Notes under the pieces: generated by a model | Told to the model about the DNA's origin: nothing | The model's database searches: none | The model's input: only the letters and a program-made list of their open reading frames with translations | Translations under genes and position numbers: made by a program | Assembly (NCBI GenBank): GCA_021904315.1 | Contig: CM038919.1 | Span: 5,704,001-5,768,000, forward strand | DNA from: Sphagnum magellanicum | Lineage: Eukaryota > Streptophyta > Sphagnopsida > Sphagnales > Sphagnaceae | DNA: 64,000 nt | Direction: 5' to 3' | Shown here: positions 1 through 64,000 of the stretch, in pieces | Layout of the letters: every line of letters starts with the position of its first letter | Numbering within the stretch: position 1 is the first letter of the stretch

Positions 1-604
1 ATTCCTTTATGATGAAAATTGTAATTAACATAAGGACTTAAATTACTTAAAAGGATTCAAAAGGACATCCATATTATATCCAATTTATTCTTAAATTTTT
101 TTAATAGATTAACATGACATCATTCTAGTTATAATCATATACCAATCCCTTATATAATCATGAAATTATAAATGTAATAAAAATCCAAAATAATCCTTTG
201 TAGTTTTTTTTCCGTTAGACTGTCCTATTGGGTGCCCTGATTGTGAATATGCCCTAATGTTACACAATTCCATTTCTAAATTGTGAGATGCTAAGTTTGT
301 GATTAATAATTGCAAAAATGTTTTGTGCATTTCACTACATATATGAACTACCATACATATTTGAGTTCAAACCATAAAATATTCAATGCAATTATCATGT
401 AGCCTTCTATTAAATTTTCATTGCTTTAAAAAATTGTGTTTATGACATCCTTTTGGGTCCAACGCATTATGCTTTCACCCTATAAGTATTTCACAAAAGG
501 CATTCAATCAATAACTAGTAACTATGTATATTTACATGTTAGGCATGCCTTTTGGTATTCATATCCACATGTTAATGTTATAGGGGGCCTAGATATGGAT
601 AGTA

Positions 605-690
605 AGGTTTAGGGTTTAGGGTTTAAGGCATATCCATAGTTAGGGTTTAAGGCTCATATATGGAACTCATGTTAAGGTTTAAGGTTTAGT
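605..690 (+). repeat. Interstitial telomere-like TTTAGGG motifs
   Basis: Three consecutive TTTAGGG/TTTAAGG units are followed by two more short degenerate clusters. The unit matches the common plant telomere repeat. Too few copies are present for a true telomere, so this is an interstitial or promoter-type telo-box cluster. The surrounding 1-875 region shows no convincing gene. Confidence 0.5.
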
Positions 691-885
691 TTTTATATGT
701 ATGTCTTTTTCCAAGTTTTTTGTGAAGCTCAAACATGTTTTGTCACAAAAATTCATTTGCAAAGTGTTGGCACCTTTGCAACTTTTGGTAATGATTTAAA
801 GCAATCTTAACTTTCAAGAATTTTTAACTTGAGGTATGTTATGTTTGTATTCTAAAAATTATATCCATTGTGATTTCAAGTTTTT

Positions 886-1331
886 ATGTGTCTAACTTCA
901 CTCTTTGCATTGTGTTTATGCACACTCAATTCTTCAAACACTTTTACAACAACTTTCAACGATTTCAATCTTTCAGCTTTTGATGATCTTAATCTTTCAA
1001 TTTTTGAAGACTTCAATCTTTCAACTTTCAATGATCTTGGTCTTTCAACTTTTGATGATCTTGGTCTTTCACCTTTCGTTGATCTCAATCTTTCACCTTT
1101 CATTGATCTTAGTTTTTCAACTCTTGATGATTTCGATCTTTCAACCTTCCAGAACCTTGGTCTTTCAACTTTTGATGATCTTGGTTTTTCAAGTTTCGAC
1201 AATCTCAATCTTTCAACTTTTGACAATTTCGATCTTTCAGTTGTAACTTTTAATGATTTTAATCTTTCAATGTTTAACAATCTCAATTTTGGTCTTTTAC
1301 CTATAGCTTTCAACAAAATTAACTTTGCAAG
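886..1331 (+). CDS. Putative first exon encoding an 8-residue repeat protein
   Basis: I do not recognise this protein. The ORF starts with a hydrophobic, Cys/Leu-rich stretch (MCLTSLFALCLC) that could act as a signal peptide. About twelve copies of an 8-residue repeat follow, of the form TFDDLGLS with Phe, Asp, Leu and Ser at fixed places. The ORF runs into a consensus splice donor (AAG|GTGAGT) just after 1331, so it may be the first exon of a longer gene; no second exon was identified. The DNA under it is a 24-bp tandem repeat, and because 24 is a multiple of three, all frames tend to stay open. A 201-residue Lys/Arg-rich ORF on the other strand is therefore equally open. Coding status is uncertain. 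Confidence 0.3.
951..1290. repeat. 24-bp minisatellite, about 13 diverged copies
   Basis: Tandem units resemble CAACTTTTGATGATCTTGGT plus CTTT. Copies differ mainly at positions that change D/N, L/F and S/T in the plus-strand reading, while the 24-bp spacing is kept almost throughout. One unit near 1240 has 6 extra bases, also in frame. Confidence 0.85.
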
Positions 1332-1339
1332 GTGAGTAT

Positions 1340-2560
1340 TCAATCTTCTCTTTTGAATTTGTTGTAGGTTTTTTGTTTGGTGATGTTTTTCTTCCTTGTT
1401 GCTTTTGGGTTTCTTTATTGTTTTGTCAAAACAATTTGCAATTTGCAAGATTGAAGCTTCCATGCACTTATAATTTGCCAAATTGTAGTTTCAAATAAGC
1501 TTCCATGCACATACAATTGGGAATTGCAGTTTGTAAGTTCATTTTGTTTTGCATTGTCTTGGTTAGGTGTTAGGTCTATGTTCTATACTTGGTATAATGG
1601 TTTAAAAAAATGTATGTTTGGTTGAGTTTGTTGGGGGTTTTGGTGGGGTTGAAGAAAATAATGGAAAAACACCCAATTTAGGTGAAAATATGATTGAATA
1701 TAATTATTTTAGGTATACTTGTAATATTAAAATTGACCAAGTATGAGCATTTTGATTTTGTTTTTGATTTGAATGACTAGGATGTTAAAGTGTGTGGTAG
1801 GATTGAAACTCATTATTACCTTATTGACATGGTTTCACAATGACATTTGCATTAATTTCTTTAAAGGAGGGTTCAACTTGGAGCTTTCAAAAATATATAT
1901 TTTGGAATTTTTCAAGTTGTTAAATTGCCATTTGTACTTATGAATATTTTTCCAATGAATCCAAAGCTATTTTTTCTACATGATTTTTTAAGATTATAAT
2001 TTAATGCATGCCAAAGTTGAATTAATTTGGTTAAGTATCAAGACACGTGAAATTTTTGAAGAAATTAACCCATTTCATTTTTGAATAGAAAATATTCATT
2101 TCAAGTAATAAATTTCAAGTTTTTAAAATCCAACAAGATGATACGCTAGTCAAGGATAATTGTGGGAACATTTCATCTTCAAACATCTAATTCAAAATAT
2201 TGATTTTTGATGTAGTCCTTTCAATGGACAATTTTTTTTAACTTGGTTTTCAATGAATTCTCATGAATAAATATGAGATTGCATAACCACAGTTTTTAGC
2301 TACTTAAATACATATGGATGTCTTAGGAGATATCATTTTTTTCAAAGCATCAAAGTTTGATGGTACTAAAAACATGTGATGTGTTGAATTGTTCATTAGG
2401 TTATTTATCATTGCATCCAAAATACAATCAAAACACAATGCAATCACACCCAAACCTAAAACAAAACTAAAATTAAAATGTTAGTTTCATGTAAATTGTG
2501 ATTCTATGTGATTGAACCATGTTGTCACTATTTGTGTGATGAATTAATCAGGAGGTTACT
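1340..2560. other. No gene seen
   Basis: AT-rich sequence without long ORFs or recognisable repeats. It could be intron following the candidate exon at 886-1331, but no acceptor with a coding continuation was identified. Confidence 0.5.
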
Positions 2561-2589
2561 TACTATTATCTAATGCTCTCATTACGTTT

Positions 2590-3077
2590 ATCAATTTGAC
2601 ATTGGCTTTGGAAACTAAAATGGGACAAGCTACTAATGTTCTTGATGCTTTTGATGTTGAGGTCTTCATCTTTCAAAGTAACTTGCAAATTGAAGTTGTT
2701 AAGGTGATTAAACCTTTTTTGCAATTTTTGAAAGTTTATGATCAGCACCAAGTTCACAATATGCTTGTCATTATGCTTGATGCTTGTTTCAAGTCTTTGC
2801 ACGTTGTGGAGAACTATGTGGGACATGGGGTCGTATTTGTCTTGTTTCTAAGTATGATGCAAATGCAACAATCCCTTTGCTAATGATGGTCTTTGAAGTA
2901 TTAAACCCTATAGTCCAAACATGTGCATCAATAGTTGTTATATCTAATGACTTTATTGAAAAAGACAATAACATCTTTGTTAGTAGCGCATTTATGGAAG
3001 AGTCTTCATGTGCACTTGTTGTTGGGGAACTATCTTTGTTTAGGAGGTTATTCTTGCTACATGTGTTGATCCCCTAG
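2590..3077 (+). pseudogene. hAT-like transposase C-terminal remnant
   Basis: Two overlapping reading frames carry the C-terminal part of a plant hAT-type transposase. The first has the family block HNMLVIMLDACFKSLHVVEN followed by YVGHG. The second continues with VSKYDANATIPLLMMVFEVL. The switch between frames near 2826 shows a frameshift. The N-terminal half and zinc finger are absent here. The same HNML.IMLD block recurs in the element at 43.5-45.3 kb, so both come from related families. Dead fragment; family assignment rests on motif recall, not a search. Confidence 0.6.
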
Positions 3078-3079
3078 CT

Positions 3080-5800
3080 TGATGGCAAATTCATGAAAGT
3101 CAATTCCCAAATGTTGGCTTGCTTGCCCAACAAATCATGTGAATTTCAAGGTCACAACTTGAAACTAAACAAGTGTTCAATCTTGTTAGTGTGTTGATAG
3201 CTTGAAGACATTGCAAGTTACACGTGGAAAATTTTAATATCATTGCCATGGTGAAGAATTGACCTAATGATCCTTGTATGAATTGTTCATGACATAAGGA
3301 TTTGACATTTTGAGAGTTGAAATTTTATTGGTTAACAAAAATTATGATTTAATTGAGGAATCAAATTATTTGAACAATCAAAGCTAGATAGTGATAAGGT
3401 TTGGCAAGGTGAAATCACAAATGTTTTTATTGTTTTTTTGTTATTTTTTAAGATTGCTAGAATTTCAAATTTGAATGAAATTTTGCATTTGAAAGAACTA
3501 ATCTTTGTGTTCATGTAGGTTATAAATGTGAAATTCATCAAAAGCAAGGATGATGACTTTTGGTTGTATGGTGTGAGACTAGGTGCTTTTGTGTTTAGGT
3601 GGGGTGTATGTGGGGTGTGGTTGGGGTAAGAAGCTTGTGCTACATTGGGTACAGTTTTTTAACGAAGTAGGATTCAATTCCCCCACAAATTGTTGGTTTT
3701 GCAGAAATTTCATGCTTCTATAAGGCAAGTGGTGATTGCAAAAATTAAGTTCAAACATCCAAATTTTATCTTTGTTCTTTATACATATCATATAATTAAT
3801 CTGAGTTTAAAAACTAGCAAATCCATATCCACCAGATGAAAAAAATTGCAGATGAATATATATTCATCATTGCAAATACATTGCCAATTTGTTTTATGCA
3901 TATCCTTTTGTTATGCATTTTTTAAAAATATGACATATTGATAACCAGGGCAAAGCCTCAAAACTTCATATCTGGACAACATCAATTATACATACTTGCC
4001 TCATACCTACCAAAATCCAGTTTTGAACCCTATATCAAGACGTGGACAATATGAAAGTTTTTTAAGTACCCAACAAGAAGACCAAGCTAGTATGAAAAGT
4101 TTAAAAAGTACCAAAAATACAAGGACTAGGCCAATATGTTCACAAATCAATACCAGACCGAAACTGCTTTTGATATTGAACCATTTCATGCATTGGTTGG
4201 TCATGCATGTATTTGTAATTTGTGCATGTGCACAAGTGCGTTGCTGTATTTTGTTATATGTGAATTATACTTGCCATTTTTCATATTTGTTTAAATTCGT
4301 TCAATGCATGTAGGGAATTGGCCATTGCTGTTGTGGCTTTATCAAGTTAATACATCACTTGGCTTTGAATGCTTTGTGCACATATTAAGGTCTGGGGTTG
4401 CAGATTATGTCATTTTCTTGAACAATCAGGTGGGTGTTGCATCTGGAACTCCCTGGTCCTCGGGGTGTTACCCTACACATATCAAGTTAATTAGAAACAA
4501 GTTGAACTAACTGCATTGTAATTCTTTTAAGCCCACATGTATTTCCTATGCTTTTTTTACAGCAAACATTTTCCTCTATCCTGGGCACACAATGGGAGAA
4601 ATTTCAAGTTGAATGCAACTTTTGGAATTTAGCATAGTTGTATCCATAACATTAATCTTATGGAATTGTAAATTTTTAGTTTATTACATTATTTTGTTCA
4701 ATGCATTCATCTAGGAGGACCATATTTGGCTTTGAACATAATAATAGGTTTATGTTACACAATCCTAAAATTGGATTCATTGGAATACTATATATCTAAA
4801 CATGAAATTTTGGCAAGAAAACATAAAGCTCTATTAATTTCACATGGTCCCCAAGTTTCACAATATTATGTTGTAAGAGATAACATTATTTATTTTCAAC
4901 ATAAACCAAAATACTAATCAAGGCAACTAGACTGAAAATGAACTACAAAACACAAAAGGAATCCCAAGCTCAAAACATATCTAAGGGCAACAAGGTGACA
5001 AGTGGACCCGTGTGGCACCCATCAAATTGTTGATTAACAAGTGACATACAATGCCTATCTAAAGGTCTAGCATTCTCAAAACATTGTCAAATTCTCCAAT
5101 GCAATAAAACCATAGTGTAGGTATGTCCTAATAATGCCTTAAGTATCTCCCATTCAAAATTCCATACTTGTTGTATTGGCACCTTGCCCCGCAAACCTCT
5201 CACATTCAAACACATATCCAGATGTGATCTATTTTGCATGCCATCCATGACTTGTTTTGGCACCATGCCCTGCAAAACCTTCATGTTCAACCACACAAAC
5301 CCCCACCCAGCTCCCCCATGTATTAATTCTCTACTAAACCTTGAGGAGGGTTAATCCCGAACTTTTTTTTCTAGGTACCCTCTCAATTCATGCTAAAGAA
5401 AACAAAAGGATTATTTGAAAGGTACCAAATTGTTTGTAAAAGTTGTAGCGTTGACTTGGGAGAACAATGCTTCTTCTGCATGGAAACATTGCCTTGCTCC
5501 CAATTGGATATCTGCCACCGCAGCCCCCATGTTTCCGCTGGCTTTGTGGTATGTATTCTTCATGGGTTTGTGGAGAAGAAGAATAAGAAGCCACCTCATT
5601 GCTATGGGGAGTAAAATTGTATGATTTTCCTTTCCGAGAGGCAAAATACCATCCTTCTCGGCTGCAAGTTACTCATTAGAGTGAGTCTAGAAAACTGACA
5701 ATACACCATGTTACAATGGCAGGGGCAGCTGATTGAGCCACCAGTAGCTGTATTGAGAGGTAAACAGAACTAGCCCATTGCAGCTGATTCTGGCACCTAC
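3080..5800. other. No confident gene
   Basis: Short ORFs on both strands lack recognisable domains or consistent splice signals. One plus-strand ORF near 5415-5551 ends at a GTATGT donor, which alone is not enough to call an exon. Confidence 0.4.
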
Positions 5801-5822
5801 CTTTTTTTTCTTAGCAAGCTAC

Positions 5823-7157
5823 CTGCTTTGAAACCACAACCGACCTGACATTAATGCCATTGAACAGGCCATAGTAGGTGCGCCCTCCTGAGACATGATC
5901 CAAATTACTTGGATGGGTTGATGGAGATGTGGCCCATCCTTCACTGATAACATCCTTATTGCTTATAAGGATGTTAAACCAGGGCAATAATAACTTTTGT
6001 AAGGAAATAATAGCAATTGGTGCAAAAACCCCAACATTTCCATACAACAATCATCAGGAATTCTTCCGTAAATTGGTGGGTGGGTGGTTGTGAAATTTGG
6101 ACTTGTCACTCACTTGGCAAGACGTGGATGTGCATTCTTCATGTGGTCTTCAAGTGTCTGGATCTCATAACGCATCCCTCCATTGGTTGTTACAGAGACC
6201 AATGGATCTGGGTTTTGTGGGGGCTCTGGTTCTGGCAAGCAATCAGACAGCCCGACCCTCAAAGAAACTGGCCTTGGCGTCTCAATATGATCTTCATGTA
6301 GGCCAACATTTTTCCACAAGAAAAATCACTCTCCAGGAGATATTATGAAAGCCAATAGCAATTGACCAATTTGGAGGAGATAGCAAATTTGAGAGAGAGA
6401 GAGACACTGTGTGTATGTGTTTGTGTACGCATGTGTGGTTACTCCTGAGACACTGCTTTCATAGCCTTCTTCTGGCCATAGACCCAGCACCCTCTTTAGA
6501 TAGAGTACATTGACAGAAAGACAGAGAAAGACAGTACTTGCAGTCAAGGATTTGAGGAAGTTGGGCATTCATTCACCTAGTCCATAGCCATGCTCTTATT
6601 GGCTAGTACCATGCCATTTTGGACCTTCCAGAGAAAGAGAAAGAAAGAGATGGTGGGAGAGTGAGAATGGCATAGTGCAAAGCAACAATCAAAGAGCACT
6701 GAAAAAACTTGCGGGTTAAAGATTGAGGAATCTTTATATTACACAGTATGAGAATTTAAGAGTTTGAGAAGTCAAACCATTTGTGCAGAGGCGGCAGTGG
6801 CCACCAGGGAGCCTCATCATGTCAAGCTGTGCTTTGGAAAGCTCGAGCTGTGTGCTTAACTCCATACTCTTTTTGGCACAGTCTTTGTGAACTACTATTG
6901 CCTGCTTCATGACCTGAATCAACAAAGCACCAACATAGAATATATAGATCAGGTTCCATCATGTTGGAAAATGGTGTTTTGTCAGAATGAAATCAACCCA
7001 CCCCCAAATGCATAAATCTATAGAAAAAAAGAGACGATTCATGATGACATAGGATTTACCTCTTTGTCAAACTTTGCATAGAATCTTCCATATGTGGAAT
7101 TTGAAGTTTGCCATCGGTCCTGTGCAAATTGGTGCTTCTGCAGATATGATTCAGCCA
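5823..7157 (-). CDS. Tentative multi-exon host gene, function unknown
   Basis: Four minus-strand segments look like exons because coding frame and splice signals agree. Exon 7157-7060 has acceptor GAGCAG and donor GAG|GTAAAT, and encodes a stretch including TYGRFYAKFDKE. Exon 6913 to about 6735 has acceptor GATTCAG in matching phase and encodes KDCAKKSMELSTQLELSKAQ, then an RLPGGHCRLC segment. A segment from about 6319 to 6114 includes NGGMRYEIQTLEDHMKNAHP with donor AA|GTGAGT. Exon 5943-5823 has acceptor TTATCAG in matching phase, includes SGGRTYYGLFNGINVRSVVV, and has donor CAG|GTAGCT. I do not recognise the protein. The second segment may be coiled coil and has a Cys pair (HCRLC). The link between the second and third segments lacks a clear acceptor. 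A short Arg/Glu-rich ORF starting at 8148 on the same strand could be the first exon. It is the best host-gene candidate in the first 10 kb. Confidence 0.35.
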
Positions 7158-7159
7158 CT

Positions 7160-10100
7160 GCTCACCCAAATATGTCACTACCCTATGACATTCAAAGCAA
7201 CCCTAAAGATGGCACATGACTCTACCACATTCTCATGACTTCTTAAGACAAATGCTACCCCAAACTTCTTTCTATTGACAAAAGTTCCTTTAAGCAGCAA
7301 GAAAAATTGGTTGCACCTAAATTCACCTAAATTTATTTTCTTTCAAAAACTTTGATTCCTTGGTGCTTGCAGCCGTTTGTCTTTTAAAAAAATGCAGCCT
7401 GGACAAAAGAAAATTTATCATAATGTATGCATACAGAGCTTTGGCTTTTTCTTCACTTTGAAGGAAACTGACAGAAGATGTAAAAAAGAATGCGTCAGAA
7501 ACAAAGGGTCTGTCTGACCACAAAAGAACTACCCTAAAGAAAACCTTCAAGAGGATCTTTGTTGAACACGCTTATGCTCAGGAAGGAAGAGGAAAAAGGA
7601 GGGATCTACATGATGTGCACCATAGAAGAAACCTATTCAAGAAGGCGGAGACGAAGAAGAAATGCTACAAATAGCACAGACATAAAGCATTACAAAAACC
7701 CAAAAAATGCTGAATCTCTCTGATCAAGGATCTTCGTACCCATAGCCATCATCTGTGATCAAAACAAGTGTGTGTGGTAGGTATCACATGTTGTTGAGTC
7801 CAATGCTGGTCATGTTTGAAGCTCTCCTCCCTTCATTCCTGAGCACCACCAAGTCTTCTTCCTGAATCTCCATCACATTTGCAGTTCTAGAACTGCAAAT
7901 GAGCTGCTAGACACGTTTGAGCCAATGCTTGGATCTGAACTCATCTGAAATTCACGAAACCCATCTGAGTTTGAAGAAAGATGCAGATGATTCTTGGCAG
8001 AAATTCAGCTCCACTGATCCCAAAACTCAGGAATCTGAGAAATTTTCCCCAATCAAAACATGAAGCGTCAGTCAGTCGTTGGGGGATCCATTCCTTTCTG
8101 TCTGCAACTCTTCGTCTTCCAGCCTCCGGCGCTCTTCACGTCCCCCCATTGTGGAACCAGATTCTCTGGAATGCTTTGCTGCTGATTCCAAAGCCTATGG
8201 CAGCCTATTACAGCATCAAGGTCACAGGTGGGCAGATTATATCATCTTCTTGACCACATTATATGACATAATCTTCTGGTGATGATCATATAATCACTTG
8301 GTAATAGGGACCAAAATCTCTGTTGGACATGAAATTTTTTTCTTAAAATTATTGAATCTGCCACCCCTGGCATTAATGTCATGGAGTGGTTTCGCCCTTG
8401 CCCATTACCTTTAGGTAAGGCGCCAAGTGAGCCTATTATGCACCATAGCCCATCCCACCTAAACCTCCGATGAAATCATCGTCACTGGAATTATGTTCAC
8501 CCAATGCCTTACCAAAACGTAATGGCCAGGGACTTGATCATTCCGTAGTACATTTTGAGGTGCTAATTCATAGCAATGCTGATCACAGAAGCCTGTTAAA
8601 GCCTATTTTACAACATATTTTATGGAGTTAAATATTCAATACAAGTCTTCAAAACAATTTAAGGGTTCCAATTCTAACAATCTCATTCATCACAAGACTT
8701 TTGTTCCCAACACCCAGCAGGCAAGCACAAACCTATTTTGGCCCTCTATACTGATGTCTGCAATTGCATACACAAGGTGTGTTGTTACTGAAACATCAAA
8801 ACATTGTTTATATTTTCGAAAGCATACATGCAAAGTCAATGCTTTTTTTACATTTGAGGACTTGCTAGGTTGTCGTATGCAAGAATTGTTAGATCCCTTG
8901 TACATAATTAATGAGCTGGAGTTTATGTTCTTGAGATAAATGAAGGTCCAAAAACAAAATGTAGTTCTTCTTGAGAATGAAATTGGAATATAAAATAGTT
9001 TGTGCAAATGCCAGGAACACATCTCACAATGAAAGACGTAGTTGCTCTTCAAACATCCAGAAAGAATTTTGGTAAAATTTGCTATGGACTTTTTGAGTGT
9101 GCATTTGCTAGTGGGTTATGCTTTCTTTAATCTCTTTCTATTCTTCCAAGAAAGTTCCAAATTCTTTATGAAGGGACTCACACACAAGACCTCACAAGTT
9201 CTCACCAGTGTTGGTTGGATATTGAAAAATGACCTAGATATCCAGCTGGCTCTAGGGCAAGGTATGAATAACCTACCTACCAGGTTATTCAAAAACCCGA
9301 GTAGAGACTCAACCTGCCTACTATGCAGTTTCTCGATACCCAACCAAAACCTATTGGTCTATTGGTCACTTTGATGCAAAGTGATACTCAATTTTTTCCC
9401 TTCCATGCAAAATTTGTAGCTTTCATCCAACCCAGCTATTCCTAAACCATAAACCTTTTTTTCATTTTCTTTTGTGCTCCATTGCAAAAAGCTCTTCTTC
9501 ACTTTCAATGATTGTGGTTACTACTCATATTTGCAAGAGGACATATCATAGATATGGTGGCACTTCTAATTTTGCCTTTTGACCTCAATTCTTTCCTTAA
9601 CAAATCTATAGTGTCTAGATTGAGGAACTTCAATTTTTGTGTGGTGCTTGTGACTTGAATGGAAGTTAGCTAGGATGGACTTTTGTTGGAAATTGTAGAT
9701 TCACCTAAATGAGCTCCACAACATTGGTGTTTTGGATTGATGTGAGCCCTACCGACATGGCCATGGCTAGTAGTCTCAATATTTAAAAATTGGGTTAGGA
9801 ATATGTGAGTGTGGTGAAGTTATTAGGGGGGTTTAACAACTTTGTGTTAGGATAGGGGTTGATGAGTGTGCACAAGGTGTGAGGGGGGGGGGTTTAATTG
9901 TCTGAAATACGATATTAGTTGGGTTAGTTCTTTTCTACAGCAAAGAGTGGATAAACCATAGTTTTGGAACCTTACTGGCGGAAGTAGGGATGAGAAATCT
10001 CTAGAAGGTTGGGGAAAGAAATACAAACACCAGAGTTCATGGTGTGCGACAAAACATTGGTCTAGTATTAGTAGTTGGCAAGTAGCAAGAACGCTGGGAA

Positions 10101-10320
10101 TTTATGTAGTAGGTGAGGGGGTTAGTGAAAGGCCCAATAGAGCTAGAGCAATCTTCAACCCATAGGAGCAAAGGATTGATTCAAATCAGCTTAATGATTA
10201 AATAGACGATGTGACAGTGTGCCAATGATAATAGGAGTTTCATGAGGACTGAAATGTTTATTTAGATTATGAGCGAGTTCAACAAGGAGCTACAAGTACA
10301 TGTCAAGTCCTAAGCTACGC
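7160..10320. other. Gene-poor stretch
   Basis: Contains short ORFs on both strands (for example 8690-9052 minus and 9042-9374 plus) without recognisable domains. The 6.6-8.2 kb part is purine-rich with GA/GT microsatellite near 6390-6430. It may include 5' sequence of the tentative minus-strand gene. Nothing else can be supported. Confidence 0.4.
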
Positions 10321-10326
10321 TTTAGC

Positions 10327-10824
10327 TCATAACTGTAGGAAGTCTAGAATGTGTCGAATGGTACGAACTAGGTAGTCCGCTTTGCTATTAGGAGGTAGTC
10401 GACGAATCGGACCACGCAACCAACGATAGTGTCCAACGCCGGGAACTGAAGACCAAGCGAAGATAGAAGTGTCTTCGGTTTCATAACAACCTTCGCAGAC
10501 AGTTTCGAGTTCGTCACCAGAAGCGGGGTCAACTTGTAATAAGATCACTAGGGTGCGGGAGTTTGGCGAAATACGATAGTACCAAGCTCGAGGGGGTTCA
10601 ACTTCGAGACGAGCGCGCACTTCGCGAGGTTCGGGTTCTTCATCGCGAGGATGCTGCATTAGGGTTAGATCTAAAGATGACTCCGAAGGCGGTTCTGCAT
10701 CCGCTGGTGCGGCTTGGGGCCCGTAGGATGTGACCGTGCGCAACGCCATACTTTCAAGGAAGAGAGGAAAAATCTTCAACAAAATCGAATTGACAATGGA
10801 GATGGGGTGGACTTGTGACATCAA
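10327..10824 (-). CDS. Unrecognised 165-aa ORF, GC-rich
   Basis: I do not recognise this protein. The ORF has a probable internal start at about 10750 (MALRTVTSYG), giving roughly 140 residues. The first third is acidic and proline-rich. The second is compact and rich in aromatic and charged residues, with segments such as RAWYYRISPNSRTLVILLQV and GVGHYRWLRGP, and two nearby cysteines (CEGC). The DNA is visibly richer in G and C (including CG dinucleotides) than its neighbours, which are AT-rich and gene-poor. A 25-bp tandem repeat and a 190-bp tandem duplication follow within 1 kb on the plus-strand right. It could be an accessory ORF of an unidentified mobile element, a recently arrived gene, or a real host gene. 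No frameshift or stop interrupts it. Confidence 0.4.
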   Translation of the reverse strand: MMSQVHPISIVNSILLKIFPLFLESMALRTVTSYGPQAAPADAEPPSESSLDLTLMQHPRDEEPEPREVRARLEVEPPRAWYYRISPNSRTLVILLQVDPASGDELETVCEGCYETEDTSIFAWSSVPGVGHYRWLRGPIRRLPPNSKADYLVRTIRHILDFLQL

Positions 10825-11003
10825 GTTTTGCGGTCATGATTTATAGGCCGAGGAAAGGAAGAGGAGGTGTAAATGATGGCCTAGGACCATGGTAAAATAA
10901 AAATTTAAGGTCAAAGGATAAAAAATAAAATAAAATGAAGGTTCAAATAAGTTGTTCAAGGGGAAGTGGGAATAGGTAGCAAGGAACCTTTTTCTTCTCC
11001 TCC

Positions 11004-11180
11004 CATTGACCACCAAGCAAAGGATCTTCATTGACCACCAAGCATGGGATCCTCCTTTGACCACCAAGCATGGGATCCTTCATTGACCACTAAACAAGGG
11101 ATCTTCATTGACCACCAAGCAAGGGATCTTCATTGACCACCAAGCAAGGGATCTTCTTTGACCACCAAGCATGGGATCCT
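11004..11180. repeat. 25-bp tandem repeat, seven copies
   Basis: Seven near-identical units of the form ATTGACCACCAAGCAAGGGA plus TCTTC. Alternating GGGATCTTC and GGGATCCTC variants suggest expansion by unequal exchange or slippage. Confidence 0.85.
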
Positions 11181-11413
11181 CCCTCCTCCCTTCTCCTTCT
11201 CTTTAAAAGGCGGCTCGGATGATTGGGGGGGTCTCTCTTTGCCTTGGAAAATTTCCTTGAATACTTGTTTCACAAGCTTTTTGAAGGGAATGAGGATGAG
11301 ACTTAGGAGAGGGAAGAAGGAAAGGAGTGGAGGGAAGATCTTGTAGTAGTTTTAAGGAATGGGGGTGAGGAATGATGAGGTTGGAAGGTTAGAATTTAGA
11401 GAAACTTCACAAA

Positions 11414-11785
11414 AAACCTCTCGGGTTTCGTAGTATAACTTCCTAGTTATTTAGCTGCAGAGCCTACGATTTGGTAAGTAGATGCGCATTGTTGCTAGCT
11501 TTCCAGAGAGCTATAGCAAGCTAGATTTGGATAACGTATGTGGGAGAAACAATTCTCCAAGTGACTAGGGGTCTGCAGTCGAGTTGGACCAATTTCCTTT
11601 GCAAAACCCTCTCGGGTTTCGTAGCATAACTTCCTAGTTATTTAGTTGCAGATCTTAATATTTGGTGGGAAGGTGCGCCTAGTGGTTAGCTTTCCAAAAA
11701 GCTAAAGCAAGCGAGATTTGGACAACCTATGTGTTAGAAACAATAGTTCAAAGGCTTGCTGGTTGTAGCCAAGTTTAAGAAGGTG
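11414..11785. repeat. Tandem duplication of about 190 bp
   Basis: The block starting CTCTCGGGTTTCGTAG and containing TTCCTAGTTATTTAG, CTAGCTTTCC and GAGATTTGGA-like words occurs at 11414 and again at about 11603. The second copy has diverged moderately. No ORF is conserved between copies. Confidence 0.7.
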
Positions 11786-12479
11786 TTGAGTCCATAAATG
11801 TTCATTAAAAGGGATGACAATTTGATATAAGGTTCTGGGATTTGGAATGTGTGAATCTAAATAACGAATCTATCAATGTTGAATTGTGAATGATGCTTGG
11901 AAGGCAAAATAATTAACTTCATCTACGAACGTAACCTAATAACTAGACATACATTCGCATTCGTCCTTCATCGGTAGCATTTGTGCTTTCAAGCATAGTC
12001 ACCTTGTAGAACCGGAGGTAGAGGGACAAAAGTTGCCTCACAATTGAATGAAAGTAAACTTGGCCAGCAATTCTTCATATAAGAAAATTACAAAGTCATA
12101 TCCCTTGCTTTCTTTGATGTTTGTGTGTTTTCTTATGTTGTCTCAATGTGTCACAATGTGTTTGTTGCTCAAATTCAGTGTTCTTTCAAAGTTCAATCAA
12201 AGTTGGTAACTCAATACATGACTTTCATTAGAACATGCAAGAAGAAGAAGTGTTTGACAACCTTTGACTCTCTTCCAGAAACTTTGTTTGTGAATTTGTT
12301 CTTGTAAACTTTGTTGTTAGTTTGTTGGCACTTTTGAAGTTCGATCAGAGCTAATAATTCAAGTTATGAACCTTGGTCCTCCATTAGAACCTACAAGAAA
12401 AATTGGACCCTCATTTGTGCTAACCATGTTTTGTAGAAATTAAGAGTCTCCATTGACGCGCTCCTAAGTCCCTTGCTAG

Positions 12480-13273
12480 ACCCACTTGAGGGTCCAAGTA
12501 CGTTGAATTGCGGAAAGTTGGGACTTGAGGGCCGCTCTCGACTTCCAGCACTAAAAGGGGGTAGAGGGGCATGCTAGAAGTCCCGGGATTAGACTAGGAA
12601 GAGGGACAAGTATTATCTCACTCGAATCTGCATCCAAAACCAACCACAAGAAGGTTAGTTCACATTCGGAAACACCCTTGGGTGTTGGGACAAGCCACGG
12701 GCACTTGGACTCACTTGATTCACCACGGCCCGGACTCGGGGGAAGCCACCACCTTCTCCCATATAGTATTCCCTACAGCTCTCAATGGAGGCTACATTCA
12801 AATGGCTATTTTTCTCACGACTCCCAAAGAGGAGTCCCGAAACTGTCCCGGGTTGGAATCCCAAGACTTTGGGAGCTCATATCTCCCGGCTCTGACCTCC
12901 GATTGGAGTGAGGTCTAAGCCAAAGTTATAGCTCTCCTCAAGAGCTTTCCAACGCCATGTCGCACTCCTTCAGCAGACGTCCGGACAAGGTTGATTCCAG
13001 ACTTTTAATGGTCGGGAGTCAAACTGCCAGTTTGACTCCCGGCCCTTCTTTTGCCCATAACTTGGGCTGCATATGTCCAAATGGCACATGCAATGCCATT
13101 TTGGGCATCTACACTTCAAGACATTTCCATTGATATAAATAACACCTCAATGCGAGGTGTTTTGACCCTTGAACTTGAGCTCTGAATCTTCGGGAGTCCC
13201 AAAGGACTCCAACTTCCCACTTTTGGGGGTGTGAGTTTCATCCTCACACTTATCCCAAAGTGGGGTTGCAACA
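12480..13273 (-). mobile_element. Candidate LTR (3' type) of a gypsy element
   Basis: Read on the minus strand, a purine-rich tract (TAGTGGGGGAGAG, 13274-13287) directly precedes TGTTGCAACCCC, the expected layout of a polypurine tract and LTR start. The stretch is more GC-rich than its surroundings and contains a near-perfect palindrome at about 13014-13042 (CGGGAGTCAAACT, 3-nt spacer, then its complement). The left boundary and a partner LTR could not be found, so this could belong to a solo or truncated copy rather than the adjacent chromovirus. Confidence 0.4.
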
Positions 13274-13289
13274 CTCTCCCCCACTAGAA

Positions 13290-14061
13290 GAAAAGGTCAA
13301 TGCCATCATTGACACTTAGAATTTTCCTCTCACACAATTGCAATTGTTTTTTTTTGGATCCTTGGCCATTTGCTGGTTTTTGCGGCTTGGACCTTGCCTC
13401 AAGCTAACTTAGGCGTCCCCAAGTTTTCAACACTTTCTTGACAAGTCCAAGAAGGTCTCCTGAAAACCCTCTTCCAATGCTTCGTCAAAAGAGGACTAAA
13501 CTAGCTTAATTTGACGAAACCCTTCATTTGGGAGAAACTTTTCATTTTTCCCCTCATGAGGAACTCAAGTCAAGTCTACTCTTGACCTAAGCTACTTGAC
13601 ATGACTCCTTTCCCAATCTCGCGCCTTGGTCACAACAACCAAGCCTTAACTAAAAGGTTTGCTTATCAAAGTATGAGAAACAACATTCGGGCTTTGCCAA
13701 AACCTAAGTCCCAAGCTACACGATTAAAGTATGCGAACGAGGTCATGACTTCCCGCATTGGCTGCACTACCAACGAACCCTTTGGGATGCACTTAAGGCA
13801 TGTGCATGTCCCCACAAGCTCACCTTGCTTGCCTCCTCTCTCGGGGCCAAGTTTCCTCAACCCCAAGGTAGGAGTCCGATTTAGATTTGGGCCTACACAA
13901 AATAGTTCCATTTGTCCCATGCCATTTGACAACACTATTTGCCTTATACAAATTTCTCATGATACAATCTCTTGGAAGTCTTTAGCCTTTATTTCACTTG
14001 CAACTTGATGTGGTACATTTTATGTGACACTCTGCCCCACTGAAAGAAAGGTGATGTCCTC
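13290..14061 (-). other. Spacer between chromovirus pol and LTR-like sequence
   Basis: No coding domain seen. A second purine tract on the minus strand (AGTGGGGCAGAG, about 14030-14041) lies right after the pol end and is followed by TGTCACATAA, so the true 3' LTR may begin at 14029 instead of 13273. Both boundaries are plausible. Confidence 0.35.
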
Positions 14062-14062
14062 A

Positions 14063-14497
14063 TCACGTTCTACGTCTTTTCTTTGTCAATCTAATGTGGA
14101 ATTCTTCTATGGCTTTTTGGGCATGTTCCATGTTGGATTCATTCACCCAAGATGCCTCTATCGGATGGTATCCTTTCCACTTAACTAGGTATTTTCGTTC
14201 TCGTCCTCTTAGTTGCCTTGATTTGAGCATGGCCTCCACCTCAAACTCTAGTTCATTATGAACCAAGTCTGGTGGGGGCCTTGAGTGATGCTCTTGATTA
14301 GGCCTTGAGGCATCGCAGGAGACCAGCTTCAAAAGGGAAACATGAAATGTGGGATGAACTCTAAGATTTTCCGGTAATTCTAACTTATAAGTGTCGGAAA
14401 GTTTCTTTTCCAACATTTTGAATGGGCCCGCATATGGGCTCAAGAACTTATGACTTAAACCTTCTGGCAACCGAAAGTTCTTGATGTTCAACCACAC
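14063..14497 (-). pseudogene. pol: Chromovirus integrase tail with chromodomain
   Basis: The segment starts WLNIKNFRLPEG and contains a GPF-type motif (YAGPFKMLEK). It ends in a chromodomain: EFEVEAMLKSRQL, then RKYLVKWKGYHPIEASW and a helix with AQKAIEEF. The aromatic residues expected to line a methyl-lysine pocket (Y, W, W) are largely present. In chromoviruses this domain is thought to steer integration towards marked chromatin. It is in frame with the integrase ORF across one TAA stop, so it was once the C-terminus of the same polyprotein. Confidence 0.9.
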
Positions 14498-14509
14498 CTT
14501 GTCTCTTTC

Positions 14510-16105
14510 TTAAAACTTCACCTCTCGTCGGGACTTGTCCACAAAATCCTTGTACCTTTTGTGCGCATTTTCCAAGTTGGCCTTTGCCAACTCCCACAAG
14601 CACTTCCTTTCTTCATCAAGTTGTGTGACCATTGGCACTTCCTCACTTGCATCACTCGAGGGTTGTCCTTGTGCTGCCCAAGTCATGGGCACAATTGGTG
14701 ACTTGCCCGTCACCATTTGGAATGGGGTGGACCCAATTGCGGAGTGTGCCGAATTATTATAACAAAACTCAGCTAACTCCAAAAGGTCCACCCAATCTTG
14801 TTGATCCGCCGCCACATAATTCCTTAGGAATTGGAATTGTTGGATCACCAAGTTCACCTTCTCGATTTGTCCATCGGTTTGGGGACGGAATGAAATGTTC
14901 ATTTTGAGTTCTGACCCCATTCGATTCCACAAGGCCTGCCAAAACTTACTTGTGAACTTTGGGTCTCGATTCGAGACTATGTCCTTTGGGAGGCCATGAT
15001 GCTTGAAGATGTGAGAGAAGAACAACCTCCCCGTCTCTTGAGCCGTGACTTCATCTTTTGTGGGAATGAAGTGTGCCATCTTGCTAAATCGATCCACCAC
15101 AACCATGATGGCATCAAACCCCTTTGATGGGGGCAAGCTCACCATGAAGTCCATGGACACACTTTCCCACGGCCCTTCGAGAATTGGCAAAGGTTGCAAC
15201 AAACCCGTTTGCTTCTTGTTAAGGGTCCGGTTTTGTTGACAAGTTAAACAAGTCTTCACATACTCCTTCGCATTATCCTTTAAGTTGGGCCAATAGTAGG
15301 ACTTCTTTAGGAATGTTGTGGTGCGCTTTGCACCACCATGGCCCGCAAGCGGTCCATCATGACATTCCTTCAAAAGTGTGTCCCTAATTTTCCCTTCCGG
15401 CACATAGAGTCGATTTTGTTTATACCACAATAATCCATTTCGCAAATGGAAGTGGGACTTGGCTCCATTTTGGATGCTTTGCCTTACCTCCTTGGCAAAA
15501 GCATCTCGGCGGCTTGCTGGTCTAACTTCCTTTTGAAGTTCCGTCTCTCCCACATACACCACTCTAAGTTGGTGTTTTCGGCTCAAGGCATCGGGGACTA
15601 TGTTCTCCTTTCCCGACTTGTGCCAAATGTCCACATTGAACAAGGCCAATGTGTCTTGCCACCTTACTTGTTTTAATGACAACTTGGGTTGAGTGGCGAA
15701 GTACTTCAAGGTCACATTGTTGGTCCACACTACCACATCTTTGGAGCCTATGTAATGGCCCCAAGTCTTGAGGCAATGTATGATCGCCCACATTTCCTTC
15801 TTGTGGGTTGGCCACCTTCGCTCCGTCTCACTCAACTTCTTGCTTTCAAAGGCCACCGGTCTTCCATCTTGCACTATGACACCTTCGATTGCAAAGTCAG
15901 AGGCATCGGAATGGATCTCAAAGTCTTTGTCAAAGTCGGGCAACTTCAACACCGACGCCTTCACCAAAATGCCTTTCAAGGTCGCAAAGGCTTCATCACA
16001 TGCTTCTTCCCAATCATAAGTGACGGCGGACTTCTTCAAGAGGTTTGTCAAAAGGGCCGCTATCTTCGCAAAGTTCTTGATGAACTTGCGATAATAGGAG
16101 GCCAA
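14510..16105 (-). pseudogene. pol: Chromovirus RNase H and integrase
   Basis: RNase H begins with EIHSDASDFAIEGVI, and its later TDN box reads TNN, another G-to-A-type change. The segment DALSRKH closes RNase H. Integrase shows the HHCC zinc-binding region (CHDGPLAGHGGAKR, then CLTCQQN) and the DDE core: first Asp in SMDFMVSLP, second Asp in SNRDPKF, Glu in RPQTDGQIEKVN. A GPY/F-type region and chromodomain follow after a TAA at about 14507. The expected residue there is probably Gln, which fits CAA-to-TAA. Confidence 0.9.
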
Positions 16106-17345
16106 TCCTAAAAAGGATCAAGGCAGGAACCAACTTAGGCGGCTCCCAATCCAAAATTGCCTTGACCTTGTGATCATCCATCATCAAACCTTCTTGAGTT
16201 ATCTTATGTCCAAGAAAATCCACTTCCGTCACCCCAAATTCGCACTTCTCAAGCTTGGCATACAACTTGTTTTCCCTTAGCCTTTGGAACACCTTGTGGA
16301 GGTGCTCCGCATGCTCCTCCAAGGAGCTACTATAGATCAAAATGTTGTCTATGTAGACAACCACAAAATCATCAAGCCATTTGCGAAAAATGTCATTCAT
16401 GAGAGTGCAAAATGTGGTGGGTGCATTGGTGAGCCCAAAGGGCATCACCAAGAACTCATATGAGCCATACCTTGTGCGATAAGCGGTCTTTTCTTTGTCC
16501 CCTTCTGTAATCCAGATTTGGTAATACCCCGAACGTAGATCGATTTTACTAAAAACCTTGGCTCCCGAGAGATGATCAAATAGATCATCTATGCGAGGTA
16601 AAGGATACCGGTTTTTCACCATTGCCTTGTTGAGTGCTCTATAATCCACACACATTCTCAACGTCCCATCCTTCTTGTGAACAAAAAGGACGGGTGCCCC
16701 ATATGGTGATTTACTTGGTTTGATATACCCTTTTGTGAAGAGTTCTTCGAGTTGAACCTTAAGCTCTTTCAACTCCTCATGGCTCATTCTATATGGGGCC
16801 TTGGCGGGAGGTGCCACTCCCGGCATCACTTCAATTGCATGATCAACTCGTCTTCTCGGGGGCAAGTTTTCAGGCAACTCATCGGGCATCACATCCGATA
16901 ACTTTTCCAAAATTTGCTTTATGCACTTGGGAGAAGTCACCAACTTGGTGGCTTCCTTGGGTTCATATTCGTCCAACACCCGCATGACACACATCATGCC
17001 AAAGCCTCCCATGCATTCTCTTTCCCAAGCTTTTCTTAACATAAAGTGGATGGTTGGACCACCCACACAAGGCAACTCGTGTGCCTTCACTCGCACAATC
17101 TCACTTTTAGATGGGATTCTAACCAACCTATTGTGCCCTTCTATGAGCACATTGTTTTGGGTGATGAACTCCATTCCCAAAATGCAATCCATTCCACCCA
17201 AGGTGGAAACCAACAAGTCTACATTTCCTTTCCAATTTCCTAGTTGAAGAGGCATCTCCTTTGCTTGAAACGTAGTGGGATGGGGAACCCTATCCGCAAA
17301 GTGCACCTCAATGGGTGCCTTGAGCTCTTCCAAGTGGAGCTCCAT
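16014..17345 (-). pseudogene. pol: Chromovirus protease C-terminus and reverse transcriptase
   Basis: After the remaining protease sequence, RT blocks follow in the expected order: [45 protein letters not shown] and [13 protein letters not shown]. The catalytic box reads YIDN where family members have Y.DD. Loss of the second aspartate (GAT or GAC to AAT or AAC, a G-to-A change) should abolish polymerase activity. The frame runs off near 16110-16125, where one or two bases have been gained or lost; the next frame resumes with [19 protein letters not shown] sequence (split across the shift). Same frame as the gag segment upstream. Confidence 0.9.
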
Positions 17346-17360
17346 CCTTTTGGCGCATTC

Positions 17361-18150
17361 TCAGGTTATGAAGTTGTGAGAGGCCCCTGTGTCCAAAAGA
17401 CATAACACATCCCGCTTAACAATCTTTCCTTTCAAGAAAATAAGTCGATTGCATTCCGGTTGGGCTAGATTGGCATTGAAAGCAAGTACCTTAGAGCTCC
17501 CACTCCCTGCTTTGGACTTGGGACAATCTTTGGAGTAATGCCCCACTTCGTTGCAATTGAAGCATGCTCCTTTGGGTTTCACCCCAAAATCTCCCTTGGG
17601 TTGGCTCCCTTTGAAAGAAGCCCCTTTCTTCACAAAGTTCCCTTTTAGTTTGAACCCCGAGCCTTGGAATTGTTTGGGCTTATCCTTGGTTGGGCTTCCT
17701 TGCCCCCGGTTCCATTCCCCCTCATGCCTTGGCTTCTTGTGAAGGAACTTGTTGTCCTTCTTGAACCCGGATTTGTCACTCCGCCCCACATCCGAGAAGT
17801 TCTCCACTTTCATGATGGCCTTGGATAATGAAGCGGGCCAACTCTCCTCAAGCTTTCGCTTGGCCCAAGTTGGAAGCCCCATCACAAATTGGCACACACG
17901 ATCCAACTCATGCATGTGCCGGATCTCAAGCATGAGTTTGGAATAAGCTCTCACATATTGCCTCAAGTTCTCATTTGTGGCATTCACAAGGTCATGGAGC
18001 TTGCACCTCGAGATGTAGTCGGAATTCCTTGGAACAAACTCCAACTCAAGGCGTTCCTTAAAGAACTCCCAAATGTAGCCATGGTTCTTCCCCTCCTTTT
18101 GTCTCATCGTCCTCCACCATGTGGCGGCATAGCCTTTCAAGTAGGATTGG
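17361..18150 (-). pseudogene. gag: Chromovirus gag (partial) and protease start
   Basis: The gag part begins mid-protein with the family signature LKGYAATWW (A..WW near the start of the retrotransposon gag domain). A charged, low-complexity linker and a CCHC zinc knuckle (CFNCNEVGHYSKDC, which binds element RNA in gag proteins) follow. The protease active-site block LLDTGASHNFIT ends the segment at an in-frame TGA. Reading on without a frame change enters the protease-RT part, so the break is a single nonsense codon. Gag should form the virus-like particle and the protease should cut the polyprotein. Upstream gag sequence and initiator codon are lost at the junction with the neighbouring element. 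Confidence 0.85.
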
Positions 18151-18154
18151 GCAA

Positions 18155-19060
18155 GTACAGTTAGGGATGGTGGTTTGAAGGTATTTCTATGTCGACATTG
18201 ATCCTATTGCAAGGCAAGTGGCGACATCGAGAATGAGGGAATTCACAACAAGATTTGCACAACAATTTGCAACCACCGCATGGAAGGCTAGTTTCACATT
18301 TTTGCCCTCTAACATAAAACTAATTTAAAAGAAGCATATGGAATTACTTAGCCTTGTCGACCTCATCATTTCAAGTTGGGAGTGTCAAGGATTTTCAGTG
18401 GTTGGATTTGGAGAAGGCTTGAGTGACACAAGATCTGGTCTTTTCACGGACATGATACGATTAATCACCTGGGCTCAATCCATTTCTCCTACACTTGGTT
18501 ATGTAATTGAAAACACCCCTTCTCAGCTTGATCATAAGGAAAAAGTCCAAGAGCACTACACATTGGTCAAGCATTCCCTTGGAAAGTCGCTCCTACTTGA
18601 TGCAGCACAATGCAATTCCTATGCGCACCGGTTACGCAACTAGTGGACCAACCTAACACCACTCTCAGTTCTGCAACTAGTTCTGAAATACACTATTAAA
18701 GACCCCAACTTGCAAGTTTCTCACATATTGGATGATCAAAGTTCTTGCCAACCAATTACAAGGCAAGAGAAACCTCCTTGGTATCCTGCGAACACAATAA
18801 GAAAACCAAGAAGTGCTTGGCCCACCTTTGTCTCCTTCCTAGGAACACATGCCTTTCAAGGAGATGGACCAGGCCTGGTGTATCGTCATGCTTCAGCCAC
18901 TTGTGATAAACCAACCCCAAAAGAAAGAGAAAGGGCTATGGGGTTCCAAGCTGGCAGTACTAGTCACACTAAGGTGACTAAATTAGAGCATAACGCTCTA
19001 CTGGGGAGAAGCATGGACCTGAACTCCCTTACATGGTTGTTGGTAACTTGTGTACTCTTT
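18155..19060 (+). pseudogene. Retrotransposon-encoded C5 cytosine DNA methyltransferase
   Basis: C5-methyltransferase motifs appear in the family order. Motif II-like: FYVDIDPIARQVA (18185-18223). Motif IV loop: SSWECQGFSVVG, with the catalytic Cys at 18383-18385 and Glu where most families have Pro before it. A conserved GLSDTRSGLF block follows, then the motif VI Glu in VIENTP (about 18509). Motif VIII-like: DAAQCNSYAHRLRN, then a TAG, then WTNL. Motif IX-like: KPTPKERERAMGF. Motif X-like: LLGRSMDLNSLTWLL. Motif I (cofactor-binding FxGxG) would lie before 18155 and is lost. Stops at 18176, 18326 and 18641 kill the copy. An ORF from 18710 runs without a stop from the MTase C-terminus into reverse transcriptase, showing a true fusion. 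The closest subfamily cannot be set by eye. Confidence 0.82.
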
Positions 19061-20190
19061 CAAATGTACACAACACCACCCCTGATTCAATCAGCTTGCA
19101 GTTCTGGCAATGCAACCATGTGGCACCCCAACCAAGTACATTTGCCTATCTTCAACACTCTACATTTCACCCTTAATGTTGGGGGGGAGGAAGTACCATG
19201 TAATTTGACTCAAGTTGTGTCTAATACACCTAGAGGTACATCAGCTTCTGGAGAAATAATCACAACCTTCTATGAATCTACACAGTTGGATAGTGGAGAA
19301 CCCAATACACCAAGTTCTTCAAACACACTTTCCAACTCCATTCCATGTGTTTCCAACTACCCTTTCGTTATGGGGAACCAGCTCACCAAGAAAGAGAGAG
19401 ACCAGGTCATAGACTTGCTAATTAAATATGAGAATGTGTTTGCATTCTCAATGAAAGACTTAGGTAGGTGTAAAACCATGCAGTTCTCTATAGACCTTAC
19501 AAATGAGACACTCGTCTATCGAAGGAAACATAGGTTGAGCAAGCATGAATGGGAATTAGTAGATGAAAGATGCAAAGAACTCCATGAGGCTGGTCTCATT
19601 CAGCCATCAAGTTCTGATTTCGCAACCACTACAATAATGCCAACAAAGAAAGATTTAACTGGATTATGGATTGAGAAAAGGATGTGCGGGGATTATAGGC
19701 CTTTGAACCTAATTACACCTCAGGATAGGTACCCCATGCCCATCCCTGAAGAATTATTTGATAGCATTGGAGATTTAAACATCTTCACAATTATGGATCT
19801 GAGGCAAGGTTTCAACCAGATTGTGTTCGTTACAAAGGATCACAAGAAAATGGCATTCCATGGAAACAACAAGTTATGGGAATGGCTTGTGATGCCTTTT
19901 GGATTGAAGAATGCACATGTCTTCTTTCAGCGAATCATGGACTAGGTTCTCGAAAGGGTAGATTTCTTGAAGTGCTACACAGATGATGTCATAGTGCATA
20001 ACAAGGGACTCCTACAACATTTGGCTCATCTTGAGGAGTTATTCAAAAGGCTCCACGAAGTCAATATGAAGATCCATCCTAAAAAGTGTGAGTTTGCTGT
20101 CACTTCAGTAATCTACTTTGGACATAGAATTGTGCCCAATGGTATTATGGCTCATTGGGCCAAAGTAATAGCCATTTTGGAGATCCCAAT
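19061..20190 (+). pseudogene. pol: Reverse transcriptase of the MTase-bearing element
   Basis: A Ser/Thr-rich linker of about 100 residues joins MTase to RT. No DTGA protease motif is visible, so the protease is absent or lay upstream. RT blocks: ERDQVIDLLIKYENVFAFS (pre-RT region), CKELHEAGLIQPSSSDFATT, RMCGDYRPLNLITPQDRYPM, FTIMDLRQGFNQI, VMPFGLKNAHVFFQRIMD. A TAG at 19943 follows, then CYTDDVIVHNKG, which keeps both catalytic aspartates of the Y.DD box. Then HPKKCEFAVTSVIYFGHRI. The TAG probably replaces Gln (CAG). The frame is lost at about 20188, where the reading continues in frame 1 with HTLRSFIGLCNYYK. Confidence 0.9.
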
Positions 20191-20800
20191 CCTACTGATA
20201 TTCACACGTTGAGGAGCTTCATCGGATTATGTAATTACTACAAAATTTATGTTCAAAACTTCAGTACTATTGTTCATCCTCTGTATGCATTGCTAAAGAA
20301 GGATGTTGCTTAGACATGGAATGATGAGGCTTAGGAAGCTTTCAACACACTCAAGGAAAAGCTTTCAGAGTTCCCCATTCTGAGAAAACCTGATTTCAAC
20401 AAGGTCTTCATTCTACACATTGATTAGAGTGCTCTTGGTATTAGAGCTATTCTTGGCCAACTTGATGAGGAAGGCAAGGAATATGTTATCGCCTATGCAT
20501 CCTAAAGTAACAAGGTTGAGAGCAACTACTTTTCATACGAGGGGGAGTGCCTTGTTATTGTATGGGTTGTCATACATTTCAGGCCCTATCTTTATGGCAC
20601 CAATTTCACTTTGTATATCGACCACCAACCTATCAAATGGTTGATGACCAACGATAAGCTTATTGGTAAGTTAGTTCGTTGGGTGCTTATACTTCAAGAG
20701 TATGAGTTCAAGGCTATTCATTGACCTGGTATTACACATCAGAATGTGAATACCATGTCATAGAGACCCCTCATTACCTCTAAAGATTTTTCAGAAGCCA
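20191..20800 (+). pseudogene. pol: RNase H of the MTase-bearing element
   Basis: Frame 1 reads the RT thumb and connection region (TLRSFIGLCNYYK, then LYALLKKDVA), then RNase H: FNKVFILHID, TAG, SALGIRAILGQ. The catalytic DxS-type block is interrupted by a nonsense codon. Later blocks are SYEGECLVIVWVVIHFRPYL and LYIDHQPIKWLM. Stops at 20311, 20332, 20425, 20503, 20722 and 20761 sit at codons where Gln, Trp or Arg is expected, which fits CAG, CAA, TGG or CGA mutated by transition. Clearly non-functional in this copy. Confidence 0.85.
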
Positions 20801-20979
20801 GGCAAGATTTTGACCAGATTCCAACAATACATGTATCTTATGCATCTAGTTATCTTGCACTACTACAATGTAACCTGGTTGAGCATCCTATTGTGGATAT
20901 ATGGGAGGACTTGGACATTCTGAAGTTTCTTCAACATGGGGAATACCCTCCCCAAGTTACATCAAATCAGTGAGATTGC

Positions 20980-21975
20980 ATGCAACAATGGTCCAAACGC
21001 TACTCATGGAAGGACATTCACCTTATCCAATGCTTACCACAAGGTGACATAATGGTTCCACCATCACATGAATGGCCTAGTCTTATTCAAAAGGTACACT
21101 CAAAGCTTGGACACTTTGGAGTTAAGCGTACTTATAGCCTTCTCGCTCCTCGTTACCATTGGAGAGGTATGTATGCTCAATTCCGAAACATCATTATTAA
21201 GTGTGAACAATGTGATAAAGTGAGAACTTCTTTCTCCTCTCGACAGCTCACGCTTTCTCCATTCCCTATTCAAGGCATGTTCTATCATTGGTCATGTGAT
21301 TTAGTTGGAGAGTTGCCACAAACCTCCAAGAATAATGTTTACATCATGATTATGATTGAACATTTTTCAAAGTGGGTTGAGCTTGTTGCACTACCAGACA
21401 AGTCATCACACAGCACCAGCCAAGCTTTCTTACAACAGGTTCTAAGTAGGTTTGGGGCTTGTGTTGAGTACTTTACTGATCAAGGATCAGAATTCAAGGG
21501 AGAATTCCAAGACCTACTTGACCATGCTCTCATTGACCATCATCAGACTTTAAGAAATCATTCCCAAGCTGATGGCCTTGTAGAAAGGATGGTTCAAACG
21601 TGCAAAAAGGGACTTCGGAAGATTTGCATCACTAAGAACAAAGAAGATTAGGACTTGGCCCTCCCTTACATTGCCATGGGTTATAGGATGTCCAAACACA
21701 CCTCTTTACCTCATTTCTCTCCTTATTTTTTACTTTTTGGGAGACATCCCATTCCACCCTCTTCCATTGTTGTTCAAATGGACCAGGTTGTGGACTTGGA
21801 CTCCCTAGCCATTTGGGCTAGGGTCATTGCAAAAAAGGTTGTTCTATTCAGGAGGGTTATGCCCATGGAGAACCTGTCCATTGCACAACATCGAAACACC
21901 TTATGGTATGGCCATGGAGAACCTGTCCATTGCACAACATCGAGACACCTTATGGTATGCACACACATGAGGTGA
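20980..21975 (+). pseudogene. pol: Integrase of the MTase-bearing element
   Basis: Zinc-binding HHCC: VHSKLGHFGVKRTY, then IIIKCEQCDKVR. Catalytic core: first Asp in WSCDLVGELP, second Asp in YFTDQGSEFKGEF, Glu in HSQADGLVERMVQ, so the DDE triad is complete. A stop at 21649 (probably Trp to TAG) lies beyond the core. After SPYFLLFGRHP, the segment MENLSIAQHRNTLWYG is repeated in another frame because 49 bp were duplicated in tandem at 21863-21960. This shifts the downstream tail to frame 2. Integrase inserts the cDNA into host chromatin; its C-terminal extension here carries a PHD finger. Confidence 0.9.
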
Positions 21976-22387
21976 CAGTTACAAACCTAAGGTGAGACAA
22001 TTTGATGTTGGTGATTTTGTGTATCTCCAGCGGCAACCCAATGATACTCTAGACACTTCTTCTGATTACACTATCTTGAGGATTAAGGCGATTAGGCCTT
22101 CAGGTGTATTGGAGTTGCAAGGAGTTAACAAATGCACAATTCAAGATCATTCCAAAAATTGTGCGCCCTACCACTTGCCGAACTTAGATCCTACCATCAT
22201 CACATTGACTCGGATTCCTCCACTTGATTATCCATGTCAGGTATGTCAGAGGACAGACGATGCTAATCAGATGCTACTTTGCGATAATTGTAATGGTGGA
22301 TACCATCTCTTCTGCCTCAAGCCGAAGCTCATTCAAATTCTCACCAAAAATTGGCACTGTTCATCATGTTCTCCTACAGCACCTTGA
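21960..22387 (+). pseudogene. pol: Integrase tail with C-terminal PHD finger
   Basis: The tail begins VRQFDVGDFVYLQR, the usual post-core module of gypsy integrases, and includes RIKAIRPSGVLELQ. It ends with a complete C4HC3 PHD finger: CQVC, then MLLCDNC, GGYHLFC and NWHCSSC, followed by a natural stop at 22385. PHD fingers read the histone H3 tail. Position and order match where chromoviruses carry a chromodomain, so this looks like a substitution of one reader domain for another. The finger itself has no disruptive change; only the upstream frame is damaged. Alternative: a readthrough into captured host sequence, but the short linker and nearby polypurine tract argue for a normal element end. 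Confidence 0.88.
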
Positions 22388-22426
22388 TTCCTACTCAGAC
22401 CATGCCACGCTTTTCCCGGCTCAAGT

Positions 22427-22438
22427 CTTGGGGGGGAT
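22427..22438 (+). other. Polypurine tract / start of 3' LTR
   Basis: CTTGGGGGGGAT lies 40 bp after the polyprotein stop, the usual place for plus-strand priming in gypsy elements. The 3' LTR should begin immediately after, near 22438-22443. Its far end is not resolvable because the 5' LTR is missing. Confidence 0.55.
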
Positions 22439-22476
22439 ACATGAGAATTTCATCTCAGCCTCCTCTTGTGAATTGT

Positions 22477-22496
22477 ATATATATATATATATATAT
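22477..22496. repeat. TA microsatellite
   Basis: Short (TA)n run inside the presumed 3' LTR. Confidence 0.8.
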
Positions 22497-22559
22497 GTGC
22501 GTGCATATCTTTTTGGTTGATTAGTTTATACCTTTGACTGGCTTTAGTATTTTTGTTTA

Positions 22560-23280
22560 GTAAAGTTTACTACAGATTTACACCCTTACGACACCGCACA
22601 TCACGACACTACACATCACGACAAAGCTACATAAGGCTATATAGGGGTTATGCACATTATGTAGGCCTAGGTAAAGTATATGTAGTAGCTACCTAACTAG
22701 GCTTACATAGGGACCTTTATAGGGGCCTTTATAGGGGCTAAGTAGGGCATGGCTATTTAGGCTATGCAAGGTTATGTAGGCCTATGTAAGAGCTTTATAT
22801 GTAGCTAAGGGTACATAAGGGGTACCTAGGCATACATTGGGGCCAATATTATTGGGGTTATATATTGTAAAGGCTATGTGGGTCTATATATGTAAGGGCT
22901 ATGTAGGGGTTATATTGTAGGCTTATGGAAAGGTTATGTAGGCTTAAATATGAGCTATGTAAGCCTATGTAAAGGCTATGTAGGCATAGATAAGCCCTAA
23001 TTATATATAGCCTTACATACATTGGCCCTACGTAACATACACCATAACCTTTACATTACCTAACTATCAAATCTATGCAAACCAAGGCCTATTAGGCTAG
23101 CATAGGCTCATTTAAGATATAACCTAGGTTCATGTAGTCTCACATAGATGTACCTATGCTAATCTAGGCCTATCATTTATTTAGCTACCCTTTTACCTAC
23201 CTTCCCTACTTTAATCTCCTACCTACCTACCCTACTTTAATTTCCTACCTCCTAATTACCTATCTATATGTGACTTACCT
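22560..23280. repeat. Degenerate TAGGC/CTATGTAGG satellite-like sequence
   Basis: Dozens of diverged words such as GGCTATGTAGGCCTATGTA occur first in one orientation and then, after about 23090, increasingly as the complement (CTACCTACC). No ORF. It could be LTR-internal or a separate simple satellite. A similar TAGG-rich block lies at 31280-31500. Confidence 0.6.
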
Positions 23281-23329
23281 ACAACTTGTAAACACTTATA
23301 TGTAATATTTCATTTTCCAAAATTTATGG

Positions 23330-23560
23330 TTGTACATGTCCCATTTGGTTCCATGTCTCATTTGACTACACCTTTGTCTTTTTTGACTAAAGGTGTACAC
23401 ATTTTGTCCTATTTGATTATAAGTATTAATTGACAATATGTCTCATTTGATTGCACCCATGTCCATTTTTGACTAAAAAGGTTCACTTTTGGTCATATTT
23501 GATTAAATGTAACATTGACCAAGTAGTCAAAAAGGCCGTTTAATCAAATAAACCAATCAA
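23330..23560. repeat. Short-period degenerate repeat
   Basis: Phrases of the form CATTTGACTACACCTTTGTC and TTTTGACTAAA recur two to three times at roughly 90-130 bp. Function unknown. Confidence 0.45.
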
Positions 23561-23599
23561 AAGATATATTTCACTTTAGCCACTAGGGACCTTGAGTCA

Positions 23600-26560
23600 A
23601 ATTGACCAAATTTTTAGTCAAAATGGACATGGCAATCAAGTTGGATCGCTTGAAAAACCATGAATTCTTGTAATGAAACCTTAATATATATTGCAATACT
23701 TTCAAATTTTGGTCTAGGTTATTATCTCTTGATCTCAATGTTGCAAGATGCTCCATTTGGCATGCCAATTCTAGTAGTTATAGAGGTTCCTCCAATCTTC
23801 CAGTCCCCCTTGTTTTCGAGCCTCTATCCTCCACCCCACTATGGAACAAGAAGGTAGAGAATTACGTTGGGTACATTCATAATAAAAGGAACTATGGTGA
23901 CCAAGGTCGGAGTCCTTACCAAGGACTACATTTTCCACATGTCTTACATGTATTGGTCTATTGAATATCAAAACTATATTTTAAATGTAATTTATGGAAT
24001 TGGATATTAATATTGAAACCAAACATGACTCATATTATAGTAATTTTATTTTTTTTTTGCATCAGGGCCTAGATTATAGTCAAATGTATTGTTTTGTTTT
24101 CAACCATGATGACAAATTTTGAACTTTTTTTACCATTAAGGACGTTTAGAATCAAAATCAATAACATCTGTTAAAAAGATTCAATCCATGTTTATTTTAA
24201 AATATATGAACACATGTGGCCTTTCTCTTGCAGTATATTAGAATCCTTAATAAATTTGAAAACATTTGATGAAGGTTTGAGTAACAAAAAACACGTTCAA
24301 ATTTTAGAATCCTTAAAAGGACTTTGTCAACAAGTGTTTTGTGTATGACAAAGGACTTTAATAACATAGTGAAATGACTCCAAAATCATAGGAGTACAAT
24401 TTCATGAGCACCAAAACACAATTACGAATTATGGATAAATAATTATGCAGAGGACATTGTTAAACTAATGGTTTTGCTACCATCTCCACCCTCCTCAAGT
24501 GGTCGTGTAATATTTGAAAGTCGGGTTTTGGATTTTATAAACGAGGAAACATCAGAATGATAATGTTACATTTTTTATTCACATTTTTTTTCAGTTTTAA
24601 AGCTTCATTTGAAGGGTGAACTTCATTTGAAGGTTGGAAGGTGAGCTCATTTCTAAATTCTAGATCTTATAACTTGATTCATAGTGATTCTTTTGCAATA
24701 TAAAATCTTTACATGTTTTATTTCAACTTTTTTTGTGAGTTGAATTCATTTTTGTTGTTTTCCTCAAATGTCATAACACTCTTCAAACTTACCAATTGCC
24801 AATTCACCAAAAACAATATCAATATGCATCTGTTTTGTAGTGTCATTTTCAATTTCTTCAACTTTTGGGCTCCAAAAAAGTCTTGGTTGAATTTTTCCCT
24901 CAACTTTTAATAGAGCCTTTGTAATATAAAAATATATCAATCATTGCTACTTCTTATGGTCGGTGCCAACCATAAGGCTCCTCCTATGGTCGATGTTGAC
25001 CATAAGGTGCCCAAAATTTTGAACCGGCCACATATATATATAATTATAATTATTTTTAAAGGCCATGCATTTTTTTTTAATCCATTCATTCTATCATCAG
25101 CATTGATGATAGGATGGAATCCATCATTAATGTGTAAGCTCAATATCCATTCTACTCTACTTCCATGCCTTCATGCCTAGCACACTATGATTTCCATTCC
25201 CATTATTATTCACTTCTAGATGAACCTTTACTAAGGTAATATTTGGTTTCAACTTGGCAATCAATTATGGTAAATGTAAAGATGTAGGAATGAAAAATGG
25301 TAACTTTTATATAAGTATATGGTTCAAACAATGTCAAATATTATTATACTGTAGGTTGTTAGTAAGTAGGTAGAAAACATAGCAACTAAACTAATCACCA
25401 TTGTTTGCTAGAAAACTAGATCCCAACTTATAACTTTTTTCTATCCACTTACATTTCATCTTTCATATTGCATTGTTGGGTGCTTGTTCATTTTGGCCCT
25501 CATATCGTCAACCCTTTTCTGTTCTACAACCACCCAATGTTTCCATACATACGCCATAATATCAACCTAATGGAACAACCACGTTCAGTATGCCATTGGT
25601 CATAATGGTCATGTTATTTGTTCAACTGCTTGAGTTTTGATTCGGACATGACATACTTCAAAAAATAACTTGTCCTATCTTTTGTTGTTTTATAATTGTT
25701 CTTGAAAGCATTCATGTTTCCTTTTGACTGGCAATAGTTTCTTGATCCACATTGACAATAAGACATACATACGTACTAAGATACCGAAAAACTTTTTGTC
25801 TTTTTGCAAATAATGTTCTATGGTTATAATATTGTTTTATCTAAGTTATAGGGCTAGTCATGGTACATAGTTTAATCCAAAATAGAGGTATGGTGACTAA
25901 ACTAGATTAAATAATCTAGATCGATAATAACACCACAGCGCACGCACTATACAAGGATTTTTTTTGTGGACAATGTTATTTGCAAATATCAATAATGATG
26001 GGTATCATCTAGTCACAACTTGATTATTCTCACAAGTAGGTTCAAAATGTTTACTTCCAAAACATATAGTTTGTTAACATCCATTGAAGGTTGAACCTTA
26101 TAATCAACTTTTATGCACCTTCCCCCATACAATGGTTTCAATACATTGTTGATTTGGCTTTATATTCATGGATGTTGACTTTTGTGATGGTTGGACCCTC
26201 ATTGTCAATGGTTTCCTCTTCTTCTCCATTGCATCAAACATGAATTTCCACATCCTTTGTTGATTTTGATATCTCCTTTCCTTTTTTCACTTCTCTTATT
26301 CTATTTTTATTGAAGGACATTGATTATAGAGTCCTTTATCAAATCTTTCATTACAATTTCATGCCAGCTAAATGATAGACTTTTTCTTGGGCTTCCCAGT
26401 GGGGTGAAGAACTATTCATACTCTTCTTCTCTAGTTGTTCCTTTGCGAATGCTTGTTTCGCTAGGATATTTTAATGGATCGTTCCTTGCCTTCTCTCCAT
26501 TGTTTTTTTTAACATCACAATCATTAGTAGACCCCTACAATTTAAGTCACCTTAACTCAA
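23600..26560. other. No gene seen
   Basis: AT-rich sequence with only short, domain-free ORFs. A small inverted repeat around ATCATCAGCATTGATGAT lies near 25095-25112. Nothing further supported. Confidence 0.5.
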
Positions 26561-26577
26561 TCCCTTTTGAAATGTTT

Positions 26578-28745
26578 TCATTTTTCATGTTTAATCATCA
26601 CTTTTAAACAACAATAACTCATATCCATTATCAATATCTTTTCTGAGGTACATGCATTGTGGTATCTTGATGTAGGTTGTTGATGCTTTATGTAATATTG
26701 TTTCCCAACCAACCACATAAACAAGACTTCTTTGCATTTAATTGCTTCTTTTTCCTTCAAAGATTGTCGACCAACTGATATGTTTGAGCTTGTTTTTCTT
26801 GTGTTGTGAATGCTTTGTGTTCATAAACATCTCTTATCCAAGTTAGCCTTAAAAAAAGCAAACCACATACACTTTCACATTCATCCACATTTGTGCAAGC
26901 TATGAATATGCATTTCATTGCTGATAATGCATTACTATTACCCAATGCACCCTATTGCATGAGCATTTGAACGTCACCATGAGATGTTTTAATATTGGAA
27001 ATTTGTGTTCACATCTAATTGAAAGAACTCATGAAACTGTCATATTCTATAAAAAATTGTTCGACCAATGAAATCATTTCCTCTTATACTTTCCAAACTT
27101 TCAACAAACAAATTATTTTTGAATGGAGTTCTTCCGCTTGTTTATGACTACCACTGTTTTGCTTAATAAAACAAGTTACATACACTAAAATATTGTCCGA
27201 CTGAATACAATTCTTTTCAAGAAGTGCAAACTACGTTTAGTGCCAATAAACCCCAACACTTGAACTTCTAATATTATTTTATGCCATCTACACAATTTCA
27301 ATTCAAAATGGAGTATTTGCATCTACGCATTTCAAATTATAAATTGTTCTAGGCATTATTTTCATCCTTCTTTTGACTATCACTTTTTTTGTCTTTCTTT
27401 ATGTCAAACATATCGAGCAAAGCCAACTTCTTTGGGTGTGTTGCTCACATCATTGGAACTTATTGTTGTCCTTGGTGTTACTAATTCCAGGCCTTCCTCT
27501 TCCTCATCTATCATGTTTTCTTTTAGGCTTTGTGTCTCTAGCATGGTGTTTTCGTCTTCTTCATTTGACTCTAGTAGTCCGCCATTTGCACATGTTCTAG
27601 AGTCCTCTTCCTCTACCTCATTAATAGTTGTATTGGCCTCCACCAATTGGTCCATTTCCTTGTTGTATGCAAAAACTGATGCTTCATATGGATCATCCTT
27701 CGCATTTAAATCGTTTTTTTGCCATTTTTTTATGAGATTGAATCGCTTATTTTTTTGGGTGCATTGAATTTAAGCTGGTAATCGCATTATCAATGAAATC
27801 TTGTTCTAAAATTTATATTTGTCAGGTGTGTTAGCCATGGATTGTCTTTTAGTGGTTGTGGCAAGTTATTTAAAAACTTTGGGATAAACATTTTGATCAC
27901 TATCCCATATGTCTTGTAATCTTGCAAGTGGTTAGTAGATGCCCAATATCTAACCTTTGCCTGAAACTTTCCATCTACACTCTTTAGTTGTCTTTTTTCT
28001 ATAGATGGGTACAAATCCAAATTTGATGGCGTTCAATAAGAGTAATGTGGATACGGTTACCATGACATGATGCAAATGAAGTAGCTCTATTCCATTTTTC
28101 TTTGATGGAACCTTTCAATTCTAAAATATAACTGGACTAATTGCACAAAATAATCCAAGTTTAGGATCATGTCTAGTTGGTGACATACTTGTAGTGGTCC
28201 ACTCTAAGTATGCACTTAACTCTAGCATAACATCTTTGCTTTTGATTGGACCATTTGGTTGGTAGTCATGAGTTTAGAATGGTAACATCTACTAGAACAA
28301 CTCCAAATGGCAAAACAAATGTATGTGTTTTAACTGCCACAAAAGCAATTATTACTCGTCAATTGATGCTCTAATGTGACTGTTTGTTTCAACAATCATT
28401 ATGGATTTGTTTAATGTTCAATGTTAACTCCCATTTTCTTTTTTTTTCTAAAGTTAATATTTTCTTCTGCCATCACATAATTTGAATAAAATTTTATTCT
28501 CACATCTATTGAACCACAATGTAATGGGAACAATCAAATTTTGGTTCTTCGATCATTTGTCGACACATTTTTCTTTTCCAATGTTGCACAAAACTCATGG
28601 TTTCGAAACTGACCTTATCATCTGATGATTAATTGATTTTTTAACACTTTGTTCCTGAATTCAGGTGGCACCTAAGTTTGCCATCCTAGAGTTGCATATA
28701 ATCATCTTTGGGGTTTCATGAACTTTGTTGAGAACAAATTGCCAA
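26578..28745 (-). pseudogene. Decayed minus-strand gene, downstream part
   Basis: I do not recognise the product. Several open segments lie on the minus strand. One of about 120 residues (27767-27404) includes DPYEASVFAYNKEMDQLVEA and then an acidic Glu/Asp-rich region. Another (28020-27790) includes KFLNNLPQPLKDNPWLTHLT. A short segment (28745 to about 28665) continues the reading frame of the segment at 31913-32303 once the 28746-31909 element is removed. Stops interrupt the intervals at 27000-27300. It could be a host gene or an older transposon protein. Confidence 0.3.
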
Positions 28746-29037
28746 CACTAGTAGAAATCAGCCAAAATGTAACCAGTCAATTTACGACTACATGCGACTT
28801 ATAGTCGTTTGCGACTAGATTTGAGAATATTTGTAACTACAAGACCAACTTTCAACTATTTTGGTCATTTTCACAACTATCATGCAACTATTATAAATTT
28901 CATCCTATTGGTTACATCAATTTTACATTTATTTTCATTCATTAATAGGTTGATATGTCCCATTAGTCACAATAGTCACCAAATTAGTTGCATCCTAAAG
29001 GTATTCTATAATGACATACGGGTATATTTTAATGTAT

Positions 29038-29041
<4 letters not shown>

Positions 29042-29086
<45 letters not shown>
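29042..29086. repeat. TA microsatellite
   Basis: About 22 uninterrupted TA units inside the non-autonomous CACTA element. Confidence 0.95.
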
Positions 29087-29089
<3 letters not shown>

Positions 29090-29099
29090 TACATATGTA

Positions 29100-30135
29100 T
29101 ATTGTTCATATAATGAATCGCAAAATTAATATTTGAACTTTGAATTTTTTTATTCAAATATGAATATTGATATTTCAATTATGAAAAAATGTTATTTTAA
29201 CTTTTAAAAAAATTTATTAAAATTTGAAACTTGATATTTGAATCTGAAAATTGTTATTTCAATTGTTTAAAACATTATTTGAATTTGAAAATTTTGATTG
29301 AATATGATATTTTCAATTCAAAAAAACTGATTTGATCTAAAAATTGATTTTGAATTCTAAATTAATATTTTCGAATCCAAAAATTAGTATTTCAATTCAG
29401 AAAATTATAATTGATCATAAAAATGGATTAATTTGAATATTCCATTTAATTTTGAGTATTTTTATGTGAATATGAAATTTATATTTCAGCTATGAAAATT
29501 TTTTCATTTATATTTTAAATAATCATTTAATTCGAACCTGAAATTTAGATTTTCAAAATTAATACTTCAAGTCTGAAAATTAGTAATTGAGTCTAAAAAT
29601 GGACATTTCAATTTTGAATATTGTTATTTGAATATGAAAATTAACATTTCAATTCTGAAATTTTTTGTTTAAATTCAAAAAACTTTTTTGATCTAAAAAC
29701 TGATATTTGAATTCTAAATTATTATTTTTGAATCTAAAAATTATTATTTAAATTTAAAAAACTTTATTGACTCTAAAAATTGGCAACTTGATTTTAAATA
29801 TTTTTATTTCAACTTGAAATTTGATATTTGAATTTTGAAGTTTAAAATTTAAATTTTAAGAAATTATTTGACTTGAAAGTTGAAATTGGAATTCCATATT
29901 ATTATTTTGGATTCTCAAAATTAATATTTCAATTCAGAAAATTATTAATTAAGTCTTCAAATGCAAATTTTAATTTTGAATATTATTATTTGAATATGAA
30001 AATTAACATTTCAATTCTGAAATTTCTTATTTAACTTCTAAAAACTTCTAAAAACCGATATTTGAATTCTGAATTACTATTTTGGAATCTTAAATTACTA
30101 TTTTAATTCAAAAAATTATTGATTGAATTTCAAGG
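29100..30135. repeat. AT-rich degenerate repeat array
   Basis: About 1 kb built from loosely repeated words such as TGAAAATTAATATTTCAATT and TTTGAATTCTAAATT. The unit is roughly 20-40 bp and strongly diverged. It makes up the interior of the non-autonomous CACTA element. No coding potential. Confidence 0.7.
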
Positions 30136-31279
30136 GTTTTTTTTACTAGTGCTATCCATAATAAATCACTTTTATAAATAATTATAAATGATTATGTTTA
30201 TTAAATCTAAGTGATACTAAATAATTATTGTTATGACATAGATTTGTATATTATATAATTTATATTATTATATTAGAAGAAATTAATTAAATAAATTAAT
30301 GTGACATTACTTTAAAATCATTGTAATTACTTCATATAAGAATTAATTAGTATGTGCATAATTATTTTCTAATTGAACATAATTATTCACACTCTTTAAT
30401 TTATAACTTCAAACCTGAATTAAAAATTTGGAAAAAATTATAGTGTAGTTGGAATAATTATTTTACTGATTTTAATTTCACGAATTATTATACAATAATA
30501 TTATCTTAAAAAATTCTGTGATTAATCATCTATGATAAATATTTTATAGTAATTTTATAGTAATTATGAAAATTAATGTTATGTTTAACAAATTATTATA
30601 TTTATAGTTAATAATTACCAAGAGAAAAAAATTATTTGACCTATAATAATTTTTACAAGAATAAATGTTATTATACAATAAATAATGTAATTAGTTGAAT
30701 AATAATTCTTCAAAATTTTGTGTAAGAATTTACTTCCTAATAAAATTTTTTAATTCATTATATATAATTTTAAAATAAATATTTAAAATATTTTTTTTAT
30801 AACCATTAAATTTATTTCATATTAATTATATTATATATAGCTCGATCAAATTATGTATTAATAACTTGTGAGTAACTAGATAGTTAGTTTGTCAAATATG
30901 AAGAAGGTATTACTTATTTAAGTAATTGATAATGAATACTGAATATTTGTAGTGTATAGTTTATAATTTAAATATATGTAAATTTCATCATTATGAACTA
31001 AATGATTATTTAATTATCTAGTACTTGAATTGTTTAAAAATCTAAAAACCCTAAGAAATAAGGGATGAAGAAAGCTTTGGAATTACAACTTAGTTTGTAA
31101 GGAAGTTGCAACTTCAAAACTTATCCCATATTGTTTGTTCTCCATTCCTATTTTGAACACTATATAAACAAAGGGGTGTGCCTATACAATTTCACATTAA
31201 GAAGTTTGTGCACATGGGATGAGCTAATCAAAAGGCTCAACCCAAAACAAAAAAACAAATAATGCACAATTGTTAAGTA

Positions 31280-31500
31280 CATACCTCCCCAACCTACTTA
31301 TCTATCTAGCTAGGTAGGTACCTAGTTTGACCTACCCATCTAGGTTAGCCTATGTACCTACCTATTTAAGTACCTACTTATATGAGTAGGTATTTAGCCT
31401 AGGAAGGTAGAACCTACCTATTTACTACTTTACCTAGGTAGGTAGGTAGGTAGGTAAGGATTGTAGGCACCTATTTATGTACCTACCTAGGTACCTACCA
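31280..31500. repeat. CTAC/GTAG simple repeat with palindromes
   Basis: Runs of ACCTACCTA and TAGGTAGGTAGG alternate, so many short self-complementary stretches arise. Located inside the non-autonomous CACTA element. Confidence 0.75.
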
Positions 31501-31912
31501 ACCTAATATTAATATTTTTATTAAATTATTTTTTAATGCCACGTGGCATATTTACATTGGGCCACGTGCCATAATATAAGATCATCCAAGTCTTTGAATT
31601 GAACGTCTTAGATTATTTCAAAATAATAATAATAATAATATAAATAATCATATATTAAAACACGTGGCAACACATGATTTGCCTTGAATTGTGACCAAAA
31701 TAGTCGCATATTAGTTGCATGTGACAATACGTATACAATGGAGTCAAAGGATGAAATGTATTTGTTGACTTTATACTCTTTGTCATTTGCGACTAGTTTT
31801 CACATGCGACTTGTCTTAGGCGACTAAAAGGATTTTAGTTACAAAATGTCTCTTGCGATTAAAATTTAGTCGCAAAGAGCAGTCGAAAATACATGTTTTT
31901 CTTCTAGTGCAA

Positions 31913-32303
31913 GCATTACCAAATCCCCTATCAACAAATTGCTCAAGAAGCTTGTAGAACAAATGTTCGGGAATTGGCTTCTTCAAACTCACACATTTTT
32001 TGAAGAAATCAATGGCATGTGTAAACATTGCCAAATTGTAATTTTCCATATCTTCTTTAAACATGTGTATAATATGTTTGATCAATTCAATATTTTTTTG
32101 TATATCTTCGCAAGAGCCCATCACCATGCTGCCCATTCATTTATTTTGTCAATTACCTTTTTCCATTTTGTTCCCCATGTTCTAATTTTGAGCAAATGTT
32201 GAAAGGGGTCTAGTCTAATATCATTTCTTGGATATTCCAATGGTTTTTTTGTCATTTCATAGATTTTATCTAGTATGTTTGAGATTAATGTGTATTCAAT
32301 CAT
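31913..32303 (-). pseudogene. Gene fragment between two CACTA insertions
   Basis: Two overlapping minus-strand segments: 32303-32121 with MIEYTLISNILDKIYEMTKK and WGTKWKKVIDKINEWAAW, and 32136-31913 with HIIHMFKEDMENYNLAMFTH and a Lys-rich stretch ending in FVDRGFGNA. A TGA and a frame change near 32130 separate them. At the left edge the frame continues into 28745 once the 28746-31909 element and one TSD copy are removed. At the right edge it continues into 41676 and beyond (encoding TPNVTLNTLES) once the 32304-41672 element is removed. So this was a single coding stretch before both insertions. Product not recognised. Confidence 0.5.
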
Positions 32304-32335
32304 CACTATAACAACAGGGGGCTATTTTGCGATCC
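32304..32335 (+). repeat. Left terminal inverted repeat
   Basis: CACTATAACAACAGGGGGCT followed by ATTTTGCGATCC, preceded by TSD CAT. The sixth base is T where the internal copy and the right end have C. Confidence 0.88.
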
Positions 32336-33561
32336 ACAGATCATCGCAAACAACAAAGAAAGAAGTTTCCAAAAACCCGCATTTGCGAACCATAACTCCT
32401 TGCAAATTGTTAAGCCTTTCCGATACCATAACATTCGCACCCGTACAATTGCAAGTCCTTCACAACTCCCGAACTTGATACAATCGCAAAACTTTTAAGA
32501 TTATAACTGTTTCTATATACAATTTGCGATTAACATTACATTGGAAACTATTTGCAACAAACCCATCGTCGCAACGACTTAGCGAATCGACTCAAAAGTC
32601 TATCGGTTTCCGAAATAAGATCTATCGCAAACCCTTAGTGGCATTTTGAGAATCCCAACAAGTTTGCATTAGATCTTATATCGGAAACCGATAGGCTTTT
32701 AAGATCTCACGCAAACTTTTTGGGATTCTCAAAATGCCGCTAAAAGTTTGCGAAATCATAGATTTCGCAAACGTGTTCTGGAATGATTTTACCCCCAAGA
32801 GTGTAGCGATGTCTGTGACATGGTATTATTGGTCTTTTGGCTTTTGCAGTGTTGCGAAGAATTATGACTCGCAAATTGTTTTGAGATGCACAGTGTATCG
32901 CAAGAGCATGGCACTGTATTCTTATTTTGGAACACTACAACAACAGGGGGCTATTTTGTGATCCACATATCATTGTAAACAACAAAGAAAGAAGTTTCCA
33001 AAAACTCGCATTTCCGAACCATAACTCCTTGCAAACTATTAAGCCTTTACGATACCATAACATTCACACCCGTACAATCGCAAGTCCTTCACAACTCCCG
33101 AACTTGATACAATCACAAAACCTTTACGATTATAATTGCTTCTATATACCGTTTGTGATTAACATTACATTGGAAACTATTTGCAACAAACCCATCGCCG
33201 CAAAGCCCAAGCGAATCGACTCAAAAGTCTATTAGTTTTCGAAATAAGGTCTATCGCAAACCCTTAGCAGCATTTTGAGAATCCCAACACGTTTGCGTTA
33301 GATCTTATATCGGAAACCGATAGGCTTTTAAGATGTCACGCAAATTTTTTGGGATTCTCAAAATGCTGCTAAAAGTTTGCGAAATCTATGATTTCGCAAA
33401 CGTGTTCTAGAATGATTTTACCCCCAAGAGTGTAGCGATGTCTGTGACATGGTATTATTGGTCTTTTGGCTTTTGCAATGTTGCGAAGAATTATGTCTCG
33501 CAAATTGTTTTGAGATGCATTGTGTATTGCAAGAGCATGGCACTATATTCTTATTTTGGAA
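32304..33561 (+). repeat. Tandem duplication of the CACTA left end, 2 x 629 bp
   Basis: Units 32304-32932 and 32933-33561 are highly similar; both begin with a CACTA end and close with GCACTATATTCTTATTTTGG-like sequence. Each holds TTGCGA words in both orientations and a strong hairpin (first copy about 32595-32760). In the hairpin GCATTTTGAGAATCCCAACA and TTTTGGGATTCTCAAAATGC face each other around CGGTTTCCGA / TCGGAAACCG. The inner copy at 32933 is a complete second left terminus. Confidence 0.85.
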
Positions 33562-33673
33562 GCAGGGTTTATTTGGGTCACTTTGGGCCACAAAAAAGAA
33601 AATTTATATCAAAATTTCAAAATTTACAATGTAAAAGGGTTTGCAACCCTTGGGTATCTAACACACTAGCTGT

Positions 33674-35506
33674 CTATCTAGACTTCCTTCCCCTCTTGGA
33701 TTTCTTCCTTGAATCTTTCTTCCTAGTGTTTTCTGGTGGAGGAGGAGGCTGTTCATCCTCCTCCCTCTCTTCATCGTCCCCCTGCCCCTCCTCCTCCTCC
33801 TCCTCCCTATTCTCTTTATCTTTGCCCCCTGCAGAACCTTCATTTCGACTAGCAAATGAATTGGGTCCACTGCTAGTGGTAGCACTGGGAGTAGGTAGCA
33901 CACTGGGAGCAGTGCTACCTGCTCTCTCCTCCTCATCTCTCTCCTCCTCATCACTGCTGCCCTCGGAGCTCTCACTCTCACCCTCAGATGCCTGCATTTC
34001 AACATGCAAAGCTTAGTCAACACCATAAATGAAAATCTTGATTCAAATGAAAACAATTTCTACACAAACAGAAATTGAATCCCAACCAAACCCACTCACC
34101 AATAATGCATCAACATGTTGGAAAAGATGTTCCTTGCCATGCTCTTGGCCCATATTCATTTCTGCAGTTGTGATCTTCCTCTCGTACCTCTTGTACTGTC
34201 CCCATAATACAACATGTAAAAAAAACGCATAAAAAATCTATTCAAGTCTCCGACCACTTTTGCGAAGCGCAGACCTTCGCATACTGACACTTGCGAAGCA
34301 GCTTGCGAAACAAATCGCATCGCATCTACTATCGCAACCCAAAAGGCCAAAACTCCATATACTTGTCTTTGCGATGCAATTCGCATCACAAAGGTATTGC
34401 AAAGGTATCACATTGCAAAGGTATCGCAAAAAGTCCAGTTTGACTGGACAGAAACTCACAAGCATGTGAGTCTTTGTAGGAAAGAAATGGAGGAGAGGGT
34501 TTAGGGTACTTACAAATGCTGCTTTGAGGCCGGGAATGCCACCTTGCCCTAGCCTGTGGGTGGTGTTTGGAACCATTTTCACTCGCTCTGCTGCCTTGAG
34601 GAACTTCAATGGTGGATCACCAACCTCGTCCACCACTGATTGGCATTCAGCAAGCTTCAGCTCCAGTGCCTTCAGGTCACGGTCAGACTTCCCAAACTCT
34701 CTTGCCTTCTTGGCCTTGGCTAGCTGCTCTGTGATTTCCTTTAGTTGCCTTGCTGCTTTCAGCTGCACCTCAGACTGGTAGAAGGCATTCCAGATGTTTT
34801 CTGAGAACTGAAGCGGCCTCTCCAAGTTCCTGTACACATTCAGGTCTCTTAGGTGAGCACGAATCTTCATCCTGTCATGGTATCTTGCTTGAGACATTGA
34901 ATTGGAGATCTTGTCTGCAATCCACCCAGAATCAAGCTCTCCTCCATTTCAAAATGCTCACTTGACCTGATTTATCACTCTCTTCTGCTATGCCTTTGAG
35001 AGAGTGCCCCACTCAACTCCTCGTGCAAAGTTGGTGGAAACAATGTGCCTAATGGTGCTCTTTGCCCCAGTGTATGCCAACTCGGTTGGAATTCCCTCCT
35101 CTGCCAATGTTATCAGAGGGAGCTTCTTCCTCTCCTCCTCCTTCTTCTTCAGGTCGAGCTTCTCCTTTCTGATGGCATCCATTTCATCCTTCCTCCTTTT
35201 CTTCTTGAGAGTTCTAGGTGAGAGAGCTCTTGTTGTTGCTCTCTCATCTCTCTTTCTCTTCTTCTCTACTGCCTTAGCTTCTGCAGCCTTCCTTGCCTCC
35301 TCATCTCTTTGTGCTTCCCCAGCAGTCAGCCTTGCTTACAGTGCTTGACCTAAAATGGCTGTCAAGGATGCCAACCCTTCAGGTGTCCTAATGTCGATTA
35401 CAGAGAGCTCTGAAGCTCTCAAGTGATCAGCAATCATCTTCCTCAACCTTTCCTCATTGTTGTCACCTCCTCCAGACCCAGAACCCCCTCCACCAGTCCC
35501 AGCCAT
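33674..35506 (-). pseudogene. TNPA-like CACTA accessory gene, three exons
   Basis: Start ATG at 35506 (MAGTGGGG, Gly-rich). Exon 1 (35506-34514) encodes a basic coiled-coil-like region (LDLKKKEEERKKL), then ELAYTGAKSTIRHIVSTNFA, an RNLERPLQFSENIWNAF block and further helices (KAKKAREFGKSDRDLKALEL). The donor is GTAAGT. Exon 2 (34195-34100) has acceptor GGACAG, includes YKRYERKITTAEMNMGQEHG and has donor GTGAGT. Exon 3 (33991-33674) has acceptor ATGCAG and is a very acidic Ser/Glu tail, then proline-rich, ending in a Lys/Arg cluster. In-frame stops occur at about 35336, 34986 and twice near 34960. Position and composition match the second gene of CACTA elements, which encodes a DNA-binding protein that recognises subterminal repeats. 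Homology to a named TNPA family was not established. Confidence 0.65.
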
Positions 35507-35559
35507 TGCAATCCGCTCTGCCCAAGCTTTCCTTCGACAATTCTCGAGCAATGCCGAGA

Positions 35560-36137
35560 ATGAATTCAAATTCCGACGTCGTTTCACTCTAGGACCCCAG
35601 AAAGATTTCACTACACCAGCTTTAAGGGATTCCGTTTCACTACACCTTAGGGACTTTCGGCAATTCAAGGCTTGCGATGTAACCCGCATCGGAACTTGTG
35701 ATACAGGTTTTATCGCAAAGGCCGTGCAATGCTCTTACTTTCGCAACGTTGGAGGGTTGCGAAGTCAGGGACTTCGCTAACGTAAGAGGAAGTTTTAGGG
35801 TTTAGGGCTTGGGTGCGAAGAGGGATGCAATGGTGGGGGGTTCGCAAGGGGTTCGCAAAGTTTTAATTTATTCTGGCTTTAACATTTTGTTGTTTTTTTT
35901 TTCATATGCCAAAGGGTTTTTAGAGTATTGCCCCCTACTTCGAAATTGGTGTTGGGATTATTTGAGCAACTAGTCCTATAGGCATTGTTGAGCCCACATT
36001 GGATGCAGGTATGCAAATCTTTTTTGTTTAGGTTGTCTCAATTTATGAGTAGTCAAGGGTTTATATTGTTGTATGACATGATTTTTGAAAGTCTAATTTG
36101 GTCTTTGCCTTACACTTGTGCTGTATTAATGTGACAG
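35560..36137. promoter_or_regulatory. Divergent promoter between TNPA-like and SET/TNP2 genes
   Basis: The TNPA-like gene starts at 35506 leftwards and the SET gene at 36143 rightwards, so this interval must serve both. It contains TTGCGA/TCGCAA words at about 35670-35870, the same word as at the element ends. This suggests that the TNPA-like protein also binds its own promoter, as known for En/Spm (inference). On the plus side a 5' untranslated intron is likely: donor GCAG|GTATGC near 36008, acceptor GTGACAG at 36137. Confidence 0.45.
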
Positions 36138-37290
36138 ATGATATGTCTTCCTCTTCCGTTGTGTCCACTAGTGACTCATCCTCCTCAAATGAGAGCACAT
36201 CAGCTCATACGCACGCAGAGGTGTCTCATTTTCCTCGTGGTCCACCTCGGCAGCTTTGCCAATGCACCAAGTGTGTTGGTCAGATTTCACAAAAGTCATA
36301 TGTTTGTGCTCAACACATTCAGCGATTTGGGCGTCATCGTGGTCTTACTCCAAGAGCTTCTTCATCTCATGTGGTAAGTGTCATTTACCATTGTCATTTT
36401 TTCTTCTTTGATACATGTTATTTTTCATGAAATCCTCTTTGAAACTATTTTCACTTCCATGGTTTGTTATGGTTTTTTGAATGTAATAGGGTTCCCGTAT
36501 GAAACCACCACCCAATGTTCTATCACAAGGGGTTTTAGCTGCCATAGGAAATGCACTTTCGCAGGCATTTGCTATAGGGATTGGTACCTCTCATGAGGCC
36601 AATAAGTCACAGCATGAGGCAAGGCCACGTGTGCCCTTCATTAGATAGCGATCCAAAGCACAACGTCCAAGTGAGGGTCATGCTAGGACTATTGTTGAAG
36701 GCAGATGGGGTATGTGTGAGTTCACTGGCAAATGTGCCAATATTATCCAATCATGGAACCCTGCAGTTCTTGGGTTGCTTGATAGTTTGCCCTATGATGA
36801 AGAGGTTGTGGTTTGGGGTAGACAATGGATTGTTAAGAGCTCTACACTTGGAGAGAGGCATGGCTATGGAGTATATGCTTGTGAGGACATCATTGTAGAG
36901 GATTCAGCTAGATGTCGTAGAGAGGGTCCTACTTTGTTCCCTTATGGTGGGCCTATCTATAAGAGAAGACATTGGAACAAGATCCTCACACAACATCCTA
37001 AGTGGAAGACCTTTGCTCTTGAGATGGACACCTTTGCTGGTAGCATTAGGAGGCATAGTGATGTGAGGGTGATAGATGGAGACCCCATACGTTCTGGAAA
37101 CATTGTTGGTTTCATCAATAGTACAGTGGGGACTCATCCTAAGCGTAGGGCTAATTGTGAGTGGGTTTTTGTTGAGGGACCTCCTCCAGCACCATATGGC
37201 CAGACTTATCATGAAGACCATTGCCTGGTTATAGCTATTAGGACCATCAGATCAGGAGATGAGTTGTTTACACACTATGAGTGGAGTTAG
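36138..37290 (+). CDS. SET-domain protein carried by the CACTA element
   Basis: Exon 1 (36138-36373, ATG at 36143) encodes a Ser-rich start and a Cys/His block, LCQCTKCVGQ then CAQHIQRFGRH, resembling the transposase-associated zinc motif of CACTA proteins. Donor GTG|GTAAGT; acceptor TAATAG at 36489; phase agrees. Exon 2 (36490-37290) has one in-frame TAG at 36646, then a SET-like domain: ERHGYGVYACEDI (GxG motif), PYGGPIYKRR, SGNIVGFINSTVG then ANCEWVF (the N-containing cofactor and pseudoknot region), and IRSGDELFTHYEWS (the late G-E-L-Y motif, with the Tyr). SET domains transfer methyl groups from SAM to lysine, usually of histones. The NHSC box is altered, so activity is uncertain. It lies inside the TIRs, upstream of and on the same strand as TNP2. 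Confidence 0.75.
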
Positions 37291-37458
37291 GATTCCACCA
37301 TTTCTGAACTATGTACTTTGTTTTAAGACATAACATACCATATCTATATACATGCATTTTGGCATTTTTTATTTATAATGTAATATGCAACTATGCTTGG
37401 TATATAGTTAAGATCTTCTGGATTTGGTATTGCATAGAATATTTGGCCTTCTGAAAAC

Positions 37459-40400
37459 ATGTTGCCACGAAGGTTTAGGGAAATGGGCATGCCACACAAA
37501 CCAGACTCTTCATCAACTCATTCTTCATCAAATGACTTGTCTGCTCATGATGAAGGTGTCTCTCAACTAGTTCAGGAAGCACCACTGCCTGCAAACCAAG
37601 AACAAGCGATGGATGACTTCATGGTTGACTGGTTTGGACTTGACATAGTTGATGATATGTCTGGCAACCCACATGATGAAGGAGCCAATGCAGATGTTCC
37701 ACATCATCAACATATTGCCCAGGGACAACGGCAATGGCAAGAGGCGGAGGCACATGCTTGAACACCTATTTTTCAAGGTGCAAGGTTAAGCCGTTTAGCA
37801 ACCATACTGGGGTTGTTAAACATCCAAGCAAAACACAAGGCAAGCAATATTATGTTGTCAGACATTTTCCAGTATTGTCATAGCCTCTTGCTACCTGAGG
37901 AAAATGTTTTGCCAGGATCTTGGAAGGAGGCTAAAAAAATCTTATCCTCCATAGGCATGGAGTATCAAATTGTCCATGCATGTGTTAATGACTGCATGCT
38001 ATTTCATGGGAACAATGCCCATTTAATGGAGTGCAGTACATGTGAAGAGGCTCGATATGATCCTCACATGCTTACAAAAAAGGTGCCTAGGAAATCAGTA
38101 AGGTGGTTTCCCATTATTCCTCGCTTGCTGCACATGTATCGATGTACAGACTTGGCCGAGTTAATGGTTTGGCATAAGAAACATCGATCAGAGCCTGGTG
38201 TTATGAGGTTACCGGTTGACTCTCTTGCTCACAAGCATGTGGAGTCAACATGGCCAGAGTTTGAGCGTGACCCTAGGCATGTGAGGTTGGGGTTAGCATC
38301 AGATGGTGTTAGTCCACATTCACTTGGAAGAAAGGGACGACCTACCTCTGTTTGGCCAGTTGTTGTCATGAATTACAACCTTCCTCCATGGTTGTCTATG
38401 AGAAAAGGATTTTTGCTGCTTTCTCTTATTATCCCAGGGCCAAGTAAGGTGAAAAACCTAGACACCTACTTAGCATTAGTGGTCGATGAGCTCAAAACGC
38501 TGTGGGATGGAGTATGGGCATATGATGGGAGGAAGACACTGGAGGAATACCACGTGTATTCAAGTTGAGGGCAATCTGCATGTGGACAATGCATGATTAT
38601 CCTGGTAAGAAATCATGCACATGCCTCTATATATCTTTTTATTATTCTGTTTTGTGATTATTTGTTATTTTAATATTCAGCTCTTCTACAATCAGGGTTT
38701 GGTTTTGTAAGTGGGCTGCAAACTCAAGGCTACAAGGCTTGCTTTACATGTGGCCCAAGTTTGGAGGACATGGCTAAATACTCAAGCCATCTTCGCAAAA
38801 TTGTTTACCTTGGCCATACAAAGTTTCTTCCACTAGGACATGATATGAGATCAGACCCACTTTTATTTTCATCTTTTGACATGCCTTATGGTGATGAGCG
38901 TGATATTCCAGAAGCTACCACTTTTGCATATTGGAGGGATGTGGCTTATAGAGTTATTGACCCAAATGATTCTATGGTGTTTGAGGGTAGTGGATTAACA
39001 AGGTGGGGTATACTCAACAACTTGCCCTATTGGGGTGAGTTGAAAATACGTCATCTCTTGGACCCCATGCACATTGAGGGAAATGTGGGCAAGGCTATCA
39101 TAAAACAGCTCTATGGAGATATGCATAGTAACTTTAGGGAGGCCTGTGAGGATTTTGAGAGGCATCCCGATGTGTGGATTATTGTTGATCCTAACACAGG
39201 TATTGAGCAGCGACCATCAACTCCATGGACACTTACTACACAGGAAAGAAAAGACTTTCGAAATCGCATAGGAGAGATGCGATTCCCTACAGGTTTGAAC
39301 TTTGATGGCAAGGGTTGAATTTAAAAGTACTCTGTTGCTTTTATTTATATTTAAATATGTATGCTTTATACTAGAAAAAGAGTTTGAAATATAGTCGGCT
39401 ATTTGTTGGATGTCTAGAATACTTTTGTATAATTTTATGGATCCTTGTTGCAGGTTATGGAGCTAATCTTCAAAAAGCTTTTGGTAGGGACGATGACCAC
39501 AAGTGGCCAAGGTATCTGAAGACACATGACTATCATCGTTTACTGCAGCACATATTGCCTGTGGCAATAATAGGCTTAGCCAGTGCAGAAGTACAAGATG
39601 CTCTTTGGTCATTGGGATATTTGTTGAGATGGGTATGCTCAAAGGAGTTATTTGTAGAAGAGATTCCAAGAATGAGGGTAATAGCAACAAAGGTGGTATG
39701 TAAGTTGGAAAAGGCCTTCCCTCCATCATTTTTTGATTGTCAAGTGCATTTACTAGTTCACCTTGTGGATGAGATAGCCATTGTTAGTCCTGTGCATTGT
39801 CGGTGGATGTATTGGCTTGAAAGATATATGGCAGTATTAAAGGGTTATGTCCGTAACCATGCACAAGTGGAGGGAAGCATGGCAACAGGACACTTGGCAG
39901 CAGAGATCATGTTTTATTACACCAACATCTTGGTCACTATAGATCCATCATGTCCTCATGTCTGGATGGAGGAAAGAGAAGAGGAGGAAGACCGTTTGAC
40001 TGGTGCCATCCAAACACGTATGTTATTACCTACAGAGTTAATTCAGCTGACCACATTCATGTTGAATAATAGCAATGTCATGGAAGAGTGGAGGAACTTC
40101 TATGAGAATGCCAAAAGTATGAGTGGGAGATCAAGGATGTTTCCTACGTTGCATAAGTACATGAAAGAGAAGTTGGCTGAAGTGGATCAATTATTGGCAC
40201 AAGGAAAAAGTATATCATGTTTTCTAGAGATCACAGATGATGTTCGCACCATTGTTCATGGACCACAGAGAGTTGTGACAACACGTTCAGCAATGTGGAC
40301 ACAAGGAAGACATTTCAGGTATTTATTTTTTCTATTTCATTAGGCATATTAACTCATCTCCACATTCCAGACAAGTTTTTTAGAATGTTCTAGGATGATT

Positions 40401-40955
40401 TTTATGGGCATGAAGTTTCTATTATCATATAAGTTGTTGACTCACAATGCGTAACACAATATTAATTTCAGGATTTCCACTTTGGATGAAAAGAGGGGCC
40501 GCACCTTTGACTGTGGAGTTCAAGGGCAATTCATTCAGGACTCTAGAAGCAGTCGGCATGACAGGAATATTGTTCAAGATATTGTGCCACATTATGGAAA
40601 GTTGGAAGAGATCTTGGTGGTGTCTTATGATGCACATTCAAAGTTTGAAAAGTATGTGTTTAAGTGCAAGTGGTTTAAAGTGAACCTTGCTGGTGTAAAT
40701 TGCACTGTAGTTCAGGATGAGTGCGGACACACACGGTTAAAAACATCTGCCACCAGTTATCAGCCATCTCATTGGCAAACTTCAGAGCCATTTACTTTTC
40801 CCAGTCATGTAGAACAATGTTTTTATCTTCCTTATCCCCCAAACCCAGAGGAGTGGTCACTTGTTGTCACATATGTGCCACGGTCTCGTTCTATTCTAAG
40901 TGAGAAACCAGAGGTTGTGCTTACAACCTCTGAGGTGGATGATGACCACGTATAA
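37459..40955 (+). pseudogene. TNP2: CACTA transposase, TNP2 type, four exons
   Basis: Exons: 37459-38604 (donor GTAAGA), 38681-39313 (acceptor ATTCAG, donor GTTGAA), 39454-40318 (acceptor TTGCAG, donor GTATTT) and 40472-40955 (acceptor TTTCAG); phases agree at every junction. The core transposase domain covers exon 1 and exon 2, with ASNIMLSDIFQYCHSLLLPE, VHACVNDCMLFHGNNAHLME, WPVVVMNYNLPPWLSMRKGF, QGYKACFTCGPSLE and LDPMHIEGNVGKAII. Exon 3 has the DUF4218-type block PVHCRWMYWLERYMAVLKGY and HAQVEGSMATGHLA. Exon 4 has the DUF4216-type block FKCKWFKVNLAGV. Two lesions: an in-frame TGA at 37759-37761 and a frameshift at about 38555, after which FKLRAICMWTMHDYP follows the correct frame. TNP2 cuts and rejoins the element ends. 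This copy is nearly intact but should be dead. Confidence 0.88.
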
Positions 40956-41139
40956 TGTACTACTGATTATTTTTATGCAAATTGCCATTGAGGCTTGTGG
41001 TTCTATATTACTCCACAATGTTCATTGTGTCAAAGTCTTTAGCGAATTTCAGCCTTTATAGTTCCGGGAATAGGCCCTTTGGGAACTTTGTACTACTCTC
41101 CTTTGCACTACCGCATGTACTACCTCAATGTCACTGAGA

Positions 41140-41640
41140 TTTTATGCGACTTAAAAAAGGCCGTGATAAATCAGATGACATTACGAAACCTTTTGCGAAA
41201 CTTCCTTCTCCAGGATCCCTTTTACTACTTTGCGAACTAACGCACATCGCAACTTGCGATACGTCCAACACCGGAAACTTTTGTAAAAATTTGTGATGAG
41301 GTTTGCGATACATATTCAAACGCAAAATGCGATGTGTCGAATAACGTAAGATTGCGATTTCTTGTGAGTCTCAAAGTGTTTTGCGATACTTTGTGTATTT
41401 TAAAATTTGCAATGTTGTGAGTATGATTAAGAGGTGCGAACTGTGGAATATCACTAGCGTGCACCGAAACTGAGAGGGTTGCAAAGTTTTGGTTGTGGTA
41501 TATGTCGCAAAAGTGTTGCGATGATTTAAGGTACATTATATATTAGCAATGGTTGGTGAACCACAAGGTGCGATGCGTGTCACATCACAAATATGGCAGG
41601 TTGTTTTTGCTTCACAAACCCTTCCGGTTTTTTGTTTTTC
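41140..41640. repeat. Right subterminal TTGCGA/TCGCAA array
   Basis: At least ten TTGCGA, TGCGAA or TCGCAA words occur in about 500 bp, mirroring the left end. In En/Spm-type elements such subterminal arrays bind the TNPA protein and bring the ends together. Binding here is inferred from position and repetition. Confidence 0.65.
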
Positions 41641-41672
41641 CCTTCGCAAAAAGGCACAATATGTAGTAGTGC
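41641..41672 (-). repeat. Right terminal inverted repeat
   Basis: Read inward: CACTACTACATATTGTGCCT then TTTTGCGAAGG. Matches the left end at CACTA, at ACA and at the TTTTGCGA box. Followed by TSD CAT at 41673-41675. Confidence 0.85.
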
Positions 41673-41974
41673 ATTGATTCCAAAGTGTTTAATGTGACAT
41701 TTGGTGTCGATTTTCTTCTGCCCATTGTAGATTAAAGGTTTCACGTTTGCAAACATGTTTTAGAGGTAGAAAGGATGTAGCTAAGTAATATGAGTGGGTG
41801 GAATAAATGCAAATTCAAGTATAGATTAGGGAAATTAGTAGTAGAGGAGGGGAAATCTAATTTGATTGTACAAGTAACAAGAATGGTGCTAGATGCAAGA
41901 AGTTGAGATTGCAAATGAAAATAACAAATAACTTGAAATGTTAAACAATGTAAAATTTTAGTGACCACCTCATA

Positions 41975-42150
41975 TTGTTTCAATTCTTAATGGGCATATA
42001 CCTCTTCGTGGTGAATGGGTAGTGTATGGATCAGCACATACCTCTTTGTGGGTCGATAGGCTTGTAATTAGGTATTGTTTCAATTTCTAATGGGCACATG
42101 CCTCTTGGTGATGAATGGGTAGTGTATGGATTGGCACATGGGTGTAATCA
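41975..42150. repeat. Tandem duplication of about 95 bp
   Basis: TGTTTCAATTCTTAATGGGC followed by GGTGAATGGGTAGTGTATGG recurs with moderate divergence. No ORF. Confidence 0.65.
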
Positions 42151-42159
42151 TACTAACAT

Positions 42160-43440
42160 GTACTAAAAGCAGTCGTAACTACTACTTAGTTTTTTGAATT
42201 TTGGATTGTAAAAATAAACAAATAAATAAATTTATAAAATTTTATTGTGAATACGTAATGTACATGTCATAAAAATTTGGAATTAATCTAATGAGTGAAA
42301 AATACATATAAGGACTTTTAACCTCTTGTAACCATTGTTTGAAAGTTACATAAAAGTAGTTTAAAGCAATTTTGACACTAACACAATTTGAAAATATTTA
42401 TAATGACATATTTTTGGATATTTTTAATATACACTTTAACACATAATACTATTAAGAAAAATTTAAATATTTTTATACTTTTCTGAAAGATGTATTAAAA
42501 CAATTCCAAGAAGATTCTAAGAATAAAATAATGGTTTAAGGGGGCACATGCAACTCCTAATAGAATGGTTGGACCCACATACCTATTGGTGGGTCAATAG
42601 GTTTATATGCCACTGAATTGGATTTAGTTTAAAATTTTAAATGGTTTAGATGCTGTAGAAATTCATATTGAGAAAATATGTAATATAATTTGAAGTATTT
42701 CCCAACATTTCATGTGTTGTATTTTTCAGGATAAAACCAACATGAAATTATTCCACCTTTTATGAGTGAGATAATGTGTCATCCATGATTTTTCATAGGT
42801 TTGGCATCCATTTTAAATAAAAATTCATCCATTTTTTCATCCAAGAATATCATTCATCCATGGCCACATCACCAAATATTCCATCCCATGTGTCAAAAAA
42901 TATTTTGTCGACATCAACATGATATACCCTGAAAAGATTCGCTTTGGCTCACTTGTTCATGCTCATGTGCTCATTGTTCACAGTCACATGCTCACAAGAT
43001 AGGGTTTTGCAAGGTTTTTGTTTTGTTTACAAAAACACTAGAATTTCAATTGTTGTTATCACTTTGTTGTGTTTGCATTTTGTCATGTTCATGATTGCAT
43101 TGTTACATCACATTTGCATTTCATAGTTTTAAAGCAAGTTTTTTCCATGGTCAATTTTTTTTTGTTCTTTGGTTGTTGTTATGCCCATCATGTTCATAGT
43201 TGCATCACATTTGTAGTTTGCATAAAACGATTGTTCATTGTGCTAACATTTTGTTTTGTAGGTTTTTGTCTTAATGGCTTGCTTGTTATTTCATTTCGCC
43301 TACATTTTGTAACTCCAAAATATATATATTTTCCAAGTTTCCAAGTTTTATTTTTATTTTTTTGCTTTAAGTTCTTGCTTTATCAAAATTCTTTTTCCAG
43401 GTGTAATCATTCATGTTTTTTTTAATGTTTTATATATGCT
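42160..43440. other. No gene seen
   Basis: AT-rich flank of the hAT remnant; ORFs here are Phe-rich and lack domains. Confidence 0.5.
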
Positions 43441-43453
43441 TGTAGTGGAAAGG

Positions 43454-45320
43454 ATGGCGTCAACAAATGCAACACCCATTATAATAAAAAAAATGGTACA
43501 TGAACAAGACGAGTTTATGTCATCAACTAACACCCCAATGGGTTCACCCCCCGATTGGATTAAAATGGGCATCTAATCTTGACCTGGAGGCAACCTAGCA
43601 ACTTCTCATTCCACAAGTTTGAGCCAATCAAAATTTGTGGTATCATTTTGATCACATCTTGGATTATTGAGGTTATTTTATTATCTATGGTTATGTTGCA
43701 ATAAATTCTTACAATCCACAAATATTCAAATGTGTTGTGTGCCACCCTATTGTAATATAATTTGATGCTTGGAATTTGTCCCAAGGGAAAAATAAAAGGC
43801 TTTTGAGCTACGAGAAAGACTGTGGCACAAATTTGTTAAAAAACACACTTTTAATGAATATTTCGAAATTTATAGGAGGTGGGGATTTTTTTTACAAACC
43901 ATGGAAATTTGTGTAAATGAAAAACAAGTTGCAAATAAAAGGAAAATTGTCCCTCCATTTCAAATTACAATTATTTTTGGATAGCTAACAACCTTATAAC
44001 AAGTTTGACCTTACACAATGTGATTTTTTGGAAGACTTGATGTTATACATTGTAAAGGGATATCGTCCTTTGTCATTTGCTGAAAATCCATAGTTGAAAC
44101 ATTTAGTTATCCATTAATGTGAATGGGTACATTTTCCATCTTAGTGGTAGATGGTGAATGAGGTCCTTCCAAATATTACGACAAAAACCAAGGAAAAATA
44201 TGTTTTCCCAACTTGTACTTCATGTATTACATGCATAACTTATTTTCATTTTAGGATGTCACACATTGACTATGACATGTTTGTTATGTTTGTCATTTTT
44301 ATTAATAGTTCTTGGAACCCCACTCATGTGATTGTTAGGGTTTTGAGGTGCCAAATACAATTAGTGTAACCATGGCAAACCAAATAAAATTATGTTTAAT
44401 TCATTTGGTTTGCTTAATAACAAAGATGCTCAAAACTCTTATGAAAATGCGATTTGTTTCAAAATTATCTTGTTAAAAAAACTCTTGAATACCAAAATGT
44501 AATCTCCATATGTTATGGATGGCAACAAGTTTTACGCTTGTTTTTTTAAATGTTGGTGGGCCAAAGTAATTGGGCAATGGTTCATGCAATTACTAATACA
44601 TTGTTTCCTATTATCAACCAATGTGTGATTAAACCAAATCTGAAGGTTTTAGTTGCTTGTCAAATGCATTTATTTTTTCTTTCACTTTGTGAATTGCTAT
44701 GAAGGTTAATGTGGCCAACATTGAAGCTTTGAATCAACCATTAATCCATGGTGATTTTGATTCAAAATTGCAAGAATTTGAGCAAAAGATGATGGTGTAA
44801 GTTGTGAGGATATTGATGTCATTATTGACCTTTTTAATGATTTACAACCATTCCAAGTCCCACAACATGTTAACAATCATGCTTGACTTTCATTACAAAA
44901 ACATGAAATATATTCAAAACTTCATGGGCGATTCAATTGTTGCAAAACACAATGTTAAAATCATGTGTTTTAAAAAAAATTGTAGGTGTATAATAATTTA
45001 AACCCTAGCAAGGACCAACAAAGCTAGTCATAGCTAAAGAGGATGATTTCTTCTTTGGTTAAGTTATTTTAGCTAAGGATATAATCATTTCAACTTGCAA
45101 AACGAGTTACAATTATTTCAAGTTACATGTGCAATGAATAACTCATAAGAACCCCTTAGTTTGGTGGGCATTTTGTTTTTACAAAAATATTTTGATAATG
45201 GGTTTGTGTTTGTAATTAGGGTAGAGGCACATATGAATTGTTGGCAATGTGGATTCAACATTCAACCACAAATTATTTACATTGAAAAACATAATCCAAT
45301 GATGAAATGGGCATGATTTT
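43454..45320 (+). pseudogene. hAT-type transposase, heavily decayed
   Basis: Starts with ATG at 43454 (MASTNATPIIIKKMVHEQDE). Conserved hAT-superfamily blocks appear in order across all three frames: FLEDLMLYIVKGYRPLSFAE with ENP-TAG-LKHL (44030-44110), KEKYVFPTCTS, SHIDYDMFVMFVIFINSSWN (44262-44320), then HNMLTIMLDFHYKNMKYIQN (44860-44920) and a WW block (NPLVWW, about 45150) typical of the dimerisation region. Many stops and frameshifts; certainly dead. The first third may have held a zinc finger, but the Cys/His pattern is not clear. The C-terminal block is shared with the remnant at 2.6-3.1 kb. Confidence 0.65.
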
Positions 45321-45549
45321 GAAAAAACTTGGCCTTCAAACTTCAAATAGGGTTGGGAATGTTAAGTCAATTTTGTTATATTTTTTTCCCCCAATGTGCT
45401 TTCTATTGAAAAAAATTACATTATGTTGTCCATGGTTTTTCACTTTCAAGTTATTCATTGGTTTTGTTGCTTTTAATTTTTTGATGTGCAGGTCATTTGA
45501 TGGCAACTATGTATGTGTTGGTTATCATGTGCATTGGTCAAGGTAAGTT

Positions 45550-47640
45550 TGTGTGATGTTTGGGGTCAAGGATTATATTATGTGCATATTTGTATTAATA
45601 TTGGTAAACATTATTGATTTTGCCACTATTGATAAGTTTTTTATTTCTTTTTTAAATTTCTCTTCTAATTGGATGATTTGTGTTTTTTGATTTGTCATAT
45701 GCATGCAAGTTTAAGTTTTTGACAATTTGAATATTTTGTCACTCCCCATAAGTTTGATTATTTTTTCTATCTATTAAAGGTTAATTATATTTCTATCCAT
45801 TTTGTCTATTTTATCATTTTTCTATTCATATATATATTGTCTATTTTATCCATTTTGTCTACTACAAGTCAATTGTCAAGTTTTTCTATTTTGTTTATTG
45901 TAGGCAACTCAAAAATTCAATCCCAATCCTAAATCTTTGTGGCTTTTGTGAATCTTGAGTTTGTTTTTTGGGTCTTTGTTTGTTTTGTGATCCTTGAGTT
46001 GTTGTTTTGTGTCTTGATTTTTTTAATTGTTTATGTGAATATGTTGTTTAAATTTGTTGTTTGATCATGATTCATTATGCCCAAAACCCATTTCTAAGGA
46101 AAAATTTTACAAGGATGAAAGTGGATTCAATGACAACCTTGAACAAAAAATCATCTCCAAGGATGATAATAGAAAGTTAAGATTTTGAATTTACAGATCA
46201 AAGCTTCTATATCAATTTTTGGTTACATACTATGCACATATGTATTTTAATGTCTTTTTGTAAGTTTTGTAACAATGTGTGATTCATAGGAAAGCTACAT
46301 AATGCAATTCATGTTAATTTGAATCAAGCGAGCACTTTTGAAATCATAACCCTAAATTTTAACCATATCAAGAACCACATCCATTTCAACAACCTTAAAC
46401 CTTATAATTAATATATGCCATGAATTGGGGAAAATTAATTGAAACATATATACTTAGAGATTTTTAAATATTAAAAAAAATTCAAAACCTTACTTAGAAA
46501 GGTAATCAAAGTTATAAAATATATAATACCCAAGACTATATATTTCTTTAAAAATAAATATTCGCACAACATTATTGGTTCTAACTTCTTATACCTACTC
46601 AAAAGGATTTTCAGGTTTTAGGGTAAGAGGCACCTCATGTGTAAGGTTTATCACTACCCTAATTAACATTTATGTTAAAAAACATGAAAAATATTGTTAG
46701 TTTTGTATTGATATAAGGTGCTGTTTAACTACGCTATGAAATTTCTTTGAGCGTTTGATGTGGTAGATAAGGCTTGCAAAATAGGAAATTATTGAAGTGA
46801 GAGTTCATTGCCAAAAGTGATAGGTGAAGGTGGGCCTAAATTTCAATAACACCCCCTTTTGAAAGCTTTACTTAGCATAAAGCTCGACCGTCAGATGGAG
46901 CAACAAAATTTAAATCAATGAAAAACCATATACAAGTATAACAATGATGGCATTGTGCACGAGGGTGAGTTTTTTACATGTGTGTGAAAAGACATTATGA
47001 TATTAAGAACTTGTCATACTAAAATATTCAGTGTGTTTGGAGCAAGATTTTTTTTTTTTTTTTTTTCAATTTTTAAAATGTAACTGATGTGGCAATCATC
47101 CATAAGATATTTAGCCAAATTTGGCTAGATATTAAATATTAAAGTAGAAATAAACAAATTCCTTTAATATTCTTGGCTACCTACTGAAACTTATCATAAA
47201 AATCTGGAGATTTGGATTTTTATGCCTTCAAAATCTGGCAAATTTGGGCCATTTTTTTTCATGAAAAATCCTTTGTATAGCCTTTGTATAGGTCAAAATC
47301 ATATTTTTCAGGTTGAAATTTGGTGAAAACACTGCTTGGAGGTACATTTCATGAAATAACATGTCCACCATTTACCTTGTCCAATTTTCAAAAGGGATTT
47401 ATAGAACAAGGAAAGGGCTTGAGCACCCAAATTATTTTATTTTATTTTGAATAGATTTGAATTAAATATCACAAAGCCTATCACCGTTCATTTCACATGA
47501 ACGGTCAGGAATCACTATTGTACGGATGTGTGTTGTCCTCCATGAGGTCATTTTCCAAGTGTGTGGAATCTATACTAAGAAGCTGGTTCTACACCAGAAA
47601 ATGCACGCTCATCTATCACGTTCTGCTTCTTAGGTCATTC
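45550..47640. other. No gene seen
   Basis: AT-rich. Contains a poly-T run at about 47049-47067 and short degenerate repeats of the form TCTATTTTATCCATTTTGTC near 45780-45900. No supported gene. Confidence 0.5.
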
Positions 47641-47835
47641 CAGGGTTCCCACTGAGGGAAAACCCTAACCCTAATCGCAACGGCTTCTTCTAACGGCCAC
47701 GTTATGGTGGGAAGAAGAGACCACGAGAAGACGGTGATCGTCGCTCGTCTTTCAGATAGGACAAGAAGACCGCTTTTTTGTGGCGTTCTTGCCGATATTG
47801 GAACAGCTTTCCGACGACAAGTATGTAATTAAGTT
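47640..47835 (+). other. GC-richer segment, possible transcript start
   Basis: Clearly richer in C, G and CG dinucleotides than its flanks. It contains ACCCTAACCCTAATCGC (telo-box-like), common near plant transcription starts, and ends at a donor-like CAA|GTATGT. It may be the first exon of a non-coding or poorly recognised gene that reads into the hairpin-repeat array. No ORF is convincing. Confidence 0.3.
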
Positions 47836-48004
47836 GTGGACGTAGTAGTTGTGGACTATGAAGAGCTAGGGAGCAAATCTAGGTTGTTATTCTATCGGTT
47901 CCTGTTTTGTTCTGCAACGGAAGAGAAGATGCCGTGTTTCGGTGTGTTCATTCATCTGCCTTCGCATAAGATCTGATGGCATGGTGATCACATGTTGAAG
48001 AACG

Positions 48005-49330
48005 TATACAAAGACCTTGCTGTTGTTACTTTGATGTGTTTCACGTCGGGTATCTTGCATTTGTCTATGGGTATTTCAGCTTGTAAGCGAATGCAAGATT
48101 CCCAGACGTCAATCACCAGAAGAGTCAGGAGATGGTTCTGGCGAGAAAACACAGTGTGGGAATCAAATCTCCCGTGGCAATGGTGATCCCATTTTGGAGC
48201 AGGTATATAAAAGGCTTTCTTGCTGTTGTTACTTTGGTGTGTTTGACGTCGGGTATCTTGCATTCACCTACGGGATTTCTGCTTGTGAGTGAATGCAAGA
48301 TTTCTAGACGTGAATCATAAGGAGAAAGAACCGGGAGTGCTTTGTTTTGAATAACAAATGGGGTGTAAGCCATGCTGTTGGCAGCAACAGCATGATCATC
48401 ACAGCTTGGAGAGGAAGGTAATCGAAATCTTGCTGAATTACAAGAATGAAAATCAATCTCATGATCATTGGAAGTCAGTTTATTGATTACCATGACCACC
48501 TGGAATGCATGGTTTTTTTTCTTCTTATGTTTGAGGCCGGATCTCTTGTATTCACCTACACTGGCTCTTTGCTTGGGATGAACTTGCAACACAATAAGAT
48601 ACAGGAGGCACTTGGGTTCAACAACAAAGTGAACTCCCTGGAGTTGGTGCCAGCTTGGCGTTCAAAGATGTGGGTACAAAGTTTGGAAGACTATTTCTGC
48701 CTGAATTCTCCTGCTGATGCAGTATGTCTGTAATAGATGTTGGCTATCAATGCATCCCAGTCTCCAGAACACCAAGAAATGCATGAGAACTTACCTTGGT
48801 TGTTTGATGTTAGATATTTTTGTGCTCACCTACAGTGGCTTTCTACTTGTAGGTGAGTGCATGATTTGCTGACAACAAATTGAGGGCACCTCAGTTCAAC
48901 AACAGAATGAACTCCCCCCTGGGGTAGCAGGTGAGCTGGCAGCAGTGGCAGTATTAAAACTTAGGAACATGTGGTTGGTATATTGTGCACACTAGGTTCC
49001 AGAAGACCAGGAATGCATCTTCTGATGTTGGACATTAGAATACACAGAAGGCACTCCAGTTTTACTACAGAGTGAATTCCTGATGGGGGAAGGCGAGCTG
49101 GCAGAGATGCATGCTGATACGATCAAGGGTTGGAGAAGGTAAGGGAAGAATGGTGCTCTTGGAATTCTTTTCTTAATGAATGAAGGTGGTGTGCTATTTT
49201 TGAGTCCTAAGGTAAACTGGTCTGCGCAGTGAAGGATACTTTTTGCTTATGCTTCATATCTGTGTCATTGGATATTTCTTCAGCTATTGTGACCTTCTGC
49301 TTGTGTAGGTGATCAAGGAGGTTCTTTCTC
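48005..49330. repeat. Array of diverged ~200-290 bp repeats with a hairpin core
   Basis: At least five units. Each centres on a self-complementary core: ATCTTGCATTCAC facing GTGAATGCAAGAT at 48255-48301, a weaker version at 48052-48099, a broken one at 48541-48590, GTGCTCACCTACA facing TGTAGGTGAGTGC at 48822-48860, and a remnant near 49285-49315. After the core most units continue with AGGCACTCCAGTTCAACAAC-like and GTGAACTCC...GAGCTGGCAG-like sequence. The first two units are about 205 bp apart and quite similar. No ORF is conserved, so a structured RNA, a miRNA-like cluster or an unknown satellite are possible. Confidence 0.6.
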
Positions 49331-49339
49331 TCAAACAAT

Positions 49340-51585
49340 AGTATACACAGCAGGTGCTGCAGCTCAATGACAAGAGTGAGTGATCCTCCTTGTGTTGTGT
49401 CAGCACAGTTGTGGGATCATTAGTCAGAGGAGGCAAATGAAGCATATTGCTGTCAGAACTGTATTCTGATGGAAGAGGCCAATACATTGTTGGTTATTTT
49501 CATATGCCCAATGTTACAAGGGGTCTTCGTCCTAATGCTTCTAAAAATGCTACAGGAACTCAGGATGTTTTGTGTAATGGTTAGCCTGAAGTTTCGGGCA
49601 AATTATTCTATGATGAGACCCACCAGCTGGTGAAGTCAATGAGGATTCATAGCAACTTGCTATTACTATTCATGACAAAGGTGATGCTCTGACACTTCGT
49701 GATTGACACTAATAAGGTACTGCACTCATTCTAATTCTAGTAATCCTGGTGATTTCGGTGGAACTGACAAAATGGTGTACTTTGAAGCAATTTTTAATTA
49801 GGTTTTTGCAGAACAATTGTTTCTCTTCAATGCTTCTATATTGAAAGTACCATGGTATTGCTTAATAAACAAAGATTTGTGTTTCGTGTTTCTGTTTTAG
49901 CATCTTTTTTAAAGAACTCTCAAAAATCCTTTTAAAATGAAGTCTGGGAGTTATTTGAAGCTCACATTGTAGTATGTGCTGAAATCTTTGGAGTATGATT
50001 CTCCTCTCTTCATCTCTCTTCTCTTTCGGTTCTGTTCCTTTTCATTTTTCCCATATTGTTTTACCATTTTAGAGAGTCTATTGTTTCATGTTTCTTAGGC
50101 AAAGCGTCTCCCACCTACTTCTGGAGTTGTGACAGAAACTCAGGATTGGACCACTCAGAAGTATCTCATAATATTCATAACTCACATTGAATCACTGTTT
50201 GGATCTGACAAATTAAGTGGATATGTCGGTGGCGGGTAAGCTACAAGTGTTGGGTAGCGGGTACTAGACTAAAATCCTGGTATATAGACAAATGTGGTGG
50301 TGGTATCAAAGAACTGGCTGGACTGTTATGTAGTATGACCTGAGGCAATATCCTACTTATTAGTTTACAAGTAGGATAATGATTTTCTTTATAAAATGCA
50401 CGCTTTATGTGATAATCCTTTTATAATGTATATTAGTGTAGCCTCTGCTGTAGGTCCAAGTGTAAACTTTTTACCCAATTCATTTTTCCTTCTAATATCA
50501 CTTGTTTGTAATGTAGTTGAATCTTTAATGACAAAAACTACTCAAAATTCAAAGTGTCCTACACCTTTTAGGTCTAGAAATTTCCAAACAACCTTCATTA
50601 AATCCTACTTGCCAAAGGTTTTCCAGCAATACCTAGAGTGTGTGCAAATTCCATAATTTTTAGTATTACTTCAAATGGTTTTTTAGTCAATTTTTTTTCA
50701 ATATTCAATAACTTGAGAGTAGGTCAAAACATGAAGCATACTTGGTGCACCCATCCATACTCACTGCGGCCTTTGCAATGAATGGCAAGATATCATGGTT
50801 TGGGAGATCTCAACATGACAAACAGAATAAAACAAACAAAAACTACCTTCATACATAGATAGATTCATTTGCCCTATGAGATCTCAACATGACAAATAGA
50901 ACAAAACAAACAAAACAACCTCCATACATACATAGATTAGTTTGTCCTATGCTGTTGGATCAATTGAATGAATTTTGAAAGGGAGAATGGTAACCTTTTT
51001 CAACTGCAATTTTAAATCCAATTTTCATTCAAAATTTATTTTTAAATTTTTAATTAAATTCTTGAACTGATTTGAATAGAATTCAAATTTCTAAACGGAA
51101 TTCAAATTTCATTAAATTCAATTCAATTTCAACTGAATTCATGATCAGGGTTTCAACAATGTGTCTAATTTTTAAAGAACTCCGAATTACAAATTTGGGT
51201 TTTTTTTCCCCCTACTTGCATTATTATAATTGTATTGGATTATTGTAAGCCAATAGATAAAATGATGTCATGTTGTCATGCAATTGATTTCAATTTTTCT
51301 ATACAACAAAAGCATGTTTCCTTCTATGCAAGTACACGTTCATTGGGTGTATCAATGAAATAATAAATCATATCAAAATTTGAAAGGTTAAATATTTTGG
51401 ACGAAAGGGTTGCAAGCAAAATGACTGTTTTTAAAAACCATTTGACTAATTATTATATTCAACAAGCTCAGAATTTTTAGTTCCATGTGCAAGTTTGTTT
51501 ACTGTTTACAATTTTACGTCCGTTTGGGACTAAAGAATCCATTAGATGAAAGGTAGATCATGGAAGACAGATTGTCCTCTGGTAC
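49340..51585. other. No gene seen; one 75-bp tandem duplication
   Basis: Moderately AT-rich and without domain-bearing ORFs. At about 50803-50955 a 75-80 bp unit starting GAGATCTCAACATGACAAA is duplicated in tandem. Confidence 0.5.
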
Positions 51586-51589
51586 TAGT

Positions 51590-54100
51590 AGCATGCCACA
51601 AACTTGGCTAGGGCGACCGTGTTTGTAGTTTGCATGAGTTCAGCAAGAGTGCTCGTGTGAATGAGAGGTGAGGTTGAACAAAAACGTTCCCTAACTTTTT
51701 GTGTATTTGGACAGACAAGGAGCAAATGTTTTTCATCCTCTACCTTCCCTAAGTCGTAACCTCAACAAAGCTTCTCTGCGTATGGCATGCCTTTCCACAC
51801 ACTTAGCACTATCTCAAGCTACGTGTTGCCACACTGAAATTAGGCCAGAACTTTCCGCAGTTGAACATAGTTGATGTCACACAAGTAGCTTTCGCTCTCG
51901 TACAACATACCCTTGAAGCGCAAATATCTTGTCTGCACGATGGTCCCAATCTTGCGGTTGGTGAAAAACTTTTCAATGAAAGCCAACCACATATTATCCT
52001 TCACCCTTTTTACATTCAACATTGTGTGGGGAAAACCTAAAGGGGGTGGGGCCCCAGCCTCATGGTTGGTTGGGCCTCCCGTCATAGATTTAACACCAAT
52101 TGGCTGCACTAGTTGTAACGTGGCCAACTTAGCCATCTGAATTCCCACCTGTATGTTATGCGCGTTACACCAAAGTACTTGGCTCTTTGCCCAACCTTTT
52201 ACCACTGCTAGACGGGTTGGATGTATGTGTGTTGTCCTAGGAATTATTCCTAGTGGCAGTTGAACAGTCCCCACTTAGAACAACGAGTCCCTACAAGCTG
52301 AGGCGCTGTTTCCAGCGGTGATTGAACCAAAGGCAGAAAACCTGCCACCTTTTGGGGTTGATTCTGGAATAGCCATTTTTTCACGGGTCCAACCCAACAT
52401 TTCTTTCCTGTAGTAAACATAGCGAGTTGGGCCTTCCCATGCCTTTCCCAAGATGCGGTTTTTAGTGACCGTGCTCACACAGTTATAGTACAACATCGCT
52501 TGTCCCCATGCAAAGTGTTCAAAGGGGAATTTGCCAAATTCTGCCAGCACAATGGACGTGCTAGTTATTTTTCACACCTTGAATAGTGACTTGAAGAACC
52601 CTTGGTACACTACGTCAATAGCCTTTATTTTCTTGGAGTCCACCCAAACCTCACAAACATAACTTGTTGTGGAACGCACCAACGTGTTGAAGAGGTCACA
52701 ACGTAGTTTAACATCCATAATATGTAGCTTCGCACAACGGCGGTTCAGTGCGAATAGCGAGCGCCTATTGGTAGCTGCTAGATGTTCCATTACACTATCC
52801 AGGTTTGGGATGGTCTCGAGCAGGATCCCCAAGTATTTGAAAGTCTGCACACTTTCAATAACGTCACCTCCAAACACAAACTTTCGGCATGGGTCAATAG
52901 AATTGAACACCATGACTTTTGTTTTTTTCACTTTCATTGTAAGTCCATGTTTAACACAGAATTGCTAGAGTGTGTCTAATTATTGCTACAGTCCCACCTC
53001 TAATTTTGATGTCAAAACGAAGTCATTTGCAAAAAGTAACACCCATACGTGCACATCTGTTAGGGCCGGTGCATCGCATTTTTTGCCGTCCAAGCGCCCT
53101 TCTAGGGCATCCAAATATAGCCCAAATAGTAGGGGGCTGAAAGGACAACCTTACTTCATACCTTGCTGGCACTTGAAGCTGGAGGTGACACCTTCAATTG
53201 GGTGGTTGATGCATATGGTATCCTTAGCATACATCATTTGCAGGCATCGCAAGAAGCGTCCTTCCACCCCGAGGCTAGCCAACACATGCCACAACACTTC
53301 ATGTGGCACAATCTCGAACACCTTTTTGAAGTCCATAAAGTAGTAATAGAGTGGCTTATTTTTTGTCTTACTCTGTTCTATCAGAGTTCACAATATGAAT
53401 AGTTGGTCAATAATGTGGTAATCTTTGTGAAACCCAGTTTGAACCTTGGCACACAACCCATGTTGTTCAACCCATCCGCTCAGCCTTTTGTCAAGGATCA
53501 TAGTGAACAACTTTGCTAGCATAGGCCCAACTGTTATCCCCTTGTAGTTGTCAAATTCGGAGGCATCGCCCCCTTTAAAGAGCGTGTGGATCACCCTAAT
53601 GGAAAGGGCTTCTAGAAAGCCTTTCGCTAGGAAGTAGTTGAACACTATCAATAGTGGCATGTGTAGTAGCTCTCCTACATCCAAAATGAATTTAGCTTTC
53701 GTACCATCCAAATTAGTAGCCTTGTTCCTTTATAGTTTTTTCAACGCCTAAAACAGTTCAGCAAGTGTGATATATGTGTTCAGGGTGTGGTTAGATGGAG
53801 GTTTGGTCACATGAGTTGAATGAGTTCGCAGTCGTATGGGTGGTGGAAATTGGCCAATTAGCCCGCGGAAGCCTTCCAAAAGCGTAGCTGCATTGATCTT
53901 GTCCATAACAGGTGCCCTTGGTCGATACTTTTTCTAGAATGAAAGTGCATCCACCTTAGCAAGAGCACACATATGTTGAGCTCTTACAGTTTCCCACAAT
54001 TTTTTTTCCCTTTTTGATAAAGTTTGAAGTTTACTTTCCTGATGTTTAGCGACATGTGAGTCGGGGTTGGCTTTCAGCTAGAACCTTAACTCACGTTTCG
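51590..54100 (-). pseudogene. LINE reverse transcriptase, decayed
   Basis: Minus-strand fragments follow the order of a non-LTR polyprotein. Upstream linker: REKKLWETVRAQHMCALAKV (about 54010). RT: ALSIRVIHTLFKGGDASEFD, NYKGITVGPMLAKLFTMILD, MDFKKVFEIVPHEVLWHVLA and GCPFSPLLFGLYLDALEGRL (about 53120). The catalytic box reads LLFANDFVLTS where FADD is expected, a G-to-A change. Then VKKTKVMVFNSIDP and QTFKYLGILLETIPNLDS. The tail 52274-51590 ends in VEDEKHLLLVCPNTQKVRER, the C-terminal block following a Cys-rich knuckle in such LINEs. Stops and frameshifts throughout. No endonuclease domain was found upstream, so the copy is 5'-truncated, as usual for LINEs. Confidence 0.85.
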
Positions 54101-54109
54101 TTATACAAC

Positions 54110-55120
54110 AGTTAATGTCAAACAAGGGTTTATGGCAATGTTTCTTTCTACAACTCCTTCTTGATGGCTTGCTGCCAAAAGTAGACTTTACTGTAGCACC
54201 CACGCACTGCTACAGTAGGTCAATTAACCCGTCTACCCCCAAATGCCCAATCGAATCAACAACCCACAGGTTTCCAAGATTCGTTGTTAGGGCAAGCTGA
54301 TATTTTTCAACTTTTGATTTATCATATTTTCAAGTTAGCATTAGCCACATGGCTAGGGGTGGTTGTTAGGCTCCACATTAAATTTTACACATGAGTTTTG
54401 GCTTTTCAATGGCAAAGCATGTAAGTGCATGATGGTTAATACAAGACATGTAAAAGGGAATAAGATATGATTAGGTGATTACTTAAGGTGTAATCTAGGT
54501 TATACAAATTATTGGAGTAGAAATTGTGGCTAGACAAATATAATCAAAGTTGAAAATATGGCAAGAAAATTACAACATAGAAGATAGAGGAGAAAAACAA
54601 CAAGCAATGCAACATGTTGCTTGCAAGCACATGCCTTCAATGGAGTTTGAACCTTGAACCAATAATGGATTCTACCCAATTGTGGTTGAAGCCTAACCTA
54701 CACATGAACACACGTTAGAACCAACAACCTACTCTACACAAGATTAATGAAAAACAAAAACAACAAAATTCGACAACAAAATGAGAAACAAACCTAAAAG
54801 TAAACAACAAACAACATGTGCATTCATATAAGCCTATATACTAATGACTTCAAAGTGAATACAAAGGAAAAACTTTAATAAAAGAACACACCTAAAATGT
54901 ATTGCTCCAATAATCCTTTACAAATCAAAACCATACCAATGATTATTGGTATGCCAATCTTGAATGGTAGCATAAAATGGAAATGTGATTATAATCTAAA
55001 ATTTTTGAACATACATCTTGATTACCAAATCCAAATGAATTATGAGATGGTTTTTCAACTTGGTTTTCATAACTCAAGGTTGAGAAGGTCTATTCATCTT
55101 TTATAGACTTTAAGGTGATC
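54110..55120. other. No gene seen
   Basis: AT-rich interval between the LINE and the hAT remnant, with no supported coding sequence. Confidence 0.5.
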
Positions 55121-55129
55121 ACTATAGAA

Positions 55130-57050
55130 ATTTTAACCAACATATGTTGAAATCTAGTCCTTCAATATGCCATTAGATCCTAATTGCCTTTGCCATAAAT
55201 GACAAATAGGGTTATGATCAAAGGTGGGAGCATGACAACAATGCAATTGTTTTTCATAATGACAACAAAAATGGAGCTTGATGATCCAATAAATAACCAT
55301 TTGACAAGGGTGCATATTGACTAGCTTCCCTTGAAATACTTATGTGTAGTATTGTGCCTTGAGTAAGGACATGTGCCTAGGAAAGGTTTGTTCAACATTA
55401 GGCTCCAACCAATAATGCAAGTAGATGATACCCATAACATTAAAAACCTTTTGTTAAAGGAATGTATTGTCAACCACATCAATTAATAGGATTGTAGTTC
55501 CATTCAATTACATTTTCACATCACACACTAACATAGCCCAATCCTCATGAGTTATCATGGTGTGGATGCTAGTCAATTTGTAGGTCTTATGGATGTTATA
55601 CATTATGCCATTGAAAAAAAGAACACTTGGAGTGCTAATAGCCAAGTTCTTTCACCATGCAATATGTAAAACATTAGAGCTTTGTTCAACAAAGTTTTTG
55701 AATTGGGAGAAGTCATTTCAATTATACTTCTTCTTTTCATCACAATACATATTGTGTAAGTTAATTTGGCATAATTTCACATCATGAGTCACAAAATCAC
55801 AAATGAACATGTCTTGGTTTTGAACATACTTGCTCAAACTTATAGCTTTGGAATCATGCAAGTTAGCCCAAGAACAATATCCAATTCACACAAAAACTCA
55901 TAGTTTGCTACAATAGTTTCATTAAAAAGAACATTGTAAACCATCTTGAGTAGAAAAATCTTGAACTTTTCAAGAACCGATTTGCTTGTAAAAATCATAT
56001 TAATTAATCTAATATTAATATTCTGCAATATTTTGAGACCCTTGGTCTCCATAAACTTGGCCAATTTTCATCTCTTAAAATTATGTTTAGGGTTGTGATT
56101 AAAATTGGACTAAAACATGTATAGACACTTTGAAACAACACCTCAAACTTCATCACAATGTAAGGATAGATAAAGTGAAACTACTAAGTTAATCTTGTGA
56201 GTTACATAAAAGATTGAAATGAAAAAAAAAGGTACTTTGTTTTAGCTAAATGGAAACCCCAATTTTTATGCTTTGAAAGGTGGATGCACCATTTGCATTG
56301 AAACATACTACCTTCATGGTCATATCATAGTTTAACAGTTGTTTAAATTTTGCAACAAAGTTCCTAGTAATAGTAGTGAGGTTGTTTGTGCTAGCACCTT
56401 TTGTCACACATTAGAGATTCACCAAAATTGGAATCCTCTTGAAATCTTCAACAACATAGACATGCACTAAAATCCAAAATTGGTTATCTATATTGGTAAC
56501 CTCATCACAACTTACAAAGATGAAATTAACTTTATGAATAACCACCTTTGTGAATATAAAGACCACATTACTCATGCATTTTGCCATGCACCAACCATTG
56601 TCTTATATTCAATGTTTGTATGGTGTGTTTTCCACCTTTAGAAACTAAAACAAATCATGCATACTTTCAAAGTAATTCATGGGTTCCCCTAATATAAGAA
56701 GATGGAAAACATTGACAAATTATAAGTTTTTTTTTCTTTCTATTTTATTGTGGTTAACAACCTAAAGCCAAATGTTATCATGGCCAATAATGTAATAAAT
56801 ATTTTCGTTGTGCATATGTTGACTATCATGATCAATAAAAAATTTCCCAACCACCATGTTAGGTTAAGCAACCTAACACATATTCCTCTCATTATGTTTC
56901 CTTAACCCATCTAGTTTTGAAATAAATAATTTCTCCCTATATTCAATTATGGTATAAAATTTACAACACATCATGAAAAAAAATTCCATCTAAGGATTTA
57001 ACAAGCTCAACCCAAGGGAATTTTCTAGCCCATGAATCTTGGAAAGTCAT
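55130..57050 (-). pseudogene. hAT-like transposase with TTF-type start, decayed
   Basis: Minus strand, start near 57050 (MTFQDSWARKFPWVELVKSL), matching the opening of plant TTF-type zinc-finger hAT proteins. Further blocks: FIFVSCDEVTNIDNQFWILV, VYVVEDFKRIPILVNL, STNNLTTI and VVCFNANGASTFQS (56560-56240), the catalytic-domain region of this group. Then METKGLKILQNINIRLINMI and LCELDIVLGLTCMIPKL (56064-55840), and near 55400 a block with YLHYWLEPNVEQTFPRHMSL. Stops and frameshifts separate the blocks. Different N-terminus and block sequence from the hAT at 43.5 kb, so a distinct family. Confidence 0.7.
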
Positions 57051-57059
57051 GTTTAATTC

Positions 57060-59500
57060 CCATTCATTCTTTTGTTTCCTCTTCTTAATCACACCAACAA
57101 TCCTTAAACCATTTCATTTTGTTAAGTCAACAACATATTTGTTACAATTGCTAGGAGACACAAAAGTGGAAGCCCTGGGATCATGTGCACCACAACAAAC
57201 ATCAAGAACCAAGGGTTCCTTCTCCTTACTAGAGATTAACAAGATACACAAAAGTTGTAAAAACTTCAAGGCTGATAGGCCTAAAAGCATTAAAAATTAT
57301 ACTTGAAACCTAAAGGGGGTTTAAGGGGTGTCGTCATGCATTACCATGAATTTCAAAAGAAAGAAATGTTGAACCAACAATGCAAGGCAAAATTTGAACT
57401 TGAACAACACAATGTACACAATGTGAAGGTTCAAGAGGTCACAACTTTTGCCTTAAACCCTAGACCCTATTAATGCATAGATGGACCTTGGTGTGAAATA
57501 AAACAAACAAAATCATGTTGACAAAGCTACACAAAACAAACAAAAAACAAGTAAAAGAAATAAGAGAGAAATTCTTACATAATTTGAGTATGCAATTCTC
57601 TTTTAGAATTAGATGAAGTTCATTCAATGCCCATAGCCTGATCAAACTTATTTCTAACTTTTCACCATTGCTATAAACAATAGCCAATTTAGAGGCCCAC
57701 TTTTGGTTTCCACAATAAAAGACACCAATGTAGGATCCTACAAATCATACAATTGCCCGTAAATCCCAACACACAAAACACACATATTGTCCTTGATGGA
57801 TTAATATGAATTCTTGGAACATGTTGCAAGCTTTGCAATGATCTTTTTATGATTATCTCCTCATTATTCCTTGAAACAATGAACCACCTAAAGCACAATG
57901 ATATCATCATTATTCATTTAAGCAACACCAACAATTTTTTCATTATTCTATTGAACGATGTTTGTAATGCCTAATGAAAAAGATGATAGTATAGGTGGCA
58001 ACAAAGATGTTGGCAACCTGCACTTGTAAAATGTAGTGTCCTTGCAACTTGGATATCCACCTTGCATATGGGTGGCAATTCATCCTAACCTTCAATAGGA
58101 AAGGTGATGATTGGAAAATAGATGGTAGGCATTTTAAGAAAAATCTTAGATTATTCACTATTGATGGGATCATTTAACTTAAACATAATTCACATATATG
58201 TGAAATTTCATCACCAGTAAAAACATTGGTGCGGATAAGTTTATTTTTTCAAATTTTCAATTTTTACTTGTAAATCAAAATATTCATGCACAATAATGTA
58301 TGCATGTAAAAAAATCACCACCACCACACAAATTATCTTATATTGGATTGTTCATTTTTTTTCACTTAAATTTGTCCCATATAAATACTATTTATAAAAA
58401 TTAGATGAAAAAAAGTCTTGGAATCCTTATTCATTCTTTTGGAAACCCAACCATGAATGAGCCCTAAATTAAAATTCAATAGATTCATATTCATTTGAAG
58501 AAAAATAAGATGCAAATTGATGCAAAGGATATTAAAAATATGTTCATGACTACAGTGTTGAAAAAAGCACTTTTCCATTCTTCTTTATTTGGGCACCAAC
58601 TAAACCAATTCCAATTTGAAATTATCATCCAAGAAAACTTATTAAAATTAAAGCTACATACCTAAACAAATTCTAATGAATCGTCATCATTGAAATTATA
58701 TTTCACAATTATTATTATCGGCCCTAACTATTTCATTCCCTCCCTTCATGGATACGAAAAAGCACATTACCTTTACAACTTCACCTCCTTTACGATTAAA
58801 GTTACCCTTTTGCCACATACCCTTTAAAAATATCCCTTTCAATCATCTTTAGCTCTTTCTCATAACCATGTCATTCCTTTTCCCCTACGCACCTGCATGG
58901 ATATGAAATAAATATAGGAACATTTAAACAAAATTTTAAATTATTCCATTTCATCTTATGCAATTGTTGTGACAATTTCAAATATCAAAGCATAGGTTTT
59001 TTAATTTATGCAAAATAAATTAAAGCAATTCATCAATAGTTTAATTAGGAGCAAGCCTAAAATCCATGTAACACATATTATATAGTTTTTGAATTGGCAC
59101 TATATAACCTTGGATGAATCTGGAACTTTTTCCATGGCCACCAGGTTCTACTATGTATATACACACACACATATATACACACATGTTCAGCCATCAAAAT
59201 GCGTTGCAATTATGTGGAAATGATTCAAATACGTACATATTGCAAATGATTATGAACATGAATTGCCTCTTCGGCTCAATCATCAAAAGTTGGTAGCTAG
59301 GAGTAACAAAAAAACAACAGTGATGAAAAAGATTCAATGAATGGAAAACCTCTGACCAAGGGTTTACATGGTGGAATCCTTTGTTTCCTGCCCATTCCGT
59401 GCCGTTAGAAACTACAGGACTCAATTGAACTCCAGGAGAACACAAAGGGAACAAAGACAATCTGCACTTCTTGAGAAGTGTCCATTTAGTTGACCAATCT
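57060..59500. other. No gene seen
   Basis: AT-rich, short domain-free ORFs only. A CA/TA microsatellite lies at 59155-59185. Confidence 0.5.
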
Positions 59501-59544
59501 GGCCTCAGGGGACCAGTGCATGGACAATATCCATTGGAAACCTG

Positions 59545-60065
59545 TTATCATTCACTCACAGTTGAATCACACTAAGTTACCATGGTTCCACCTTGGTAAC
59601 CTATCTTGTAAACCCTCCTACTTTCACCTCACACTACCTAGTTCATTATTGATGTAAGAAGGTCTAATAAGCATTGAGGTAAGTAGGTAGGGAATGTATG
59701 TGGTTACTAGGTATCTAGGTTGGTATGTAGGTAAGGCAATGTACGGCCCTATTATGGATGGTTCATACATAGCTAATATTGCATAGTTGACATGTTATCA
59801 TTCACTCACAATTGAACTACACCTAAGTTACCATGGTTCTACCTTGGTAACCTATCTTGTAAACGCTCCTACTAACCTAGTGACATGAAAATTTGAAAAT
59901 TTTGACATTAAGTGCTATTTTTTTTTTCAAAAAATGGAAAAAATGGAAAATAGTTGAATTTATGCCAAAGCTGCGTAGGAATGATGATATCTAGGTAGGT
60001 ATATGTAGGTAAAGCAATTGATGGCCCTATTATGGATGGTTGATACATAGCTAATGATGCATGGT
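59545..60065. repeat. Tandem duplication of about 250 bp
   Basis: The block TCATTCACTCACAGTTGAAT, AAGTTACCATGGTT, TTGGTAACCTATCTTGTAAA and GGCCCTATTATGGATGGTT occurs twice (from about 59550 and 59799). Each copy contains the small inverted repeat GTTACCATGG / CCTTGGTAAC. Confidence 0.75.
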
Positions 60066-60069
60066 TAGC

Positions 60070-61580
60070 TATGGGACACAATGAAAGTTTCACCCATGTC
60101 TTATGCATGTGAATGATCATGATTCATAACCCAAGACATTAACCCCTAAACATTAGGATAGTGAAAATTTACACTGGAAAGCATCCCATATTGGGGCCGT
60201 CTAAGGTTTAGGGGTTAAAGTCTCACCTTCCGAGTGATGGATGTACTTGTGAAATTTTAATCAAGTTTAATCTACCTTTGTGAAAAAGGACATTATTGCA
60301 AAAATAACCCTCCGAGGTCCAAGATTCATCCTTGCTTAAGACTCACTTTCCTAAAGAGCCCATTTCATGACAAGCAGGCTGCAGGTATATAAACTTGTGA
60401 AGCACTAGAGATAGTTCCTAGTGTTAGAGCATGCTTCCTTTTTTCTTTTTTTCATTTCTTTCCATTTTTGTGATATAAAGAATTCGAAAAATTTTGAGAA
60501 AAAGAAAGACCAAAATGAGTCAAATTCACATTAGAAATTTACTTCCCAAATTTTGTTGGAAAATAAAATTCAATGGGGGTTCAATTCGCCTTTTGCATCT
60601 CACTCCTAACACCTTGTGATCTGTTTATGTTTAGGCTTATGATAATATTCATTTCATGCTTTATGATGGGTAAGGTTTATAGGTGAGGGACATTCCTGAT
60701 AGGGGGGGGCCAAACTATTGCCTCATAGTAAGCCTTTTATTTTGGAAATGCCCCACCCTTTGGCCTTACCTACACTGCAACCTTCCAAATGGACCATATT
60801 ATGTAATAAGGCTCAACATTTTACAATCTTTGTCGACTTAAAAGTGTAACACAACACTCCAATACTTTGGATGGAAAAAAGAGAAATTCTTTTGAGAAAG
60901 AAAAGGATTGGTTTTGTCTCGCCTCAAATGGCAACAACAAAAGAATCTTGAAATCTTTATAAATCCATGATCCCATGGCCTCCTATTTGTCCTTTGCGTC
61001 TGTCTTGGCCTCCTAAAACCCTAAACCCCTTTTAATTTTCTTTACAAAATGTTAGAAGCAAAGTTTCAACATTTTCAAACACTTTGTACTTTCTGTCATA
61101 AGGAAAAGGGAGGCAAACACTTTGCAGTTTGAAGTTTGAACCCAGTGTCGGGCAGTTATCAGAAATTGAACCAAACCCCTTGTCAGGTATCAGGGTGGTT
61201 CTTAGGTTTGGTAAATGTGATCAGTGTTTTTTTTCACCTTTTAAAAGAATCAAATTTAACCAAACTTTAGCAAAATTACTCGAATTTACACTGTCGAAAA
61301 AATCCAATTTCTTTGTCAAAAAATGGCGAAATCTCGGCAGGGAAAAAAATAAATAAAATAAACCCATTGTGATCTCAAAACAAACTCTATCCAGTTCTGA
61401 TATATAACCATGGTTATCAAAAACCACATTACCTAGTTCTTGATATATAACCCTGGTTCTCAACTTTTGAAAAAGTCAAATAACGGCCCAGAAAATGATC
61501 AATTCTTTCATGAAACACGGCGGTTCTTTGATGTTTTTGAAATAATTGGGACCAATGGTTTTCTTAATCCGATTGTTTTT
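60070..61580. other. No gene seen
   Basis: Without long ORFs. One telomere-like CCCTAAACCCC occurs near 61018. Confidence 0.5.
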
Positions 61581-61584
61581 TTTC

Positions 61585-61855
61585 GATTGCCTGGAACTGG
61601 CAATTCTTCAATTCCAAAGATGTTTAGATACCCGGAACTGGTGGTTCTTTTGATTCTGATGTGTTTCAAATACCCAAAATGGCCGGTTCATTTGATTCCA
61701 ATGGGTTTCAAATACCCAGAACTCATTTGATTCTGCTGGGTTTCAAATACCCGGAACTGGCGGTTCTTTTGAGTCCAATGTTTTTCAAATACCCAGAACT
61801 GATGGTTCTTTTGAGTCCGATGTTCTTCAAAGACCCGGAACTGGTGGTTATTAAA
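61585..61855. repeat. 42-bp tandem repeat, about six diverged copies
   Basis: Units of the form TTTCAAATACCCGGAACTGG, then CGGTTCTTTTGAGTCCGATG. The period is 42 bp (one unit shortened), so the frame is preserved. The plus strand reads a 14-residue repeat like FKYPELAVLLSPMF inside an ORF at 61440-61975. Confidence 0.8.
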
Positions 61856-61979
61856 AACTGCCCACACACTGTTTCGAACCTGAGAACCTCTTGGGAATTG
61901 AGAGAAGAAGCTGAAGCATCAATCAACCCCACACAAACAAACCAAGAATGGTGGGAGATTCAAGGCCCTGTTTGAAGTT

Positions 61980-62900
61980 TGTGTAGCGCTGTCCTTTGAT
62001 TCCGCAAACATATATTGAACTTTTTTCTTTGTTTCTCCATCATGTTTCATCATAAGAAACTGGCCAGGCTAAAAGAAACAATAGAAAGATCGAACACAGG
62101 TGATGACTGACATGCCTCCCGTGTGGTGGCTACATAGAAAAAAAAGTTATACAATAGAGTTATGGGTAAAGTATCCTAAACTGAGGTTTGGAAGCCCCGG
62201 TTTTGCATACATGTAAGAGGACCCCATGCGATTGACCCGTAACCAAAAGAAAATCCGCCCTTTTGACTGCAATACAAACTCTAACTCAAAACGGGAACTA
62301 GAAAGGTTTGAAAACCCATCTCATGCTGAGTTTTGAGCATTGGTCCCAAGTATGAGTGACTTTAAGGACAACTCAAGGATAGCTCAAAACTTAGCATCAG
62401 ACGACAAAGCCAGGCTCAACCACCAGGCTTTACTGATATCTGTAATAGAGTTACCTTTAAAGTCATCCTGTCTTTGGCCCCTAGTTTGAACCTGTAATCC
62501 CTGGTTCATCCCCAATATAGTGTAACTGCACAAAGTGAGTGTGCCCAGTTGGCAAGATTCCATTTTTAAAACTAGACTTGATTTGATGAAAAATATGAGC
62601 CAGCAGTGAAGGAACAGTTCAGGCGATTCCAAATCTGGAGTTGAAACTCATGTGAGGAGGACCAATTTAGAAGATGAGGCGCCCAGTTTGGTCTGCTCTT
62701 TTTCATGTGTACTGTTTTCATCCTGACTTTTGATTTTCGTCCCCAGTTTGGGGGGGGTGGGCTGAGGGAAAAAAAAACCGGGGCCCAGTACCTGCAGTTT
62801 GGGGTACTTTACAGATAAGTTTGATCTTCATGGAAGACTGGGTGATTGCGTGTGAAATGGTGGGGTAGGGGCACACTATATGCGAAACATGTTTTTTGGG
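61980..62900. other. No gene seen
   Basis: Mixed-composition unique-looking sequence without supported ORFs. Confidence 0.45.
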
Positions 62901-62905
62901 GCCAA

Positions 62906-62943
62906 GGGGGGGTTGGGGTGGGGTGGGGTGGGGTGGGGGGGGG
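62906..62943 (+). repeat. GGGGT tract with G-quadruplex potential
   Basis: Seven G-runs of four or more bases separated by one or two T, closing with a longer G run. It satisfies the usual G-quadruplex pattern on the plus strand. Confidence 0.85.
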
Positions 62944-62949
62944 AGCGAC

Positions 62950-64000
62950 CACCACATTCTCGATATCTCACACAGGAGGTATTTGCTTTTCTTGTGAATT
63001 TTGGCACGATGGTGGCCACACAAATAAACAAGTGGTGTTTCACACTGTGGCCTTGCCATTTACAAGGCAAAAGAAGATTCAAGGAAACTCAAATATTTCA
63101 CAATGCAAAAATAATAACCTTCTAAAAATCCTCTAAAAGAAACCAAAATCTTTCAAGATATTATAACTGTATAATAACTAATCTCAAGTTTCAACACAAG
63201 CCAAAATATCATCTTTCAAAAATCCTCATATGAAAATAGACCTATTACCTAGGGGTCAAAATCCCTTAAGCTACTATATACTCTATAATGAATCTAAACA
63301 CAATATCCTTGCCTTTGTAGGCAAGGCCAACAAATCTGGAATTCTGAAATTCGGATATGGAACTTCATTCAACAAAGCAATAACAAACAAAAAAAACAAC
63401 AAAAACAAAACAAACAAGGAATAGGAAATGCAGATCCCCTGGAAGCTGGTAAGTACCTGCTAACTTGTATGTTTGCAGAAGTTCTTCTTCAGCACATCTG
63501 ATCTTCAAGTAGAGTAGTAGTACTCTGATCCCGGTGATTGAGTTTTTGCATCTTGTAATTGATGAATGTTCAAATGTTCATATGACCTTTGTAAGTCATA
63601 TAGGTACTTTGTGGGTCATGATGCCCTATGAGAAATGATTAGTGAAAGTTTTATTTAATTAATGATTGATCAAGAGTAGAGTAGAGCCAACTCTTTGACT
63701 CCGGTATGGGTATATGCTCTAATAAGTTCCATGCAAAGAGGGATGGAGATTCGGGGTATGTGCATTGGGTGTATGTGTTTTTTACAATATAAATTATTTA
63801 TTTGGGCCTGTTTTTCAACTAATCAATGTCTAATGAGAGGATTTTTGGCTGAATATTTTTATTCCAGTATTTTAGTGTGAAACTTCATCATCCAAAGTGC
63901 AAGAACCCTTGGGATTTTCACCTACATGTGAGAGACGACATTGGAGGGGTCGTGGGTGAGATAGCTTCCTACCACAAGAGGGACTGGCTCTCTCCCTTCT
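62950..64000. other. No gene seen
   Basis: AT-rich window edge with short ORFs only; any feature continuing beyond 64000 cannot be judged. Confidence 0.45.

Follow-up and report, generated by a model that had tools for sequence, protein, structure and literature searches.

Cytosine methyltransferases (MTases) carried by retrotransposons were described in 2018 (de Mendoza, 2018; PMC5890265), and our account of that work, like every comparison with it below, follows the parts of its text that were available. The closest system in it is KnitGypsy-Dnmt3, a gypsy element of the alga Klebsormidium nitens that carries a DNMT3 in Pol and has DIRS-like repeats, and which was taken as a separate acquisition in the algal lineage. 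The original prediction made for the locus studied here mentioned MTase genes in retrotransposons of some algae and dinoflagellates and saw novelty in the combination with a PHD finger; with this description, an MTase-bearing retrotransposon as such is not new. In Symbiodinium, SymbioDIRS-Dnmt3 also has a DNMT3 in Pol together with reverse transcriptase (RT), in an A-coding-B-A-B layout, and SymbioDIRS DNMT3s carried out de novo CG methylation in yeast, while the KnitGypsy enzyme produced none in the yeast assay of the same paper, a result the authors considered inconclusive (PMC5890265). SymbioLINE-Dnmt likewise places a cytosine MTase in a retrotransposon, but this is a LINE whose MTase lies in an upstream ORF and belongs to an orphan DNMT class (PMC5890265). 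Methylation of cDNA by the Pol-borne enzyme was proposed for the DIRS elements, and slower retrotransposition, to the mutual benefit of element and host, was raised in the discussion (PMC5890265). A 2025 paper (PMC12344493), as far as its available text goes, assigns some DNMT3s to retrotransposons, 'LTR Copia and DIRS', of streptophytes and dinoflagellates; its source for this is the 2018 work, where Gypsy is the type named. For Sphagnum or other bryophytes, no report of such elements was found among the matches listed in the open-licence literature.

The window, the whole 64,000-nucleotide stretch of Sphagnum magellanicum DNA that was analysed and to which all coordinates refer, contains at 18155-22623 a dead, 5′-truncated gypsy copy in which a C5-cytosine methyltransferase is followed by RT, RNase H, integrase and a PHD finger, all on the plus strand. 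An extent of 18155..19945 had been proposed for it and is too short, since the PHD finger and a 3′ repeat that ends at 22623 lie beyond it in the same element. The predicted DNMT3-like C5 methyltransferase domain of Pol (18155..19051) is 86% identical over 299 amino acids to an open-frame genomic copy and contains three stops; its open frame at 18329-18643 matches the Pfam profile PF00145 (E=1.4e-7), at 31.7 bits above the cut-off of 22, and motifs II, IV (ECQ), VI (EN, here ENT), VIII, IX and X are present as originally predicted. Motif I is missing from the window through truncation: at about 18155 the copy ends against a chromodomain gypsy on the minus strand (14063..18154; gag-protease-RT-RNaseH-integrase-chromo, from open frames and Pfam), a neighbour that contains stops and a frame change and is itself truncated at this sharp common junction. 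The frame 18644-19945 is open and crosses, as had been claimed, from motifs VIII-X through a linker (19052..19370) into the RT (19371..20188; stop at 19943), where RVT_1 is matched at 5.1e-7 (30.0 bits versus a cut-off of 29.6), a Ty3-type RT in PDB is matched at 2.5e-17, and a YTDD box can be seen by eye at about 19976. RNase H (20185..20770), with six stops, was located by tblastn to the corresponding part of the open-frame copy, in which RT_RNaseH is matched at 2.4e-38; it is followed by an integrase (20974..21915) with an H2C2 zinc finger (Integrase_H2C2, 2.4e-14) and an rve core (2.9e-12), and by the PHD finger that had been placed at the other end of the element, which forms the C terminus of Pol (22235..22369; PF00628, 3.7e-12). 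A polypurine tract, GGGGGGG (22430..22436), shares its position with those of other copies and lies immediately 5′ of the B repeat (22437..22623), the 3′ half of a split repeat (81% over 187 aligned positions with B1 as query). Together, window 18155-22384 covers pol residues 192-1588 of the one-open-frame genomic copy at 83-86% identity, and neither the gag-protease part of the family nor its A repeat was matched in the window. Besides two changes of frame, the copy carries 13 in-frame stops (18176, 18326, 18641, 19943, 20311, 20332, 20425, 20503, 20722, 20761, 20971, 21649 and 21968). Immediately after its 3′ repeat, degenerate 'TATGTAGG/TAGGC' short repeats can be seen by eye at 22640-23310. 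Elsewhere in the window there is a tandem array of about 14 units of 24 bp (926-1261), and the frames 10327-10833 and 27404-27769 gave no Pfam match.

One explanation for the window taken by itself is a chance junction, in which a fragment of a host methyltransferase came to lie beside an unrelated gypsy element, and the window copy does adjoin another element at a rearranged junction. Linkage was judged in the genome (438,994,042 bases, 31 contigs). A PF00145 profile search gave at least 124 matches, host genes included (123 scored of 387 candidates), and at least 150 matches, 76-100% identical to the query, came from the window MTase frame (of 627 candidates, 150 were scored). When these 150 were sampled systematically (ranks 7 to 140, every 7th, n=20), RT was found on the same strand, +1.05 to +1.65 kb from the MTase, in 17 copies; in the other three, which fit a chance junction, it was not found at the expected place. 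With the MTase-RT frame as query, 94 of the best 97 copies scored (100 rows, of 3253 candidates) match 415 or more of its 433 residues without a change of frame, when stops are read through, and three are split; the frame is free of stops in 13 of the 94, the window included. A query that spans the junction favours copies with both parts among its best hits, which makes the sample of 20 the fairer of the two tests. Given these counts and the same order of domains in a second family (below), we reject a chance junction, to which we attach practically no weight, and the predicted fusion of a C5-MTase to RT in the Pol of a gypsy element is upheld. Neither of the two outcomes named in advance as refuting it occurred: the C5-MTase match is significant, and further copies have MTase and RT in the same order and frame.

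The window copy belongs to what we call family 1. One genomic copy has a single open frame of 2379 codons that encodes protease-MTase-RT-RNaseH-integrase-PHD; its aspartic protease falls just below the Pfam cut-off and has a DTGAQP box, and its gag part is without a Pfam match and has, by eye, two CCHC boxes. The MTase domain is free of stops over its full length in 6 of 18 family-1 copies read. Family 1 is thus a high-copy, recently active Ty3/gypsy family with the polyprotein gag(CCHC)-protease-DNMT3-like MTase-RT-RNaseH-integrase-PHD, and we hold the identity and architecture of the element, as read here, to be practically certain. In L020 and L022, gag is separated from the A repeat by a low-complexity tandem region in which both strands have long open frames. 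A search of viral contigs with two frames as queries found no relatives.

Complete family-1 copies have the structure A(311)-coding-G7 or G8-B(178)-GC-A-B, with outer ends TGTC...GACA. Nine copies, chosen for long frames, were read whole, and both ends were readable in eight; seven of these eight are flanked by a perfect 4-bp target-site duplication (CTCT, TAGG, CAGC, TGAC, GTTC, GGAG and CAAT), and the remaining one (L033/L034) has readable ends and no perfect 4-bp duplication. The full A-coding-B-A-B arrangement, including A1, was present in four of the nine. In four copies A1 and A2 of one insert are 98.7-99.7% identical; with a divergence of 0.3-1.3%, those insertions are recent. Among the 3′ ends of 20 family-1 copies, a non-random set, nine have B-A-B, nine have B only and in two no B was found; in L021/L022 a 3′ repeat was looked for and not found. 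In one copy (L029), a second A-like repeat at 3708-4677, inverted and diverged (74%), lies beside the A repeat and is perhaps an older copy. An ordinary LTR element was considered and rejected, as no LTR-sized repeat pair exists within window 1-30000 and the family has split repeats in place of plain LTRs at both ends. There is no TGG primer site after the A repeat, A1 being followed by T(C/T)TAGAAAAA. The features of Ty3/gypsy elements are otherwise present, namely the order RT-RNaseH-integrase with an rve core, TG...CA ends and a short target-site duplication, and a search for a tyrosine recombinase (PF00589) in two segments of the open-frame copy gave no match. SymbioDIRS-Dnmt3 differs in this respect, with a DIRS-type RT and a tyrosine recombinase (PMC5890265), whereas the moss element has an rve integrase, a target-site duplication and a gypsy RT.

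A TATA box is recognizable by eye inside the A repeat. With the polypurine tract before B and the TATA box in A, the LTR produced by reverse transcription would be B-GC-A, and the integrase appears to cut in the middle of this LTR, at the palindrome GACA-GC-TGTC, and not at its outer ends. Cutting at the central palindrome would yield either A-coding-B or A-coding-B-A-B inserts, and inserts with B only may derive from intermediates with a single LTR. Alternatively, A-coding-B could be the product of B1 and B2 recombining after insertion, so that we offer the model of integration as a proposal.

A second family of the same architecture is present in the genome. Family 2 (L001, L003, L004, L035 and L036, where L001/L036 are one copy and L003/L035 another) has a gag with CCHC, MTase, RT, RNase H, integrase and PHD, its layout and GC spacer are those of family 1, and 4-bp duplications flank both copies read (TTTC around an A-coding-B-A-B insert and CTTG around an A-coding-B insert, so that one of the two has the complete arrangement). 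Its MTase is 42% identical to that of family 1, with motifs kept. A third, degraded MTase (L041; C17:7308500-7313500) is 62-63% identical to family 2 and has a remnant of a CCHC gag upstream.

To which class the transposon MTases belong was judged from motif order and profile scores. In the alignment their motifs run from I to X and are not rearranged, and the order typical of DRM enzymes (VI-X before I-V) is absent; the host has three DRM genes in that rearranged order, along with MET1- and CMT-like exons, all of these read by eye. A profile built from nine MTases and searched against PDB matched DNMT3A first (62 bits, 3.8e-16), then DNMT3B/3C (55 bits), the plant DRM 4onj (38 bits), which we take to be the tobacco enzyme, HhaI (30) and Arabidopsis DRM2 (29), with DNMT2-type enzymes (13-18 bits) and DNMT1 (15) weakest. 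NCBIfam yielded nothing more specific than the generic dcm superfamily, which all nine members matched; one member, scoring 38.7 bits, lay below the cut-off of 100.65. In a ten-sequence tree the transposon MTases group together, and they are 30-31% identical to DNMT3A and 20-25% identical to the host DRMs; DNMT3A itself pairs with the host DRMs (33-37% identity, support 63), and the transposon MTases lie outside that pair. The transposon enzymes are less similar to DNMT3A than the host DRMs are, so that they form a divergent branch and their assignment depends on profile score and on the order of motifs, by which they are DNMT3-like. Another possibility is that the MTase is of bacterial or viral origin or was taken from the plant DRM family: HhaI was matched at 30 bits, the host has DRM genes, and the position outside the DNMT3A-DRM pair would be in keeping with such a source. 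However, the lead of DNMT3A in the profile search, the order of motifs and the identities all favour a DNMT3-like enzyme, and we have set these other origins aside as very unlikely. A DNMT3-type catalytic domain is shared with the plant DNMT3 and DRM enzymes, but the DRM enzymes are rearranged (PMC6453930, from the available part of its text), as are the three distant ones of this host.

The catalytic Cys, Gln, Glu-Asn and Ala-His-Arg and motif X are invariant across the MTase alignment, which spans 42% identity. At the catalytic Cys the usual PCQ is replaced by ECQ in all six family-1 rows and in the window, the preceding residue being Glu in family 1 and Pro in families 2 and 3, and activity of the family-1 enzyme is therefore uncertain. 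Selection was estimated on eight family-1 copies chosen for long frames, two of them with one MTase stop, stop codons being skipped. The dN/dS of the MTase was 0.137 (codon bootstrap 0.08-0.23), lower than that of RT (0.31; 0.17-0.56), although the bootstrap ranges overlap; the values for RNase H, integrase, PHD and the linker were 0.36, 0.16, 0.11 and 0.62. A ninth copy, L033, was left out of this set; adding it gave 0.17 for integrase, 0.12 for PHD, 0.34 for RT, 0.34 for RNase H and 0.68 for the linker, and left the MTase value unchanged, its gapped MTase being excluded in any case. These ratios indicate that the family-1 MTase is under purifying selection and that the linker is relaxed. For family 2, three pairs gave 0.27, 0.58 and 0.83 on just 3-8 synonymous and 7-13 other changes, which says little. 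Perhaps the MTase is a passenger, or a structural or RNA-binding module that no longer methylates DNA, as the ECQ of family 1 and the inconclusive inactivity of the KnitGypsy enzyme in yeast (PMC5890265) might suggest. We regard this as rather unlikely, given the low dN/dS of the MTase, the PCQ of family 2 and the invariance of the catalytic residues and motif X between families.

We propose instead that the MTase acts within the replication cycle of the element: Pol would package the enzyme together with RT in the particle, where the MTase could methylate freshly made cDNA de novo, either ahead of integration or while it takes place. Methylation of its own cDNA is, tentatively, the most likely main role of the enzyme. 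In the decay of the window copy, compared with six long-framed copies, 187 of the 255 substitutions private to the window copy are C-to-T or G-to-A, and such changes affect 28 of 94 CG sites, 51 of 155 CHG sites and 108 of 1402 CHH sites. This pattern is as expected if the window copy was CG- and CHG-methylated before decaying, and it would fit a model in which the host or inserted copies, and not cDNA, are what the enzyme targets, so that self-silencing tempers the spread of the element and benefits both partners. Yet CG and CHG methylation is expected in any silenced plant transposon, and therefore the signature does not identify the enzyme; it is compatible with maintenance by the host MET1/CMT, with no requirement for the element's own enzyme. 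Even with the slower retrotransposition raised in the discussion of PMC5890265, we think that self-silencing is a doubtful account of the MTase, and a role on cDNA is still preferred.

The PHD finger of the open-frame copy is closest to the PHDs of KMT2D and an MLL3 homolog. Chromoviruses are Ty3/gypsy elements with a chromodomain, in which gag-PR-RT-RH-IN is followed by this chromatin reader after the integrase. The moss element shares that order and the presence of a chromatin reader following the integrase, but it has a PHD finger for the chromodomain, an MTase between PR and RT, and split repeats for LTRs. Placed where chromoviruses have their chromodomain, the PHD finger would read histone tails and steer integration, a role as a reader for integration that we judge to be about evenly balanced. 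PHD is not mentioned in the main text of PMC5890265.

As with KnitGypsy-Dnmt3, the moss element has a gypsy domain composition, a non-rearranged DNMT3-type MTase in Pol, DIRS-like repeats and purifying selection on the MTase (PMC5890265), and every structural feature of the description that lent itself to testing matches. The moss family is, as likened by description, the same kind of element. Its setting differs, being a moss genome with at least 150 scored MTase matches; the PHD finger with which Pol closes, the TG...CA ends, the 4-bp target-site duplications and the A-coding-B inserts are seen in the moss family and would set it apart if the algal element lacks them. What this case contributes is the moss host, the copy number, the second family, the structure of the ends and the PHD finger, whose combination with an MTase, absent from the main-text description of the alga, may be new. 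The best explanation as a whole, and one that we consider probable, is a family of the KnitGypsy-Dnmt3 kind with an MTase that would act on cDNA, targeting by PHD and integration in mid-LTR. Rather more speculatively, a single gypsy lineage may have captured DNMT3 before the split of Klebsormidium and land plants, and not independently in the alga, and retained it, alongside a PHD reader, as an enzyme essential to replication; rve-mediated integration from an intermediate opened mid-LTR at GACA-GC-TGTC would then give rise to DIRS-like split repeats with no need of a tyrosine recombinase.

The presence in one moss genome of two divergent families of identical architecture suggests an old and stable partnership. 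An integrase, TG...CA ends and a 4-bp target-site duplication in combination with split repeats make this odd repeat arrangement testable, and the young copies, 6 of 18 with an unbroken MTase, open transcription, methylation and the isolated enzyme to study. Transposons are the usual targets of DNA methylation; in this case, a successful family of them may itself be the writer.
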